DNA of 64,000 nucleotides from an uncultured Alphaproteobacteria bacterium. GTDB taxonomy: Bacteria > Pseudomonadota > Alphaproteobacteria > Sphingomonadales > Sphingomonadaceae. The notes beneath the pieces were generated by a model. It made no database searches and was not told the origin of the DNA. It worked only from the letters and a program-made list of their open reading frames with translations. The position numbers were made by a program, and so were the translations under genes. The stretch is taken from NCBI GenBank assembly GCA_903934325.1, contig CAIZNH010000044.1, positions 1 through 64,000 on the forward strand, read 5' to 3'. Shown in pieces: positions 1-64,000 of this stretch. How positions within the stretch are numbered: the first letter of the stretch is position 1; every line of letters starts with the position of its first letter.

Positions 1-60
1 CACGATCTCCGCTTCACGCAGCTTGCCGATGATTTCTTCCGGCTTGTGCTTCCTCGCCAT
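1..60 (-). CDS. IS3-family transposase OrfA, N-terminal fragment (partial)
   Basis: The twenty visible codons give MARKHKPEEIIGKLREAEIV, which matches the opening of the helix-turn-helix OrfA protein of IS3-family (IS407-like) elements. In these elements OrfA binds the IS ends, and a frameshift product with OrfB carries the DDE catalytic domain. The start at 60 is supported by AAGGAGGA five bases upstream. The gene leaves the window at base 1, so nothing can be said about its integrity. Confidence 0.8.
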   Translation of the reverse strand, partial: MARKHKPEEIIGKLREAEIV

Positions 61-123
61 TCCATTCCTCCTTCGTGACCAATTCTAAAATAGAAATTGG
101 GCCACTCAGAAGGGGGCAGATCA
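1..123 (-). mobile_element. End of an IS3-family insertion sequence (cut by window edge)
   Basis: Read on the minus strand, the element begins at 123 with TGATCTGCCCCCTTCTGAG, a TGA-initiated terminal repeat of the kind seen in IS3-family elements. A Shine-Dalgarno sequence (AAGGAGGA) and the start of a transposase OrfA gene follow. The plus-strand sequence right of 123 is the C-terminal part of a phosphoglucomutase gene, so 123/124 is read as the insertion junction. The rest of the element and its other end lie outside the window, so the target-site duplication cannot be checked. Family assignment rests on the end sequence and the first 20 residues of OrfA. Confidence 0.8.
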
Positions 124-336
124 ATGTTCGCCTGCGGTTCGCGGATCGTCTTCCGCCTGTCCGGCACGGGCACCGAGGGCGCGACCTTGCGGGTCTATCT
201 CGAACGCTACGAGGCAGCGGACGGTGTGCTCGATGCCGAGACCCTGGCAATGCTGGCCGATCTGATCGCTGCCGCCGAGGCTATTGCGGGTATCGCTGCG
301 CATACGGGTCGCACCGCGCCCGATGTGGTGACGTGA
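124..336 (+). pseudogene. pgm: Phosphoglucomutase remnant, last 70 codons, truncated by the IS
   Basis: The reading frame 124-336 contains GSRIVFRLSGTGTEGATLRV and ends in a GRTAPDVVT tail. These are the sugar-phosphate-binding loop and C-terminus of alpha-D-glucose phosphoglucomutase, which interconverts glucose-1-P and glucose-6-P; the full enzyme is about 540 residues. Only domain IV remains in view. The ATG at 124 lies directly at the IS junction and is unlikely to be a native start. The stop overlaps the GTG of glgX (GTGA), so pgm and glgX were translationally coupled in a glycogen operon. The 5' portion may exist on the far side of the IS, outside the window. Confidence 0.85.
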
Positions 337-2114
337 CACCAGGGCTCGGTGCGCAGCTTTCGGGCGGCATCACCCGCTTCGCTGTGCGCGCCCCGCTGGC
401 CGAGGCGCTTGACCTGTGCCTGTTTGACGGGGCGGCCGAAACCCGTCGGCCGATGACCCGCGTCGGCGAGACCTGGGTGGCCGAGGTGCCGGGCGATTTG
501 TCCGGCTCATCTTACGGCTACCGAGCCCATGGCACCTTTGATCCCGCGCAGGGCCTGTGGTTCGATCCCGCCAAGCTGCTGGTCGATCCTCGCGCGCTGG
601 AGCTAGATCGCCGCTTTGTCCAGCATCCCCGCCTTGGCGTGTTCGGCGAGGACACCGCCGACCTCGCCCCGCGCGCCGTTGTTTCCGGGCCGCTGGCAGA
701 AGTCGTCCATCAGTCGCCTCGGTTTGCGCGCGGCGGGCTGATCTACGAGCTTAATGTCGCAGGCTTCACCGCGCTCCACCCGGATGTGCCGCCAGCGATC
801 CGCGGCACGGTCGCCGCGCTGGCGCATCCTGCGATCATCGCGCACCTCAAGAAGCTGCACGTGAGCGCGGTCGAACTGATGCCGGTCATCGCCTGGATCG
901 ATGAGCGGCACCTGCCGCCGCTGGGGCTTGCCAATCACTGGGGCTACAATCCGGTTGCCCCGATGGCGCTCGACCCCGGCCTGTGTCCGGGGGGCGTGGC
1001 CGAGTTGCGCCATGCAGTGGCAGCGCTGCACGAAGCCGGGATCGGCGTGATCCTCGATCTCGTCTTCAATCATACCGGCGAGAGCGATGTGCACGGCGGC
1101 ACGCTGTGCCTGCGCGGGCTTGATCCGGCTGCCTATGCCACAGCGCCCGACGGCAGGCTGATCAATGATACGGGTTGCGGCAACACGCTCGATTTCGCCG
1201 ATCCGGCGGTGCGGCGGCTGATGATCGACAGCCTTGTGCATTTTGTGCGGCATTGCGGGATCGACGGCTTCCGCTTCGACCTCGCCCCGGTGCTGGCACG
1301 CGGACCGGGCTTCGATCCTCAGGCCCCGATCTTCGCCCAGCTCGCCGCCGAGCCTTGCCTTGCTGACCGCGTGATGATTGCCGAGCCTTGGGACATCGGG
1401 CCTGGCGGCTACCAGCTCGGGCGCTTTCCGGCGAACTGGCTCGAATGGAATGATCGCTACCGCGATGATGTGCGCAGGTTCTGGAAGGGCGAGGCGACCG
1501 TCGGCAACGTCGCCACCAGGATCGCGGGGTCATCCGATGTGTTCGGCCAAGACTGCCGCAGCGTCAATTTCCTCGCCGCGCATGACGGATTCACCCTCGC
1601 CGATACGGTCGCCTATGCAGACCGCCACAATCACGCCAATGGCGAGGACAACCGCGACGGCCATGGCGAGAACCATTCGTGGAATTGCGGCACCGAGGGG
1701 CCGAGCGATGATCCCTTGGTGATCGCCCGCCGCGCCGCCGATGCCCGCGCGCTGCTTGGGACTCTGTTCGCCTCGACCGGCACGATCATGCTTACCGCAG
1801 GCGACGAGTTCGGGCGCAGCCAGCAAGGCAACAACAACGCCTACTGCCAGAATATGCCGATCGACTGGGAGCGGTGCGATGCTGCGCTGGAAGACCATGT
1901 CGCAGGGCTCGCCGCAGCCCGCACCGCGCGGCTGGCAGAATACACCCGCTTCCCCGAAAACGGCCGCTGGCTCTCGCTCGAAGGTGCGCCGATGGCCGAC
2001 TGGCAATGGCAGGATCCTGCCACGCAAGGCTTCATCCATGAAGACCCGCCCGAGCGGGGCGGTGGGCGGCTGCGCGTCGACCGCGGCGCACGCGCGGTAT
2101 CTTTGCGCGGCTGA
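333..2114 (+). CDS. glgX: Glycogen debranching enzyme GlgX (GH13)
   Basis: 593 residues from a GTG that overlaps the pgm stop by four bases. It should hydrolyse alpha-1,6 branches of phosphorylase-trimmed glycogen in the cytoplasm. An N-terminal CBM48-like region is followed by a GH13 barrel with the standard motifs: DLVFNHT (about residue 242), GFRFDLAPV with the nucleophile Asp (about 311), IAEPWDIG with the acid/base Glu (about 349) and AAHDGFTL (about 415). It is somewhat shorter than the usual 650-700 residues because little of the C-terminal beta domain is present. With the IS upstream, its normal coupling to pgm translation is lost. It converges on the sulfotransferase gene, 10 bp away. 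Confidence 0.93.
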   Translation: MTPGLGAQLSGGITRFAVRAPLAEALDLCLFDGAAETRRPMTRVGETWVAEVPGDLSGSSYGYRAHGTFDPAQGLWFDPAKLLVDPRALELDRRFVQHPRLGVFGEDTADLAPRAVVSGPLAEVVHQSPRFARGGLIYELNVAGFTALHPDVPPAIRGTVAALAHPAIIAHLKKLHVSAVELMPVIAWIDERHLPPLGLANHWGYNPVAPMALDPGLCPGGVAELRHAVAALHEAGIGVILDLVFNHTGESDVHGGTLCLRGLDPAAYATAPDGRLINDTGCGNTLDFADPAVRRLMIDSLVHFVRHCGIDGFRFDLAPVLARGPGFDPQAPIFAQLAAEPCLADRVMIAEPWDIGPGGYQLGRFPANWLEWNDRYRDDVRRFWKGEATVGNVATRIAGSSDVFGQDCRSVNFLAAHDGFTLADTVAYADRHNHANGEDNRDGHGENHSWNCGTEGPSDDPLVIARRAADARALLGTLFASTGTIMLTAGDEFGRSQQGNNNAYCQNMPIDWERCDAALEDHVAGLAAARTARLAEYTRFPENGRWLSLEGAPMADWQWQDPATQGFIHEDPPERGGGRLRVDRGARAVSLRG

Positions 2115-2124
2115 GGCCGGGCGA

Positions 2125-3714
2125 TCAGCCCTCGGCCAGATCGCCCAGCACGCGGCGCAGCGGACCCAGCCACTGCGCATAGGGCCGCCACACCTCCATC
2201 CCGTCGCGATTGACCGGGCGGCGTACCTGTTCGCTGCTCGGCGTGCGCACCACGCGGTCGAGCTTGTGGAACGAACTGATCGCATCGTCCCATTCGAGCC
2301 CGAGATACTGGAGCGCGGGCCGCAAGGTCGCCTCCGTATCCTCCACCAGTGCGCTGTAGCTGATATGGTGGATCATGCCCGGCGCGGCGCCATCGAAATG
2401 GGCCATCAGCCGTACGTAATCGACATAGGACTGCCCGATATCCTCCAGCGCGAAGGACGAAGCGTGGGCTGCGGTGAAGGACTGCGAGAAGTTCGAAAAG
2501 CAGCAGTCCATCGGCGGGCGGCGGATGTCGATGAAGCGCGCCTGCGGCAAAATCCTGCGGATGAACAGGATGTTGCTCCAGTTCTGCGGCAGCTTGTCGA
2601 TGAAGAACGGACGGTCGGTCTTGCGGTGCAGCCGGGCGCGGGCGAGATAGTCCTGCCCCAGCATCGCGGCCTGTTCGTCGGAGAGGGCGGCGATCGCCTG
2701 CGGCACCGACAGCTTGGCGCGCCGCGCGGTGATTTCCATGAACGAGCGCAGGATCGCCGGGATGTAGGGCAGCTCGCCCACCGGTTCGATGTCCGAATGG
2801 CTGCCCAGCATCTGCTCGAGCAAGGTCGAGCCCGAGCGCGGCAGGCAGATGATGAAGACCGGCTGATCGCTGCCAAGCGGACGCGCGTTGAGTGCCTGCA
2901 TGAAGGCCGGTGTGGCGAGCCGTTCGACCTCGGCGACTTCCTCGGTCAGCGTGCGCCGGTCATAGGCGATGGCTTCAGCGCGGATGCGGTTGCCTTCCGA
3001 GTAGTGGTGGAAGGCTGCGGCAAAGTCCTTGCGATCATGGAACGCCCGGCCGAGCGCAAAGTGCAGCGGGGCGATATTGCGCTCGTCCACCGCGATGGCG
3101 AGCGCGGCTTGCATGACGGGGAAGTCCTCGTCGGTCAGCACCTTGCGCTTGATCCCGGCAAGGCCCCACCATGCCTCGCCATAGCCGTCGTCGATTGAGA
3201 TGACGCGGCGATAGGCGGCAATCGCACCTTCCACGTCGCCCGCAGCGCGCAGGGCGTAGCCGTAGTTGAGCCAGCTGCCGATGGTGTCGGGCGTCTGCTC
3301 GACCAGCTGCCGGTGCAGCGCGAGGGCTTCCTCGCTGCGGCCCATGCGGTCGAGCAGGTTCGCGCGCAGGCCGCGCAGTTGCAGATCGCCGCCTTCGTTG
3401 ATCAACCGGCTGGCAAAGGCTTCGGCGACCTGCAGGCGTTCCTGCTGGCTGTAGATCGAGGCGAGGGTGCGCTTCAATTCGGCACTGTCCTCGCCCAGAG
3501 TCAGGGCCTTGCGCAGGAAATGTTCTGCCTGCCCCAGAGCGCCGGTTTCGGCGGCGATGAAACCCAGCTGGGCAAGCCCGCTTGGTTCATCGGGATGTTC
3601 CCTCAAGTGCGCGATCAGCAGCTGCGCGGCGCTGTCGCTTTCGCCGCGTTCGCGCATCCGGATCGCTTCGGAAAGGCGCGGGAAGATCCGGGTGGAGACG
3701 GTGTTCGTGTTCAT
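2125..3714 (-). CDS. TPR-repeat sulfotransferase
   Basis: 529 residues. The first 270 or so are tetratricopeptide repeats (for example the GYALRAAGDVEGAIAAYRRV helix pair). The C-terminal half is a PAPS-dependent sulfotransferase fold with the 5'-phosphosulfate loop PRSGSTLLEQML near residue 290 and a 3'-phosphate region DIRRPPMDCCFSNF. No signal peptide is seen, so it is predicted to be cytoplasmic. It is the last gene of a minus-strand run (TonB-dependent receptor, short sulfotransferase, this gene), 12 bp after its neighbour. The acceptor substrate is unknown; the TPR part may present a protein or bind a partner. Confidence 0.88.
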   Translation of the reverse strand: MNTNTVSTRIFPRLSEAIRMRERGESDSAAQLLIAHLREHPDEPSGLAQLGFIAAETGALGQAEHFLRKALTLGEDSAELKRTLASIYSQQERLQVAEAFASRLINEGGDLQLRGLRANLLDRMGRSEEALALHRQLVEQTPDTIGSWLNYGYALRAAGDVEGAIAAYRRVISIDDGYGEAWWGLAGIKRKVLTDEDFPVMQAALAIAVDERNIAPLHFALGRAFHDRKDFAAAFHHYSEGNRIRAEAIAYDRRTLTEEVAEVERLATPAFMQALNARPLGSDQPVFIICLPRSGSTLLEQMLGSHSDIEPVGELPYIPAILRSFMEITARRAKLSVPQAIAALSDEQAAMLGQDYLARARLHRKTDRPFFIDKLPQNWSNILFIRRILPQARFIDIRRPPMDCCFSNFSQSFTAAHASSFALEDIGQSYVDYVRLMAHFDGAAPGMIHHISYSALVEDTEATLRPALQYLGLEWDDAISSFHKLDRVVRTPSSEQVRRPVNRDGMEVWRPYAQWLGPLRRVLGDLAEG

Positions 3715-3726
3715 CGTGCCGCCAGC

Positions 3727-4512
3727 CTAGACATAGCCGAGCACGGACCGAAGTCCGGGCGCTTGGTAATCCACGAGCGCCTTGTGGCGGGGGCCGAGTT
3801 CTTTGGGCAGATCGAGCGCAATCCCGGTGAGGTTTTCGCGCGCGGTGCCGCTTTGCGCCGGATCACTGCCGATTCTGACGCGTTCGCGCCAGTCAGCAGG
3901 CATAGCGGTGCCGCAAGCGTCCAGCAGGCCTGCGAAGAAGGTCTCGGCCTCAGGCGTGTCGAGCGCCTTCACGGCGGCGACCAGGTCTTCGAGCTTCAGC
4001 ATGTGCGCCCGAGCGCCCAGCCATGCCACCGCGTTCAATTCGTAGATGTCGTTCAATGAGGGCAGCTTGGAGGGCAGCCCGAAGATCATCATCGTCAGCA
4101 GCTCGTCGGCCGTGATCTGGCCGTGCTTCAAATGCTCGACATTGCCTGAGAACTGATCGGACAGCAGGAACCGGGCCCGAGCAATCACCCAGTCATAGGG
4201 ATCGCGGTAGAGCACGATGCGTCGGGCGTGGGCGGTTTCGATTGCCGAGGCATCGGCGAAGAACAGGTGACCCCAGCTCAGACGCGGCTGCGCCGAGTCG
4301 AAGGCGTGGCGGTGCTGCTGCAGGTTAGGCCACTGGATGAAATCGGCCGCATATTGCTGGGCCACAGGCACAAACATCCGCAGGATGTTGCGCAAGAGGT
4401 GGCTGCCGCTCTTGGGGACGGAATTTAGAAAAAGGGGGGCTTGCAAGGGCGCCTGTGAGAAGCGGGCATTTTCCGCATCCAGCGTGTCTGCACGAACGAA
4501 AATCTCTGGCAT
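3727..4512 (-). CDS. Sulfotransferase domain protein (short)
   Basis: 261 residues. The phosphosulfate-binding loop PKSGSHLLRNIL lies near residues 33-45 and a Y-R-D-P-Y segment (LYRDPYDWVIARARF) fits the 3'-phosphate site of sulfotransferases. No signal peptide or membrane segment is evident. It sits between the TPR sulfotransferase (12 bp downstream) and a TonB-dependent receptor (upstream, separated by a strong hairpin at 4549-4578), all on the minus strand. The shared orientation suggests one locus; the sulfated molecule cannot be inferred. Confidence 0.8.
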   Translation of the reverse strand: MPEIFVRADTLDAENARFSQAPLQAPLFLNSVPKSGSHLLRNILRMFVPVAQQYAADFIQWPNLQQHRHAFDSAQPRLSWGHLFFADASAIETAHARRIVLYRDPYDWVIARARFLLSDQFSGNVEHLKHGQITADELLTMMIFGLPSKLPSLNDIYELNAVAWLGARAHMLKLEDLVAAVKALDTPEAETFFAGLLDACGTAMPADWRERVRIGSDPAQSGTARENLTGIALDLPKELGPRHKALVDYQAPGLRSVLGYV

Positions 4513-4548
4513 CGCGAAAAACAGGCCTCCCGCAGCCGCTTATGACAG

Positions 4549-4578
4549 AAGAGGCGGCATGTTGCCATGCCGCCTCTT
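4549..4578 (-). terminator. Hairpin after the TonB-dependent receptor
   Basis: A perfect 13-bp stem (4549-4561 pairs with 4566-4578) with a four-base loop lies between the receptor stop (4601) and the downstream sulfotransferase start (4512). No strong U-tract follows on the minus strand, so it may act as a partial terminator or mRNA-stabilising structure that sets expression of the two sulfotransferases relative to the receptor. Confidence 0.6.
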
Positions 4579-4600
4579 CCTCGTGTCAGTCGTGGATTGA

Positions 4601-7600
4601 TCAGAACTTCGCGGAGAAATTCACGAAGGCCCGGCGTCCCACGAAGTCATATTGCGAGGCGGCGGCCACCGGGCCCAGCGTGGAGATGTTGCCGCCATTC
4701 AGCACCGAAACCCGCGGCGGACGGGTGTCGAACAGGTTCGACACGCCCGCCGTGATGGTGAAGCGGCCATCTGAGATTTCCTTCGAGACCGACATGTTGT
4801 GGTAGAAGGTCGCAGGGACATCCAGATCGGGGCAGTAGATCCCGTAGATCGGCAGATCGTCAGCCGTGTTAGCCGTGCCCTGGTTGTTGAAGGAACGCAG
4901 GCAGCCTCCAGCTGTCGGCCTCCCGCGGTCGAACAGCTCCCGGGAGCTTGCCGAACCAATCACGTTCATCCCGTAGAACAGGCTGAAGCCCGAGGGATGC
5001 GCCCAGTTGGCGCGGAAATCGCCAACCCACTTGGGCGAGCCGACAAAGCCGTTTTCGTTCAGCACAGGCGAGGTCGGAAGCAGCTGGGAATCATCCGTGA
5101 TCTGCCAGGTCATGTCCGCCGTGAGCGACACGGTACCGAGCGAACCCAGATCCTGACCGATGCGGACCGACAGGTCGATACCCGAATTCTGCTGGCTCGA
5201 CACGTTGATGAACGAATCGCGCACCGTGGCAATCTGGAACGGGGCCGAGACGTTCTGGCCGCGGGTGAACAGATTGCACAGCGGTTCGGTCGCGAAGGCG
5301 ATCGAGTCATAGCAACCGGCCAGGATCGTTCCCGCCCCGAGCTGCGAGATCTCGCCCTCGACCTTGATGTCGAAATAGTCGACCGCGATGCTGATGTCGG
5401 TATCCGGAAGGAACGGCACGCTCGGCGTCAGGATCGTGCCGACGACCAGTGCTTCCGAGGTTTCGGATTCGAGGATGCCGAGACCGCCCGACGAGATGAT
5501 CGTCGCGCTGATGCCGCCGCCGCCATAGGTGGCGGGGATGCCGTCGGCTGCGCAGTTGTTTGCGCGAACCTGCGAGATCGCCCCAGCCGCCAGGTTTGCA
5601 CCCCACGCGACGCAAGGATCGATGCGGTTTTGCGGGACGAAGCTGGTTTCGTCAGCCAGGAACTGTTCGAACAATGCCGGTGCACGGTAGGACGTGCCGA
5701 AGCTGCCGCGGAAGCGCAGCCAGTCGGTCACCGTCCAGTTAAGGCCCAGCTTGTAGGTCCAGTTACCATTGTCGCTGTTGTCCACGCCATCGGAGGCGCG
5801 GGTAGCCTTGACGTTGGTGACGCGCGCGGCGGCCGAGATGTTCAGCTCTTCGATGAAGGGCTTGTCGGCCAGCACGGGCATGTTGAGTTCGGCAAAGGCT
5901 TCAGAAGTGATGCTCTTGCCGGCAGTGATGCCGCTTGCTGATGCGCCCCAGGCGTTGGCCGCAAGGGTGATGGCACCAGGCGTGTCATTGATCTTGTCTT
6001 CACGGATCGAGGCACCGAAAGCCACGGCGAGCGGGCCGCCGGGGAGCTTAAACAGCTCGCCCGAGACGATCGCTTCGGCGGTCTTCTGGGTGTAGAGTGT
6101 GCGGCCTTCTTCCCAATCGGTCAGGAAGTTCGCCTGCTCGTTGGTCAGTTCTCCACGCAGGAAGAACGGATCGGCCCAGGGCAGATCGATACAGCGACGG
6201 CCCGAAATCGGGGTCGTGGTGCCGACGCAGGACGCGGTCTGGAAATATCCGGTGTCGTAGACGTCCTGCAGAATCTGTTGACTGCGATAGCGGCCGATGC
6301 TGCGGCTGTACTGGGTGTGGACATCATAGCTCCAGTTACCCTTGGAACTGATGTCGCCGCGGATGCCAGCAACGCCGCGATAGTAATCGACCTTCTGGCT
6401 GTTGTCCGACAGATCGGTGATGCCGGTCGGGCTCAGCAGGTTGACGCCGGTGAAGCCCTGCGCCCACGACGTGCCGAAGCCGCCCGTGCCGTAGAGATCG
6501 CCAGTGTAACCGAAGTTCCAGAACTGACGCCAGCCGTTCTGGTAGGTCTTGCGGCGGTTGAACAGGAATTCGCCGAACACCTCGACCGCGCTCGAAATCT
6601 CGAAGGCGCCCTCAGCATAGGCCGTGTAGAGGTCGGTTTCCGGGATGATCGTCTGCTGTTCCACGAAGGGGTGGTAGGCGTTCTGCACCGCCATCGAGGC
6701 GGCGTTGTAGCCAGTCGGGAACCAGCCAGCGGGCGCACCGAAGTCGCCCGCGAAGGCCGGGGCACCGAACGCCGGAATGCCGAGCGCGCCTGCGCCCGGG
6801 CCCGAGGGATATTGGAACTGCAGCAGGTTGACCGCGCCCGGCGTGGTCTGGATCCCGGTGTTGGGGCCGCCCGGGCCATCAAGCCGCAGGTTGTCGATCA
6901 GGTTGTAGGTCCACATGTGGCCCCAGCGCAGGTCTTCGCAGTGCGGCTGGCCGGTGCGCGGATCGATCAGGTCAGCGCGAGCCCCGTTCTGATCGAAGAT
7001 GTAGGCTTCAGGGCACGCCAGATAGGCGCGATCACCGCGCGCCAGTTCCTCGGTCTTGGTGTAGTCGCCCGCGATCAGGATGTGGCCGCGATCGAAGACC
7101 TTGCCCCAGGCAGCGCTGATCCGGTAGTTTTCGCCGCCGGGATCGAACGGCAGCGAGGTGTTGAGATCGAGCGTGAGGCCGTCGAGCTTGTTCTTGGTGA
7201 AGATGTTCACCACGCCCGCGACCGCGTCCGAACCATAGACCGACGAGGCACCGGTCTTGAGGATCTGGATGTCGGTGACGATCGACAGCGGCAGCACGTT
7301 CAGGTCGAAGGACGACACGCCGCCACGGGTACCGGCGGGCCCTGCACGGCGGCCGTTCAGCAACACCAGCGTGCGGTTGGCGCCGAGACCGCGAAGGTCG
7401 ATGGTCTGTGCGCCCGGGCCACCATTGGTGACGAAGTTGGACGAAAGCGCCGCGGTCACCTGGGTCGAACCGGCAGCGATCGAGGAGCCCTGCAGGGTGC
7501 TCGCGAGATCGGTGCGGCCTTCCTTCTTGGCGACTTCCGGATCGAGCACGGCGATCGGATCGGGGCTGTTGAAAGGCGTGACCGACTTGATGCGCGAACC

Positions 7601-7768
7601 GGTGACGATCACCGAGCCTTCAGGCTGGTCCGCGGGCGTTTCTGCGGTGGCGGGTTCGTCGGTGGCGGCGTCCTGCGCCAGAGCCGGATGCGACGAAACA
7701 ATAGCGCCGAGCGCGACGCTGACCATCAGGCCAACGCGATTGGTGCGCGTGATCAGAGACGATTTCAT
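4601..7768 (-). CDS. TonB-dependent outer-membrane receptor
   Basis: 1055 residues from the ATG at 7768, chosen because a signal peptide follows directly (MKSSLITRTNRVGLMVSVAL, predicted cleavage after ALA-Q) and a purine-rich GAGGGGAAAAGG lies upstream; a longer frame to 7873 lacks these. A TonB-box-like EGSVIVTGSRI precedes a plug domain with LRGLGANRTLVLLNGRR and IVTDIQILKTGASSVYGSDA. A long 22-strand-type barrel follows, ending in aromatic F-S-A-K-F. It should import a large substrate using TonB energy; the ligand is unknown. The two sulfotransferases downstream are the notable context, and a TonB-like protein is encoded at 27042-27716. Confidence 0.95.
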   Translation of the reverse strand: MKSSLITRTNRVGLMVSVALGAIVSSHPALAQDAATDEPATAETPADQPEGSVIVTGSRIKSVTPFNSPDPIAVLDPEVAKKEGRTDLASTLQGSSIAAGSTQVTAALSSNFVTNGGPGAQTIDLRGLGANRTLVLLNGRRAGPAGTRGGVSSFDLNVLPLSIVTDIQILKTGASSVYGSDAVAGVVNIFTKNKLDGLTLDLNTSLPFDPGGENYRISAAWGKVFDRGHILIAGDYTKTEELARGDRAYLACPEAYIFDQNGARADLIDPRTGQPHCEDLRWGHMWTYNLIDNLRLDGPGGPNTGIQTTPGAVNLLQFQYPSGPGAGALGIPAFGAPAFAGDFGAPAGWFPTGYNAASMAVQNAYHPFVEQQTIIPETDLYTAYAEGAFEISSAVEVFGEFLFNRRKTYQNGWRQFWNFGYTGDLYGTGGFGTSWAQGFTGVNLLSPTGITDLSDNSQKVDYYRGVAGIRGDISSKGNWSYDVHTQYSRSIGRYRSQQILQDVYDTGYFQTASCVGTTTPISGRRCIDLPWADPFFLRGELTNEQANFLTDWEEGRTLYTQKTAEAIVSGELFKLPGGPLAVAFGASIREDKINDTPGAITLAANAWGASASGITAGKSITSEAFAELNMPVLADKPFIEELNISAAARVTNVKATRASDGVDNSDNGNWTYKLGLNWTVTDWLRFRGSFGTSYRAPALFEQFLADETSFVPQNRIDPCVAWGANLAAGAISQVRANNCAADGIPATYGGGGISATIISSGGLGILESETSEALVVGTILTPSVPFLPDTDISIAVDYFDIKVEGEISQLGAGTILAGCYDSIAFATEPLCNLFTRGQNVSAPFQIATVRDSFINVSSQQNSGIDLSVRIGQDLGSLGTVSLTADMTWQITDDSQLLPTSPVLNENGFVGSPKWVGDFRANWAHPSGFSLFYGMNVIGSASSRELFDRGRPTAGGCLRSFNNQGTANTADDLPIYGIYCPDLDVPATFYHNMSVSKEISDGRFTITAGVSNLFDTRPPRVSVLNGGNISTLGPVAAASQYDFVGRRAFVNFSAKF

Positions 7769-7876
7769 AAAAAGCCTTTTCCCCTCGTTGGAAGGGGCCA
7801 CTTTGGCGAAAAGGACGCAATATTCCAAGCTAAAGAAACTTGCAGATAGGATGTGGACGTATCTGGACGACAAAAT

Positions 7877-7892
7877 GTGTCAAAATTGTCAC
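7877..7892. promoter_or_regulatory. Imperfect 16-bp palindrome upstream of the receptor gene
   Basis: On the minus strand the sequence is GTGACAATTTTGACAC, an inverted repeat with one mismatched pair per arm. It lies about 110 bp upstream of the receptor ATG and contains TTGACA, a plausible -35 box; no clear -10 is seen. It could be an operator over the promoter. This is inference from symmetry and position only. Confidence 0.4.
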
Positions 7893-8004
7893 GCAGATCG
7901 AGGGCGCCGTGCTGCTCGTGCAGGCGCCCCGTTCGCGCACGGCACAGCAGTGCGCTGCACAAGGCCTGGATCTGCCGGACAAGCCACAGGCCGATTGTGC
8001 GACA

Positions 8005-8080
8005 TGGTGGGCGGTAACGGGCTCGAACCGCTGACCCTCTCGGTGTAAACGAGATGCTCTACCAACTGAGCTAACCGCCC
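8005..8080 (-). tRNA. tRNA-Val (anticodon UAC)
   Basis: The minus-strand sequence folds as a complete cloverleaf: acceptor stem GGGCGGT/ACCGCCC, D-arm GCTC-AGTTGGTA-GAGC, anticodon stem TCTCG/CGAGA around loop TTTACAC (anticodon TAC at positions 34-36), and T-arm GCGG-TTCGAGC-CCGT. The 3' CCA is encoded (8005-8007). It decodes GUA and, by wobble, other valine codons. It stands alone, between the receptor promoter region and asparaginase. Confidence 0.95.
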
Positions 8081-8163
8081 CATGGCGTGGCAGCGTTCTC
8101 TAGCGTGGCTCTGCGCAAATGCAACTCTGGTGCTGGGGCACGCGGAGCGTTAGGGCCGTTGGC

Positions 8164-9150
8164 ATGAATTCACCGCGCATCCTCGTTCTCGGCACCGGCG
8201 GCACGATTGCCGGGGCGGGCAGCAATGCCACCGGCGCAGCCTACCGTCCGGGCGGACTGGCGCTGGAGGTGCTGGTGGGGCACCTTGCTGCGCTTGGCCT
8301 CGATGCAGACCTTGTCTCGCAGGAGATCGCGCGGATCGGATCGCAGGACATCGGCTTTGCCGAATGGCAGGCGCTCCATGCGGCCTGCACCGCCGCGCTG
8401 GCTGATCCTGCGATTGGCGGGATCATCATCACCCATGGCACGGATACGGCGGAGGAGACCGGCTTCCTGCTCGACCTCACCTTGCCCACGACCAAGCCCA
8501 TCGTGCTGGTGGGCGCGATGCGCGCGGCGGATGCGGTGGGCGCAGACGGGATGCGCAACTTCGCCAATGCGGTCAAAGTGGCCAGCGATCCGGCAGCAAG
8601 CGGCCGCGGGGTGATGCTGGTGATGGGCGACGCGGTGCTCGCGGTGAGGGATGCCCGCAAGGCCGCGACCTCGGCGATCGATGCTTTCCGCAGCTTCCCG
8701 CGCGGGCCCTTGGCGCGGGTCACCCCCGCCAGCCTCGACTGGTTCGGCCCCCCGCATCGTGCAGGCGAAGCTGCGCGCTATGCCTTCCCTCCGGAGTTGC
8801 CGCGGGTTGCGATCCTCACCGCTGGCGCGGGGATGGACGAACAGCCGGTCAAGGCGCTGCTCGGGATCGGGTGCAAGGGCGTAGTGCTGGCAGGCATGGG
8901 GCAGGGCAACGCCCCCGCAAGCGTCATCGCCGCGCTGGCCGACGCGGCTGCAAGCGGCGTGCCGGTGGTGCGCTCCACCCGCGTTGACGAGGGTTTGGTC
9001 GATCGCAATGTCGAGGTGGAGGACGACGCGCTCGGCCTGGTCGCCGCCCGCGCGCTCGGCCCTGCCAAGGCGCGGGTGCTGCTGATGGTCCTGATTGCAA
9101 ACGGGGTGACGGATGCGGGCGCCGTGCAGACGGCGTTTGACGGAGGGTGA
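8164..9150 (+). CDS. L-asparaginase (cytoplasmic)
   Basis: 328 residues from the ATG at 8164; upstream codons back to 8119 are not conserved-looking and give no signal peptide. It should hydrolyse asparagine to aspartate and ammonia. Visible family motifs are LGTGGTIAGAG with the nucleophilic Thr near the N-terminus, IGSQDIG, ITHGTDTAEET with the second catalytic Thr-Asp pair, and a VGAMR loop. No signal peptide is present, so it is cytoplasmic even though the motifs resemble secreted type II enzymes. It is transcribed alone, 80 bp after the divergent tRNA. Confidence 0.9.
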   Translation: MNSPRILVLGTGGTIAGAGSNATGAAYRPGGLALEVLVGHLAALGLDADLVSQEIARIGSQDIGFAEWQALHAACTAALADPAIGGIIITHGTDTAEETGFLLDLTLPTTKPIVLVGAMRAADAVGADGMRNFANAVKVASDPAASGRGVMLVMGDAVLAVRDARKAATSAIDAFRSFPRGPLARVTPASLDWFGPPHRAGEAARYAFPPELPRVAILTAGAGMDEQPVKALLGIGCKGVVLAGMGQGNAPASVIAALADAAASGVPVVRSTRVDEGLVDRNVEVEDDALGLVAARALGPAKARVLLMVLIANGVTDAGAVQTAFDGG

Positions 9151-9235
9151 GGGGTGCGCAGCAGACTTGCGGCTTCGAAAGGATCAGGTTAACGTTCTGT
9201 CTGCATTGCCTTATTTCGTTGACATGGAGTGCTTC

Positions 9236-9691
9236 GTGCCGCGTTTCAGCCGTATCTCCACCCTTTGCGCAGCTTTGGCCTTGCTCATTGCGCAGGCCCC
9301 TGCCCCTGCAGACAGCAACGACGATGGCGGAGCGAATTTCTGCACGCGCTTCGGCAGAAATATCGGCCTCGATGAAACCAAGTTCGCTGATGGCAAGGCC
9401 GGCTGGTCGGCCAATGCATTGAACTTCGGGCAACGGTTTTTCGTAGGAGGCACGGCGGCAACCACGCTTGCGGCAGAGCCTGCTGATCCGGCCACCATCG
9501 AGGACTACAAGCAGGCAGACAGCATGTGCGCCGTCGAAGGCAAAGGCGCTGTTTGCCGCCTTGCCGGGCCGGTCAATTTCAGGTTCGGGTGGAAGGGCAA
9601 CACCTCGGTCACGCCCGTCCATCCCGGCGAGAAGGCCACAGTGCGGGTCGAGGGAACGAAGGCGTTCTGCACGCCCGGCGCCGCGGGATAG
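9236..9691 (+). CDS. Small exported protein of unknown function
   Basis: 151 residues from a GTG at 9236, preferred because GGAG lies six bases upstream and a clean signal peptide follows (PRFSRISTLCAALALLIA, cleavage near APA-D). An ATG at 9224 is the alternative start. The mature part contains four cysteines (two in the middle, spaced as SMCAVEGKGAVC) that could form disulfides in the periplasm, and no recognised domain. It lies downstream of asparaginase on the same strand and is followed by a bidirectional hairpin. Confidence 0.6.
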   Translation: MPRFSRISTLCAALALLIAQAPAPADSNDDGGANFCTRFGRNIGLDETKFADGKAGWSANALNFGQRFFVGGTAATTLAAEPADPATIEDYKQADSMCAVEGKGAVCRLAGPVNFRFGWKGNTSVTPVHPGEKATVRVEGTKAFCTPGAAG

Positions 9692-9716
9692 CGCGGCCCA
9701 GTCCAAGGCAGGTCCT

Positions 9717-9736
9717 GCCCCTCTCCGAAGAGAGGG
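9717..9736. terminator. Hairpin between convergent genes
   Basis: CCCCTCTC and GAGAGGGG form a perfect 8-bp stem closed by a CGAA loop, in the gap between the small exported protein (plus) and the MDR oxidoreductase (minus). Position between convergent genes suggests a shared terminator, though neither side shows a long T-run. The sequence could also be one copy of a dispersed intergenic repeat. Confidence 0.5.
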
Positions 9737-9750
9737 GGAGGTAAAACCCC

Positions 9751-10866
9751 TCACCCCCAGGGCGTGACGAGATATTTTTCGCCGGTCTTCATCTGGCGGT
9801 AGTCGGTGATTGCGGGCTTCTCCAGCATCCCTTCCAGCGTCACCTTCGCCTTGTAATGGCTGGCGAAAGTGGTGGTGAGGTTCGCCTGCACGCGGGCGCG
9901 CATCCGGCCTGCGGTCTCGAACCCGGCGCGCTGGAGGAAGGGGGTCAGCAGCCAGCCCGCAACGCACCATTGCAGGCCATAGGAAGCGGTCAGAATGGTC
10001 GGGTTCTGAAGATCGAGCCGGCCGTAGATATACATTTTCTTCTGCTGGTTCGAGCCATAGCGCGAGAACTCGCTCATCTGGGTGACCGCGACCTGCTCCA
10101 TCGCCTTCAGAACGCCGTCCGAGGCCTGCCCGCCGCCGATCGGATCGAAGCCCAAGAACGCGCCGGTCTCAGCAATCGCGGCACGCAGGTCGGCCATGTA
10201 GCTGGGGGCGGAGCTATCGACCACATGGGTCGCGCCCTGCGCCTTGAGCATCGCGACGTGCTCGGGCTTGCGGACGATGTTGACCAGCTTCATCCCGTCC
10301 TCGATGCAGATGCGGTTGAGCATCTGGCCGAGGTTGGAGGCGGCGGCCAAGTGGATGATCGCCGAATGGCCTTCCATCTTCGCGGTCTCGACAAAGCCCA
10401 GCGCAGTCATCGGGTTCACGAAGCTGGAGGCGCCAACTTCCGATGAATGCTCGCCGAGCGGCAGGCACATGAAGGCGTCAGCGATGGCATATTGGCTGAA
10501 GGCATGGCCCGGCACGCAGGCGACGCGCTGACCGATGAGAGCCTGCGCCATGTCGCTCTCGCCCGCAGCGATCACCGTGCCAGCGCCTTCATTGCCCGCC
10601 GGAAGCCGCTGGCCGTGGCGAGCCTTGTTGCCGGTGAGGAACGGCTCGGGCATGGTCGCGACGACCTTCCCGGGGGTGTATTCGGCGGTCTCGAAATCGG
10701 CTGCCGAGGTAAGGATCGCGAGGTCCGAGGGGTTGATCGGCGCGGCTTCCATCTTGACCAGCACCTGATTGCCCTTGGGCGCGGGGAACTGGCTTTCCGC
10801 CACCTCCAGCGTCAGCTTGCCGTCGTCGGTCAGGGTGGTGAAGAGCTGCTTTCCGGTGGTGGTCAT
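9751..10866 (-). CDS. MDR-superfamily NAD(P)H oxidoreductase (quinone reductase/alcohol dehydrogenase-like)
   Basis: 371 residues. The N-terminal GroES-like domain carries INPSDLAIL and [13 protein letters not shown] (a variant of the GHExxG region); a Rossmann domain follows with [12 protein letters not shown] and FDPIGGGQ. The catalytic zinc cysteine and histidine of classical alcohol dehydrogenases are not in their usual places, which favours a zinc-free quinone-reductase-like enzyme. Its start overlaps the truA stop by four bases (ATGA), so it is the last gene of fmt-truA-MDR. Substrate unknown. Confidence 0.82.
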
Positions 10867-11624
10867 TGTTTATCCTCTCGCGAATCCGGGTAGGTTGCCT
10901 CGACGAAGTAGAGCCCATGCGGCGGCGCGTTAAGCCCCAAAGCACCGCGATCCCGTGCCGCCAGCGCTTCGGCCATCCGGCCCTCGGGCCATGTGCCCGC
11001 GCCCACGAGCTTCAGGCACCCCACCATCGAGCGCACTTGATGATGCAGGAAAGAACGCGCGGCTGCGTGAATGTGGATTTCCTCGCCGACCTTCTCGACC
11101 CGCAGCTCGTCCAGCGACTTCACCGGATCGGCCGCCTGACAATGGACCGAGCGGAAGGTGGTGAAGTCATGCCGCCCCACCAGCGCCTGCGCCGCGCGGT
11201 GCATGGCCTCAGCGTCGAGCGGCTGGGCGACGTGCCACGCCCGGTCGCGCTGCAAGGTCAGCGGTGCGCGGCGATTGATGATGCGGTAGAGATAGCGCCG
11301 CTCGGTGCAGGAAAAGCGCGCGTGCCAGTCATCCGGCACCACCTCGCAATGCGTCACAGCGACCGGATCGGGGCGCAGCTGCGCGTTCAATGCTGCCATC
11401 AGCCGGAACGGATCGAAGGGCTTTTCGATATCGACATGGCTGCGCATCGCCAGCGCGTGCACGCCCGCATCGGTCCGCCCGGCGGAGTGCATGACGACAC
11501 TCTCGCCCGTAATCCGGTGCAGCGCATCCTCGATGGATTGCTGCACGCTCGGCCCGTGCGACTGGCGTTGCAGCCCGAAGAAGGGCGTGCCGTCGAATTC
11601 GAGGGTGAGGGCGAAGCGGGTCAA
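10863..11624 (-). CDS. truA: tRNA pseudouridine(38-40) synthase TruA
   Basis: 253 residues. The catalytic aspartate lies in [13 protein letters not shown], the signature of TruA, which isomerises uridines 38-40 of the anticodon arm. [11 protein letters not shown] and [13 protein letters not shown] are further family segments. It follows fmt by 10 bp on the minus strand and overlaps the oxidoreductase downstream, so all three are probably co-transcribed. Confidence 0.96.
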
Positions 11625-11634
11625 ACCAGCACCG

Positions 11635-12540
11635 TCACGTGAGGATGGTTCCGGGCGCTACCGCCCGCCCGCGCAGGAACTCCCCGCGCTCCATCGCGGG
11701 CTTGCCCGCGCGCTGAAGCCTCAGCGGCCGGATCGCGCCGCTCCCGCAAGCGATGGTGAAATCATCGTCCAGCACCGTCCCGGGCGCGCCATTCGCGTCC
11801 ACGACCTCGGCCAGCAGCAACTTCACGCGTTCCCCCTCGAGTTCGAACCACGCGCCGGGGAAAGGGGCAAGACCGCGCACGAGGCGCTCGATCGCGACGG
11901 CGTCCAGCGACCAGTCTATTTTCGCCTCCGCCTTGTCGATCTTGGGCGCATAGATCGCTTCCGCATCGTCCTGCACTTGTGGAGGGAAGGCGGCGAGACG
12001 GCTAAGCACCTCGACCATCGCTGCCGCGCCAACTGCGCCCAGCTCAGCGAACAGGTCGCCCGTGGTTTTGCGCCCCACCGGCACGGCCACCTTGTGCAGC
12101 ATCGGCCCCGTATCGAGCCCCGCTTCCATCTGCATGATGGTGACGCCCGTCTCCGTGTCGCCCGCCATCACCGCGCGGTGGATCGGTGCCGCTCCGCGCC
12201 AGCGCGGCAGCAGCGAGGCGTGGATATTGAGGCAGCCGTGCGCGGGCGCATCGAGCACGGCTTTCGGCAGGATCAACCCGTAGGCAGCGACCACCGCGAT
12301 ATCGGCGCCCAAGGCCGCGAATTCCGCCTGCGCCTGCGGGTTCCGTAAGGACACAGGCGAGCGGACCGGCACGCCAAGACGCTCTGCCTCCACCTGCACG
12401 GGCGACGGCATCAGCTTCTTCCCCCGCCCCGCAGGACGCGGCGGCTGGGTGTAGACGCAGGCGATCTCATGCCCGGCATCATGCAGCGCGGTCAGCGCCG
12501 GCACCGCGAATTCGGGCGTTCCCATGAAGATGATGCGCAT
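11635..12540 (-). CDS. fmt: Methionyl-tRNA formyltransferase
   Basis: 301 residues starting [16 protein letters not shown]. It formylates initiator Met-tRNA using 10-formyl-THF. The folate/catalytic signature [18 protein letters not shown] with Asn-His and the downstream D of GLDTGPM are present, followed by the C-terminal OB-like tRNA-binding domain. Its functional partner def lies 0.7 kb away on the opposite strand beyond recR, so the common def-fmt pair is split here. Confidence 0.97.
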
Positions 12541-12593
12541 AAGCTTTGCCCGGAGCCTTTGTGAAGCGAGCCGCAGCCCCTATCTCCCCCTCC

Positions 12594-13190
12594 ATGGCAT
12601 CGCAAGAGATCGAGGCACTGAGTTCCGCGCTGGCCCGCCTGCCGGGCCTCGGACCGCGCTCGGCGCGGCGGGCTGTGCTGTGGCTCGTGAAGCACCGCGA
12701 GAGCGCGCTGCCCGCGCTGCTCGAAGCGCTTGCGGCGGTCTCCGAAACGCTGGTCGAATGCCATGTCTGCGGCAATGTCGACACCTCCGACCCTTGCGGC
12801 ATCTGCGCCGATCCGCGCCGCGATGCGCGCTCGCTGTGCGTGGTCGAGGAAGTCTCGGATGTCTGGGCGCTCGACCGCGCGCGTCTCTTCCCGGGGCGCT
12901 ATCATGTGCTCGGCGGCAGGCTTTCCGCGCTCGACGGTATCGGTCCGGAGGATCTCAATATCGCCGCCTTGCTTGGCCGGGTCGAGGGTGGGGAAGTCGA
13001 CGAGGTGGTGCTCGCCATGAATGCGACGCTCGAAGGCCAGACCACCGCGCATTACCTTGCTGAAAGGCTCGAGGCCTTTCCGCTGCGTGTGACCCAGTTG
13101 GCCCACGGCCTGCCGGTCGGCGGCGAGCTCGACTATCTTGACGAGGGCACGCTCGCCCAGGCCCTGCGCGCAAGGCGGCCGGTGGGGTGA
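12594..13190 (+). CDS. recR: Recombination mediator RecR
   Basis: 198 residues from the ATG at 12594. Order of parts: helix-hairpin-helix [14 protein letters not shown], a four-cysteine zinc motif (CHVCGN...CGIC, about residues 57-72), and a TOPRIM domain ([14 protein letters not shown]...[11 protein letters not shown]). RecR works with RecF/RecO to load RecA at ssDNA gaps. It is divergent from fmt with only about 50 bp between starts and is followed by def 44 bp downstream. Confidence 0.96.
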
Positions 13191-13234
13191 CGCAGTGCGT
13201 TGAATAAATCGCGCGCCTCGCTTACATGGCGCCC

Positions 13235-13810
13235 ATGGCTATCCGCGAAATCCTCGAAGTGCCGGACCCCCGGCTGAAAGTCGTCTCGACCCCGGTTGAA
13301 CCCCATGAGTTCAACGACGAGCTGCGCACGCTCGTCGCAGACATGTTCGAGACCATGTATGATGCCCCCGGCATCGGCCTTGCCGCGATCCAGGTCGGCG
13401 TGCCCAAGCGGGTGCTGGTGATCGATCTCCAGCCCGATGATCCCGATGCCGAGCCGGTCGAGTGCACCGCCCACGGCGGCCACAAGCACACGCACCCCGC
13501 CACCAAGAAGGAACCGCGGGTGTTCATCAACCCCGTCATCCTCGATCCGGCGGCGGAGCTTTCGACCTATCAGGAAGGCTGCCTCTCGGTGCCCGAGATC
13601 TATGCCGATGTCGATCGGCCCGCGACCTGCCGCGTGCGCTATCAGGACCTTGACGGCAACACCCACGAGGAAGCGCTCGACGGGCTGATGGCGACCTGCC
13701 TGCAGCACGAGATGGACCACCTCGAAGGCATCCTCTTCATCGACCACCTCTCGCGCCTGAAGCGCGCGATGGTGCTCAAGAAGCTCGAGAAGATCCGCCG
13801 CGCGGCGTGA
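13235..13810 (+). CDS. def: Peptide deformylase with a His-rich loop
   Basis: 191 residues; the second ATG (13235, MAIREILEV) is the family-like start, three codons after another ATG. It removes the N-formyl group from nascent proteins using a metal. All three motifs are present: GIGLAAIQVG (47-54), EGCLS with metal ligand Cys116, and QHEMDHLEG with His158, Glu159 and His162. An insertion at about 76-92 (AHGGHKHTHP) is unusually histidine-rich and could bind metal. It follows recR on the same strand and is followed by a hairpin at 13818-13839. Confidence 0.96.
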   Translation: MAIREILEVPDPRLKVVSTPVEPHEFNDELRTLVADMFETMYDAPGIGLAAIQVGVPKRVLVIDLQPDDPDAEPVECTAHGGHKHTHPATKKEPRVFINPVILDPAAELSTYQEGCLSVPEIYADVDRPATCRVRYQDLDGNTHEEALDGLMATCLQHEMDHLEGILFIDHLSRLKRAMVLKKLEKIRRAA

Positions 13811-13817
13811 TGGTTTG

Positions 13818-13839
13818 CGTGCCCGCCTCCGCGGGCACG
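13818..13839 (+). terminator. Hairpin downstream of def
   Basis: A perfect 9-bp GC-rich stem (13818-13826 with 13831-13839) with a CTCC loop begins 7 bases after the def stop. The following bases are TCCTCGG rather than a T-run, so termination may be weak or Rho-assisted. Confidence 0.55.
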
Positions 13840-13944
13840 TCCTCGGTGCTGTGCCCTCCGCTAAGCTACGGGGCACCTGCGGGCGGCCGGTCGGCCTTGC
13901 GGCGCTTTGCGCCGATGATTGCTCCAAGCTGCCCCCTCACGCCT

Positions 13945-13963
13945 CCCCGGGCTTGACCCGGGG
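13945..13963. repeat. Intergenic palindrome CCCCGGG-CTTGA-CCCGGGG
   Basis: A 7-bp inverted repeat with a CTTGA spacer lies in the gap between def and rmuC. Palindromes built on CCGGG-CTTGA-CCCGG are a familiar dispersed intergenic repeat in alphaproteobacterial genomes. I saw no second copy in this window. It could also fold as an RNA hairpin in the rmuC leader. Confidence 0.5.
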
Positions 13964-14031
13964 CCCCGCTTTCTTGGGATATCGCGCCTCGGCCACTAGC
14001 GTTCCCTATTCGTTCCGTGTAGGATAGTTGC

Positions 14032-15459
14032 ATGGACCCTGCGATTCTCTCGATTCTCGCTCTTGTTGCCGGTCTTGCGATCGGCTGGTTCCTTGGCGCG
14101 CGCCCGCTGGCGGATTTGCGCGCGCGGCTGGCGGCAGCTGAGGCTGCCGGGGCCGAGCGGGAGGCGGAATTCAAGCGCGCCGTGGCAGAGTTAGGCGAGG
14201 CGCGGATCGAAGTCGCGGCCTTGGGCGAACGTGCCGCGCGTGCCGATGGTCTTGCCGAACAGCTCGATGCGGCGCGCGAGGAAAATGCACGCTTCCGTGC
14301 CGAGCGGGCCGCGTTTGATGAACAGAAGCGCCTACTTGAGGAATCGCGCTCCAATCTCCTCAAAGAGTTCGAAAACACCGGTGCAGCTGTGCTCGGCCGC
14401 GCGCAGGAAGCCTTTTTGAAGCGCGCCGAGGAACGCCTCGGCCATTCCGAAAAGGCGAGCGAGGAGAAGCTGAAAGCGCTGCTCGCTCCGGTTGGGGATC
14501 GGCTGAAAAGCTACGAAGAACAGGTCAAGGCGCTCGAGGAAAAGCGCGTCGATGCCTTCGGGCAGCTGGCAGGCGTGATCGAGGAGATGCGCAAGGGGCA
14601 GGACGAGGTGAAGCGCGAGGCGCAGCGGCTCGGCAATTCGCTCACCAATGCACCCAAGGCGCGCGGGCGCTGGGGGGAGCGGGCCTTGCAAAACCTGCTC
14701 GAACAGTGCGGGCTCGCCCAGCACACCGACTTCATCATGGAGCATTCGGTCGACACCGAGGACGGGCGGCTGCGGCCCGATGCGATCATCAATGTTCCGG
14801 GCCAGAAGAAGCTGGTGGTCGATTCCAAGGTGTCTTTGAACGCCTACCAGGCCGCCTTCGAGGCAGATGACGAAGCCGAACGCAAGCGGCACCTCGATCT
14901 CCACGCCAAGTCGATGCGTGGCCATGTCCAGACTCTGGGCGCGAAGAGCTACCAGAGCCAGTTCGAGGAAGCCCCCGATTATGTGATCATGTTCGTCCCC
15001 GGCGAACACTTCGTCACGGCCGCGCTGGAGGCCGACCCCGAGCTCTGGGATTTCGCCTTCGAGCGGCGCGTCTTGCTGGCAACGCCGACCAATCTTGTCG
15101 CCATCGCCCGGACGGTGGCGCAGGTGTGGCGGCAGGACGGGCTGGCGAAAGAGGCGCAGGAAATCGGCCGGATGGGCGCGGAACTCTATGACCGTTTGCG
15201 AGTGGCGAGCGAACATCTGAAGCGCGTCGGCGGCGGGCTTGAGAGCGCGGTCAACAACTACAACAAGTTTGTCGGCAGCTTTGAGCGCAATGTCCTCACC
15301 TCCGGGCGGCGGCTGGCAGACAAGGGCATCGAGATCGGCAAGCAGGCGATCGAGGATGTCCCGCTGGTCGAAAGTGCGCCGCGCTACAATGCGGCCGATG
15401 GAGATGCGGTCGAGGCCGAGTATCCGGCGCTCGAAGATCGCAAGGATGCGGCCGAGTAA
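14032..15459 (+). CDS. rmuC: DNA recombination protein RmuC
   Basis: 475 residues. An N-terminal membrane segment (ILSILALVAGLAIGWFLGA) is followed by a long Ala/Glu/Arg-rich coiled coil (about 28-210) and the conserved RmuC nuclease-like core: GRWGERALQNLLEQCG, RPDAIINVPGQKKLVVDSKVSL and YVIMFVPGEHF. RmuC limits inversions at short inverted repeats; the core belongs to the PD-(D/E)xK nuclease class. It is transcribed alone and converges tail-to-tail with the RNA methylase gene, with no gap. Confidence 0.94.
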   Translation: MDPAILSILALVAGLAIGWFLGARPLADLRARLAAAEAAGAEREAEFKRAVAELGEARIEVAALGERAARADGLAEQLDAAREENARFRAERAAFDEQKRLLEESRSNLLKEFENTGAAVLGRAQEAFLKRAEERLGHSEKASEEKLKALLAPVGDRLKSYEEQVKALEEKRVDAFGQLAGVIEEMRKGQDEVKREAQRLGNSLTNAPKARGRWGERALQNLLEQCGLAQHTDFIMEHSVDTEDGRLRPDAIINVPGQKKLVVDSKVSLNAYQAAFEADDEAERKRHLDLHAKSMRGHVQTLGAKSYQSQFEEAPDYVIMFVPGEHFVTAALEADPELWDFAFERRVLLATPTNLVAIARTVAQVWRQDGLAKEAQEIGRMGAELYDRLRVASEHLKRVGGGLESAVNNYNKFVGSFERNVLTSGRRLADKGIEIGKQAIEDVPLVESAPRYNAADGDAVEAEYPALEDRKDAAE

Positions 15460-16260
15460 TCAGCCTCCGGTCGCGGCCAGCACTTCGTAAGCCAGCACCG
15501 CGCCCGCCACGGCGGCATTGAGCGAATCCGCGCGGCCCAGCATCGGCATCGTGACGCGCAGATCGCAGGCTATCTCGTAATCCTCGGGCAGGCCCTGCGA
15601 TTCGTTGCCGACCAGAATAAAGCACGGAGCTTGATAGGCCGCACTGCGATAGGGCACTGCATCGCGCAGGGAGGCAGCGACCAGCTGGCCTGTTCCGCTC
15701 CGTAGCCACGGCAGGAATTCTTGCCAACGCGCCTGCGCAACAGGCACGGTGAATACTGCCCCCATGCTGGCGCGAACGGCCTCGGCGCTGAAGGGATCGG
15801 CGCAGTCGCCGATCAGGATCAGGCCGCCTGCGCCAACCGCATCGCCGGTGCGCAACATGGTGCCGAGATTGCCCGGGTCTCTGAGCGCCTGCGCCACCAG
15901 CCAGATCGGTGCAGCTGTGCGATCAAGCGCGGCGAGCGAGGCGTCCCATTCGTCGAACACGCCCGCCACGCTCTGGGCGTTTTCCTTGCCAGTGATCTTG
16001 GAGAGGATATCGGGCGTGGTGGTGATCACCTCGCCGCCCGCAGCCACCACCTCCGCCTCCAGCCGCGCCAGCAGATCGTGGGTGCTGCGGCCCTCTGCCA
16101 TCACCAGCATCTGCGGCAGGCGCCCGCAGGCGCGCGCGTCTTCCAGCAGACGCAGCCCCTCGACAAGGAATTGCCCGCTGCGCTTCCTGTGCTTCTTGTC
16201 GCGCAGGGACCGCAGGTACTTGACGGTCGGATTGGAAAAGCCGGTGATGTGACGCTGCAT
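15460..16260 (-). CDS. SpoU/TrmH-family RNA 2'-O-methyltransferase
   Basis: 266 residues. An N-terminal substrate-binding domain (VKYLRSLRDKKHRKRSGQFLVEG) precedes the knotted SPOUT fold with its three motifs: ALRDPGNLGTMLRTGDAVGA, FILVGNESQGLP and PMLGRADSLNAAVAGAVLAYE. The family methylates ribose in rRNA or tRNA from S-adenosylmethionine; RlmB-like rRNA modification is likely but the target nucleotide cannot be read from sequence. It begins 29 bp after the HPr gene on the same strand, so it may be the tail of the PTS operon. Confidence 0.9.
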   Translation of the reverse strand: MQRHITGFSNPTVKYLRSLRDKKHRKRSGQFLVEGLRLLEDARACGRLPQMLVMAEGRSTHDLLARLEAEVVAAGGEVITTTPDILSKITGKENAQSVAGVFDEWDASLAALDRTAAPIWLVAQALRDPGNLGTMLRTGDAVGAGGLILIGDCADPFSAEAVRASMGAVFTVPVAQARWQEFLPWLRSGTGQLVAASLRDAVPYRSAAYQAPCFILVGNESQGLPEDYEIACDLRVTMPMLGRADSLNAAVAGAVLAYEVLAATGG

Positions 16261-16289
16261 GACGGGTGCTGGCTGACGGCGGGGCCGCC

Positions 16290-16568
16290 TCAGTCCTCGC
16301 CGAAGCCGGCTTCGACCAGCGCGGCAAGATCGGCCAGCACGCCCTCAGCGTTATCGCCCTCGACCAGCAGTTCGATCGTGTCACCCTTGGCTGCGCCCAG
16401 CATCATCAGACCGAGGATCGATCCGCCTGCCGCGCTGTTGGGCGCCTTGCTGACGGTGACCTTCACGCCTGCGGGCAAGGCGGCAACCTGTCCCACGAAC
16501 TTGGCGCTCGCCCGGGCGTGCAGGCCCCGGCGATTGACGATGGTAATGGTCTTGCGTGCCTCCCCCAC
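16290..16568 (-). CDS. ptsH: HPr phosphocarrier protein
   Basis: 92 residues. The phosphorylatable histidine is His17 in NRRGLHARASAKF, and the regulatory serine region (HPr-Ser46 equivalent) is NSAAGGSILGLMML. It relays phosphate from enzyme I to the EIIA(Man)-like protein encoded 12 bp upstream and is the expected substrate of the HprK encoded at 18024-18500. No sugar permease (EIIB/EIIC) is present, so the relay is probably regulatory. Confidence 0.95.
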   Translation of the reverse strand: MGEARKTITIVNRRGLHARASAKFVGQVAALPAGVKVTVSKAPNSAAGGSILGLMMLGAAKGDTIELLVEGDNAEGVLADLAALVEAGFGED

Positions 16569-16580
16569 GGCGGCTCCCCT

Positions 16581-17006
16581 TCAGGCCTCGGCCCTTGCGG
16601 GCGGGGCGTCCTGACCCAGCAGTTCGCTGGCGATGGTGATGTAATTGCGACCGGCCATTTGTGCGGCGTGGACCGCGCCCGTCACGTCCATTGCCTTGCG
16701 TGCGCCGGCAAGGCGGATCAGCATCGGCAGGTTGATCCCCGCGATAACCTCGACATGCCCGGCCTCCAGCAGCGAAATCGCAAGGTTCGAAGGCGTGCCG
16801 CCGAACAGATCGGTGAGGATGATGACGCCGCTGCCGGTGTCGACCGTGCCGATCGCCTGCGCGATATCCGCGCGGCGCTGTTCCATGTCATCATTGGGCC
16901 CGATGCAGACGGTGACGATACCATCCTGCGGGCCGACGACGTGTTCCATCGCCTCGACGAACTGGTCGGCGAGACGACCGTGAGTAACCAGGATCAAGCC
17001 GATCAT
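16581..17006 (-). CDS. PTS EIIA component, mannose family
   Basis: 141 residues of a single EIIA(Man) domain. The phosphoacceptor is His9 in MIGLILVTHGRLADQF; LTDLFGGTPSNLA is the second family motif. In alphaproteobacteria this protein is the terminal phosphoacceptor of a permease-less regulatory PTS. It sits between rapZ (91 bp upstream) and ptsH (12 bp downstream) on the minus strand. Confidence 0.93.
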   Translation of the reverse strand: MIGLILVTHGRLADQFVEAMEHVVGPQDGIVTVCIGPNDDMEQRRADIAQAIGTVDTGSGVIILTDLFGGTPSNLAISLLEAGHVEVIAGINLPMLIRLAGARKAMDVTGAVHAAQMAGRNYITIASELLGQDAPPARAEA

Positions 17007-17097
17007 GCGTGAATTTCGGTCCGTTAATTGCCCGCCGCGGCGCGGCCCTTACGCGTTTCCACCGAGCTGGACAATGCCAGACGTGGCGCTGGCCCTG

Positions 17098-18018
17098 CTA
17101 GCGTCGATCCCGCTCGATCTCGTCCGCTGCGCGCGAACCCAGATTGCGGTGCCGGACAGTGGGCGAAAATCCGGCGGCACGCAAGCTTTCAGCCATGGTT
17201 TCGGCTGTGTAGACCGAGCGGTGTCTCCCGCCGGTACAGCCGAAGGCAATGTGGACATAGGGTTTCCCCTGTGCGGCGTAACGCCGGAGCAGCACCAGCA
17301 GCAGATCGCGAATCCGCGCGAAGGCATCGGCAAAGGCAGGGTCGCGCCGGATGTGTTCGCCCACGGCCGCGTCCTGTCCGGTTAAATCGCGCAAGGCGGG
17401 CACCCAGTGCGGATTGTCGATGAAGCGCATGTCGAAAACCAGATCAGCCAGCGGCGGCATCCCCCGTGCAAAGCCGAAGCTCGAGAGCGTCAGCGTCATC
17501 GCCGCCGTCTCGCCGGATTCGGGGGCGAAGAGCTGGCGGATATGGGCCTGCAGATCATTGCTGGTCATGGCCGAGGTGTCGATCATTACATCGGCCCAGC
17601 GGCGCAGGGGTTCGAGCAGCTCGCGCTCGGCTGCGATGCCTTCCATCACCGGACGTCCGGCGGCCATCGGGTGGCGGCGGCGGGTCTCGTTGTAGCGCCG
17701 CTCCAGCTCGCTGCCCGCGCAATCGAGGAACACGAAAGTGAGGGCGATATCCTCGCGCGCGGCAAGATCCTTCACCAGCGCGATGATGTCGGCGGGCACA
17801 AAGCCGCGGGTGCGCGAATCGAAGCCGATGGCGAGCGGCCCGCGCGCCTCGTCGGGCATGGCGACCAGGCGCTTGAGCAGGCGGACGGGGAAATTGTCCA
17901 TCGTCTCCCACCCGAGATCCTCGAGCACGGCGAGCGCGGTGGATTTGCCTGCGCCCGAAAGGCCGGTGACCAGCAGCAGGCGCTGGGGCGCGCGGGGATT
18001 GTCGGGCGTGTCCGTCAT
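17098..18018 (-). CDS. rapZ: RapZ/YvcJ-type nucleotide-binding protein
   Basis: 306 residues. The Walker A motif is VTGLSGAGKSTAL near the N-terminus, a Walker-B-like DCAGSELERRYNETRRRHP follows, and the C-terminal domain carries FGCTGGRHRSVYTAE, a RapZ signature. In enterobacteria RapZ is an RNase E adaptor that senses glucosamine-6-P and controls glmS; whether that applies here is unknown, although glmS lies in this window at 61256. It starts 5 bp after hprK in the chvI-chvG-hprK-rapZ run. Confidence 0.92.
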   Translation of the reverse strand: MTDTPDNPRAPQRLLLVTGLSGAGKSTALAVLEDLGWETMDNFPVRLLKRLVAMPDEARGPLAIGFDSRTRGFVPADIIALVKDLAAREDIALTFVFLDCAGSELERRYNETRRRHPMAAGRPVMEGIAAERELLEPLRRWADVMIDTSAMTSNDLQAHIRQLFAPESGETAAMTLTLSSFGFARGMPPLADLVFDMRFIDNPHWVPALRDLTGQDAAVGEHIRRDPAFADAFARIRDLLLVLLRRYAAQGKPYVHIAFGCTGGRHRSVYTAETMAESLRAAGFSPTVRHRNLGSRAADEIERDRR

Positions 18019-18023
18019 GCGTC

Positions 18024-18500
18024 CTATTCTCGCCCCGAAGCGGCGGAAAGGGAAGGCGTATTTGCCGCCAGTCCATGCAGCGCCAGCGCGGCCTCTGCCC
18101 GCTGGGCCGGGGCGATGGTTCCGGGATCGAAGGCGAGCACCGGCACCTCCACCCCATCAATCCTGCGGGTGGGCAGAGGCGCAGGAGGCAGGCGCTCGCC
18201 CTGCGGTCCGCCCAATTCGAGCAGCAGCGCGACCGGAGCAGACGCAGCCGTTGCCATCCGCATCAGGCCCACGCCGCGCACCTCGATCAGCCCGGCGATA
18301 TTGGGCGGCGGAGAGGCAATCAGGCAATCGCCCGTCCGTTCCAGCGTCACCGCATCATCGCCGATCAGCCCGGCGCCGCGATCGATCAGCGCCAGCGCAA
18401 GGCTCGACTTGCCGCTGCCCGGCGGCCCGGCGATCAGCAAGGCGCGCCCGCCAATCGCCACTGCGCTGGCTTGCAGGACAAGCGGGCCGGCCACGTTCAC
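18024..18500 (-). CDS. hprK: HPr kinase/phosphorylase, short alphaproteobacterial form
   Basis: 158 residues from a GTG at 18500 that overlaps the chvG stop (GTGA), preferred over an ATG inside chvG at 18530. It contains only the C-terminal kinase domain: Walker A AGPPGSGKSSLAL (about 25-37), LIGDDAVTLE, and IEVRGVGLM. The roughly 130-residue N-terminal domain of the Firmicutes enzyme is absent, as is usual for alphaproteobacteria. It should phosphorylate the regulatory serine of HPr and so tune the downstream PTS relay. Confidence 0.92.
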   Translation of the reverse strand: MNVAGPLVLQASAVAIGGRALLIAGPPGSGKSSLALALIDRGAGLIGDDAVTLERTGDCLIASPPPNIAGLIEVRGVGLMRMATAASAPVALLLELGGPQGERLPPAPLPTRRIDGVEVPVLAFDPGTIAPAQRAEAALALHGLAANTPSLSAASGRE

Positions 18501-20056
18501 GCCGCCGCGGGCAGACGCAGGCGCAGGCACGCGCCGGGCGCACCATCGGGCCGGCTTTCGGCGGTGAGCGTGCCATCATGCGCCTCGGCAATGGCGCGGC
18601 CGATGGCAAGCCCGAGCCCGGAGTGATTGCCGAAAGCCTCTTCGTCCGGGCGCACCGAATGGAAGCGTTGGAACACCTTTTCGCGCGATCCCTCGGGAAT
18701 TCCCGGGCCGTGATCGCATACTGTCAGGCTCACCCACTGGCCGGTCCGGGCAATCTCCACCTCGATCGGGGCATCGGGCGGCGAGAAGGACACGGCATTG
18801 TCGAGCAGGTTCTCCACCACCCGTTCCAGCCGCGCACCCACCCCGCGCACCCTGGGGGCGGCGCTGCCGGTGTTGAGCGCAATCGGACGCCCGCCATTTT
18901 CCGCCCGGTCCTCCCGCCCGCCGATAATCGCACCAACCAGCTTGCCAAGGTCGATCGTCTCCAGCGTCGCGCGGCTCATTTCCGCATCGATCCGGCTGGC
19001 ATCGGAGATTTCAGTCACCAGCCGGCTGATCCGGCGCACATCGTGGGTGGCGATCTGGATCAACTCGTTGCGCAGTGCGGGGTCTTCCACCCGGGGCAGG
19101 GATTCGATCGCGCTGCGCAAGGACGCAAGCGGGTTCTTGATCTCGTGCGCGACATCGGCGGCAAAGCTGTCGACTGCGTCGATCCGGCCGCGCAGGGCGG
19201 TGGTCATGTCCGATACCGCCCGGGCGAGCAGGCCGATTTCGTCGCTGCGCTGGGGCAGGCGCGGCACTTCGACTTCCCGTTCACGTCCTTGCCGTACCCG
19301 CACCGCCGCGCGGGCCAGCTGGCGCAGCGGGGTGACGATGGTGCGCGCGAGAAACAGCGAGAGCAGCGCGGAGGCCCCCAGCACCAGCAACATCGCAAAG
19401 CCCAGCGTGGTGCGCGCTGCCCGCACGCTTTCGGTGATATCGACCGCGTTGCGCACGGTCAGCAACGTCGCCCCCTGCAGGCCCACGGGCGCGGCGGCGG
19501 TGATCACCGGGGTGCCGTCGCGCCAGTCGTAGAGACGCACCTGCGACAGGCCCAATTCGCGCGCGCGGGCGAGTTCGGGCCAGGCATCGGCCTGTTTGCC
19601 TTCGGGCTCGACATAGTCCTGCACCGCCTCGGCGCTGACGATGGTGTCGACCGTGCGATCGAGCCAGCGCGAAAACCGCTGTTCCCAGTCATCATCATTG
19701 ATGTCGTTGAAGCGGAACGAGGGATCGGCGAGTTCGAAACTGTCAGCGGCGAGCTTGCCGTTCTTGTCGAACATCCGCAGCCGCATGCGCTGCTCCTTGC
19801 CGATCTGCACCAGCAGCGCCTCTTGCCGTTCGCGGGTGGCGCCGGCCAGAGCCTCGGCGGTGATCTGGGCTTCGATGCGGGCGAGCTTGAAGCGTTCGTC
19901 GATGAGCTGCGTGCGGTAGCTGTCGAGATAGAACAGCCCGCCGCCCATCACCGCCAGCGGCAGGATGTTGACGGCAAGGATGCGCGCGGTGAGCGCGAAG
20001 CGGCCCGTGGCTGTAAGCTGTTCGCCGCTGGCCCCGCTGCGCTTCGCGTCAGCCAT
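18497..20056 (-). CDS. chvG: Sensor histidine kinase ChvG
   Basis: 519 residues from the ATG at 20056, which overlaps the chvI stop by 8 bases; a longer frame to 20179 lies inside chvI. Layout: membrane helix about 22-44, periplasmic sensor about 45-215, second helix 216-240, HAMP, then HisKA with His304 in [10 protein letters not shown], and an HATPase domain with [20 protein letters not shown] and HSGLGLA. ChvG/ExoS senses envelope or acid stress in rhizobia and agrobacteria and controls envelope and carbon genes through ChvI. Confidence 0.93.
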
Positions 20057-20828
20057 CGGTGAAGCTGTAGCCCGCGCCATAAAGCGTATCGATCGCGCCG
20101 AAGCGGGAATCGACCACGCGGAACTTGCGCCGCATCCGCTTGATGTGGCTGTCGACGGTGCGATCATCGACGAAGACATCGTCAGGATAGGCCGCGTCCA
20201 TCAGCTGGTTGCGGCTCTTGATCACGCCGGGGCGCACCGCGAGCGCTTCGAGGATCAGGAATTCGGTGACGGTGAGGCTGACCGGCTGGCCGTCCCAGGT
20301 GACGCGGTGGCGCGCCGGATCCATGAACAGTCGCCCGCGGGTGATCGAGGCCTGGGCTGGTTCGGCGGGGGTATCGGCGGGCACGGCCCCTTCGCGCAGC
20401 GGCTCGGCCCGGCGCAGGATCGCGCGGATGCGGGCCACCAGCAGGCGCAGCGAGAAGGGCTTGGCGATGTAGTCGTCCGCCCCCTGTTCAAGGCCCGCTT
20501 CCTCGTCGCTTTCATCGTCCTTGCTGGTGAGGAAGATGACAGGCAGCGCGGAATGCTCGCGCAGGCGGCGCAGCAGCTCCATCCCGTCCATCTTGGGCAT
20601 CTTGATGTCGAACACGGCCAAGTCCGGCGGATTGTCGAGCAGCGCCTTCAGCGCCGTCTCGCCATCCGAATAGAGCCGCGTGGCAAAACCTTCGGCCTGG
20701 AGCGCGATCGCAACCGTGGTGAGGATGTTGCGATCATCATCCACCAGCGCGATCTGCATCGCGCGCTCGCCTTCGGGGGCGCTTTCGGTTGCCACCGGCC
20801 CAGCCGGATCGGGGGTGCTTTCGGACAT
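20049..20828 (-). CDS. chvI: Response regulator ChvI (OmpR family)
   Basis: 259 residues from the ATG at 20828 ([10 protein letters not shown]); a longer frame reaches 20867. The receiver has the acidic pocket DDD at 30-32, phosphoacceptor Asp74 in [11 protein letters not shown], and the conserved Lys in IAKPFSL. A linker rich in Pro/Glu leads to a winged-helix DNA-binding domain ([19 protein letters not shown]...LYGAGYSF). It is first in the operon and divergent from pckA, with about 300 bp between them that must hold both promoters. Confidence 0.95.
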
Positions 20829-21132
20829 GGTGCCTATCCCTCTCGCCGCCGCCGTCGCATGGCTCATGGGGTAGCGCCATTGTGCAGCCGATACAATGTG
20901 TCAGCTTGGCCGCATTCCGGCACCATCCACCGCCCGCGCAAAAATGTCAGGGGCCATGCGTTTGACGCAGGCAGCGTCGCGAATTAAGGGCGCGGGCCAT
21001 GGGACGGGTCGTGTTGCGGATCACGCAGCCGCCGCTGTTTGCATACGTATGCGCGAGTGCTAGGGCAGGCCTAGCGGATTCGCCCCATCCATTCGTTTTG
21101 CTGCCGTCTTGACTGGCTCAGGAGATACGACC
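20829..21132. promoter_or_regulatory. Shared chvI / pckA promoter region
   Basis: This 304-bp divergent intergenic stretch contains no convincing ORF. Its clearest element is the palindrome at 21041-21052, about 80 bp before the pckA start. A second short inverted repeat, CTAGggcaggCCTAG, lies at about 21060-21074. No certain -35/-10 pairs could be picked for either gene. It should carry control by carbon source, because pckA and the PTS/ChvGI genes share it. Confidence 0.6.
21041..21052. promoter_or_regulatory. Perfect palindrome GCATACGTATGC upstream of pckA
   Basis: The 12-bp perfect palindrome has a central CG, the geometry of LacI-family operators; in rhizobia pckA is under a LacI-type regulator (PckR). 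It lies about 80 bp upstream of the pckA TTG start. Binding by any regulator is inference; no regulator gene is adjacent. Confidence 0.45.
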
Positions 21133-22746
21133 TTGACCTCGCTCGCTACCCCGTTGGCTGCCCAGAACCTCGCTACCCGCGCGACCATCCACGCCAATTT
21201 CGGCACTTCGGCGCTGGTCGAACATGCGCTGAAGAAGGGCGAGGGCAAGCTCACCAAGCACGGCGCGCTGCTGGTGGATACCGGCCGCTTCACCGGCCGC
21301 AGCGTCAAGGACAAGTATATCGTCCGCGATGCCGGGACCGAAAACACCATCAACTGGGGCCCGATCAACCAGCCCATGAGCGAGGAGCACTTCGCCAACC
21401 TCAAGGCCGATTTCCTCAAGGAGCTTGAGGGGCAGGAAGAGCTCTACGTCGCCGATCTGTTCGGCGGCTCGCAGCCCGAATACCGGGTCAACGTTCGCGT
21501 CATCAACCAGCTGGCGTGGCACAACCTGTTCATCCGCACCCTGCTGGTGCGCCCCACGGCTGACGAACTCGCCAGCTTCGTGCCCGAATACACCATCATC
21601 AACCTGCCGAGCTTCAAGGCGAACCCTGAACGCCACGGCTGCCGCAGCGACACGGTGATCGCGGTGAGCTTCACCGAGAAGCTGATCCTGATCGGCAACA
21701 CCGAATATTCGGGCGAGATGAAGAAGGGCGTGTTCGGCCTCCTCAATTATCTCCTGCCCGCGCAGGGCGTGATGCCGATGCACTGTTCGGCCAATGTCGG
21801 CGCGGACGGCAAGAGCGCGATCTTCTTCGGCCTGTCGGGCACCGGCAAGACCACGCTTTCGGCCGATGCCAGCCGCACGCTGATCGGCGATGACGAACAT
21901 GGCTGGTCGGACACGGCGGTCTTCAACTTCGAAGGCGGCTGCTATGCCAAGATGATCAACCTTTCGGCCGAGGGCGAGCCGGAGATCTACGCCACCACGA
22001 AGATGTTCGGCACGATCCTCGAAAACGTCGCGATGGACGAGGACACCCGCGAGCTGGACTTCACCGATTCCTCGAAGACCGAGAACACCCGCGGCGCCTA
22101 TCCGATCGAATCGATCCCCAACACCTCCGAGAAGAACCTCGGCCCGGCGCCGTCGAACGTGATCATGCTCACCGCCGACGCTTTCGGCGTGCTGCCTCCG
22201 ATTGCGCGGCTTACCGCGGATCAGGCGATGTACTACTTCCTCAGCGGCTACACCGCCAAGGTCGCCGGCACCGAAATCGGCGTGACCGAGCCCGAAGCGA
22301 CCTTCAGCACCTGCTTTGGCGCCGCCTTCATGCCGCGCCACCCGTCGGTCTATGGCAACCTCCTCAAGGAGCGGATTGCCAAGGGCGGGGCGCAGTGCTG
22401 GCTGGTCAACACCGGCTGGACCGGAGGCAAGTACGGCACCGGCAGCCGCATGCCGATCAAGGCCACCCGCGCGCTGCTCAACGCGGTGCTCGACGGCAAG
22501 ATGGACGAAGTGGAATTCCGCAAGGACCCCAATTTCGGCTTCGACGTGCCGGTCTTTGTGCCGGCGCTGGCCGAAGCCGGGCTCGATCAGACCATCCTCG
22601 ATCCGCGCAGCACCTGGGCTGACAAGGCCGAGTATGACGCGACCGCGCAGAAGCTGGTGCAGCTGTTCATCGACAACTTCGCCCAGTTCGAAGCCCATGT
22701 CGATGAAGGCGTGCGTCAGGCGGCTCCTGCCCCCGTCGCCGCCTGA
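21133..22746 (+). CDS. pckA: Phosphoenolpyruvate carboxykinase (ATP)
   Basis: 537 residues from a TTG at 21133, chosen because CAGGAGA sits 8-9 bases upstream; another in-frame TTG is at 21109. It converts oxaloacetate to PEP, the first step of gluconeogenesis from C4 acids. Motifs seen: [20 protein letters not shown] (kinase-1 region, shown in part), [12 protein letters not shown]-loop, LIGDDEHGW metal-binding kinase-2 and [11 protein letters not shown]. Divergent from chvI, it ends with a textbook Rho-independent terminator at 22769-22807. PEP made here also feeds the PTS relay encoded next door. Confidence 0.97.
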
Positions 22747-22768
22747 TCCATCACAAGTTCGGGAGAGG

Positions 22769-22807
22769 GGCCCCGCCCGGCACAAGCCGGAGCGGGGCCT
22801 TGTTCTT
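22769..22807 (+). terminator. Rho-independent terminator of pckA
   Basis: A 13-bp interrupted stem (GGCCCCGC-CCGGC pairing with GCCGG-A-GCGGGGCC, one bulged A) with an ACAA loop is followed by TTGTTCTTT. It starts 22 bp after the pckA stop. Confidence 0.85.
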
Positions 22808-22862
22808 TGAAAAGCCGCAAGCCTGCGTCACACTGGCCTCCACGCGATTCGCGAGGAGAGAC

Positions 22863-23189
22863 ATGATGAGCATTCTTGATGGTATCCTGAAGAACATCGG
22901 CGGCGCGCCGGACGATGTCGTGAACCTTGCCAAGCAGGTGGGGCTTGATCCTGGGATGGTGGAAGCTGCCATCGGCGCGCTCGGCCGCACCCATCAACTG
23001 GACGGCGACACAGTCACGCTGGCCGCGGAAAAGACCGGCCTCAGCCCCGAAGTGCTCCAGCAGATCGTCACCGCGATCGGCGGCGAGGGCTCGCTGTCGA
23101 ACTTCGCATCGATCCTCGACCGCGATGGCGACGGCAATCCGGTCGACGACATCATGGACATCGCCAAGGGGCTGTTCGGCAAGAGCTGA
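22863..23189 (+). CDS. Small helical protein of unknown function with an EF-hand-like loop
   Basis: 108 residues from the ATG at 22863 (a second ATG follows directly), preceded by GAGGAGAGA. It is predicted to be mostly alpha-helical and soluble, with no signal peptide. Near the C-terminus DRDGDGNPVDD resembles a calcium-binding loop. The N-terminal ILDGILKNIGG and helical repeats recall YidB/DUF937-type proteins, but I cannot assign the family firmly. It is transcribed alone after the pckA terminator and converges on the cNMP fusion gene. Confidence 0.7.
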   Translation: MMSILDGILKNIGGAPDDVVNLAKQVGLDPGMVEAAIGALGRTHQLDGDTVTLAAEKTGLSPEVLQQIVTAIGGEGSLSNFASILDRDGDGNPVDDIMDIAKGLFGKS

Positions 23190-23196
23190 GGCGGAT

Positions 23197-24813
23197 CTAG
23201 ACCCGCGTATCCTCGAGATATTGCCAGATCCGGCTGACCACCACCGAACCTTCACCGACTGCGCTCGCCACGCGTTTGACCGAGCCTGCGCGCACATCGC
23301 CTACCGCGAAGATGCCGGGCGCGGTGGTGGCGTAGTCATCCGTCTGTCCGGCGGCCGCGCCGGTCAGCACGAAGCCCTTCTCGTCGGTTGCGGCAAGGCC
23401 CGACAGCCAGCCGGTATTGGGCGCGGCGCCGATCATGATGAACAGCGCGCGGGCATCGATGCGCCGCTCGCTTTCTCCGGTCTTGAGGGTGATGCCTTCA
23501 AGCCAGCTTTCGCCGTGGAGCGCGGTGACTTCGCTGTGATAATGGATCGTGACGCGCGGATCGGCCTCCAGCCGCTGCATCAGATAGCTCGACATGCTTT
23601 CGGCAAGGCTGCCTGATCGCACCACCAGATGGACATGGGCGGCCGCGCGGCTGAGGAACATCGCTGCCTGCCCCGCCGAATTGCCGCCGCCGATCACCAC
23701 GACCTCGGTGCGCGAACAGAAGCGCGCTTCCATCTCGGTCGCCGAATAGAAGATACCTGCGCCTTCCAGCTCCTCCAGCCGGGCGAGCGGCAGGCGGCGA
23801 TATTGCACCCCCGTCGCCACCAGCACGGCGCGGGCGCAGAGTTCACCGTTATCATCCAGTGTGATGCAGTAGGTGCCGTCCTCGCGCCGCGACAGGCCCT
23901 CCACCCGGCGCGGCATCACAAAGCGCGTGCCGAACTTCATCGCCTGCACCTGTCCGCGCCAGGTGAGGTCCGTACCGCTGATGCCGGTGGGAAAGCCCAT
24001 GTAGTTCTCGATCCGGCTGGAGGTGCCGGCCTGCCCGCCCACCGCCGTATCCTCGATCACCAGCGCGGGGATGCCCTCGCTCCCGGCATAGACCGCCGCC
24101 GCCACCCCCGCAGGGCCCCCGCCGACGATCACCAGCTCATATGTGCGGCGCGAACAGATATCGAGATCGAGCCCGAGATATTGCGCCACCTTGCGTGGGG
24201 AAGGGTCTTCCAGCCGGGTAAAGGTGCCGAGGATCACCGAAGGCTCGTGCTTGATCAGGCTGCAGACCTGCACGGTTTCGGGATCGACCCCGTCGAGATC
24301 ATAGCTCTCGAAGGGAATGCGGTTGCGCGAGAGGAAGCGTTCCACCGCCTGCACCTTGGGATCGCGGTCCGCGCCGATCACCTTCACCGCACTGTTCTTC
24401 AGCTCGTATTGCTTGCGGCGGCGTGCGGCGAAGACGGTGATGATGTGGTCGCTCAGTTCCGGCACGCGGCTCATCAGTTCGAGCATCGCCGGGCGCGGTG
24501 CCTCGATCACGCGGGTGTCCACGCTGGCGCGCATCTTGAGGTAGTTGGTCGCGCCGCTCAGAAACCCGATCTCGCCCATGAACTGGGTCGGGCCGAGGCC
24601 GGATTCGAACATCCGCTCGCCGGTGTAGGGATTGACCACCTCGACCTCGCCTTCGAGGATGTAGACGAAGCGATCGAGCGCCTCGCCGATATCCATGACG
24701 ATGGTGCCGGCCGGGTAGAACACCTCGCCGCCGATCGCGCAGATCGCATCGACATGGGCCGTCGCAAGCGGCACCCGGCGCATGGTTTCAAGGTCTTGTC
24801 CGAGCGTTTCCAT
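23197..24813 (-). CDS. Cyclic-nucleotide-binding / thioredoxin-reductase-like FAD oxidoreductase fusion
   Basis: 538 residues. Residues about 15-135 form a CRP-like cNMP-binding domain (FYPAGTIVMDIGEALDRFVY, GEIGFLSGATNY). A linker of thioredoxin-like character follows (about 140-215). The rest is a two-dinucleotide flavoprotein fold: FAD motif VIVGGGPAGVAAAVYAG near 226, GGQAGTSSRIENYMGFP, NADPH motif VVVIGGGNSAGQAAMFL near 365, and PGIFAVGDVR. The redox CATC pair of thioredoxin reductase is replaced by YSATEM, so it cannot reduce thioredoxin by the usual route. A role as a nucleotide-gated NAD(P)H oxidoreductase is inference. Monocistronic. Confidence 0.9.
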   Translation of the reverse strand: METLGQDLETMRRVPLATAHVDAICAIGGEVFYPAGTIVMDIGEALDRFVYILEGEVEVVNPYTGERMFESGLGPTQFMGEIGFLSGATNYLKMRASVDTRVIEAPRPAMLELMSRVPELSDHIITVFAARRRKQYELKNSAVKVIGADRDPKVQAVERFLSRNRIPFESYDLDGVDPETVQVCSLIKHEPSVILGTFTRLEDPSPRKVAQYLGLDLDICSRRTYELVIVGGGPAGVAAAVYAGSEGIPALVIEDTAVGGQAGTSSRIENYMGFPTGISGTDLTWRGQVQAMKFGTRFVMPRRVEGLSRREDGTYCITLDDNGELCARAVLVATGVQYRRLPLARLEELEGAGIFYSATEMEARFCSRTEVVVIGGGNSAGQAAMFLSRAAAHVHLVVRSGSLAESMSSYLMQRLEADPRVTIHYHSEVTALHGESWLEGITLKTGESERRIDARALFIMIGAAPNTGWLSGLAATDEKGFVLTGAAAGQTDDYATTAPGIFAVGDVRAGSVKRVASAVGEGSVVVSRIWQYLEDTRV

Positions 24814-24872
24814 CTGCGCCTCCGGCGGTCATCCGGTCAGCAGGGTTGCCCGCCGGAGGTTGCAAGATGGTG

Positions 24873-26729
24873 TCAGGCCTTGGCGCTGGCAATATAGCGG
24901 CTGACGGTATTCGCCACGACATTCAGCGGCGCGTTGCCGCCCAGCACCACGGCGGTGTTGAACGCCTTGAGATCGTAGGCGCTGCCGAGTTCTGCCTGCG
25001 CGCGCGAACGCTGGCGGACGATTTCGGTATGGCCGATCTTGTAGCCGCAGGCCTGCCCCGGCCAGCTGCAATAGCGATCGACCTCGGAGGCGACTTCCTC
25101 GGCCTTGGAGCCATTGCGTTCGACAAAGAACTGGCGGCCCTGCTCGCGGGTCCAACGCTTGGAGTGGAGGCCGGTGTCCACCACCAAGCGGCAGGCGCGG
25201 AAGGCGAGCGACTGGAGGTAGCCGAGGCGGCCGACCTTGAACTCGTCATAGGCGCCCAGCTCGTCCGCCAGCTGTTCTGCATAGAGTGCCCAGCCTTCGG
25301 AGAAGGCGTTGAAAGCGAGGATCGAGCGGATCAGCGGCAGGCGGTTGGAGAATTCGCCCTCCCACACGTGGCCGGGAATGCTCTCGTGGAAGGTAAGGTC
25401 GGCTAGGTCATACTTGCGGTGCAGATCGGTGGTGCGCAGGTTGATCCAGAAGCGCCCCGGAATGCTGCCGTCCTTGCTGCCCGCCCCGCCATAGGCCCCC
25501 GGCGCGCCGGGTTCTTCGGCGAGCGGGAGGCGGCGCACTTCGAGCGGGGGATCGACCAGCTTGTTGAAGGCGCGCGGCATCTGCGCCTTGATCCAGCCGA
25601 GCCGCTCGTTGATGAAGGCGAAGATTTCCGCGCGGCCCGCGTCTCCTTCCGCAAAGTGGTATCGCGGGTCCTGCGAAAGCGCCTGCATCCGCTCGCCGAC
25701 GCTGCCCTTGGTGTAGCCGATTTCCTTGAGGATCGGGTCCATCCGGCCGTGGATTTCTTCGAGTTCGGCCAGACCCTGACGGTGGATCTCGTCAGGGGTG
25801 AGGCGCGTGGTGGTCGAGGCGCCGACGGCCCAGGCGTAATATTCCTCGCCCATCGGCTGGGCCCACATGCCGGCATTGTCCTTGGCCGCCGCGCGTTGGA
25901 CCTTGAGTTCGGCGATCTGGCGTTCGAGCGCGGGGACGATGCCACTGGCGACGATCCGGTCGGCCTGCTCGGCAGCCTTCGCCGCGCCATCCAGCTTCGC
26001 GGCCGCGAGTGGGCCGGCGTAGCTTTCCGATGCGCCTGCAATGCTCGTTTCCATCTGGCGGATCGCCTTGTCGAGCAGGAAAGCGGGGGGAATAACGCCC
26101 ATCCCGCGCGCCGACCGGATGCGCTCAAGCTCCCCGTCAAGCAGCGCGGGCACCTCGGTCAGACGCGACATGTAGGGGCCGACATCCGAGGCCGCGAACA
26201 GCGGCTGGCTCGACCCGAAGAAGCGCGGCATGTCGAGATAGCCGCCGACGTTCTGGATCACCACATAGGGCGCGTTGCGCCAGCTGCCGACCGCGACATC
26301 GCCATAGGGCATGGCCATGCCCTCCACAGCGCGGGTGAAGGCGGTCTCGACCACCTCGAAGCCGATTTCCTGATCGTCGGTGAGGCCCCCACGATCCTTG
26401 GCGCGCGGGAAGGCGCGGGCTTCGGCTACCAGTTCCTTGAGTGTTGCGGCATAGGCGCTGCGCCCTTCCTCGCCGCCGACCCCGAAGGTCGATCGCCACG
26501 CGGCATATTCGCCGGTGTCGACCCCTAGCCCGGTTGCCCGGCCCGGCTCGTGTGCGAGCATCTTGTAGGCGATGCGATCCAGCGTCGCATCCGCGCCGCC
26601 CGGAGCAGCGGGGGTGCTGATCGGCGCGGCATCACTGCGGGCGCAGGCGGGCAGCAGGGCAAGGGCGGAAACACCGGCAAGCCCGGAAAGGGCCTGGCGG
26701 CGGGTGAAATCATGGTTGCTCTCTCTCAT
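24873..26729 (-). CDS. DUF885 metallopeptidase-like Tat lipoprotein
   Basis: 618 residues. The N-terminus has a twin-arginine signal (FTRRQALSGLAGVSALALLP) ending in an ACA-like lipobox cysteine at about 29, so it should be exported folded and possibly lipid-anchored. The DUF885 core shows FHESIPGHVWEGEF (about residue 445, an HExxxGH zinc-type motif) and FSEGWALYAEQL (about 485, a likely third ligand Glu). These are the features of the carboxypeptidase-like M32/M3-related fold. Substrate unknown. Single gene, minus strand. Confidence 0.87.
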   Translation of the reverse strand: MRESNHDFTRRQALSGLAGVSALALLPACARSDAAPISTPAAPGGADATLDRIAYKMLAHEPGRATGLGVDTGEYAAWRSTFGVGGEEGRSAYAATLKELVAEARAFPRAKDRGGLTDDQEIGFEVVETAFTRAVEGMAMPYGDVAVGSWRNAPYVVIQNVGGYLDMPRFFGSSQPLFAASDVGPYMSRLTEVPALLDGELERIRSARGMGVIPPAFLLDKAIRQMETSIAGASESYAGPLAAAKLDGAAKAAEQADRIVASGIVPALERQIAELKVQRAAAKDNAGMWAQPMGEEYYAWAVGASTTTRLTPDEIHRQGLAELEEIHGRMDPILKEIGYTKGSVGERMQALSQDPRYHFAEGDAGRAEIFAFINERLGWIKAQMPRAFNKLVDPPLEVRRLPLAEEPGAPGAYGGAGSKDGSIPGRFWINLRTTDLHRKYDLADLTFHESIPGHVWEGEFSNRLPLIRSILAFNAFSEGWALYAEQLADELGAYDEFKVGRLGYLQSLAFRACRLVVDTGLHSKRWTREQGRQFFVERNGSKAEEVASEVDRYCSWPGQACGYKIGHTEIVRQRSRAQAELGSAYDLKAFNTAVVLGGNAPLNVVANTVSRYIASAKA

Positions 26730-26803
26730 GCGGGCGAGGTTTGGCGTTCGCCTGCCTCCAAGTCAATTGCGCGGGGGCGGCCCAAGCGGCTAGGGGCACG
26801 GGC

Positions 26804-27016
26804 ATGACCGATTTCGTGCTCTCGCTCGTGATGCTCGCCGCGCTCGCGCTGGTGGCGGGCGCTTTTGTCCTCTGGCGCCGCACCGGCGAGGCAAAGCAGC
26901 CGCTGCTGATGGTACTGCTGGCGGTGATTGCGGTCGTCAACGTGCTGATCTGGACCGTGCCGAGCTCCACCGGCAAGGCACCGATCGAAGAGATCAAGGC
27001 GGCCGGAGAGGGGTAA
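26804..27016 (+). CDS. Small two-helix membrane protein, unknown
   Basis: 70 residues from the ATG at 26804. Two hydrophobic segments (FVLSLVMLAALALVAGAFVL and LLMVLLAVIAVVNVLIW) are joined by a basic loop WRRTGEAKQ, and a short acidic tail follows (IEEIKAAGEG). No family is recognised. It lies between the divergent DUF885 gene and the convergent TonB-like gene. Codon use looks like that of its neighbours. Confidence 0.65.
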   Translation: MTDFVLSLVMLAALALVAGAFVLWRRTGEAKQPLLMVLLAVIAVVNVLIWTVPSSTGKAPIEEIKAAGEG

Positions 27017-27041
27017 GCCTCCCCGGCGCGCCGTCACCAGA

Positions 27042-27716
27042 TCAATCAGGAATATTCCAGGTGATCGCACCCGAGTAGCTGCCGCTCACCGGGCGGCCAC
27101 TGCTGTCGCGCGCTGCATCGAAGCGGGAGCGCTTGGTCACCAGCTCGCAGGTCGCGGCATCGAGCACGCCGTGTCCCGTCGAACGGGTGATGCTGCACCC
27201 TGTCACCTTCCCTGCCGCATCGATCGTGAGGGTGAAGCGTGCGGAACCCGAAAGGCCCTGCCGCAGCCAGCTCGCGCGGTAATCGCTATCGAGCACCCAG
27301 CGCGCCGGATTGTTGCGCGGGGCCGCGCCAACCGGATCGAAGGGCGAGGCGCTGGGGGAAGGCCCGGGGATGCCGAAATCGACCGGGCCGACCTCGACGC
27401 CCTTCAACTCGTCCACGCCGGGCAAGGTGGTGACAGGAGTGGTGGCGAAATCGAAGGGGATCGTGTCCGGGCGGGTGACGGTGGTGGGGCTCACCGCCTT
27501 GGTGCTGGTGTTGCTGGTCGGCGCCGCGGGATCGGGCGGCGGCGGGGGGATCGGGATCGGCTTGACGGTAAAGCCCTGAAGCGGCGGCGGCTCAGGTGCG
27601 ACGACCACCGTCACGGCAAGGCCCACCACCAGCAAGGCGCCAACGGCAGCGGGAATGCCGAGGGCGCCGACAAGGGCAGCGGGATTGGGACGGCGGGCAT
27701 GGGAGGCATAGGTCAT
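27042..27716 (-). CDS. TonB-like energy transducer
   Basis: 224 residues. One N-terminal membrane helix (about 15-40) is followed by a proline-rich periplasmic stretch (PIPIPPPPPDP and further), then a TonB C-terminal domain (about 140-224) with SGSARFTLTIDAAGKVTGC and a final beta strand. It would transmit proton-motive force from ExbB/ExbD to outer-membrane receptors such as the one at 4601-7768. exbB/exbD are not nearby, so this is probably an accessory TonB. Confidence 0.82.
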   Translation of the reverse strand: MTYASHARRPNPAALVGALGIPAAVGALLVVGLAVTVVVAPEPPPLQGFTVKPIPIPPPPPDPAAPTSNTSTKAVSPTTVTRPDTIPFDFATTPVTTLPGVDELKGVEVGPVDFGIPGPSPSASPFDPVGAAPRNNPARWVLDSDYRASWLRQGLSGSARFTLTIDAAGKVTGCSITRSTGHGVLDAATCELVTKRSRFDAARDSSGRPVSGSYSGAITWNIPD

Positions 27717-28064
27717 CAGGGGTCTCCTCTCTCCATCATCGTGGGAGCGGTGGCCGGAGTGCCGATGACAAGCGCAGACCCTCCGGCCTCGCTCGGCTCC
27801 GAGAGTACTATGCTTTTTGTTAGGCGCGAAGACATTTCGCGTTGCTTTTCAATACTGTATTTTGTTCAATCAAATCAGTAGAGAAAAGAGAGAGGAATAG
27901 GCTGGGGAGCTTTCCGGCCCGCCAACGAACGGGCCGCGAGCGCACGCGCGCGCCGCAGGCGCCCAAGCCCAAAGACATTGAAACGCCGCCCTCAAGCAGC
28001 GAAGCGGTAGGGCAACAAAGACTCGCCGAGGACTGCACGCCGGAGGGCGTGCAGCACGCAAAAA
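27717..28064. other. 348-bp intergenic region without a convincing gene
   Basis: It holds an AT-rich core (about 27810-27900, including TTTTCAATACTGTATTTTG), unusual for this GC-rich window and likely the promoter region of the minus-strand TonB-like gene. A GGCCCG...CGGGCC hairpin (27916-27935) and the hairpin at 28033-28054 are the only other structures seen. A 76-codon plus-strand frame at 27842 has no SD or coding character and is not called. Confidence 0.5.
28033..28054 (-). terminator. Hairpin downstream of the alpha/beta hydrolase gene
   Basis: CTGCACGCC and GGCGTGCAG form a perfect 9-bp stem with a four-base loop, starting about 10 bases after the hydrolase stop (28065) on the minus strand. 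A T-rich stretch follows only further on, so terminator strength is uncertain. Confidence 0.55.
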
Positions 28065-28721
28065 TCACTTGATCGGGCAATCCGGCGAGAGGCGGAAGTC
28101 GAGATAGTTGTCGACCGACTTCATCAGCTCTTCGAGTTCGTTCTCGAAGAAGTGGTTGGCGCGCGGAATTTCCTCGTGGTGGATGGTGATGTGCTTCTGG
28201 GTGCGCAGCTTGTCGACCAGCTTCTGCACCGCGTTGGGCTGCACCACCGTATCCGCCGCGCCCTGCACGAAGATGCCGCTGGCAGGGCAGGGTGCGAGGA
28301 AGCTGAAGTCGTACATGTTGGCGGGCGGCGCGACCGAGATGAAGCCGCGCACTTCGGGCCGGCGCATAAGGAGCTGCATGCCGATGAGGGCACCGAAGCT
28401 GTAGCCGGCAATCCAGGTGCTCTGCGCTTCAGGATGGATCGACTGCACCCAGTCGAGCGCCGATGCCGCGTCGGAAAGTTCCCCGATCCCGCTGTCAAAC
28501 GAACCCTGCGAGCGGCCCACGCCGCGGAAGTTGAAGCGCAGCGTGGCAAAGCCGCGATCCGCGAAGGTCTTGTAGAGGCGCTGCACGATCCGGTCGTTCA
28601 TCGTGCCGCCGCCTTCGGGGTGCGGATGCAGGATCATCGCCACCGGCGCACGCGGGCGCGGCGGCGGGGAGAAACGGCCTTCAAGACGGCCTTCCGGGCC
28701 GGGGAAGATGACTGAGGGCAT
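28065..28721 (-). CDS. Alpha/beta hydrolase (serine hydrolase, DUF/CocE-like small type)
   Basis: 218 residues of a compact alpha/beta-hydrolase core. HPHPEGGGTMND gives an oxyanion-type HP loop, FRGVGRSQGSFD follows, the nucleophile is in GYSFGALIG, the acid is likely the Asp in VQGAADTVV, and the histidine is in RANHFFENE. No signal peptide is seen. Proteins of this type often lie beside Fe-S assembly genes in alphaproteobacteria, and here it is divergent from the cysteine-desulfurase operon; a functional link is only suggested. Confidence 0.85.
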   Translation of the reverse strand: MPSVIFPGPEGRLEGRFSPPPRPRAPVAMILHPHPEGGGTMNDRIVQRLYKTFADRGFATLRFNFRGVGRSQGSFDSGIGELSDAASALDWVQSIHPEAQSTWIAGYSFGALIGMQLLMRRPEVRGFISVAPPANMYDFSFLAPCPASGIFVQGAADTVVQPNAVQKLVDKLRTQKHITIHHEEIPRANHFFENELEELMKSVDNYLDFRLSPDCPIK

Positions 28722-28785
28722 CGGTTAACCTTGTGATCGAGAAGCCTGCGCGCCGGGTGGCGCTGGCGATTGCGCGGCCTATATA

Positions 28786-29817
28786 GTGTCACTCGCGAAA
28801 ATCGCAATTTCTTGTGAGGAAAAGGTCATTCCCCAGCGGGTCTATCTCGATCACGCCGCCACCTCGCCCCTGCGCCCCGAGGCCAAGGCGGCGATGGAGG
28901 AGGGTTTTGCCATCTGGGCCAACCCCTCCAGCCCCCATGCGGAAGGGCGCAAGGCGCGGGCGGCGCTGGAGGATGCGCGCGAGCGGATCAAGGCGGCGCT
29001 GGGCTGGGACGGGGAGCTGATCTTTACCTCGGGCGCGAGCGAGGCCCTGTGGATCGCGCTTAATCGCGCGAAGGCGAAACGTCGGATCGTCAGCGCGGTG
29101 GAGCATGACGCGGTGTTCCGCGCTGCGCCCGATGCGACGGTGTTCACCTGCGAGGAGCCCTTCGATCCCGCCACTCTGCTTGCCGTCCAGCAGGTCAATT
29201 CCGAAACCGGCACGATCAATCCGGTCGCGCAAATGGCGGCTCCGCTGGCCGAGGCGGGGGCGCTGCTGCTGTCCGACTGTGCGCAGAGCGCGGGCAAGCT
29301 GGCGCTGCCGGATGCCGACATGCTGGTGGTCAGCGCGCACAAGTTCGGCGGGCCGATCGGAGTGGGGGCGCTGCTGGTGCGGGACTTCAACCTGCTGGAG
29401 CCGGTCGGCGGGCATGAGCGCGGCTACCGGCAGGGGACCGAGAACCTGCCCGGCGCAATGGGTATGGCGGCGGCGCTGGACGCGGGCGCTTGGGCAAGCA
29501 CCGCGGAACAGCGCGCCGCCTTCGCCGCACGTGTCGCAGGCCAGCGCCTGACCATCGGCGAGCAGGTCGATTACATCTATGCCCTGACCCACCCCGCGAT
29601 GAGTGCGCAGGCCCTGCTGATACGGCTCGATGCTATGGGTTTTGCTGTCTCGGCAGGCAGCGCCTGTTCGTCCGGCACGCTCAAGAAAAGCCGGGTGCTC
29701 GATGCGTTCGGCGTACCCGATGATGTCGCGGCGCGCACGATCCGGGTGAGCTTGGGCTGGTCGACCACGCCCGAGGATCTGGAGCGGTTCGCGGAAGTCT
29801 GGGCTTCGCTCGCATGA
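28786..29817 (+). CDS. Cysteine desulfurase, first of a tandem pair
   Basis: 343 residues as drawn from a GTG at 28786. A PLP-dependent NifS/IscS-type enzyme that takes sulfur from cysteine. Seen: YLDHAATSPLRPEA, EHDAV, the PLP Lys in VSAHKFGG (about 186), GYRQGTEN and the persulfide Cys in GSACSSG (about 293). It overlaps the next gene by 4 bp (ATGA). The start is doubtful: a TATATA box lies at 28780-28785, just before the GTG, and GAGGAAAAGG precedes an in-frame ATT at 28828, where homology begins soon after. It is shorter than classic IscS (about 400). Confidence 0.88.
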   Translation: MSLAKIAISCEEKVIPQRVYLDHAATSPLRPEAKAAMEEGFAIWANPSSPHAEGRKARAALEDARERIKAALGWDGELIFTSGASEALWIALNRAKAKRRIVSAVEHDAVFRAAPDATVFTCEEPFDPATLLAVQQVNSETGTINPVAQMAAPLAEAGALLLSDCAQSAGKLALPDADMLVVSAHKFGGPIGVGALLVRDFNLLEPVGGHERGYRQGTENLPGAMGMAAALDAGAWASTAEQRAAFAARVAGQRLTIGEQVDYIYALTHPAMSAQALLIRLDAMGFAVSAGSACSSGTLKKSRVLDAFGVPDDVAARTIRVSLGWSTTPEDLERFAEVWASLA

Positions 29818-30911
29818 TCTACCTCGACTACCAGGCCACCACGCCCCTTGCGCCCGAAGCGCGCGAGGCGATGCTGCGCTGGCTCGGCGGGCCGGAGAGC
29901 GACACTTTCGGCAATCCGCATAGCCCCCACCGCATGGGCCGCATGGCCGCGGCTGCCATTGAGGCCGCGCGCGAACAGGTCGCCGCGCTGTTTCCGCCGG
30001 ACGGGCGCGTGATTTTCACCTCCGGTGCGACTGAGGCGATCAACCTTGCGATCAAGGGCACTGCGCGCGGCGACGGCACCAACACCATCGCCGTCTCGGC
30101 CATCGAGCACGCTGCGGTGCTCGATTGCGGCCACGCCATGCGCGATACCACCGAGATGCTGGTGCTCCCTGTGGGTCGTCACGGCCTCGTCGCTGCGGAC
30201 ACGATCATCCCTGAAGGCACGCAGCTCACCGCGGTGATGCAGGTCAACAACGAGATCGGGACGATCCAGCCGGTCGAGGCGCTGGCCGAGGCGGCCCATG
30301 CGGCGGGCGGCTGGTTCCTGTGCGATGCGGTGCAGGGCGCAGGCAAGCTTGCCCCGCCCGCCAATGCCGACATGATCGCGGTCTCCGCGCACAAGCTCCA
30401 CGGCCCCAAGGGTATCGGCGCGCTGTGGGTGCGGGACGGAGTGGACATTGCGCCCCAGACCCATGGCGGCGGGCAGGAGCAGGGGCTGCGCTCGGGCACG
30501 CTGAGCCCCGCGCTGATCGCAGGCTTTGGCGCGGCGGCGCGGCTGGCGCTGGCGCAGGGGCAAGAGGACGCCGCCCATGTCGAAGCCCTTTGGCACCGTG
30601 CCCGCGAGCTGTTCGACGGCTGGGAGCTGAACGGCAGCGCCGAGCACCGCTGGCACGGCAATCTCAACCTGCGCAAGGACGGGCTGGACGTCGCCCGGCT
30701 GATGAGCGAGTGCCGCTCGGTCATGTTCTCCGCCGGCTCGGCCTGCGCGAGTGGATCGGGCCGCCCAAGCCACGTGCTGCGCGCCATCGGCCTTACCGAC
30801 GCACAAGCAAAGTCCTCTATCCGCCTCGGTTTCGGGCGCTATACGACGGCGCAGGAGATCGAGGCCGCCGCCGCCGCGATTCTCGCCGCCGCGAAGGAAC
30901 AGGGCCTGTGA
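29814..30911 (+). CDS. Cysteine desulfurase, second of a tandem pair
   Basis: 365 residues, starting four bases inside the previous gene (ATGA). Features: YLDYQATTPLAPEA, GATEAINLAIKG, IEHAAVLD, DAVQGAGK, PLP Lys in VSAHKLHGPKG (about 194), and catalytic Cys in GSACASGSG (about 312). It is a complete IscS/NifS family member and only moderately similar to its partner, so the pair looks like an old duplication. It is followed by a ferredoxin overlapping by 4 bp, so sulfur donation and electron supply are co-expressed. No scaffold (IscU/SufBCD) gene is nearby. Confidence 0.93.
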   Translation: MIYLDYQATTPLAPEAREAMLRWLGGPESDTFGNPHSPHRMGRMAAAAIEAAREQVAALFPPDGRVIFTSGATEAINLAIKGTARGDGTNTIAVSAIEHAAVLDCGHAMRDTTEMLVLPVGRHGLVAADTIIPEGTQLTAVMQVNNEIGTIQPVEALAEAAHAAGGWFLCDAVQGAGKLAPPANADMIAVSAHKLHGPKGIGALWVRDGVDIAPQTHGGGQEQGLRSGTLSPALIAGFGAAARLALAQGQEDAAHVEALWHRARELFDGWELNGSAEHRWHGNLNLRKDGLDVARLMSECRSVMFSAGSACASGSGRPSHVLRAIGLTDAQAKSSIRLGFGRYTTAQEIEAAAAAILAAAKEQGL

Positions 30912-31243
30912 GCATCACCATCACCTTCATCGATCCGCGCGGAAGCACGGTCACCGCCAAGGCCGAACCGGGGGACAATCTGCTGCGCGTCGGCCAGGCG
31001 GCGGGCCTGCCGCTCGAGGGTACCTGCGAAGGCCAGATGGCCTGCTCCACCTGTCACGTGGTCGTCGCCGCCGAATGGTTCGACCGCCTTCCGCCCGCCG
31101 CGGAAGAAGAGGAGGACATGCTCGATTTCGCCGCCGGCGCGCGCCGCACGAGCCGCCTGTCGTGCCAGATCGAACTGACAGCCGAGATGGACGGCCTCTC
31201 CGTCAGCATCCCTGCCGAAAGCAGCGACGCGCGCCGCATGTAA
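30908..31243 (+). CDS. [2Fe-2S] ferredoxin, adrenodoxin/Isc type
   Basis: 111 residues from a GTG overlapping the desulfurase stop (GTGA). The cluster ligands are Cys40, Cys46, Cys49 and Cys86 in the C-x5-C-x2-C-x36-C arrangement typical of adrenodoxin-like ferredoxins (CEGQMACSTCH ... RLSCQ). It probably supplies electrons for Fe-S cluster assembly given its place behind two cysteine desulfurases, but such ferredoxins also serve P450s. Confidence 0.93.
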   Translation: MSITITFIDPRGSTVTAKAEPGDNLLRVGQAAGLPLEGTCEGQMACSTCHVVVAAEWFDRLPPAAEEEEDMLDFAAGARRTSRLSCQIELTAEMDGLSVSIPAESSDARRM

Positions 31244-31304
31244 GTGCCTCAACCCTGTGGAAACCCCTCTCCCTCGCGCCGCTCAGGGTTGCTAGACGGA
31301 GGCC

Positions 31305-33614
31305 ATGTCCGAAACTCCGACCACCGAGGCACCGGACGATGGCTTTGACGCTATCGTCGATGCGCCCTTCGATGCCGCGCTGTCCGAGCGCTATCTCGTC
31401 TATGCCCTCTCGACGATCACTGCCCGCTCGCTGCCCGATCTTCGCGACGGGTTGAAGCCGGTCCACCGCCGCCTCTTGTGGGCGATGCGGCAGCTGAAGC
31501 TTGATCCTTCCAGCGCCTTCAAGAAGAGCGCCCGCGTCGTCGGGGACGTGATCGGCAAGTATCACCCCCATGGCGACGCATCCGTTTATGACGCGATGGT
31601 CCGCCTCGCGCAGGATTTCGCGCTGCGCTATCCGCTGGTCGAGGGGCAGGGCAATTTCGGCAATGTCGATGGCGATAATGCCGCAGCCTATCGCTACACC
31701 GAAGCGCGCCTGACCAAGACCGCGCTGGAATTGATGTCCGGCCTCGATGAAGGCACGGTCGATTTCCTGCCGACTTATAATGGCGAGGAAATCGAGCCGG
31801 AAATCTTCCCCGGCCTGTTCCCCAATCTGCTCGCCAATGGCGCGAGCGGGATCGCGGTGGGCATGGCGACCTCGATCCCCAGCCACAATGTCGCGGAGAT
31901 CATCGACGCGACGCTGGAGCTGATCGACAACCCCCATGTCGAGCACGCGCGGCTGATGGAGCTGTTCCACGGCCCCGATTTTGCCACCGGCGGACAGGTG
32001 GTCGATAGCGCGGCCGCGATTGCCGAGGCCTATCGCACGGGACGCGGCAGCTTCCGCCTGCGCGGCCGGTTCCATGCGCCCGAGGCCAAGGATCCGGGCG
32101 ATATCGAGGCCGGGATCGAACGGCTGGGCGGCGGGCAATGGCAGCTCGTGATCTCGGAAATCCCCTATCAGGTGCCCAAGGGCAAGCTGATCGAGCAGAT
32201 CGCGCAGGCCATTGCCGACCGCAAGTTGCCGATCCTGGAAGACGTGCGCGACGAAAGCGACGAGGCGATCCGCATCGTTCTCGTGCCCAAGAGCCGCAAT
32301 GTCGATCCCGAGCTGCTCAAGGAGAGCCTGTTCAAGCTCACCGATCTCGAAACGCGCTTCAGCCTCAACCTGAACGTGCTCGATGCGCGCCCGGGCATGG
32401 GCCGCACGCCGATGGTGATGGGCCTCAAGGAACTGCTCGAAAGCTGGACCTTCGCGCAGATCGACATCCTCCAGCGCCGCGCGAAACACCGGCTGGAGCA
32501 GATCGAAAAGCGCCTCGAACTGGTGCGCGGCTACATCATCGCCTTCCTCAATCTTGACCGGGTGATCGAGATCATCCGCACCGAGGACGAGCCCAAGCCG
32601 GTGATGATGGCCGAGTTCGAACTCACCGACCGGCAGGCCGAAGCGATCCTCAACATGCGGCTGCGGAGCTTGCGCAAGCTCGAGGAAATGCAGCTGCGCA
32701 AGGAGCAGGACGAGCTTCTGGCCGAGCAGGACGAGCTCGAAAAGCTGCTCGAAAGCCCGGCCCGTCAGCGCACGCGCCTCAAGAAGGACCTGCGCAATCT
32801 GCGCAAGGACTATGCCGAGGACACGCTGATCGGTCGCCGCCGCACGCTGATTGCCGAAGCCGCGCCGACGATCGAATTCAGCATGGACGCGATGATCGAG
32901 AAGGCGCCGGTCACCGTGATCCTCTCCCAGAAGGGCTGGATCCGCGCGGCGAGCGGCCATGTGCCGCTGGATCAGGAGTTCAAGTACAAGGAGGGCGACG
33001 GCCTCGCTTTCATCCTTCACGCCCAGACCACCGACAAGCTGCTGCTCGCCGCATCCGACGGGCGCTTCTTCACGCTGGGCTGCGACAAGCTGCCGGGCGC
33101 GCGCGGGTTCGGAGAGCCGGTGCGCACGATGATTGACCTGGAAAGCGACGCCAATGTCGCGGCGCTGATGGTGCATCGCGCTGGCGGCAAGCTGCTGCTC
33201 GCCTCGAGCCTCGGCAAGGGCTTCGTGGCGGAGACCAGCGAGCTCCTCGCCGAGACCCGCAAGGGGCGGCAGGTGGTGAACCTCAAGGACGGGGCGAAGC
33301 TCAACGTCATCCGCCCGATTGCGGAAAGCCACGATCACGTCGCCTGCGTCGGCGACAACCGCAAGCTCGTCGTGTTCAACCTCGAAGAGCTGCCGATCAT
33401 GGCGCGCGGTCAAGGGGTGCAGTTGCAGCGCTTCCGTGATGGCGGCCTGTCGGACGCGATAACCTTCGTGCTGGCCGACGGCCTCAGCTGGCAGATGGGC
33501 GGCTCGGGCGAGCGGACCCGCACCGAGACCGAAATCCGCATGTGGAAGGTGGCGCGCGGTGCTGCCGGACGCATGCCGCCGCAGGGTTTCCCCAAGTCGG
33601 GCCGGTTCGACTAG
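31305..33614 (+). CDS. parC: DNA topoisomerase IV subunit A
   Basis: 769 residues. The breakage-reunion domain includes [24 protein letters not shown] and the DNA-linking Tyr131 in YRYTEARL. A coiled-coil segment (about 430-520) and a C-terminal beta-pinwheel with degenerate repeats follow. The enzyme unlinks daughter chromosomes. At the quinolone-determining sites, residue 92 is Ala where E. coli ParC has Ser80, and residue 96 is Asp where E. coli has Glu84. It converges on cca; the two stop codons overlap in a CTAG. Confidence 0.95.
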
Positions 33615-34804
33615 TCGAAGTCGAAGGCGCTCGAACCCAGCGCCTCGGCCAGCATCTGGTTGACGCGGTCGGCGCCGGGGAAGCCCTCGGCCATCCAGCG
33701 CGCCTCAAGCGATTTGAGGATGCGCGCGACGTCCGGCCCGGCGGTCACCCCGCGCGCGACAATGGCGCCGCCCTTGAGCGGGAAGACCGGCATGGTCCAT
33801 TCCGCGAGCGCCTTCGCATCGCCGCCCAGCAGTAGCAGGCGATCGATCGCATGGGGCGCCGTGATGCGATAGGCGAGCGCGGCCGCGTTCGCGCTGTCGC
33901 CCGTCTGGCGCTCCGCTGCCGAAACCAGCCGGGTGCGCTGGACTTTCGAGAGGCGCAGGCGCGCAGCGACAGTCTCGCCCACCTCGGGCGAGGGCGGCAG
34001 CAGCGCCGCCAGCCGCCGCACGGGATCGGGGGCAAAGCCCTGCGCGGCCTCGGCTGCAATGACCCGCGCAAGGCAGGCCAACTGGGGCGCGCCCGCCTCG
34101 GGCAGGATCACGCCCAACACGCCGCCCGCGCGCATCCGATCGAGGGTGGAGTGCGGATCGGGCAGGGCCAGCAGCGCCAGCAATTCCGCCGCAATCCGCT
34201 CGCGGCTGAGGCCCTTCAAGGTATGCGCCAAGGCAGCGCAGGCCGCCTCGGCAGCCGCATCAAGCTCGGCCCCGAAGCGCGACTGAAAGCGGAAATAGCG
34301 CAGGATCCGCAAGTGATCCTCGGCAATGCGCTGCTCGGGCGAGCCGATGAAGCGCACCCGCCGTGCTGCGAGATCATCGAGCCCGCCGAAATAGTCGGCA
34401 ATCTCCAGCGTCTCGGGATGGGCATAGAGCGCGTTGATGGTGAAATCGCGCCTCGCGGCGTCCTCGGGCCAGTCCTTGGCAAAGGCGATGGTGGTGCGCC
34501 GGCCATCGGTTGCGACATCACGGCGCAGGGTGGTGATTTCGACCGGCCCGTCCTTGAGGATCGCGGTGACGGTGCCGTGTTCGATCCCGGTCGGCACGGT
34601 GCGGATGCTGGCCTTGCCGCAGCTCGCGATCACCTCGGCGGGCATCAGCTTCGTGGCGCAATCGACATCGTGGACGCTCGCGCCGAGCAGCCCGTCACGC
34701 ACCGCCCCGCCGACCCAGCGGATATTCTCTGCCCCTAGCGCGGCTGTCAGCGCGGCGAGCCCTGCGCGGCGGGGCCAATCGGCTTGCGAAAGATCACGCA
34801 GCAT
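33611..34804 (-). CDS. cca: CCA tRNA nucleotidyltransferase (class II polymerase fold)
   Basis: 397 residues. The head has [14 protein letters not shown] and [10 protein letters not shown] (nucleotidyltransferase DxD carboxylates), then [10 protein letters not shown], and an [16 protein letters not shown] neck that binds the tRNA acceptor end. It adds or repairs the 3' CCA. In this window tRNA-Val has CCA encoded, so repair is its main role for that gene. It overlaps the NUDIX gene by 11 bp at its start and shares a CTAG with parC at its stop. Confidence 0.94.
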
Positions 34805-35420
34805 CTTTCAGCCTTTCCACCGCGATCCGCCGCGACAGGTTGGCGATGATCGCTGCCGTCACGCCCCAGATGCGGAAGCCCTGCCAGTCAAGCTCGAGAT
34901 AGCGCCGGTTGGCCCCGCGCCAGAACACCTCGTTGGTGGTCCAGCTCACAGGATCGAGCAGCAGGGCGAGCGGGGCCTGGAACCAGTCCGCCACCTCGAT
35001 GGGATCGGGGGTCAGTTCAAGGTCCGGCGGCACCACGCCCAGCACCGGAGTCACCAGAAAGCCGGTGCCGGTGTGATAGACATCGCTGGTGCCGATCACC
35101 CGCACCGCCTCGCGCGGCAGGCCCAGTTCTTCCTCCGCCTCGCGCAGGGCGGCGGTGACGGCATCCTCGCCCGGATCGATCTTGCCGCCCGGAAAGGCGA
35201 CCTGCCCGGGGTGATCGCGCATCCCGCGGGGGCGCTGGGTGAGGATCACCTGCGGATCATGCGGCACGTCGGTGATCGCGATCAGCACCGCGGCCGGCGT
35301 GGCTCTGCCATCCATCGCAAAATGGGCATCGGAGAGAAGATCGGGGATCTCGCGCGCGTGCCCTTCGGCAAACAGGCGGGCGAGAGGCTCGTAGAGGCTG
35401 GGACGGGCAGACACAGTCAT
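34794..35420 (-). CDS. NUDIX hydrolase, CoA-pyrophosphatase type
   Basis: 208 residues from the ATG at 35420, which overlaps the DUF1285 stop (ATGA); the longer frame to 35540 is inside DUF1285. The Nudix box GKIDPGEDAVTAALREAEEELG occupies about 79-101 with the RExxEE core, and the preceding HPGQVAFPGG matches the CoA-pyrophosphatase (NudL/PCD1) subgroup. Expected activity is cleavage of CoA or its oxidised forms to 4'-phosphopantetheine and ADP. Second-last gene of a five-gene minus-strand operon. Confidence 0.9.
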   Translation of the reverse strand: MTVSARPSLYEPLARLFAEGHAREIPDLLSDAHFAMDGRATPAAVLIAITDVPHDPQVILTQRPRGMRDHPGQVAFPGGKIDPGEDAVTAALREAEEELGLPREAVRVIGTSDVYHTGTGFLVTPVLGVVPPDLELTPDPIEVADWFQAPLALLLDPVSWTTNEVFWRGANRRYLELDWQGFRIWGVTAAIIANLSRRIAVERLKDAA

Positions 35421-35971
35421 GGCAGCAGCGCAAACTCCGCGCCCTGACTGGCGATCCGCCAGCCATTGTCCTCGGCCCCCTCGGCCAGCGCCAGATCGAC
35501 CAGCTGGGTCCAGGTCGATCGGTTGAGCCGCGCCTCGCACCCGCGCCGGACGTGCAGATAGACCGCCGGATTGTCGGCATCGCCCGCCGCGCGCAGGGGG
35601 TGCTCCGGCCCGGCGATCACGAGGTCATCGGTGTTGAGGCGGAAGGCGAGGGCATCATCGGCGCGCGCGCAGTCGGTCGCCAAGAAGGCGGCATCATCGA
35701 CTTCGATCGAGAGTTTCTCGAACGGGGTGACCAGCCAGTGCTGGCCCGCTTCGTCCCGGGTGAGCAAGCCCGCAAAGGCGCGCACCATCGCCTCGCGGCG
35801 GATCGGTCCGCCTTCGTGATACCAGGTGCCGTCAGCCGCGATGCGCATGAAGCTGTCGCCGATCTTTTGCGGCGCCCAGCCTTCGACCGGCGGCAGCTTG
35901 CGCTCCGCCACAAGGCCCGCGATTTCGGCGAGCGTCAGACTGGCGAGATAGGGCGGCGGTTCGTAGGGCAT
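35417..35971 (-). CDS. DUF1285 protein
   Basis: 184 residues with the family's PPVEGWAPQKIGDSFMRI start, the WYHEGGPIRREAMVRAF segment and a VTPFEKLSIEVDDA strand region. DUF1285 proteins fold as two beta-rich domains and are nearly always found with this NUDIX and cca arrangement in alphaproteobacteria. No enzymatic residues are known. No signal peptide. It overlaps the NUDIX gene by 4 bp, so the two are translationally coupled. Confidence 0.88.
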   Translation of the reverse strand: MPYEPPPYLASLTLAEIAGLVAERKLPPVEGWAPQKIGDSFMRIAADGTWYHEGGPIRREAMVRAFAGLLTRDEAGQHWLVTPFEKLSIEVDDAAFLATDCARADDALAFRLNTDDLVIAGPEHPLRAAGDADNPAVYLHVRRGCEARLNRSTWTQLVDLALAEGAEDNGWRIASQGAEFALLP

Positions 35972-36013
35972 TGCGGATCGGGGATGGCAGATGCGGCGGC
36001 GAACGGGAAGGGG

Positions 36014-36556
36014 TTAGCTTTGCCCCGTCGCCTCCCAAGGCCCCAGCATCCCTTCGGCCGGCATTGCGGCAAGCGCCGTGCCGCGCGCCAGCAGGCGGTG
36101 GGGTTCGTAAGGGCCGGGGCAGCGCCAGCCGCCCGTCATCGCCGCGGAAAAGCCCCAGCGGCCGTAATACTCCGCGTCACCGATCAGCACCTGAGGAAGG
36201 GCGGGGCCACCTGTGCCCGCCAGCCGCGCGTCCTCGGCGATCATCGCGCTCATCAGGCCCACGCCGAAGCCTTCGCCCTGCCTTTCGGGCACCACGGCGA
36301 CCGGGCCAACCATCACCAGCGGCACCTGTCCCTGCTTGGTCTGGAGTGCGATCGGCCAGCACTGGATCGTGCCGACCAGCAGATCATTCTCGTCGAGCGC
36401 GGCGAGGCTGAGGCCGGGCAGCCACGGCATGCCCTCGCGGATGCGATAGGCAGTGCGCGCATGACGCTCCGGCCCGAAGGCGCGGTCCAGCACCTCCTCG
36501 ATCATGGCGGGATCGACCGCCTCGAGCGGGATAATGGTTGCCGTTGTCGAGGCCAT
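36014..36556 (-). CDS. GNAT-family N-acetyltransferase
   Basis: 180 residues. The acetyl-CoA pyrophosphate loop is VVPERQGEGFGVGLMSA (an R/Q-x-x-G-x-G type motif), preceded by the beta-strand VMVGPVAV. It resembles the YhbS-like GNAT group; acceptor unknown. Its ATG shares one base with the stop of the upstream lipoprotein gene (TGATG), and the DUF1285 gene follows 42 bp downstream. Confidence 0.88.
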   Translation of the reverse strand: MASTTATIIPLEAVDPAMIEEVLDRAFGPERHARTAYRIREGMPWLPGLSLAALDENDLLVGTIQCWPIALQTKQGQVPLVMVGPVAVVPERQGEGFGVGLMSAMIAEDARLAGTGGPALPQVLIGDAEYYGRWGFSAAMTGGWRCPGPYEPHRLLARGTALAAMPAEGMLGPWEATGQS

Positions 36557-37719
36557 CAGCGGGCGGTGAGCTTCAGGAGCCGTGCGCCCTTGCCGTCCTC
36601 GGCCACCCAGATGGCGCCGTCCGGCCCCTGGGCAAGGCTGCGCAGGCGATTGGCAAAGTCGTAGCGGGCGGCCTCGTGCGCGCTTTCGCCATCGAAGGCG
36701 ACATCGACCAGCGCCTGAGAACCGAGCCCGGCCATCAGCGCATGGCCCTTCCAGCCTTTGAACATGGTGCCCGAATAGATCAGCATGTCGCCCGGCGCGA
36801 TTACCGGGGTCCAGCTGAGCGCGGGCTGGGCGAAGCCATCGTCAGCCGCATGATCGGGGATCGGATCGCCGTTGTAATGCTCGCCGTTCGAGCGGATCGG
36901 CCAGCCGTAATTGGCGCCGGGCTTGACGAGATTGAGCTCATCCCCGCCTGCCGGGCCGTGCTCGACCTCCCACAGCCGGCCAGCCGCGTCCCAATCCATA
37001 CCGAGGATGTTGCGGTGGCCCAGCGACCAGATCTCCGCGGTAACGCCGCCCATATCGGCCATGGGATTGCCCGCAGCGGGCGTGCCGTCGAAATTGAGGC
37101 GTACGATCTTGCCCAGCGTCGTGCCGGTATCCTGCGCCGGCTGCATCTTCTGCCGCTCGCCGCTGGCGATGAAGAGATACTTGCCATCGGGCGAGATCGA
37201 GAGGCGATGCGAATAGTGGCCGCGCCCCGTCACCTTGGGGGTCTGGCGCCAGATCACCGAGAGGCCTTCGATGGTGCAAGCGGTGGCCGAGGCGCAAACC
37301 AGCGTGCCCTTGCCGACCGCCGCACCGCGGGTGTCGTTCTCGCCCGCTTCGGCCCAGCTCAGATAGATCGTGCGCCCGCCAAGCTTCGCCGAGGCTTCCG
37401 CGGGCAGGAAGGCGATGTCGCCGAGCCCTCCCTGACCGCCATAGGCCACTGCGGGCGCGCCGCTGACATTGCCCGTGGTGCCGCTGGCGGTGTCGATGAA
37501 CTTCACCGCGCCCGCCTTTTCCGTGACGAACAGCACGCTGGTGCCGGGCGCAAAGGCGATCGCCCAGGGCTCCTCGAACGTCGCGACTTCGCTGGTGGTG
37601 AAGGGCGCGGCCTCGGCCGAGGCGGCAGCTGCGCTGTCCCCGGTTTCGGCATTCGCACAGCTTGCCAGCATCAGCGCGGACACGGAAAGAGCAGCGAGCA
37701 GGCGGGACGAGGGGATCAT
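36556..37719 (-). CDS. PQQ-dependent sugar (sorbosone/glucose) dehydrogenase-like lipoprotein
   Basis: 387 residues from the ATG at 37719; an in-frame GTG at 37743 is the alternative. A signal with lipobox (VSALMLASCAN, Cys near 21) predicts a lipid-anchored periplasmic protein. The six-bladed GSDH-type propeller shows GGQGGLGDIAFLP, GRGHYSHRLSISPDGKYLF, LGKIVRLNFDG, GHRNILGMDWD and GPAGGDELN. The family binds PQQ and oxidises sugars, but many members are uncharacterised. Its ATG overlaps the rnhB ATG on the other strand. Confidence 0.86.
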   Translation of the reverse strand: MIPSSRLLAALSVSALMLASCANAETGDSAAAASAEAAPFTTSEVATFEEPWAIAFAPGTSVLFVTEKAGAVKFIDTASGTTGNVSGAPAVAYGGQGGLGDIAFLPAEASAKLGGRTIYLSWAEAGENDTRGAAVGKGTLVCASATACTIEGLSVIWRQTPKVTGRGHYSHRLSISPDGKYLFIASGERQKMQPAQDTGTTLGKIVRLNFDGTPAAGNPMADMGGVTAEIWSLGHRNILGMDWDAAGRLWEVEHGPAGGDELNLVKPGANYGWPIRSNGEHYNGDPIPDHAADDGFAQPALSWTPVIAPGDMLIYSGTMFKGWKGHALMAGLGSQALVDVAFDGESAHEAARYDFANRLRSLAQGPDGAIWVAEDGKGARLLKLTAR

Positions 37720-38341
37720 GCTGGGGGTCACTCCGGGTTTCACAGGTCAGGGCGAGGCGATCATCATCGGGGTCGACGAGGCTGGCCGCGGGCCGCTCGC
37801 CGGGCCGGTGGTGGCCGCGGCGGTTGTGCTTGGGCGCGCGATACCTGCGGGGCTCGACGATTCCAAGCGCCTTTCGGCAAAGCGCCGCGCCGTGCTCGAT
37901 GTGGCGATCCGCGAGACCTGCTGCTGGGCGGTGGCGGTGGTCGATCCGCAAGAGATCGACCGGGTCAACATCTTCCAGGCCACCATGCTCGCCATGACCC
38001 GCGCGGTCGCCAGCCTTGCCGGCGCGATCGGCGGAGCGGTGGGCGAAGTGCTGATCGACGGCAACATGACCCCTGCCGGCCGCTGCGGCGATTGGCGCTG
38101 GCCGGCCCGCGCGATCGTCGGCGGGGACGGGATCGAGCCTGCCATCAGCGCCGCCTCGATCATCGCAAAGGAATGGCGTGACCGTCTGATGCTGGAGGCC
38201 GCGCTTGCGCACCCGCACTACGGGTGGGAGCGCAACAAGGGCTATGGCACGGCCGAACACATGGAGGCCCTGCGCATCCACGGCCCCAGCCCTCTGCACC
38301 GCCGCAGCTTTGCCCCCGTCGCGCAGGCCAGCCTGCTCTGA
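37718..38341 (+). CDS. rnhB: Ribonuclease HII
   Basis: 207 residues from the ATG at 37718, the only good start before the conserved IGVDEAGRGPLAGPV. It removes RNA from RNA-DNA hybrids and single ribonucleotides. Catalytic acids are in the DEAGRG motif, DDSKRLS, the Asp of EVLIDGN and the region SAASIIAKEWRD. The shared CATG start with the divergent lipoprotein gene means each ribosome site lies in the other's leader or coding sequence. The ccrM upstream region follows. Confidence 0.95.
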   Translation: MLGVTPGFTGQGEAIIIGVDEAGRGPLAGPVVAAAVVLGRAIPAGLDDSKRLSAKRRAVLDVAIRETCCWAVAVVDPQEIDRVNIFQATMLAMTRAVASLAGAIGGAVGEVLIDGNMTPAGRCGDWRWPARAIVGGDGIEPAISAASIIAKEWRDRLMLEAALAHPHYGWERNKGYGTAEHMEALRIHGPSPLHRRSFAPVAQASLL

Positions 38342-39724
<1,383 letters not shown>

Positions 39725-39738
39725 CCGCCCACAAGCCC

Positions 39739-40851
39739 ATGACCGACGCCGTCTATCTCTACCCCATATCCTTCGTCACCGGCCCGCAGGAGGTCGATGG
39801 CGATGCTGTGCGGCTCGGCGGGACGATGGCCTATGCCAGCGAATTCGTGCTGGTGATGCGGTTTGACGGGGTGCTGGTGGAGCGGATCATCACCACGCCT
39901 GCGGGGATGGACGAGGCGATCGGCCTGCTGCCCGATGTGCTGGCCCGCGACGCGGCGCAGCAATTCGCCAATTTCCGCAAGGTTCACGCGCCCCTGCAGC
40001 TCGGCAATCGCACCATCCGGCTCGATCAGCCGCAGGTGATGGGCATCCTCAATGTGACGCCCGACAGTTTCTCCGACGGCGGCATCAATGATGATCCGCA
40101 AATCGGGCGCGATCATGCGGCCGCGATGCTGGAGGCGGGCGCTGCGATCATCGATATCGGCGGGGAAAGCACCCGTCCGGGCGCTGCGGCGACCTTCGAG
40201 GACGAGGAAATCCGCCGCGTTGTTCCGGCGGTGGAGTATTGTGCGGCCATGGGCGCCGCGATCAGCGTCGACACCCGCCGCGCGGGCGTGATGGAGGCCG
40301 CGCTGGCGGCGGGCGCGCATATGATCAACGACGTCTCGGCGATGCGCTATGATCCGCGCACGACCGAGCTGATCGCCTCGCACCGCTGTCCGGTGGTGCT
40401 GATGCATGCGCCGGGCGCAGGCGAGGATCTGCACGCGGGCGGGCACTACAAGGATGCGGCGAGCGAGGTCTATGACTTCCTCAAACTGGCGCGGGCCCGG
40501 GCGATTGCGGCCGGGATTGCCGAGGAGCGCATCCTGCTCGATCCGGGCATCGGCTTCGGCAAGTCGCTGGCTGAAAACCTTTCGCTGATCAATGCCTTGC
40601 CGATGTTCCACGGGCTCGGCAGCCCGATCCTGCTGGGGGCGAGCCGCAAGCGCATGATCGGCGCTCTGTCGAACGAGGAAGCGGCTGACGCACGGCTCGC
40701 CGGTTCGATTGCGCTGGCGGTGAAGGGCATTGATGCGGGCGTCCACCTGCTGCGGGCGCATGATGTTCCCGAGACGGTGCAGGCGCGCAATGTGTGGCGG
40801 GGCTTGCGCGATGCGGCGCTGACGACCTTCAATCAGGTCGCGCCGGTCTGA
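39739..40851 (+). CDS. folP: Dihydropteroate synthase with an N-terminal extension
   Basis: 370 residues; start at ATG 39739. The TIM-barrel enzyme begins only near residue 100 with MGILNVTPDSFSDGG, followed by DIGGESTRPGA, ISVDTRRAGVM, MINDVSAM and DPGIGFGKSLAENL. It joins pABA to the pterin diphosphate in folate synthesis and is the sulfonamide target. The first 95 or so residues (YLYPISFVTG..., mixed beta/alpha) exceed the usual 270-280-residue enzyme and have no recognised role. It follows ccrM by 14 bp and may be co-transcribed. Confidence 0.93.
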   Translation: MTDAVYLYPISFVTGPQEVDGDAVRLGGTMAYASEFVLVMRFDGVLVERIITTPAGMDEAIGLLPDVLARDAAQQFANFRKVHAPLQLGNRTIRLDQPQVMGILNVTPDSFSDGGINDDPQIGRDHAAAMLEAGAAIIDIGGESTRPGAAATFEDEEIRRVVPAVEYCAAMGAAISVDTRRAGVMEAALAAGAHMINDVSAMRYDPRTTELIASHRCPVVLMHAPGAGEDLHAGGHYKDAASEVYDFLKLARARAIAAGIAEERILLDPGIGFGKSLAENLSLINALPMFHGLGSPILLGASRKRMIGALSNEEAADARLAGSIALAVKGIDAGVHLLRAHDVPETVQARNVWRGLRDAALTTFNQVAPV

Positions 40852-40931
40852 ACCCTTCCCACAGCGTCGCTCTTCTGTCACTCAGCGCGGCCAGAACACT
40901 CTCACACCCCACCGATTCAGGGAGCCCCTCG

Positions 40932-42089
40932 ATGCGCCTGTCGCTGCTTGCCGCTACCGTTCTTGCCGCCGCCGCCAGCCCCGTGCTGGCCCAGAGCAGC
41001 GATGTGCCCCCGGGCGTCAATCTCACGCCGGATCAACTGCTTGCGCCCTATTATGCCGAGCTGCGCAAGAAGGTTGCGATGCCGGTCGCCGGGCCGACGC
41101 CTGCGCTCAGCCCCGCCACCACGCTGACCCGCATCGCCTTTGGCAGCTGCAACCACCAGAACGCGCCGCAGCACATGTGGGCGCAGATCGCGGCGGCCAA
41201 TCCGCAGCTGTTCCTGATGATCGGCGACAATGTCTACGGCGATACCGGCTGGGATGCCGACGCCGGGCTGGAGAGCCTGCGCAGTTCCTACGCGCTTCAG
41301 GCTTCGCACCCCGAATTCAAGGGCTTCCGCGCGAAATTCCCGATGATGGCGACCTGGGACGACCATGATTTCGGCCTCAATGATGCGGGCGGCAATTTCC
41401 CGATGCGGCGCTGGGCCGAAGAGCTGTTCGAGACCTTCTGGGGGTCCTCCGATGCGGTGCGCAACCGCGACGGGATCTATGAAAGCTCCATCACCGGCCC
41501 CGAGGGCAAGCGCGTGCAGGTGATCCTGCTCGACACCCGCTTCTTCCGCTCTGACCTGAAGAAGGCCCCGTGGTCGAAGGACCGCCCGCCGCTCGGCGGC
41601 TATGTGCCTGATGATGCTACGGAAAAGACCGTGCTCGGCGCAGACCAGTGGGCCTGGCTCAAGGCCGAGCTGGCCAAGCCCGCGGACCTGCGCATCGTGG
41701 TCTCCTCGACCCAGGTCATCACCCAGGCCCACCAGTTCGAGGGCTGGACCAACTTCCCGGCCGAGCGCACCAAGCTGCTCGAAATGCTGGCGGGCCGCGA
41801 GGCGAGCGGGCTGGTCATGCTCTCGGGCGACCGCCACGCTGCGGGTATCTACAAGACTGAAATAAAAGGCAAAATAATGTGGGAGCTGACCAGCTCCTCG
41901 CTCAATCTCGCCTTCGGCAGCGACATCGAACGCGCCACTTCGCGGGAGCCTGATCCGGCCCGCGTCACACCCTTTTTCCCGATCGAGAATTACGGCCTGA
42001 TCGATATCGACTGGAAGGCGAAGACGCTCACCATGACCCTCAAGGGCAATACCAGCGCCACGCTGGCGGAGCAGGCCTTCAGCTGGTGA
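40932..42089 (+). CDS. PhoD-like alkaline phosphatase/phosphodiesterase, exported
   Basis: 385 residues. A Sec signal (MRLSLLAATVLAAAASPVLA-Q) is followed by the PhoD metallophosphatase core: FGSCNHQN with a metal-ligand Cys, GDNVYGD, TWDDHDFGLNDAGG, LLDTRFFRSDLK and SGDRHAAGIY. These supply the Fe/Ca ligands of the PhoD active site in the periplasm. It lacks the long Tat leader of classic PhoD. No pho-box was identified. The parS pair begins 4 bases after its stop. Confidence 0.92.
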   Translation: MRLSLLAATVLAAAASPVLAQSSDVPPGVNLTPDQLLAPYYAELRKKVAMPVAGPTPALSPATTLTRIAFGSCNHQNAPQHMWAQIAAANPQLFLMIGDNVYGDTGWDADAGLESLRSSYALQASHPEFKGFRAKFPMMATWDDHDFGLNDAGGNFPMRRWAEELFETFWGSSDAVRNRDGIYESSITGPEGKRVQVILLDTRFFRSDLKKAPWSKDRPPLGGYVPDDATEKTVLGADQWAWLKAELAKPADLRIVVSSTQVITQAHQFEGWTNFPAERTKLLEMLAGREASGLVMLSGDRHAAGIYKTEIKGKIMWELTSSSLNLAFGSDIERATSREPDPARVTPFFPIENYGLIDIDWKAKTLTMTLKGNTSATLAEQAFSW

Positions 42090-42093
42090 CACA

Positions 42094-42109
42094 TGTTTCA
42101 CGTGAAACA
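42094..42109. other. parS: parS centromere site, copy 1
   Basis: TGTTTCACGTGAAACA is the exact 16-bp palindromic ParB-binding sequence found in Caulobacter and most bacteria. It lies in the gap between the PhoD-like gene and the SDR gene, outside any coding sequence. ParB loads here and spreads along neighbouring DNA to guide segregation. Confidence 0.95.
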
Positions 42110-42131
42110 GCAAAAACACCCGTTCTTGCAA

Positions 42132-42147
42132 TGTTTCACGTGAAACA
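42132..42147. other. parS: parS centromere site, copy 2
   Basis: Second exact TGTTTCACGTGAAACA, starting 38 bp after the first copy with 22 bp of AT-rich sequence between them. Two perfect copies in one short intergenic gap make chance occurrence very unlikely. Confidence 0.95.
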
Positions 42148-42188
42148 TTTTTGGCCCTGTTGGAATGGCGCAAAAAATCCTCTGCAAA

Positions 42189-42950
42189 TCAGAGGGTAAA
42201 GCCGCCGTCCGAGACGAGCACGTGGCCCGTAATGTTGGAATTGGCGTCCGAGAGCAGGAAGCAAATGCTCTCCGCCATCTCCTCAGGCGAGGCAAAGCGG
42301 CCCGAAGGCGTGGTCTTGGCCATGGCCTTCAGCGTCGCCTCGCGCCCGATCCGTTCGACCGATGCGAGGAAGTCCGGGCCGCTTTCCCAGATCGCGGTGT
42401 CGACCCCGCCCGGCGCAATCGCGTTGACGCGGATGCCGGCCTTCGCGTTCTCGGCGGCTGCGATGCGCGCCATGTGGGCGACTGCCGCCTTGGAGACGCC
42501 GTAAGGCCCGATCCCCGGCAGCGGCTTCAATCCGGTGGTCGATGACACCACGACCACGCTGCCGCTCTTGCCCGCCATGGCCCGCAGCGATGTCGCCAAA
42601 GTCATGAAGGCCCCGTCGAGATTGACGTCCATGACGCGGCGCCATTCGGCAAGGCTAAGGCTCGCCAAGGGACCCCCTGCGCCGATCCCGGCATTGACCA
42701 CGGCATGGTCAAGCCCGGTCAGGCGCGGCTCTAGCGCCTGCCATAGCGCCTCGTCCGCGACGCTGCCGACGATGCGGTGCACCTCCACGCCGGGAAAATC
42801 GAGCGCGTCGAGCCCCGGCCCGTCCACATCGACGAGGAACAGCTTGGCCGCTCCGCGCTCCGCCAGCATGGTCGCACAGGCCGCACCGATCCCCGATGCT
42901 GCCCCGGTGACGAGCGCACAGCGCCCTTTGAAATCCTGAAGTGTTGTCAT
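42189..42950 (-). CDS. Short-chain dehydrogenase/reductase
   Basis: 253 residues from the ATG at 42950 (MTTLQDFKGR). Classical SDR signatures: cofactor loop VTGAASGIGAACA, Asp in FLVDVDG suggesting NAD(H) preference, VNAGIG, catalytic Ser in VVVSSTTGLK and Tyr/Lys in YGVSKAAVAH. Substrate unknown. The gene is downstream of the NtrC-like regulator (46 bp) on the same strand and directly abuts the parS pair, so ParB spreading could cover it. Confidence 0.92.
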   Translation of the reverse strand: MTTLQDFKGRCALVTGAASGIGAACATMLAERGAAKLFLVDVDGPGLDALDFPGVEVHRIVGSVADEALWQALEPRLTGLDHAVVNAGIGAGGPLASLSLAEWRRVMDVNLDGAFMTLATSLRAMAGKSGSVVVVSSTTGLKPLPGIGPYGVSKAAVAHMARIAAAENAKAGIRVNAIAPGGVDTAIWESGPDFLASVERIGREATLKAMAKTTPSGRFASPEEMAESICFLLSDANSNITGHVLVSDGGFTL

Positions 42951-42996
42951 GCCAGCGCGGCTAGGCGCGCGCGGGCCGCTAATCAAGCCGCGCCGA

Positions 42997-44433
42997 TCAA
43001 GCCGCGTTATCAATGCCCAGATCGGAAAGCTTGCGATAGAGCGTCGAGCGCCCGATCCCGAGCCTGCGCGCCACTTCCGTCATGCGGCCGCGATAATGGC
43101 CGATGGCAAGGCGGATCACGTCTGCCTCGATCTCTTCCAGCGGGCGCAGGTTGCCGTCCTCGGTGTAGAGCATGACGCCCACCCCGTCATGCGATGCGAG
43201 CGAGCGGCTGTTGTCCTGTTCGCCGAGCATCTCCGAAAGCTGCGGGAAGCTGTCTTCGGTGAGCGTGTTGCTTTCGCAATAGACCGCCGCGCGGAACAGC
43301 ACCGATTGCAGCTGGCGGACATTGCCCGGCCAGTCATAGGCGGCGAGCAGCGCCAGCGCGCTCTCGGAAATCGAGAGGTGATTGAGCCCCGGCTGTTCGC
43401 CGATGCGGGCGAGGAAATGGCGGGTGAGGGCAGGAATATCGCCGGTGCGTTCGCGCAAAGCGGGCAGGCGGATGCGGGTCGCGCCGAGCTTGGCTGCCAG
43501 CTCCTCGTCGAATTGTCCGGCCTCAACCAGCCGGTCGAGCCCGGCATTGCTGGTGACGAGCAGGCGCACATCGACGCGGAAGCCGTACCTTGCGCCCACG
43601 GGGCGGATGATGCCGCTCACCAGCGCTTCGCACAGGCGCTGCTGGAGCGCCGGGGTGAGCCGGTCGATCTCGTCGAGGATCAGCGTGCCGCCGTCGCAAT
43701 GCTGGAAGGCGCCGATCTGGCGATCGAAAGCGCCAGGGAAGCTGCCGGGTTCGTGGCCGAACAGCACCGATTCGATCGAGCCGGTGGGGATGCTGGCGAG
43801 GTTGATGATCCGCAGCGGATCCTTGGCGCGCGGGGATGCGCCATGCATCGCGCGCATGAGCATTTCCTTGCCCGTGCCGCTTTCGCCTTCGATCAGCACA
43901 TGGCCCTGGCCGCGCGCGGCCTTGGCGGCCTGCGCCAGCGCGGTGCGGAATTGCGGGGCGGTGCCGATCATCGCATCGAAATCGAGGCTGGCCGACATTT
44001 TCTCGGTCAGCGGGGCAAGCTCGTCGCGCGGGGTCTCGCGGGTGGTGACAGAGCGCAGGGCTTCCATCAGCCGGTCGGGCGAGACGGGCTTGACCAGATA
44101 GTCGCTCGCGCCCGCCCGCATTGCTTCGACTGCCAGCAGCGGCGAGGCGCTGGTGGTGAGCATCAGGATGGGGAGCGCGGGGCGGCGGGATTTCAATTCG
44201 GCAATCAGCGCGCAGGCATCATCGCCCGGCACCCATTGATCGAGCAGGATCGCGGAAAGCTGCATCCCTTCGCGCGTGCCCAGCACGGCAATCGCGGTTT
44301 CGGCATCGGGAGCGACGATCGTGCGCCAGCCCTCGCGCGCTGCAATCGCCGAGATCAGCCGCGACTGGGCCGGCTCGTCGTCGATCAGCATCACGATTCG
44401 CGCATCGCTGTGCGCTTCGGGGTGGCTATCCAT
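42997..44433 (-). CDS. NtrC-like response regulator with a degenerate GAFTGA loop
   Basis: 478 residues from the ATG at 44433 (MDSHPEAHSD); earlier ATGs at 44442 and 44550 are in frame. Layout: receiver (IVMLIDDEPAQ, phosphoacceptor Asp in ILLDQWVPGDD, Lys in YLVKPV), AAA+ domain with Walker A EGESGTGKEML and Walker B GGTLILDEIDRL, and a Fis-type helix-turn-helix (EVARRLGIGRSTLYRKLSDL). The sigma-54-contacting loop reads GSFPGA instead of GAFTGA, so open-complex formation with sigma-54 is doubtful. No partner kinase is adjacent. Confidence 0.9.
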   Translation of the reverse strand: MDSHPEAHSDARIVMLIDDEPAQSRLISAIAAREGWRTIVAPDAETAIAVLGTREGMQLSAILLDQWVPGDDACALIAELKSRRPALPILMLTTSASPLLAVEAMRAGASDYLVKPVSPDRLMEALRSVTTRETPRDELAPLTEKMSASLDFDAMIGTAPQFRTALAQAAKAARGQGHVLIEGESGTGKEMLMRAMHGASPRAKDPLRIINLASIPTGSIESVLFGHEPGSFPGAFDRQIGAFQHCDGGTLILDEIDRLTPALQQRLCEALVSGIIRPVGARYGFRVDVRLLVTSNAGLDRLVEAGQFDEELAAKLGATRIRLPALRERTGDIPALTRHFLARIGEQPGLNHLSISESALALLAAYDWPGNVRQLQSVLFRAAVYCESNTLTEDSFPQLSEMLGEQDNSRSLASHDGVGVMLYTEDGNLRPLEEIEADVIRLAIGHYRGRMTEVARRLGIGRSTLYRKLSDLGIDNAA

Positions 44434-44717
44434 CTCCGCCATTCGCCTTGCCGCTCGCCTTTCCTTCGCCGGGGCCTGTCCCCGGTGACACGGCTCGGTC
44501 ATAGGACGTGCGGGTAAAGACGGGATTAAGACCGTCCCGGCGCGGGACACATCGGCGGCGGGCGCTGCGGGCTGGGGAGAGCGGTGCGCCTCTCACTAAA
44601 GGTGACTTGAGCGCACGGCTCTGCTTCGATACGGGGGCAGGCAGAAAAATCGGCGCCGCTAGATTTGTGGCAACCAATTGCCGCCTGCGGTGTTCAGGAA
44701 CCCAAGGGGAAAAGAAA

Positions 44718-44840
44718 ATGACTGTTCACGACATGGATAAGGCCAACGAAACCTATGGCGGGTTCATGGCCACGCTGAAGTGGGCCGTGCCGGTGATCGC
44801 GCTGATCGCCTTCGCGGTTGTCGCGGCGATCGCGAACTAA
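44718..44840 (+). CDS. aa3-type cytochrome c oxidase subunit IV (COX4_pro_2-like)
   Basis: 40 residues from the ATG at 44718 with AAGGGGAAAAG upstream. A short polar head (MTVHDMDKANETYGGFM) is followed by one membrane helix (WAVPVIALIAFAVVAAIA). This matches the tiny bacterial subunit IV of aa3 oxidases. The oxidase genes are elsewhere; in sphingomonads this gene is often found just ahead of pntAA, as here (12 bp gap), linking respiration and transhydrogenase expression. Confidence 0.8.
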   Translation: MTVHDMDKANETYGGFMATLKWAVPVIALIAFAVVAAIAN

Positions 44841-44852
44841 GCGCGCCTGCCA

Positions 44853-45974
44853 GTGAAGATCGCCATCCTCAAGGAACGCGCCGCCGGGGAAACCCGCGTT
44901 GCTGTGACGCCGGAAACGGCCAAGAAGTTCGCCGCCCTTGGGCTGGCGGTCGCGGTCGAGGCGGGAGCGGGGGCCATCTCCTCGATCACCGATGCCGCCT
45001 ATGAAGAGGTCGGCGCGAGCGTAGGGGATGCTGCGGCCACAGTGAAGGATGCCGATATCATCCTCGGCATTCAGGCGCCCGATGTGGCGCTGCTGAAGGG
45101 CGCCAAGCCCGGCGCATGGGTCGCCGCGCTGTTCGATCCCTTTGCCAAGCGCGATGTGGTGGACGCATACGCCGCGGCGGGCTTTGAAGCCCTGTCGATG
45201 GAGTTCATGCCGCGCATCACCCGCGCGCAGTCGATGGACGTCTTGTCCTCGCAGTCGAACCTTGCCGGATACAAGGCGGTGCTGGCGGCAGCGGCGCAAT
45301 ATGGCCGCGCTTTCCCGATGATGATGACGGCGGCCGGCACGGTGCAGGCCGCGCGCGCCTTCATCATGGGTGTGGGTGTGGCGGGCCTTCAGGCGATCGC
45401 CACCGCGCGGCGTCTGGGCGCGCAGGTTTCGGCCACGGATGTGCGCTCGGCCACCAAGGAACAGATCCAGTCGCTGGGTGCCAAGCCGATCTTCGTCGAG
45501 AATGTCGCCGGGATCGAAGGCGAAGGCTCGGGCGGCTATGCCACGGAAATGAGCGAGGAATACCAGAAGGCGCAGGCCGAACTGGTGAGCTCGCACATCG
45601 CCAAGCAGGACATCGTCATCACCACCGCGCTGATCCCGGGCCGCGCTGCGCCGCGCCTGATCACCGATGCGCAGATCGCGACGATGAAGCCCGGCAGCGT
45701 GATCTTCGATCTCGCGGTGGCGCAGGGCGGGAATGTCGAAGGTTCGGTGGCGGATGAAGTCGTGGTGAAGCACGGCGTGTTCATCATCGGCTTCTCCAAC
45801 ACGCCTGCGCACCTGCCCGCTGACGCTTCGGCGCTGTTTGCGCGCAACCACTACAATTTCCTCAGCGCCTTCTGGGACAAGGAAGCCGGCAAGCCCGTGC
45901 TCGACGATGAAATCGGCGGTGCGATCCGGCTGACGCAGGGCGGCAAGGTCGTCAACGAACGGCTGGCGGGGTGA
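44853..45974 (+). CDS. pntAA: NAD(P) transhydrogenase subunit alpha, part 1
   Basis: 373 residues from a GTG at 44853 (MKIAILKERAAGETRVAVTP, alanine-dehydrogenase-like start). This is the NAD(H)-binding domain I of proton-translocating transhydrogenase, with the Rossmann region VGVAGLQAIATARRLGAQVSATDVR and MKPGSVIFDLAVAQGGNVEGS. It makes NADPH at the expense of proton-motive force together with pntAB and pntB downstream. The next gene overlaps its stop (GTGA) but is an unrelated exported protein. Confidence 0.94.
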   Translation: MKIAILKERAAGETRVAVTPETAKKFAALGLAVAVEAGAGAISSITDAAYEEVGASVGDAAATVKDADIILGIQAPDVALLKGAKPGAWVAALFDPFAKRDVVDAYAAAGFEALSMEFMPRITRAQSMDVLSSQSNLAGYKAVLAAAAQYGRAFPMMMTAAGTVQAARAFIMGVGVAGLQAIATARRLGAQVSATDVRSATKEQIQSLGAKPIFVENVAGIEGEGSGGYATEMSEEYQKAQAELVSSHIAKQDIVITTALIPGRAAPRLITDAQIATMKPGSVIFDLAVAQGGNVEGSVADEVVVKHGVFIIGFSNTPAHLPADASALFARNHYNFLSAFWDKEAGKPVLDDEIGGAIRLTQGGKVVNERLAG

Positions 45975-46765
45975 AGCTCCTCAAGTGGTATCTCGCCGCA
46001 GTGCTCGCGGCGTTCATGCCGGCTGCGGCCCAGGCGCAGCTGCTGCTGCCGTTCTGGACGATGGACGAGTACAAGGCCGAGGCCGCGCCCGCGCCGGTGG
46101 CGCATGAATTCCAGGGCCGGCTCTATGGCGTGAACATGCTGCCGATGGAGATGTTCACGCTGTCGGAGGACGTGTTTCAGGACAATGGCCGCATCGCCGC
46201 GCCTGCGGGCACGCAGCTGATCGGCCTTGCCTTCGTGCGCGGCGGGGCCTGCGCGATCTTCCCGCCCAAGCTGGCCGCGGGCGCTGCGATCATGGCCTGG
46301 GGCGCGGACCGGCACCTGTGCTTCGTTGACGAGAACCAGGACGGCACCTTCGACAAGTATTTCTTCCGGCAGGGCGACAAGCAGGGTTTCTTCAACCCTT
46401 TGCAGTCGGTGTCGGGTGAGCGTCTGGCGCTGACCGGCGGCAAATATGCCAAGGCCGAGCGCACCGGGATGGAAGGCAAGCTCGAATGGGTCGTCTCCTC
46501 GCAGAAGTGCAAGGAGATCGACAAGAAGACCAAGCCGCGCCTGCGCTGCCGGGTCTATATCGGCCTTAGCGTCATCAAGCCCAACGGCGCGCCGCTTGGC
46601 TCCGCCACGCTGACTTACGGGCGGCAGTTCGATCTGTTTCCCGCCGAAACCCAGAACTTTGTCGAATTCTTCGGCCTGAAGCTCACCGCGACGGCGGCGG
46701 GCCCGGGCCAGGTCACCTACGAATTGACGCAGCCAAAGCGCAATGCCGCGTTCCTGCTGCGCTAA
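45971..46765 (+). CDS. Exported protein of unknown function inside the pnt operon
   Basis: 264 residues from a GTG overlapping the pntAA stop (GTGA). A clear signal peptide (KLLKWYLAAVLAAFMPAAAQA-Q) sends it to the periplasm. The mature part is predicted beta-rich, with FVDENQDGTFDKYFF resembling a calcium loop, and four cysteines (GGACAIF, RHLCFVD, SQKCKE, LRCRVY) that could form two disulfides. No family is recognised. It is followed by pntAB after 13 bp, so it separates two halves of a membrane enzyme. Function cannot be inferred. Confidence 0.82.
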   Translation: MKLLKWYLAAVLAAFMPAAAQAQLLLPFWTMDEYKAEAAPAPVAHEFQGRLYGVNMLPMEMFTLSEDVFQDNGRIAAPAGTQLIGLAFVRGGACAIFPPKLAAGAAIMAWGADRHLCFVDENQDGTFDKYFFRQGDKQGFFNPLQSVSGERLALTGGKYAKAERTGMEGKLEWVVSSQKCKEIDKKTKPRLRCRVYIGLSVIKPNGAPLGSATLTYGRQFDLFPAETQNFVEFFGLKLTATAAGPGQVTYELTQPKRNAAFLLR

Positions 46766-46778
46766 CCAGAGCGAGCCC

Positions 46779-47060
46779 ATGGACTTTATCTCTATCCTGT
46801 CGATCTTCGTCTTGGCCTGCTTCGTGGGCTATTACGTCGTCTGGTCGGTGACCCCGGCGCTTCACACTCCGCTGATGGCGGTGACCAACGCGATCTCCTC
46901 GGTGATCATCGTCGGCGCGCTGATCGCATCGGCGGAAGCGGCCAGCCCGATCGCCAAATATCTCGGCCTGTTCGGGGTGGTGCTCGCCAGCATCAACATC
47001 TTCGGCGGCTTCGCCGTGACCGAGCGCATGCTCGCGATGTACAAGAAGAAGGAGAAGTGA
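46779..47060 (+). CDS. pntAB: NAD(P) transhydrogenase subunit alpha, part 2
   Basis: 93 residues, the small membrane part of the alpha subunit: three hydrophobic segments (FISILSIFVLACFVGYYVVW, AISSVIIVGALIAS, LGLFGVVLASINIFGGF) and a basic tail KKKEK. Together with the membrane part of PntB it forms the proton channel. The split alpha subunit is typical for alphaproteobacteria. pntB starts 2 bp downstream. Confidence 0.94.
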   Translation: MDFISILSIFVLACFVGYYVVWSVTPALHTPLMAVTNAISSVIIVGALIASAEAASPIAKYLGLFGVVLASINIFGGFAVTERMLAMYKKKEK

Positions 47061-47062
47061 GC

Positions 47063-48523
47063 ATGGACTTCTCCCTGCTTTCCGCAGCCGCATCCGGTGA
47101 AGGCGGCACCCCGGCATGGGCGATGCTCGCCTACCTCGTCTCGGGCGTGTTCTTCATCCTCGCGCTGCGCGGGCTTTCGAGCCCCGCCACCTCGCGCACC
47201 GGCAACCGCAACGGCATGATCGGCATGGCGCTGGCGGTGGGTACGACGCTTGTCACCCACAACATCGCCAACATCGTCGAAATCCTGATCGCGGTCGGCA
47301 TCGGCGGCGCGATCGGCGTGGTTGTCGCCCGCCGCATCGCCATGACCGCGATGCCGGAACTCGTCGCGGGCTTCCACAGCCTCGTGGGTCTGGCGGCCGT
47401 GGTCGTCGGCCTTGGCGCATGGCTCGATCCGCAGTCCTTCGGGATCGTTGACGCAGCCGGGCAGATCCTTGCCGTGAGCCGCGTCGAACTCGGCCTTGGC
47501 ATCGCCATCGGGGCGATCACCTTCTCGGGTTCGATCATCGCCTTCCTCAAGCTTTCGGGCCGGATGAGCGGTTCGCCGATCATGCTGCCGGGGCGCCATG
47601 TCATCAACCTCGGCACGCTCGCCGCGATCCTCGGGCTGATTGCCGCCTACACCATCTCGCCGGCTGGCGGGGCGGGCGAGGGCTGGATGGTGATCGCGGT
47701 CGCCGTGCTCGCCTTCATCATCGGCTTCCTGCTGATCATCCCGATCGGCGGCGCGGACATGCCGGTCGTGGTGTCGATGCTCAACTCCTATTCGGGCTGG
47801 GCGGCAGCGGCGATGGGCTTCACGCTGGGCAACAGCGCGATGATCATCACCGGCGCGCTGGTCGGCTCCTCGGGGGCGATCCTCAGCTACATCATGTGCC
47901 GCGCGATGAACCGCAGCTTCATCTCGGTGATCGCGGGCGGCTTTGGTGCCGACGCGGGCGCAGGCGGCGGTGCTGGCGGCGCGCGCGAACAGCGGCCCTA
48001 CAAGCAGGGCTCGGCTGAAGACGCGGCCTACATGCTCGAACAGGCCGAGAAGGTCATCATTATCCCCGGCTACGGGATGGCGGTCGCCCAGGCCCAGCAC
48101 GCGCTGCGCGAAATGGGCGACAAGCTCAAGGAAAAGGGCGTGGAGGTGAAGTATGCCATCCACCCCGTCGCCGGCCGTATGCCCGGGCACATGAACGTGC
48201 TGCTGGCCGAGGCTTCGGTGCCTTATGACGAGGTGTTCGAACTCGAAGACATCAACTCCGAATTCGCCCAGTGCGACGTCGCCTTCATCATCGGCGCGAA
48301 CGACGTGGTGAACCCGGCCGCCAAGACCGACAAGTCCAGCCCCATCTACGGGATGCCGGTGTTCGACGTCGACAAGGCCAAGCAGGTGTTCTTCATCAAG
48401 CGCTCGATGGGCGGCGTGGGCTATGCGGGCGTGGACAACGACGTGTTCTACATGAACCAGACCGTGATGCTCCTCGCCGACGCGAAGAAGATGGTCGAGG
48501 AAATCGTCAAGTCGCTCGATTAA
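47063..48523 (+). CDS. pntB: NAD(P) transhydrogenase subunit beta
   Basis: 486 residues from the ATG at 47063, with AAGGAGA 8-9 bases upstream (a GTG at 47057 is too close to it). The N-terminal half has about nine membrane helices; the C-terminal NADP(H) domain III carries IIIPGYGMAVAQAQHAL, HPVAGRMPGHMNVLLAEA, GANDVVNPAA and KRSMGGVGYAG. A Gly/Ala-rich linker (GFGADAGAGGGAGGA) joins them. Last enzyme gene of the pnt operon. Confidence 0.96.
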   Translation: MDFSLLSAAASGEGGTPAWAMLAYLVSGVFFILALRGLSSPATSRTGNRNGMIGMALAVGTTLVTHNIANIVEILIAVGIGGAIGVVVARRIAMTAMPELVAGFHSLVGLAAVVVGLGAWLDPQSFGIVDAAGQILAVSRVELGLGIAIGAITFSGSIIAFLKLSGRMSGSPIMLPGRHVINLGTLAAILGLIAAYTISPAGGAGEGWMVIAVAVLAFIIGFLLIIPIGGADMPVVVSMLNSYSGWAAAAMGFTLGNSAMIITGALVGSSGAILSYIMCRAMNRSFISVIAGGFGADAGAGGGAGGAREQRPYKQGSAEDAAYMLEQAEKVIIIPGYGMAVAQAQHALREMGDKLKEKGVEVKYAIHPVAGRMPGHMNVLLAEASVPYDEVFELEDINSEFAQCDVAFIIGANDVVNPAAKTDKSSPIYGMPVFDVDKAKQVFFIKRSMGGVGYAGVDNDVFYMNQTVMLLADAKKMVEEIVKSLD

Positions 48524-48536
48524 GGGCCACGCTGCA

Positions 48537-48878
48537 ATGAAGAAGCTGCTGCTCTGGATTGTCGTGCTGGCCGGACTGGCGGGCGGGGCGCTGGTCTCGG
48601 GCCTTGCCGATCCGCTGGTCGCCTGGCAGGTCAAGGGCTCGCTGGTGGCCTCGGGCATCGGCGAGAACCGCGCCGAGTGCATGGCCGACCGGATGGTGGA
48701 GCGCCTGACGCTCGGCCAGCTGTGGAAGCTGCGGCAAGGCATGGCCCCGCAGGAAGGCGAGCCGGAGAATGCCGAGGGCCTTGGCGAGATGATCAAGCGG
48801 CTGCGGCGCGTGGGCGACGGCGAGGCGGTCGCCGTGCTGACCACGAGCGCGGGGCTGTGCGCCATCGGTTTGGGGTAA
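48537..48878 (+). CDS. Small exported protein of unknown function
   Basis: 113 residues, starting 13 bp after pntB. An N-terminal hydrophobic segment (KKLLLWIVVLAGLAGGALVSGLA) may be a signal peptide or anchor. The rest is short and helical with two cysteines (RAECMADRM, AGLCAIG) that could pair. RAECMADRMVERLTLGQLW recalls small periplasmic proteins annotated only as hypothetical. It may be the tail of the pnt operon or the head of the beta-helix/cytochrome cassette. Confidence 0.7.
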   Translation: MKKLLLWIVVLAGLAGGALVSGLADPLVAWQVKGSLVASGIGENRAECMADRMVERLTLGQLWKLRQGMAPQEGEPENAEGLGEMIKRLRRVGDGEAVAVLTTSAGLCAIGLG

Positions 48879-48943
48879 GAAGCTCCGCGCTTGCCTTTTC
48901 TCCCCCGCTTGCGCCACACTGCGCAGCGGAGAGGGAGAACATC

Positions 48944-50143
48944 ATGAACCGCATCGCTTTTGCCGCCGCCTTGCTCGCGAGCACCGCGCCGCTGGCTGCC
49001 GAAACCCACCGCGTCGAGGCGGGCGAGGGCGCAGGCCAGCGCTTGCAGGAGGCGCTGATTCTGGCCGCGCCCGGCGATGTGATCGAACTGGGCGAGGGTC
49101 GCTTCGTTCTCACCGACGGGCTCAGCCTTGATGTCGACGGGGTGACTGTGCGCGGGGCGGGGATGGACAAGTCGGTGCTCGACTTCACCACCCAGGCGGG
49201 CGCGGGCGAGGGGCTTCTCGTCACAAGCGACAATGTCACCTTGCGCGATTTCGCGGTCGAGAACCCCAAGGGCGACGGGATCAAGTCCAAGGGCGCAGAC
49301 AATATCGTCTATCATGCCATCCGGGTCGAATGGACCGGCGGGCCGAAGGCCACCAACGGCGCCTATGGCATCTATCCTGTCGAAAGCACCGGCGTGCTGG
49401 TGCAGGGCTCGATCGTCTCGGGCGCATCGGATGCGGGGATCTATGTCGGCCAGAGCCGCGACATCACGGTTCAGGGCAATATCGCCAAGTTCAACGTCGC
49501 CGGGATCGAGATCGAGAACAGCCGCAACGCGCTGGTCACGGGCAATGTCGCCACACGCAATACCGGCGGCCTCTTGGTGTTCGACCTGCCCGGTCTGCCC
49601 GTCATGGGCGGGGGCAATGTGATCCTGCGCGGCAATGTGGTGTCCGATAACGACACGCCCAACTTCGCGCCTCCGGGCAATATCGTCGCCAGCGTCAGGC
49701 GTGGCACCGGCGTGCTGGTGATGGCCAATGACGGCGTGCTGATCGAGGACAACGCCTTCGACAACAACCCCACCGCCCACGTGATGGTGGTGGCCTATGT
49801 CCAGCCCTTCGAGGATCCGCGCTACAACCCCTATGCCCGCAACGTGATCGTCGGGCCCAACGCCTTCGGGCGCGGGGGGGATGATCCGCAGCTTGATGGC
49901 AAGGAGGCGCTGCTGGCCGCTTTCGGCGGAGCGCTGCCGCCGGTGCTGTGGGACGGCATCAAGGAGGATGACGACACCGGCCTGCGCATTGCCGAGGGGG
50001 TGACGGGCTGGACGCTCAACCTCTCGAAGCCTGGCCAGAGCCTTGCCGAAGCCCAGCCCGGGCCGCTGGAGCTGACCCCGCTGGAAAGCTGGGCCTTCCC
50101 CGATGTCGGCGCGCCCGCCGAGCAGGAGGCGCGGCTGAAGTGA
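48944..50143 (+). CDS. Exported right-handed beta-helix protein (NosD-like, TIGR03805 type)
   Basis: 399 residues from the ATG at 48944 with GAGGGAGAA upstream. Signal peptide MNRIAFAAALLASTAPLAA-E. The body is a series of about 22-residue rungs rich in Asn, Val and Gly (for example DNVTLRDFAVENPKGDGI, STGVLVQGSIVSGASDAGIY, SRDITVQGNIAKFNVAGIEI), the pattern of NosD/pectate-lyase-like parallel beta helices. No lyase catalytic set is apparent. It overlaps the diheme cytochrome gene by 4 bp, a pairing recorded as TIGR03805/TIGR03806 families. Role unknown, periplasmic. Confidence 0.88.
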   Translation: MNRIAFAAALLASTAPLAAETHRVEAGEGAGQRLQEALILAAPGDVIELGEGRFVLTDGLSLDVDGVTVRGAGMDKSVLDFTTQAGAGEGLLVTSDNVTLRDFAVENPKGDGIKSKGADNIVYHAIRVEWTGGPKATNGAYGIYPVESTGVLVQGSIVSGASDAGIYVGQSRDITVQGNIAKFNVAGIEIENSRNALVTGNVATRNTGGLLVFDLPGLPVMGGGNVILRGNVVSDNDTPNFAPPGNIVASVRRGTGVLVMANDGVLIEDNAFDNNPTAHVMVVAYVQPFEDPRYNPYARNVIVGPNAFGRGGDDPQLDGKEALLAAFGGALPPVLWDGIKEDDDTGLRIAEGVTGWTLNLSKPGQSLAEAQPGPLELTPLESWAFPDVGAPAEQEARLK

Positions 50144-51153
50144 AGCGCGGCCTCGGCCTCCTTGCGCTCGCTTGCGCCACCTTCGGCGCCGCGCTGGCCG
50201 ATGCGACGGTGCTGGAGCCGGCGCCGGTCAATGATGCGGCGATTATGGGCTCGGGTTTTCCCAAATCCTTAAGCGAATATGCCTTCTTTCAGGATGGGCG
50301 CAGGCAGGATCCGGGCGCGCGGGTTCACCCTTACGCGCTCAAGACGCCATTGTGGTCGGATGGGGCGGAGAAGCTGCGCTTCATCTACCTGCCCGCAGGC
50401 ACGCAGCTTGCCGCCGATGGCGAGGGCCTGCTCAAGTTTCCGGTCGGCGCGGCGATCATCAAGACCTTTGCCTTTGGCGAAGGGGCCGAGCGCCGCCTGA
50501 TCGAGACCCGCGTGCTGCTCCACCGCGCGGAAGGCTGGGTCGCGCTGCCCTATCGCTGGAACGCCGAACAGACCGATGCGACCCTAGCGCTGGCAGGCGG
50601 GCGGATCGATCTCACCACGCCGGCGGGGGAGGCGATCTCCTATGCCATCCCCAACAAGAACCAGTGCAAGACCTGCCATTCCAAGGACGGCGCGGTGATC
50701 CCGATCGGCCCCAAGGCGCGCAATCTCTCCGTCGAATGGCTGGGCGACATGAGCGCCAAGGGCGTGCTGGCGGGCGACATTGCGGGCGGCAATCGTCTGC
50801 CCGACTGGCGCACCCATGCGACCGGCCCCGCTGCGCCGCTGGCGCGCGCCTATCTCGATGTGAACTGCGCCCATTGCCACCAGCCGGGCGGGGGCGCGTC
50901 CAATTCGGGCCTCGATCTGCGCTGGGAGCAGCAGGACGCGCACGCGATCGGCATCGCCAAGCGCCCGGTCGCGGCGGGCCGCGGGGCTGGCGGACATGAT
51001 TTCTCGGTCGTGCCGGGCGCGCCTGACGCATCGATCCTGCTCTACCGGATGGACAGCGCCGAACCGGGCATCGCCATGCCCGAACTCGGCAAATCGAGCG
51101 TCGACAAGGATGGCGTGGCCGTGGTGCGGCGCTGGATTGCGGAGATGAAATGA
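50140..51153 (+). CDS. Periplasmic diheme c-type cytochrome (SO2930/TIGR03806-like)
   Basis: 337 residues from a GTG overlapping the beta-helix gene (GTGA). Signal peptide about 1-20. Two heme c attachment sites are visible: CKTCH at 176-180 and CAHCH at 243-247. The N-terminal part has the family pattern FPKSLSEYAFF and HPYALKTPLWSDGAEKLRF. The likely role is periplasmic electron transfer paired with the beta-helix protein; donor and acceptor are unknown. The alpha/beta hydrolase gene overlaps its stop (ATGA). Confidence 0.9.
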   Translation: MKRGLGLLALACATFGAALADATVLEPAPVNDAAIMGSGFPKSLSEYAFFQDGRRQDPGARVHPYALKTPLWSDGAEKLRFIYLPAGTQLAADGEGLLKFPVGAAIIKTFAFGEGAERRLIETRVLLHRAEGWVALPYRWNAEQTDATLALAGGRIDLTTPAGEAISYAIPNKNQCKTCHSKDGAVIPIGPKARNLSVEWLGDMSAKGVLAGDIAGGNRLPDWRTHATGPAAPLARAYLDVNCAHCHQPGGGASNSGLDLRWEQQDAHAIGIAKRPVAAGRGAGGHDFSVVPGAPDASILLYRMDSAEPGIAMPELGKSSVDKDGVAVVRRWIAEMK

Positions 51154-52142
51154 AAAAGTGGCTTGTGCGCGCAGGTTTAGCGCTTTTCGGCATCCTCCTG
51201 ATCGCCTTCCTCGTGTTGCGCACGCCCGACACGGATGTCGCGGAGATGCGCGCGAAATACGGCGCTCCCCCGTCGCAATTCGTGGAGATCGGCGGCGGCG
51301 TCACCGTCCACCTGCGCGACGAGGGGCCGAAAGATGCGCCCGCGATCATGCTGCTCCACGGCTCCAATGCCGATCTCCACACCTGGCAGCCGTGGGTGGA
51401 GGCCTTGAAGGGCCAATACCGCGTGATCCGCTTCGATCAGGTCGGCCATGGCCTCACCGGGCCTGATCCGCAGGATGATTACTCCACCGCCAATTTCGTC
51501 GCCGATATCGGCGCGGTGGCGGACAAGCTGGGCCTTGAGCGCTTCGTGATCGGTGGCAATTCGATGGGGGGCAAGCACGCGCTTGCCTATGCCATCGCCC
51601 ATCCCGAGCGGCTGACGGGCCTCGTGCTGGTCGACGGCAGCGGCGGGCCGATGCTCAAGCTCGCGAGCGACAAGAAGGAGGAGAAGAAGGGCGGCGGCAA
51701 TATCGGCTTCACCATCGCGCGGATGCCGGGCCTCAATCGCATCGCCGAGCAGATCACCCCGCGCTTCCTCATCCAGCAGAGCCTCGAACAGAGCGTATCG
51801 GTGAAGTCGGTGGCGAGCGAGGCGGCGGTGGACCGCTACTGGGAAATGCTGCGCTATCCCGGCAACCGGCGGGCGACGCTCACGCGCTTCAGCCAGCCCT
51901 ATGACCCGCTCGCTGCGCAGGACATTGCCGCGGTCAAGACCCCGACCCTGATCCTGTGGGGCGAGGAGGACCGCGTGATCCCGGTTGAGGCGGGATACTG
52001 GCTCGAAAAGACCATCCCAGGCAGCAAGCTGGTGGTCTATCCCAGGATCGGCCACCTGCCGCAGGAAGAGGCGGTGGAGGCGACGCTGGGCGATCTCACG
52101 CCGTGGCTCGCGGCCCATTCCGGCAGTCTGCCCGCGCGGTAA
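51150..52142 (+). CDS. Membrane-anchored alpha/beta hydrolase
   Basis: 330 residues. An uncleaved-looking N-terminal helix (KKWLVRAGLALFGILLIAFLVL) places the catalytic domain outside the inner membrane. The hydrolase core has LLHGSNADLHTW (oxyanion), nucleophile in GNSMGGKHAL, acid in GEEDRVIP and histidine in IGHLPQEE. It closes the coupled series beta-helix/cytochrome/hydrolase (ATGA overlap). The Lys/Glu/Gly stretch SDKKEEKKGGGNIG lies in the lid region. Substrate unknown. Confidence 0.88.
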   Translation: MKKWLVRAGLALFGILLIAFLVLRTPDTDVAEMRAKYGAPPSQFVEIGGGVTVHLRDEGPKDAPAIMLLHGSNADLHTWQPWVEALKGQYRVIRFDQVGHGLTGPDPQDDYSTANFVADIGAVADKLGLERFVIGGNSMGGKHALAYAIAHPERLTGLVLVDGSGGPMLKLASDKKEEKKGGGNIGFTIARMPGLNRIAEQITPRFLIQQSLEQSVSVKSVASEAAVDRYWEMLRYPGNRRATLTRFSQPYDPLAAQDIAAVKTPTLILWGEEDRVIPVEAGYWLEKTIPGSKLVVYPRIGHLPQEEAVEATLGDLTPWLAAHSGSLPAR

Positions 52143-52228
52143 GACGCACCGTTTTGCGGGCCTATGGACGCGAGGGAAAAAACCTCGCTACACCTCTTCG
52201 CACCTGCACAGAAAAAGGGGACGCGGAT

Positions 52229-52933
52229 TTGCGCAAACTCGGGATCATCGGCGGCATGAGCTGGGTGTCGACCGCCATGTATTATGACCGGATCAACCGC
52301 ATCGTCCAGAAACGCGCCGCCCCGATGGCGTCTGCGCCGCTCCTCATCGAAAGCCTCGATTTCGCCCAGCTCTATGCCCTGCGCGAAGAGCGTGACTGGC
52401 AGCGCGCCGCGATTGTGCTCACCGAAAGCGCAAGGCGGTTGGAAGGGGCGGGGGCAGAAGCGCTGATCATCGGCGCCAATTCGATGCACCGCCTCTATGA
52501 TGATGTCGCGGCGGCGGTGAACATCCCCATCCTCCACATCGCCGAATATGTCGGCATGGCGATCAAGCGCGCCGGCCACACCAACGCCGCCCTGATCGGC
52601 ACCCGCAACGTCATGACCGAGAGCTTCTATCGCAAGCGTCTCGTCGCCCACGGGATCGATCTGCTGCCGCCGGAGATGGCCTTCGTCGAGATGCTCGACA
52701 AGATCATCTATGACGAGCTGATGGTGGGCAAGGTCACCCGCGAGGCGCAGCGCCAGATGAAGACCATCATCACCAACATGGCGCAGGACGGGGCGCAGGC
52801 GATTGTGCTCGCCTGCACCGAGCTTGATCTGGTGGTCGATGTCGATGCCAATGTCCTGCCGGTGTTCGACAGCACCCGCATCCATTGCGAGGCGGCGGCG
52901 AACTGGATTCTCGATCAGGAAGGGGTCCACTGA
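52229..52933 (+). CDS. Aspartate/glutamate racemase-family protein
   Basis: 234 residues from a TTG at 52229, the only start near the conserved MSW region, with AGGGG about 9 bases upstream. Start RKLGIIGGMSWVST and the C-terminal catalytic site IVLACTELDL match the family. The first catalytic position reads GANSMH, where classical racemases have Cys-Asn-Thr; a Ser/Thr here is known in YgeA-type broad racemases, so specificity may be altered. A substrate cannot be assigned. It is followed by a 369-bp gap. Confidence 0.85.
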   Translation: MRKLGIIGGMSWVSTAMYYDRINRIVQKRAAPMASAPLLIESLDFAQLYALREERDWQRAAIVLTESARRLEGAGAEALIIGANSMHRLYDDVAAAVNIPILHIAEYVGMAIKRAGHTNAALIGTRNVMTESFYRKRLVAHGIDLLPPEMAFVEMLDKIIYDELMVGKVTREAQRQMKTIITNMAQDGAQAIVLACTELDLVVDVDANVLPVFDSTRIHCEAAANWILDQEGVH

Positions 52934-53302
52934 GCGCGCCCGGACAGCCGGATCCTGCCGGATCCCTGTGATTGAAATGATACAACGTTGCCGGAAAGTG
53001 CATGAATTACCGGCTCGTCCTTAAACTGAAACGTTCCGGCGCATGGCTGGGTTGCAAGGGGTGCAACCCCTTAACGTTGACGTTAGGGGCACGCTCGGAA
53101 TTTGTCAGAGCGACAAGCGATGGCGGTTCCGGGTCTTCGGGTCGCACCGACAGGCCCTTGGGGCCGCCTCACCTTCCCCCCCAACACCGGTAGGCGGCCC
53201 CATATCTCCCCGCTTCCAGCCGCTGTTCATCCGCCCCTTTGTGCAGGGTTCCCGCTGTGTTCCGGTTGAGCGCTTTCCTGTCCTCACCTAAGCGCTTGTG
53301 AG
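52934..53302. other. 369-bp structured intergenic region, no gene recognised
   Basis: Three features stand out. Around 53050-53072 overlapping inverted repeats allow two exclusive hairpins (GGGTTGCA/TGCAACCC or AAGGGGT/ACCCCTT). TTAACGTTGACGTTAG (53071-53086) has the ACGT-N2-ACGT form of MerR/LiuR-type operators. At about 53159-53200 GGGGCCGCCT pairs with AGGCGGCCCC around a C-rich loop, a 10-bp stem. An SRP RNA, 6S RNA or tmRNA signature was looked for and not seen. Possibly a small RNA or a long dgt leader. Confidence 0.5.
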
Positions 53303-54475
53303 ATGACCCGCGCCCCCTACGCCGCCGATCCCGACGCCCATGGCCCCAGAGAATTCGGGCGAGAATCCTCCGCCGCGTCCGGCGAACAGCGCGGGCCGCG
53401 CAGCGCCTTCCAGCGTGACCGCGACCGCATCATCCATTCGATGAGCTTCCGGCGGCTGAAGGCCAAGACGCAGGTCTTCATCGCGCCCTTGGGCGATCAC
53501 TATCGCACCCGCCTCACCCACAGCCTTGAAGTCGCGCAGATCGGCCGCGTGATTGCCCGCGCGCTGGGGCTGGACGAGGATCTGACCGAGGCCCTGTGCC
53601 TCTCGCATGATCTCGGCCACCCGCCTTTCGGTCATGCAGGCGAGGCGGCGCTCAGCGAGGCGATGGCGCGCCACGGCGGGTTCGATCACAATGCCCAGGC
53701 GCTGCGCACGGTGATGCGGATCGAATGTCCCTATCCCCAGCACGACGGGCTCAATCTCACATGGGATCTGCTAGAGGGCCTCGCCAAGCACAACGGCCCG
53801 GTGATCGCGCCGAACTGGGCGCTGGCCGAGCTCGACGAGGCCTTCCCGCTGATGCTCGGCACATGGCCCTCGCTTGAGGCGCAGGTGGCGGCGGTGGCGG
53901 ATGACATCGCCTATGACAATCACGACATCGACGACGGGTTGCGCGCAGGGTTTCTCGAACTCGATGACCTGCTCACCCTCGATTTCGTCGCGGACCAGTG
54001 GCGTGCGGTCGAAAAGCGCTTCCCCAATGCCCCGCGCGAGCGCCTGCTGCGCGAGATGGTGCGGGATTCGATCGGGCTGATGGTGAACGATGTGCTCGAA
54101 CATACGCGAGAACAGGTGAGGGGCCTGCGCTCGGTCGCCGAAGTGCGCGAGGCCGGGCGGCAGTTGGCCGGCTTCTCGCCCGCGATGGCCGCGCAGGAGC
54201 GGCGCCTCAAGTCCTTCATGTATGAACGGCTCTATTACCACCCCGAGCAAGTGGCTGCGGCAGAGCGCGCGCGCGATGTCGTCGCCCGGCTGTTTGCGGC
54301 CTATGCGCAGGACACCAGGCTGATGCCCGAGGACTGGCAGGCGCGGCTGCCCGCCGCCGATCCGGGCCGCGCGCGGGTGATCGCCGATTTCATCGCGGGG
54401 ATGAGCGATCGCTTTGCGATGCAGGCCTGCACCGCGATCTATGGCGAACGGCCGGCGGGGCTGATCAATGTCTGA
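53303..54475 (+). CDS. dgt: dGTPase-like deoxynucleotide triphosphohydrolase
   Basis: 390 residues of an HD-domain dNTPase. DRDRIIHSMSFRRLKAKTQVF precedes metal ligands in TRLTHSLEVAQ (His), LCLSHDLGHPPFGHAGE (His-Asp), and the later Asp in DDIAYDNHDIDDGL. It hydrolyses dNTPs to deoxynucleosides and triphosphate, balancing pools. No signal peptide. The next gene overlaps by 8 bp. Confidence 0.94.
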   Translation: MTRAPYAADPDAHGPREFGRESSAASGEQRGPRSAFQRDRDRIIHSMSFRRLKAKTQVFIAPLGDHYRTRLTHSLEVAQIGRVIARALGLDEDLTEALCLSHDLGHPPFGHAGEAALSEAMARHGGFDHNAQALRTVMRIECPYPQHDGLNLTWDLLEGLAKHNGPVIAPNWALAELDEAFPLMLGTWPSLEAQVAAVADDIAYDNHDIDDGLRAGFLELDDLLTLDFVADQWRAVEKRFPNAPRERLLREMVRDSIGLMVNDVLEHTREQVRGLRSVAEVREAGRQLAGFSPAMAAQERRLKSFMYERLYYHPEQVAAAERARDVVARLFAAYAQDTRLMPEDWQARLPAADPGRARVIADFIAGMSDRFAMQACTAIYGERPAGLINV

Positions 54476-55196
54476 GGCAGGTTCTTCGGCTCGGGTCCCC
54501 GTCCGTGTGGCGCTGGTCGGCGCGACCGGTCTTGTCGGGCGCAAGGTGATCGAGATCGCGAGCCTTGGAGACGAGGCGCGCATCCTCGGCATTGCCCGGC
54601 GCGAGGCGCCGCTGCCGCCGGGTGCGCGGATGGAAATGTTCGTCGCCGAGCCGGACAAATGGGCCGAGGTGCTCGAAGCCGTGCGCCCGCGCGCGCTGAT
54701 CTGTGCGCTGGGCACGACGCTGAAGAAAGCGGGCGGCGATCAATCGGCCTTCCGCGCGGTCGATTTCGATCTGGTGCTGAAAACGGCCGAGGCGGCCAAG
54801 GCGGCGGGCGTGCCCAACATGGTGCTGGTGAGCGCGGCGGGGGCCGATGCCCGCTCCAAGAGCTTCTACATGCGGGTGAAGGGCGAGGCCGAAGACGCCG
54901 TCTCGCGTGTGGGTTTCAAGCGGCTCGACATTCTCCATCCCGGCCTGCTGCGCGGCGAGCGGGTGGACGACCTGCGCTTTGCGGAGCGCGCCGCGATCAT
55001 CGCTGCGCCGCTGATCGACCCGCTGCTGTCGGGCAAGTGGGAACGGTTCCGCTCGATCGATGCCGCGCTGGTGGCCGAGGCCGCGCTGGGCCTTGCGCTG
55101 CGGCGGGCGGGCGGGCGCTTTACCCATGATAACGAGGCGATGCGCCGCGCCGCGCGCGAATGGCGGCGGGTGCGCGAGACGGGGGAAGAGGCATGA
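54468..55196 (+). CDS. NAD(P)-binding Rossmann protein (HTATIP2/oxidoreductase-like)
   Basis: 242 residues. VALVGATGLVGRKVIEIA is an atypical-SDR nucleotide loop (GATGLVG), and YMRVKGEAEDAV holds the Y-x-x-x-K pair. ILHPGLLRGER follows as in HTATIP2/NmrA-like proteins. Activity unknown. It overlaps dgt by 8 bp and the ABA4-like gene by 4 bp, so the three are translationally coupled. Confidence 0.87.
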   Translation: MSEAGSSARVPVRVALVGATGLVGRKVIEIASLGDEARILGIARREAPLPPGARMEMFVAEPDKWAEVLEAVRPRALICALGTTLKKAGGDQSAFRAVDFDLVLKTAEAAKAAGVPNMVLVSAAGADARSKSFYMRVKGEAEDAVSRVGFKRLDILHPGLLRGERVDDLRFAERAAIIAAPLIDPLLSGKWERFRSIDAALVAEAALGLALRRAGGRFTHDNEAMRRAAREWRRVRETGEEA

Positions 55197-55645
55197 TCGA
55201 CTGGAACGCGGTGTTCTCCATGGTCAATCTGCTCGCGCTGATCGCGTGGGTGGGGCTGATATTCATGCCGCGCTGGCCGGGGCTGCTTTCGGGCGTGCTC
55301 TATCTGGGCGTGGGCCTGCTGTGCCTGATCTATGCGACCGGGCTGATCGGGCTGCTCTCGGGCCTCATCCCCAACCCGCAGGGCGGTGGCGCGGATTTCA
55401 CCACGATTGCCGGCGTGCGTTCGATCTTCGCCAGCGATCCGGGGGTGACGATCGGCTGGACGCATTATCTCGCCTTCGATCTCTTCGTCGGCCTGTGGAT
55501 CGCGCGCGATGGCGATGCCAAGTCGATCTCGCGCTTCATTCAGGCGCCGGTGCTGCTTGCGACCTTCATGGCCGGGCCGCTGGGGCTGGGCCTGTGGCTG
55601 CTGATCCGCGAGCCTGCCGCGCGCAAACAGGGCCGGTTTCGCTAA
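55193..55645 (+). CDS. ABA4-like integral membrane protein (DUF4281)
   Basis: 150 residues from the ATG at 55193 that overlaps the previous stop (ATGA). Four hydrophobic segments (AVFSMVNLLALIAWVGLIFM, GVLYLGVGLLCLIYATGLIG, YLAFDLFVGLWIA, APVLLATFMAGPLGLGLWLL) and the motif GWTHYLAFDLFVG with conserved His fit the ABA4-like family, whose plant member works in neoxanthin formation. In a carotenoid-making sphingomonad a carotenoid role is possible but not shown. Confidence 0.82.
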   Translation: MIDWNAVFSMVNLLALIAWVGLIFMPRWPGLLSGVLYLGVGLLCLIYATGLIGLLSGLIPNPQGGGADFTTIAGVRSIFASDPGVTIGWTHYLAFDLFVGLWIARDGDAKSISRFIQAPVLLATFMAGPLGLGLWLLIREPAARKQGRFR

Positions 55646-55713
55646 ATCGCAGGTAGACCGGCGCGGCCGCTTCCGCTTAACTCTCGCAAACGCTTTTGGG
55701 AGAGAGCACGGCC

Positions 55714-57276
55714 ATGGCACGTAACGCCTTTCACGATCATCAGACCTTCGATGCGATCATGCACTTCTGGGCGAAGGAGCGGCCCGATGGACACGCCTTC
55801 GATCAGGACGGGCGGGTCACCACCTATGCCGAGGCCGATGATCTGACGCGGCGGCTGATCGCGCTGATGCAGGCGCGCGGCATTGCTGCGGGGGACCGGG
55901 TGGCGTGGCTCGGCAAGAACCGCGATATCTACTTCCTGCTCTATATCGCGGCGGCCCGCATGGGGGCGGTGATGGTGCCGATCGGCTGGCGGCTCGCCCC
56001 GCGCGAGATTGCCTATATCCTCACCGATACCGACGCGAAGCTCTTGTTTGCCGATGCCGATTTCGTCGATGTCGCGCATCAGGTGGCGGGCGATGTTCCG
56101 GCCAATCCCGAAGTGATCGAGGCCGAGGCTGCGCGCACTGCCGCGGCGGGCTTCGAGCCTGCCGACTATACCCCGCCCGGCCCGCATGATCCGGTGCTCC
56201 AGCTCTACACCTCGGGCACCACCGGCAATCCCAAGGGGGCGATGCTCTCGAACACCAATCTGCTGGGCCTGCGCAATGCGGGGGTTGCGGCGGGGCTCGA
56301 TTGGCAGTTCTACGAGCCGGGTGACTGCATGCTGGTCGCCATGCCCTGCGCGCATATCGGCGGGACGGGGCTGGTGAATATCGCGGTGGCGAGCGGGGTG
56401 AGGAGCCTGGTGCAGGCGGAATTCTCCCCCGTCGGCGTGCTCGAAGCGATCGAGGCAGGCGCGACCCACATGTTCATCGTGCCGGCTGCCTTGCAGATGG
56501 TCGTCCAGCACCCGCGCGCGGCGACCACGGATTTCTCCAACCTCAAATATCTGATGTATGGCGCTGCGCCCATGCCGTTGGAATTGCTCAAGGAAGCGGT
56601 GCGCACCATGCCCACCACCAAGTTCCTGCAAGCCTACGGCATGACCGAAACCAGCGGCACGATCTCGATCCTCCCGCCCGAGGATCACTCCCTCGAAGGC
56701 AACCAGCGCATGCGCTCGGCGGGCAAGGCCTGCCCGGGCGTCGAGATCGAAGTGCGCGGGAGCGACAACAAAGAGGTGCCGCGCGGCGATATCGGCGAGG
56801 TCTGCATCCGCTCGCCCTCCAACACCGCGGGCTACTGGAAGCTGCCCGAAGCCACCGCCAAGACCATCGATCCCGACGGCTGGCTCCACACCGGCGATGC
56901 GGGCGTAATGGACGAGGACGGCTATGTCTACATCCAGGACCGCATCAAGGACATGATCATCTCGGGCGGCGAGAACGTCTATCCCGCAGAGGTGGAGAGC
57001 GCGATCTACGGCCACCCCGCCATCGCCGAGGTCGCGGTGATCGGCGTGCCGAGCGCCAAGTGGGGCGAGGAGGTGAAGGCCTGTGTCGTCGCCAAGCCGG
57101 GCATGGAAGTGGACGAGGCCGACGTCATCGCCTGGGCGCGCGAGCGGATCGCGGCCTTCAAGGCGCCCAAGAGCGTCGAGGTCATCCCGCTGATGCCGCG
57201 CAACGCCTCTGGCAAGATCCTGCGCCGCGAATTGCGCGCACCCTATTGGGAAGGGCAGGAGCGGCAGGTCTCCTGA
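55714..57276 (+). CDS. Fatty-acid/acyl-CoA synthetase (AMP-forming)
   Basis: 520 residues from the ATG at 55714 with GGGAGAGAG upstream. ANL-superfamily ligase: P-loop-like LYTSGTTGNPKGAM, YGMTETSGT, DGWLHTGDAGVMDEDGYVYI, hinge RIKDMIISGGENVYP and catalytic Lys in PRNASGKILRRE. It activates a carboxylic acid as adenylate and transfers it to CoA. Chain length cannot be judged from sequence. It shares one base with the DUF938 start (TGATG). Confidence 0.92.
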   Translation: MARNAFHDHQTFDAIMHFWAKERPDGHAFDQDGRVTTYAEADDLTRRLIALMQARGIAAGDRVAWLGKNRDIYFLLYIAAARMGAVMVPIGWRLAPREIAYILTDTDAKLLFADADFVDVAHQVAGDVPANPEVIEAEAARTAAAGFEPADYTPPGPHDPVLQLYTSGTTGNPKGAMLSNTNLLGLRNAGVAAGLDWQFYEPGDCMLVAMPCAHIGGTGLVNIAVASGVRSLVQAEFSPVGVLEAIEAGATHMFIVPAALQMVVQHPRAATTDFSNLKYLMYGAAPMPLELLKEAVRTMPTTKFLQAYGMTETSGTISILPPEDHSLEGNQRMRSAGKACPGVEIEVRGSDNKEVPRGDIGEVCIRSPSNTAGYWKLPEATAKTIDPDGWLHTGDAGVMDEDGYVYIQDRIKDMIISGGENVYPAEVESAIYGHPAIAEVAVIGVPSAKWGEEVKACVVAKPGMEVDEADVIAWARERIAAFKAPKSVEVIPLMPRNASGKILRRELRAPYWEGQERQVS

Positions 57277-57878
57277 TGGCGAAGCAGCACGCGCCTGCCA
57301 CCCTGCGCAACCGCGCAGCGATTGCCGATGTGCTGGCGCGCGAATTGCCGACGCAGGGCACGGTGCTTGAGATCGCAGCGGGGACGGGGGAGCACGCGGT
57401 GTTCTTCGCGGGCCATTTCCCCGCGCTCCACTGGCAGCCGAGTGATCCTTCAGCCGAGGCGCTGGCCTCGATCGCGGCCTACCGGGAGGATTACGCGGGC
57501 CGCAATCTCGGCCCGCCGCTGATGCTCGATGCCGCCGCACCCGAAAGCTGGCCGATCGAGCAGGCTGACGCGGTGGTGTGCATCAACATGGTCCATATCA
57601 GCCCGTGGGAAGCGACGCTTGGCCTGTTTTCCGGCGCGGCGCGGGTGCTGGGGGCGAGCGGCGGCCCGCTGGTGCTCTATGGCCCCTATATCGAGGCAGG
57701 CGTGGAAACCGCGCCCTCCAATCTCGACTTCGATGCCAGCCTCAAGTCGCGCAACCCCGCTTGGGGCCTGCGCGAGGCCGAGGCGCTGGACGCGGTTGCT
57801 GCCGGGCTGGGCATGGCCAGAAGCGCCCGATATGCGCTTCCGGCGAACAACATCATCCTCGTCTATAGAGCCGCTTAA
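57276..57878 (+). CDS. DUF938 SAM-dependent methyltransferase-like protein
   Basis: 200 residues. AdoMet motif I is VLEIAAGTGEHAVFFA, preceded by RNRAAIADVL, with WQPSDPSAEAL as motif II and INMVHISPWEATLGLF typical of DUF938. The ending NNIILVYRA is also family-like. Substrate unknown. It starts on the last base of the ligase stop, and its own stop overlaps the entericidin-like gene on the other strand by 4 bp. Confidence 0.86.
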   Translation: MAKQHAPATLRNRAAIADVLARELPTQGTVLEIAAGTGEHAVFFAGHFPALHWQPSDPSAEALASIAAYREDYAGRNLGPPLMLDAAAPESWPIEQADAVVCINMVHISPWEATLGLFSGAARVLGASGGPLVLYGPYIEAGVETAPSNLDFDASLKSRNPAWGLREAEALDAVAAGLGMARSARYALPANNIILVYRAA

Positions 57879-58006
57879 TCAATCGCGCGCTTGCCTGCGC
57901 GGCCGACCGACTTGATGTCGTCCCCCAGCCCGTCGACCGTGTTGCAGGCGGTGGTCGTGACAGTCAGGGCGGCGAGCGCCACGGCGAAAATCGTCTTGCG
58001 AATCAT
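57875..58006 (-). CDS. Entericidin-type small lipoprotein
   Basis: 43 residues, too short for common ORF cut-offs. The signal IRKTIFAVALAALTVTTTAC carries a lipobox with the lipidated Cys at 21, followed by NTVDGLGDDIKSVGRAGKRA. This matches the entericidin A/B family (short amphipathic lipoproteins, ECN). AAGGAG lies 8-9 bases upstream of the ATG at 58006. Entericidins are linked to stationary-phase and osmotic stress in enterobacteria. It is upstream-adjacent to nothing coding on its strand except the EamA gene ending at 58052. Confidence 0.85.
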   Translation of the reverse strand: MIRKTIFAVALAALTVTTTACNTVDGLGDDIKSVGRAGKRAID

Positions 58007-58051
58007 GAGAGGCTCCTTTCGTTCAAGGCTTCAACGCGCGAGGCTAGGCCC

Positions 58052-58975
58052 TTATTCCTGACCCGCGCGTGAAGCGCTGGCCAAACCCTTTGCGAGACGC
58101 CGTTCGCGCCATGCGATGATCACCCCTGCGGCAATGATCAGCGGCGCGCCGAGCCACAGGCTGGCGGGTGCGGCGCGGTCGAAGACGTAATAGCCATAGA
58201 CGCTCGCCCACAGCAGCGAGGTGTAGTCCATCAGCAGGATCACCGCCGCCGAGCCGAACCGCAGCGAGGTGGTGAGTAGCATCTGCGCGCCCCCGCCGAC
58301 CACTCCCATGCCGAGGATCAGCGCCCAGGTGAGCGGATCGTGGCTCGCCATCACGAAGGGCAGGGCCAGCGCGGCGACCGGGGTCGTCAGCGCGGCGAAC
58401 CAGAAGACGATGCTCCACGGGTTTTCGGTGGTGTTGAGATCCTGCAACTGGAAGCTGATGAGCGCGACCATGAAGGGCGCGACGAGGCCCACCGCCACGC
58501 CTGCCAGCGTCACGCCTTCATGCGCGGTGCCGAAAGGCTGCATCACCACCAGCACGCCCGCAAAGCCGATCCCCACCGCGCCCCAGCGCCACGGGCCGAT
58601 ACGCTGGCCGAACAGGGCGATGGCGATCAGCACAGCAAAGATCGGCGCGGTAAAGCCCAGCGTCGTCGCTTCGGCCAGCGGCAGCAGCAGCACCGCGCCA
58701 TAGGTGAAGATCATGCCGAACAGGCCCGAGGCCGCGCGCCGTCCGTGCGCCCCGAGGCGCTTGGTGCGCAGCAAGGCGATCCGGCCGGTGATGGCGAGCC
58801 CTGCGCCCAGCAGGATCATGGTGATGAGCTGGCGCCAGAAGATCAGCTCGATCAGATGCGCGCCGCGCTCCCCTGCGAGCTTCACCAGCATCGCCATCGT
58901 CGCCAGCGCGAAGGCGGCAAGCAGCCGCACGAACAGCGCGAGCAGCGGGCGGGGGCGGGCGATCGAGCCATCCAT
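58052..58975 (-). CDS. EamA/DMT-family transporter
   Basis: 307 residues from the ATG at 58975 (MDGSIARPRP). Ten predicted membrane helices in two EamA repeats (for example LFVRLLAAFALATMAMLVKL and GLVAPFMVALISF), and a glycine-rich TM4-5 loop GLFGMIFTYGAVLLLPLAEA. DMT-family members export metabolites such as amino acids; substrate unknown. The entericidin gene follows 45 bp downstream on the same strand. Confidence 0.9.
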   Translation of the reverse strand: MDGSIARPRPLLALFVRLLAAFALATMAMLVKLAGERGAHLIELIFWRQLITMILLGAGLAITGRIALLRTKRLGAHGRRAASGLFGMIFTYGAVLLLPLAEATTLGFTAPIFAVLIAIALFGQRIGPWRWGAVGIGFAGVLVVMQPFGTAHEGVTLAGVAVGLVAPFMVALISFQLQDLNTTENPWSIVFWFAALTTPVAALALPFVMASHDPLTWALILGMGVVGGGAQMLLTTSLRFGSAAVILLMDYTSLLWASVYGYYVFDRAAPASLWLGAPLIIAAGVIIAWRERRLAKGLASASRAGQE

Positions 58976-59040
58976 CGCCCGATGGCTTGGCCGAGGCGCG
59001 AGGCTTGTGCAAGCGCGCACAGCCCCTACATCAGCGCGCC

Positions 59041-59283
59041 ATGAACCTGTTCGCGCAATTTGCCCTGCTCAGCGATGCCGCCCAGCTTGCCGCGGTGGGG
59101 GGCGCGTTCTGGGCCTTTGCTGCGCTGGCGATGCTGATGGAGCGCCGCCGCGCCCGCCGCCGCGATGTGGCACGGCTGGAGCAGGTGGGCTGGGTGCCGT
59201 GGACCGGCCTGTTCATGATCGCCGCGATCATCGGCGGCGGATGCCTGGCGATGAGCCTGCCGGTGGTGTTGGGGAGTTTGTAG
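59041..59283 (+). CDS. Small two-helix membrane protein, unknown
   Basis: 80 residues from the ATG at 59041. Two hydrophobic segments (AQLAAVGGAFWAFAALAMLM and WTGLFMIAAIIGGGCLAMSL) flank a strongly basic loop ERRRARRRDVARLEQ, so the loop should face the cytoplasm. No family recognised; divergent from the EamA transporter with 65 bp between starts. Confidence 0.65.
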   Translation: MNLFAQFALLSDAAQLAAVGGAFWAFAALAMLMERRRARRRDVARLEQVGWVPWTGLFMIAAIIGGGCLAMSLPVVLGSL

Positions 59284-59430
59284 AATTACCCCTCCGTCAC
59301 GCGCCAGCGGCACGTGCCACCTCCCCATTGCTAGGCAACAGGGAGGGACTGAAGAAGCAACCTCTATCGACAGGTAACCGAACCCGAAGGGTCCGCAAGG
59401 CCGAACGGCCGCCGGCCGGTTAGGCCGAAA

Positions 59431-59454
59431 GATCCGGGCCGGAGGGCCCGGATC
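59431..59454 (-). terminator. Hairpin downstream of cpaF
   Basis: A perfect 10-bp stem (59431-59440 with 59445-59454) with a four-base loop starts 7 bases after the cpaF stop. On the minus strand it is followed by TTTCGG. It also lies after the small membrane protein on the plus strand, so it may serve both genes. Confidence 0.7.
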
Positions 59455-59460
59455 GGCGTG

Positions 59461-61008
59461 TCAGAGACACGCCTCCAAATAAGCCTGGTCAAACCCGAAC
59501 TGACGCGCCTTTTCGAGCGTGTAGGGGCGCAGGCCCGAGGCGCGGAATTCGCCGAGGATCTTCCCGTCGTCTGTCTCGTCGAGATATTCGAACTTGAACA
59601 GCTCCTGCGTCACGATCACGTCGCCTTCCATCCCGATCACCTCGGTGATGTTCGTGGTGCGGCGCGAACCGTCGCGCAGACGCTTCACCTGCACGATCAG
59701 GTCGACCGATTCGGCGATCTGGCGGCTGATGGCTTCCTTGGGGATCTTGATGTCGCCCATCAGGATCATGTTCTCCATACGGCCAAGGCACTCGCGCGGG
59801 GAGTTGGCGTGGAGCGTACACATCGAGCCGTCGTGACCGGTGTTCATCGCGGCGAGGAGGTCGAAACACTCCGCGCCGCGGATTTCGCCCAGGATGATCC
59901 GGTCAGGACGCATACGCAGGGCGTTCTTCACGAGGTCGCCGATGGTGATCGCGCCCTGGCCTTCAAGGTTCGGCGGGCGGGTTTCGAGCGGCAGCCAGTG
60001 CGGCTGCTGCAAGCGCAGTTCCGCGGCGTCTTCGATGGTCAGCACGCGCTCGCCCGGGTCGATCATCTTCGACAGGGCGTTGAGCATTGTCGTCTTACCC
60101 GAACCGGTACCGCCCGAGATGACGATGTTCATCCGGCACGCGCCCGCGATCTTCAAGGCGGTGCACATCTTGTCCGACATCGAGCCGAAGTCGCGCAGCA
60201 TATCGAGCGTGATCGGCTTTTCGGAAAACTTACGAATCGAGATCGCGGTGCCGCGCAGCGAAAGCGGCGGGACGATCACGTTCACGCGGCTGCCGTCCTT
60301 GAGGCGGGCGTCAGCCAGCGGCGTGGTCTGGTCGACGCGGCGGCCGACCTGGTTCACGATGCGCTGCGCGATCGAGAACAGGTGCTGTTCGTCGCGGAAG
60401 CGGATCGGGGCGAGCTGGAGCTTGCCCTTCTTTTCGATGTAGGTCTGATCCGGCCCGTTGACCATGATATCGGACACGTCGGGATCGTTCAGCAGTTCTT
60501 CGAGCGGGCCGAAGCCCAGCAGCTCGTCGATCAGCACCTTTTCCAGCGCGAATTGCTCGCGGCGGTTGAGGGTGACCTTGAGCTCGGCCAGCACTTCGAG
60601 AATGATCGGGCGGAATTCCTCGGAGAGTTCCTCCTTGGACAGCGTCGCCGCCGCTTCGGGATCGACCCGTTCGAGCAGGCGCGGGAGCACCTGTTCCTTG
60701 ATCTTGTGGACGCTGGCTTCAAAGCCGCCGACTTCCGAATTGCCTTCGTTGACCGAAGTCATGCGTTCGTTGAGGCGGTCCATCGCCTCTGCGCTGGAGG
60801 CTGGCCGCGACGGTGCGGCGGGGGCAGCGGACGGCGCCGGAGCGACGCGTTCGGCCGAGCCTTCGCCCGGGATCGGCGGGAATTGTTCGCCACCGCGCGG
60901 GGCGACGCCGGGGACGCCGGCCCCCTTCATCGGACGCGCGACCCCGAAAGCAGGCCTTGCGCCCGGCTTCAGTCCGCCAGCGTTGCCCTTCTTGCCGAAT
61001 GCGCTCAT
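59461..61008 (-). CDS. cpaF: CpaF/TadA-type secretion or pilus ATPase
   Basis: 515 residues from the ATG at 61008 (MSAFGKKGNAGG). The first 90 or so residues are a disordered Pro/Ala/Gly-rich tail. A helical N-domain follows, then the VirB11/GspE-class ATPase: GGTGSGKTTMLNAL Walker A near 300, IEDAAELRL Asp box, GEIRGAECFD Walker B and LHANSPRECLGRM His box. It should power Flp/Tad pili with CpaE and TadBC. No other cpa/tad gene is within the window, so it is separated from the rest of its system. Confidence 0.92.
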   Translation of the reverse strand: MSAFGKKGNAGGLKPGARPAFGVARPMKGAGVPGVAPRGGEQFPPIPGEGSAERVAPAPSAAPAAPSRPASSAEAMDRLNERMTSVNEGNSEVGGFEASVHKIKEQVLPRLLERVDPEAAATLSKEELSEEFRPIILEVLAELKVTLNRREQFALEKVLIDELLGFGPLEELLNDPDVSDIMVNGPDQTYIEKKGKLQLAPIRFRDEQHLFSIAQRIVNQVGRRVDQTTPLADARLKDGSRVNVIVPPLSLRGTAISIRKFSEKPITLDMLRDFGSMSDKMCTALKIAGACRMNIVISGGTGSGKTTMLNALSKMIDPGERVLTIEDAAELRLQQPHWLPLETRPPNLEGQGAITIGDLVKNALRMRPDRIILGEIRGAECFDLLAAMNTGHDGSMCTLHANSPRECLGRMENMILMGDIKIPKEAISRQIAESVDLIVQVKRLRDGSRRTTNITEVIGMEGDVIVTQELFKFEYLDETDDGKILGEFRASGLRPYTLEKARQFGFDQAYLEACL

Positions 61009-61255
61009 TCCCAGCCCCCAAGGCTCATAAATCTGTTCCACCCGTCTTTCGCCATTGAAGCGAAGGGTATCTTCCGAAAAATGGTGAATATTGGGGAAAG
61101 CTTATTTTTTCCCTAAAGCCGTCAGGCTCGCCTGTGCGGCTGTATCAGACTGGTGCGCGCGGGCAGCCGAGGCATCGCTTGCGGCACGCAGGCCCTTGCC
61201 GAACAGGCACTAATGGCTAGAGCGGCACTCGGGCAGCAGAAGGGACGATAGGCCT

Positions 61256-63091
61256 ATGTGCGGAATCATCGGGATTGTTGGCAGCGCCAGCGTGGCGGAC
61301 CGGCTGGTCGATGGACTGAAGCGCATGGAATATCGCGGCTATGACAGCGCCGGGATCTGCACGCTGCACGATGGCGCGCTGGTGCGCCGCCGGGCGGAGG
61401 GCAAGCTCGCCAATCTGGCCGCGGTGCTGGCGGGCGATCCGGCCCCCGGCCTTGTCGGCATTGCGCATACCCGCTGGGCCACCCACGGCGCGCCGACTTC
61501 GGCCAATGCCCACCCCCATGCGACCGGCGAAGTGGCGATCGTCCACAATGGCATCATCGAGAACTACAAGGAATTGCGCGCAGAGCTCGCCGCCAAGGGC
61601 CGCAAGTTCGAGAGCGAGACCGATACCGAGATTGTCGCGCACCTGATCTCCGAAGAGGTGGAGAACGGCGCCGATCCGGAAACGGCCGTCCGCACTGTCC
61701 TGCCGCGCCTGCGCGGAGCCTTTGCGCTGGCGATTGCGTTCCGTCAGCACCCCGACCTTCTGATCGGCGCGCGTCTCGGCTCGCCGCTGGTGCTGGGCTA
61801 TGGCCCCGAAGGCGCTGAGGCGGAGATGTATCTCGGCTCCGATGCGCTGGCGCTCGCCCCGCTGACCCAGCGCATCGCCTATCTCGAAGAGGGCGACTGG
61901 GTGGTGGTGCGCCGCGATTCCGCGCAGATCTACGATGCCGAGAACCGGCCCGTCACCCGCGAGATCCGCGCCTCGGGCGCTTCGGCGGCGGCGGTGGAGA
62001 AGGGCAATTACCGCCACTTCATGCAGAAGGAGATCTACGAGCAGCCCACCGTGGTGGCGCAGACGCTCGCCTCCTATCTGCGCCGCTCGGACAATTCCGT
62101 GGCGCTGCCGCAGATCGATTTCGACCTGTCGCAGATCCGCCGCCTCACCATCGTCGCCTGCGGCACCTCCTTCTATGCCGGGATGGTGGCGAAGTACTGG
62201 TTCGAGCAGTTCGCCCGCGTGCCGGTGGACATCGATGTGGCGTCCGAGTTCCGCTACCGCGAGCCGGTGCTGGAGGAGGGCGGCCTGGCGCTGTTCATCT
62301 CGCAGAGCGGCGAGACCGCCGATACGCTCGCCGCGCTGCGCCACTGCAAGGCCAATGGCCAGACCATCGCGGTGGTCGTCAACGTGCCCACCAGCACCAT
62401 GGCGCGCGAGGCCGATCTGCTGCTGCCGACCCACGCCGGGCCGGAAATCGGCGTCGCCTCGACCAAGGCCTTCATCTGCCAGCTTGCCGTGCTCGCGGCG
62501 CTCGCGGCCCATATGGCGGTGAAGAAGGGCCGGCTGTCGCGCGAGCAGGAGGCGGAGATCGTCCACCACCTGCTCGAAGCGCCCGCTGCCCTCAACGCCG
62601 CGCTCGATCATGATGATGATATCGCAGCGATGGCGCACCTTATCGCGCCGGCCCGCGATGTGCTCTATCTCGGGCGCGGGCAGGACTATCCGCTGGCGCT
62701 GGAAGGCGCGCTGAAGCTGAAGGAAATCAGCTACATCCACGCCGAAGGCTATGCTGCGGGCGAGATGAAGCACGGGCCTATCGCCCTCATCGACGAAGCC
62801 GTGCCGGTGGTGGTGATCGCGCCGTCGGGCCCGCTGTTCGAAAAGACCGTCTCCAACATGGAGGAAGTGCGCGCGCGCGGCGGGCAGGTGGTGCTGATTT
62901 CCGATGGCAAGGGCCTCGCCGAAGCGGGCGAGGGCTGCATCGCGACGATCGAGATGCCGGTGGTCCACCCGCTGATCGCGCCGCTGGTCTATGCGATTCC
63001 CGTCCAGCTGCTGGCCTATCACGTGGCCCTGGTAAAAGGCACGGATGTCGACCAACCGCGCAATCTCGCCAAGTCGGTGACCGTTGAATAA
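61256..63091 (+). CDS. glmS: Glutamine-fructose-6-phosphate aminotransferase (isomerizing)
   Basis: 611 residues. The class-II glutaminase starts MCGIIGIVG, where the Cys becomes the nucleophile after Met removal; TRWATHG, HNGIIENY and the SD-ALALAP region follow. Two SIS domains bind fructose-6-P (ACGTSFYAGM, ISQSGETADTLAALR, STKAFICQL), and the end is DVDQPRNLAKSVTVE. It starts hexosamine synthesis for peptidoglycan and LPS. No glmS ribozyme is seen upstream; RapZ is encoded at 17098-18018. Confidence 0.97.
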   Translation: MCGIIGIVGSASVADRLVDGLKRMEYRGYDSAGICTLHDGALVRRRAEGKLANLAAVLAGDPAPGLVGIAHTRWATHGAPTSANAHPHATGEVAIVHNGIIENYKELRAELAAKGRKFESETDTEIVAHLISEEVENGADPETAVRTVLPRLRGAFALAIAFRQHPDLLIGARLGSPLVLGYGPEGAEAEMYLGSDALALAPLTQRIAYLEEGDWVVVRRDSAQIYDAENRPVTREIRASGASAAAVEKGNYRHFMQKEIYEQPTVVAQTLASYLRRSDNSVALPQIDFDLSQIRRLTIVACGTSFYAGMVAKYWFEQFARVPVDIDVASEFRYREPVLEEGGLALFISQSGETADTLAALRHCKANGQTIAVVVNVPTSTMAREADLLLPTHAGPEIGVASTKAFICQLAVLAALAAHMAVKKGRLSREQEAEIVHHLLEAPAALNAALDHDDDIAAMAHLIAPARDVLYLGRGQDYPLALEGALKLKEISYIHAEGYAAGEMKHGPIALIDEAVPVVVIAPSGPLFEKTVSNMEEVRARGGQVVLISDGKGLAEAGEGCIATIEMPVVHPLIAPLVYAIPVQLLAYHVALVKGTDVDQPRNLAKSVTVE

Positions 63092-63177
63092 GCCCTCAGG
63101 GTGCTGTTAACTATCGCCTTTCGGGATTAGCGGGGGAATTTACCGCAATCTAACCTTTGGCAGTTAAGGTTGCTCTT

Positions 63178-64000
63178 GTGACCGAACTGCCATCCCCCAA
63201 TAGCGCCACCCGACCGGCTGATTTGCCGGTCTCGGCCGTGCTTGGCCTGTCGGACAAGGGCGATTACGACTGGGCGCGCCTGCGCGGTCTGCAATATCCC
63301 GCTCTTGCCAAGCTGGCCTTCTATCGCACCTTCACCCAGGCGATTCTCGCGGTGTTCGTGGCGCAGATCTTTGTCGCCGAGGTGGGCCTCATCGGCATGG
63401 GCCTGTGGATGGCGGTGATGGCGATCGTGCACTGGCACGGCACCCGAGTCGACCTTGCGCTGGCCGATGTCGACCGGCGTCGGGTCACCCGCGCGGAATT
63501 CATGCGGCAGGCCAACACTGCCGTGCTCTCGGCGCTCGTGTGGGGCGCAGCCATCGTCATCTTCCCCTTCTTCGGCGATCCCGGCGATCTGATGGCGATG
63601 CTGATGGTGGTCGCGATCCTCGTGTCGGGATCGGTGTTCTTCTACACTGCCGCGCCATTCGGGATTGTCTGCTTCATCGGCATCATCGGTGTGTCCACCG
63701 TGCTCCACTTCGCCTTTGCGGGCCTGTGGCTGGGAGCGGTGGGCGCGGTGCTGTTCACCATCGTCGCGCTGCTCGGCACGGTCGAGGTCGGGCGCACCTT
63801 CCTGACCGCGCGCTTCGCCGAAGCGGCCGTGGTGGAGAAGGAAGAGGTCGTCTCGCTGCTGCTGCGCGAGTTCGAGGAGAACGAGGCCGACTGGCTGTGG
63901 GAGATCGATACCACCCGCCGTCTGCGCTCGGTGTCGCCGCGCTTCGCCTATGCGCTGGGCCGTCCTCAGGTCGAGGTCGAGGGGATGCCGCTGCTCGAGC
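63178..64000 (+). CDS. Membrane-bound sensor/signalling protein, N-terminal part (runs off window)
   Basis: Open from a GTG at 63178 to the window end, 274 codons visible. After a cytoplasmic head of about 45 residues come hydrophobic segments (AILAVFVAQIFVAEVGLIGMG; TAVLSALVWGAAIVIFPFF; MLMVVAILVSGSVFFYT; GIVCFIGIIGVSTVLHFAF; AGLWLGAVGAVLFTIVALLG), about five to six helices. Then a PAS-like start appears: EFEENEADWLWEID...RSVSPRFAYALG. This MASE/PAS layout precedes either a GGDEF-EAL or a histidine-kinase module; which one cannot be decided here. Confidence 0.75.
   Translation, partial: MTELPSPNSATRPADLPVSAVLGLSDKGDYDWARLRGLQYPALAKLAFYRTFTQAILAVFVAQIFVAEVGLIGMGLWMAVMAIVHWHGTRVDLALADVDRRRVTRAEFMRQANTAVLSALVWGAAIVIFPFFGDPGDLMAMLMVVAILVSGSVFFYTAAPFGIVCFIGIIGVSTVLHFAFAGLWLGAVGAVLFTIVALLGTVEVGRTFLTARFAEAAVVEKEEVVSLLLREFEENEADWLWEIDTTRRLRSVSPRFAYALGRPQVEVEGMPLLE

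Follow-up and report, generated by a model that had tools for sequence, protein, structure and literature searches.

Dispersed parS sites in an Erythrobacter clade and a possible chromosome-wide role for its ParB

Bacterial parS sites are described as lying almost exclusively near the replication origin, ectopic copies being tolerated in permissive zones only (PMC5815017, PMC7022226). The window considered in this work, a stretch of 64,000 nucleotides from an alphaproteobacterial assembly, carries two such sites side by side. Does this pair mark the vicinity of the origin, as was originally predicted, or does it belong to another arrangement of the partition system?

The parS pair and its chromosomal position

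The expected pair is indeed present (Table 1). Both copies are exact TGTTTCACGTGAAACA, real parS sequences, 38 bp apart start to start and separated by a gap of 22 bp. Their placement between a PhoD-like gene and an SDR gene is borne out as well: the two genes converge and the pair occupies the 99-bp 3′-to-3′ gap between them, the first copy following the end of the PhoD-like gene after 4 bp. The copy at 42094 is devoid of the AA/TT flanks usual for these sites. A chance origin can be dismissed, with 0.06 matches expected in the window and two reached in no shuffle; the reversed-pattern control gave no exact match. No third parS match with up to three mismatches was found in the 64 kb. The hairpin listed for the SDR gene comes from a scan that covered 501 bp, for which about 0.6 such hits are expected by chance. 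In the same neighbourhood, a DNA methylase that has a RAMA domain and a layout resembling that of CcrM (positions 38582-39724) lies 2.4 kb upstream of the pair and is followed by a pterin-binding (folP-like) gene.

Table 1. The parS pair and neighbouring features (window coordinates)
Feature	Position	Strand	Remarks
parS copy, clade-conserved	42132-42147	.	exact TGTTTCACGTGAAACA; extended palindrome AATGTTTCACGTGAAACATT at 42130-42149
Second exact parS copy	42094-42109	.	TGTTTCACGTGAAACA; seen in G000 alone
PhoD-like phosphatase gene, left neighbour	40926-42089	+	PF09423, E 8.9e-25; start codon approximate
SDR-family dehydrogenase gene, right neighbour	42189-42950	-	PF13561, E 5.4e-48; oriented towards parS
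Intrinsic-terminator-like hairpin of SDR gene	42179-42195	-	between SDR gene and parS pair

The window's own assembly (G000; 2.83 Mb in 44 contigs) contains 35 exact parS copies and five one-mismatch copies, spread across many contigs. It has a single ParB-family gene, on contig 24 (C24), where five exact copies are found at positions 24831-27451, in and around trmE, mnmG, rsmG and parA and adjoining parB. By position and synteny, we take the first three genes of this cluster to be trmE, mnmG and rsmG; the naming of parA and parB is not of this kind.

The chromosomal position of the window site was taken from two complete relatives, each a single contig, and not from the contig order of G000. 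G003 (3.09 Mb) has 52 exact TT-type parS, or 46 places when its parAB cluster is merged, and G022 has 52 exact CC-type parS (TGTTCCACGTGGAACA); in both, they are spread over the chromosome. The GC skew of G003 switches near 2.65 Mb and near parB (about 0.96 Mb), parB being located at the GC-skew origin. The orthologue of the window's site is at position 2,048,950 in G003 and at position 1,444,285 in G022, about 1.09 Mb and 1.02-1.04 Mb from the origin, respectively, or some two-thirds of the arm as judged by GC skew. Hence, the idea that the pair marks the surroundings of the origin has to be abandoned: over 1 Mb separates the orthologous site from the parB-linked origin in both relatives, and the whole-genome scan for the 16-mer proposed with that idea found copies scattered round the genome, the very distribution that had been set against it.

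Around the terminus the two relatives differ. In G003, the 300 kb on either side of the GC-skew terminus, an interval picked post hoc, hold two exact copies where 8.9 would be expected, a depletion of the kind that nucleoid occlusion would predict, and 7 of its 11 one-mismatch variants lie in the terminus region. In G022 no such gap is seen (7 sites versus 9.3 expected). A universal exclusion of parS from the terminus, present in one genome and absent from the other, was therefore rejected. The G003 variants (C1:2403266-2855156), often CACATG, cluster where exact copies are scarce, and a gradation of site strength is possible.

Doublets with a spacing of 37-40 bp start to start recur across places and species, and not all of them are orthologous. 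They occur in G000 (C24:24831/24870, and 42094/42132 of the window), in G003 (952667/952707/952744), in G022 (420578/420616), in G441 (C3 365/402; L293) and in G270 (C1:117714/117752). A preferred spacing may possibly be at work.

Conservation, gene context and distribution of the sites

The places occupied by parS are largely common to these species. Among comparable sites of G000, 25 of 29 have a counterpart on the same gene side in G003 and 22 of 25 have one in G022; where the gene side is empty in G000, a site is nevertheless present in 10 of 426 cases in G003 (2.3%) and in 5 of 323 in G022 (1.5%). In the 18 intergenic pairs shared by G000 and G003, all 16 bases are 100% conserved and the ungapped flanks are 31% identical, the ungapped flank identity around conserved sites being about 31-37%. 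In the 15 intergenic pairs shared by G000 and G022, 14 positions are 100% identical, and positions 5 and 12 are altered in 15 of 15. All the orthologous intergenic sites tested in G022 have switched from TGTTTCACGTGAAACA to TGTTCCACGTGGAACA. This switch would most simply be placed in the lineage of G022, because G022 is closer to G000 (90% protein identity) than G003 is (85%). Dispersal, conserved position and conserved bases, like the clade-wide changes in ParB considered below, can be read directly in the genomes.

SDR orthologues were found in 44 of the 61 genomes of the genus, and the locus of the 42132 copy could be followed in 30 species. Lying some 45 bp beyond the SDR stop codon, the site is exact in 17 of them and reads TGTTCCACGTGGAACA in G022; G031, G055 and G029 have decayed relics. 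The site is missing in the other nine, namely all five low-copy species tested and four species of the dispersed clade. The 42094 copy has no counterpart at this locus in the 29 other species. Thus, the suggestion of one strong loading point agrees with the two copies of this genome but does not extend beyond it, since relatives have a single copy here.

Gene calls around the sites were made with a simple codon-usage caller, three genomes being pooled. Intergenic sites amount to 103 of 134, where about 8% of the sequence is intergenic. Convergent gaps hold 57 of these 103 (about 18% expected), and divergent gaps only eight (about 33% expected). Such a context would fit an architectural site, unlike a promoter operator. 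The convergent placement and the shunning of divergent, promoter-bearing gaps also seem to argue against silencing of the flanking genes, which had been part of the original prediction.

Alphaproteobacterial genomes typically have about two parS (389 genomes sampled). The 60 further genomes of the genus fall into two groups by their count of TGTTYCACGTGRAACA: roughly one half has 1-5 copies, apart from one incomplete genome with none, and the other 7-68. E. oryzae and Erythrobacter sp. MSM4 have 14 copies each, Porphyrobacter sp. LE19-388.1B has 19 and the Alphaproteobacteria MAG HGW-7 has 32, with 1-4 in Qipengyuania and Novosphingobium. By ParB, the named relatives are Erythrobacter and Porphyrobacter. 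On a tree built from ParA and ParB, the dispersed species form one clade of 26 of the 56 species (SH-like support 0.77), and a single change between the low-copy and dispersed states accounts for the distribution, versus at least 12 with shuffled labels. Loss of parS in the relatives with low exact counts was considered and discarded, Y/R variants being found at parAB instead.

High counts are also met elsewhere. G393, an alphaproteobacterium of 0.9 Mb (L287, L289, L290), has 154 copies of TGTTYCACGTGRAACA; those seen are TGTTCCACGTGGAACA within a longer palindrome, caaacataaaTGTTCCACGTGGAACAtttatgtttg, and differ from the Erythrobacter sites. G441, an alphaproteobacterium of 5.5 Mb (L293, L295), has 52 parS, and those seen adjoin a second inverted motif, GRTCAACCTTGYTGACC, so as to look like part of a composite repeat.

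ParB as the candidate reader

Very probably, the protein that reads the parS sites of the window is ParB. It keeps the ParB_N, HTH_ParB and ParB_C domains as well as the GERRWRA and ENLQR motifs. The near-fixed differences between the ParBs of low-copy and dispersed species are concentrated in the helix-turn-helix (HTH), where they affect 7 of 29 residues versus 17 of 293 elsewhere (P 0.003). Within the dispersed clade, I176, V178, K182, M194, M195, M198 and T199 are either fixed or frequent; outside it they are rare. According to the alignment used to match the numbering, residues 194 and 199 correspond to Caulobacter 179 and 184, which belong to the four residues setting ParB versus Noc specificity (PMC7383237). 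The other two specificity positions, equivalent to R173 and G201, retain the parS state (R188 and G216). The residue at position 180 is not by itself what sets the preference for T, because it is M in Caulobacter too and Q in two species of the clade.

The ParB of G022 alone carries I176T, D179E, V191I and M195H in the HTH. These four unique changes compare with four summed over the 25 other members of the clade, a modest excess (P 0.02). In addition, R219K places a lysine at the equivalent of the parS-contacting R204, where the others shown have an arginine. Since these substitutions accompany a wholesale change of the sites, ParB would be the most likely reader of the whole set. The genomes directly show a single wholesale T-to-C switch of the sites along with a corresponding change in the ParB reading head; as an association between protein and sites, this is a correlation on a single branch and not a proof. 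Together, these observations suggest that the sites are bound by ParB in vivo.

MipZ is a ParB-bound inhibitor of FtsZ. MipZ and SMC are present in 61 of 61 genomes of the genus, dispersed or not, and gain or loss of either one as the cause of dispersal was rejected, both being found in every genome of either state. With the ParB domains intact and MipZ and SMC in every genome, the known partners are thus all available. MipZ, ParA and SMC would appear indistinguishable as partners at the sequence level, MipZ and SMC being equally present in the non-dispersed species. In G000, mipZ (C22:1330-2085) is 4.4 kb from a dispersed parS at C22:6487.

Possible roles of the dispersed sites

It may be proposed that the window pair is one of about 33 parS-bearing places in G000, all of them sites for the single chromosomal ParB. 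In one Erythrobacter clade, the ParB-parS system would not be restricted to the origin cluster any more. The HTH of ParB would have been altered on the stem of this clade, and 10-60 sites would be held by selection round the whole chromosome, with a preference for convergent 3′-to-3′ gaps, where bound or sliding ParB would least disturb transcription. That a single chromosomal ParB reads selected, dispersed sites is, in our view, probable. The origin cluster, trmE-mnmG-rsmG-parAB, would retain its ordinary centromere role, and the dispersed complexes would give ParB a Noc-like, chromosome-wide role. The simplest route would be recruitment of MipZ over the nucleoid, division being held back until the bulk DNA has been cleared; this MipZ step is tentative and may well prove wrong. 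By analogy, dispersal appears to need a compensating change, because in Caulobacter and Pseudomonas additional parS at a distance from the origin does harm or is disfavoured (PMC5815017). Taken as a whole, the picture of a polycentric ParABS, in which the sole chromosomal ParB at 10-60 selected sites acts as Noc without a Noc gene and in which one lineage has rewritten two bases in each of about 50 sites along with the ParB reading head in a natural switch of whole-set specificity, seems to us evenly balanced between right and wrong.

Its closest competitor also has the sites read by ParB but would use them for bulk segregation or folding, through polycentric ParA pulling or many SMC loading points, instead of division. 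The retention in ParB of the N-terminal CTP domain, the HTH and the dimerisation domain, together with the retention of ParA and SMC, is in line with this reading, as are the continuity of sites through the terminus of G022 and the case of archaeal SegB, which organises DNA via scattered sites (PMC12284271). However, SMC loaded at numerous scattered points would presumably upset the alignment of the arms, and ectopic parS are discouraged both near ter, in P. aeruginosa and B. subtilis, and outside a permissive zone, in Caulobacter (PMC5815017). Bulk segregation is a serious possibility, even if not the outcome that we would expect. Most likely, the main ParB has taken on a task across the chromosome, be it of one kind or of the other. 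We regard a Noc-like role as roughly on a par with ParA pulling at many sites or SMC loading, precedent tipping the balance slightly its way.

Explanations that dispense with dispersed ParB action fare less well. The palindromes might be operators or bidirectional terminators of another protein or of RNA polymerase, resembling parS by descent only. They do lie at the 3′ ends of genes, and their RNA could fold into a hairpin (-5.9 to -8.3 kcal/mol). A promoter operator is nonetheless weakened by the avoidance of divergent gaps, and a terminator by the lack of a T run, as typically only two T follow the palindrome, and by the use of the same sequence at every place, where a terminator needs no identical stem. 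Besides, the SDR gene has its own terminator-like hairpin and the HTH of ParB co-varies with the site set, so that we consider this reading improbable. Spread by a mobile or repeated element carrying parS is more improbable still: it would recall the longer-repeat-like surroundings of parS in two unrelated genomes (G393 and G441), but within the dispersed clade flanks beyond about 20 bp differ between sites, there is no longer repeated unit, and positions are orthologous in species at about 85% protein identity. For that clade, a mobile repeat was rejected on account of the unrelated flanks and the orthologous positions. As for an ordinary origin-proximal cluster placing the window near oriC, it could invoke the canonical parS sequence and the true cluster at parAB; set against 35 copies over many contigs, 52 in the complete relatives and an orthologous site more than 1 Mb off, it is almost certainly wrong.

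The polycentric arrangement proposed here can be compared with known systems. With chromosomal ParABS of Caulobacter and B. subtilis, it shares the 16-bp site, the domain layout of ParB, a local cluster of sites, and parA-parB beside mnmG-rsmG at the GC-skew origin. However, these systems have their parS almost exclusively near ori (PMC5815017, PMC7022226), whereas the Erythrobacter clade keeps 30-60 exact sites chromosome-wide in its best-populated species. The Noc/NBS systems of B. subtilis and S. aureus likewise associate a ParB-family protein with a scattered 16-bp palindrome (PMC4331003). There, the protein, Noc, is a paralogue distinct from ParB and recognises a site of its own (R173Q, G201R), whereas in the Erythrobacter clade the main ParB, with the equivalents of R173 and G201 retained, uses parS itself. 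The Noc specificity residues (Q173, K179, K184, R201) and NBS are absent, R188 and G216 being ParB-like and positions 194/199 being M/T, and neither G000 nor G003 yielded a further ParB-family gene. In SegAB of Sulfolobales, too, a partition-site protein has scattered sites in addition to a cluster close to the genes of the system (PMC12284271), but the archaeal protein is unrelated and its sites are mostly intragenic, in contrast to the Erythrobacter sites, mostly in convergent gaps. ParB of P. aeruginosa likewise makes genome-wide contacts outside the origin, at half-parS sites (PMC7022226); these are of 7 bp, with hundreds occupied, whereas the Erythrobacter sites are full, selected palindromes of 16-20 bp. 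The ParABS of the clade departs from ordinary ParABS in not being confined to the origin, lacks the Noc sequence features as well, and would work somewhere between the two. In the literature searched, we came across no description of dispersed parS for Erythrobacter or sphingomonads.

A natural clade with dozens of dispersed parS breaks the rule of origin-confined bacterial centromeres, and makes the action of a partition protein away from the origin testable, be it in division control, in bulk segregation or in SMC loading. The switch in G022 offers a naturally occurring case of a DNA-binding protein and some 50 of its sites shifting specificity together, with relatives on either side for comparison. 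Finally, the clade may reveal a way for ParB itself to acquire a Noc-like role without duplication of its gene.
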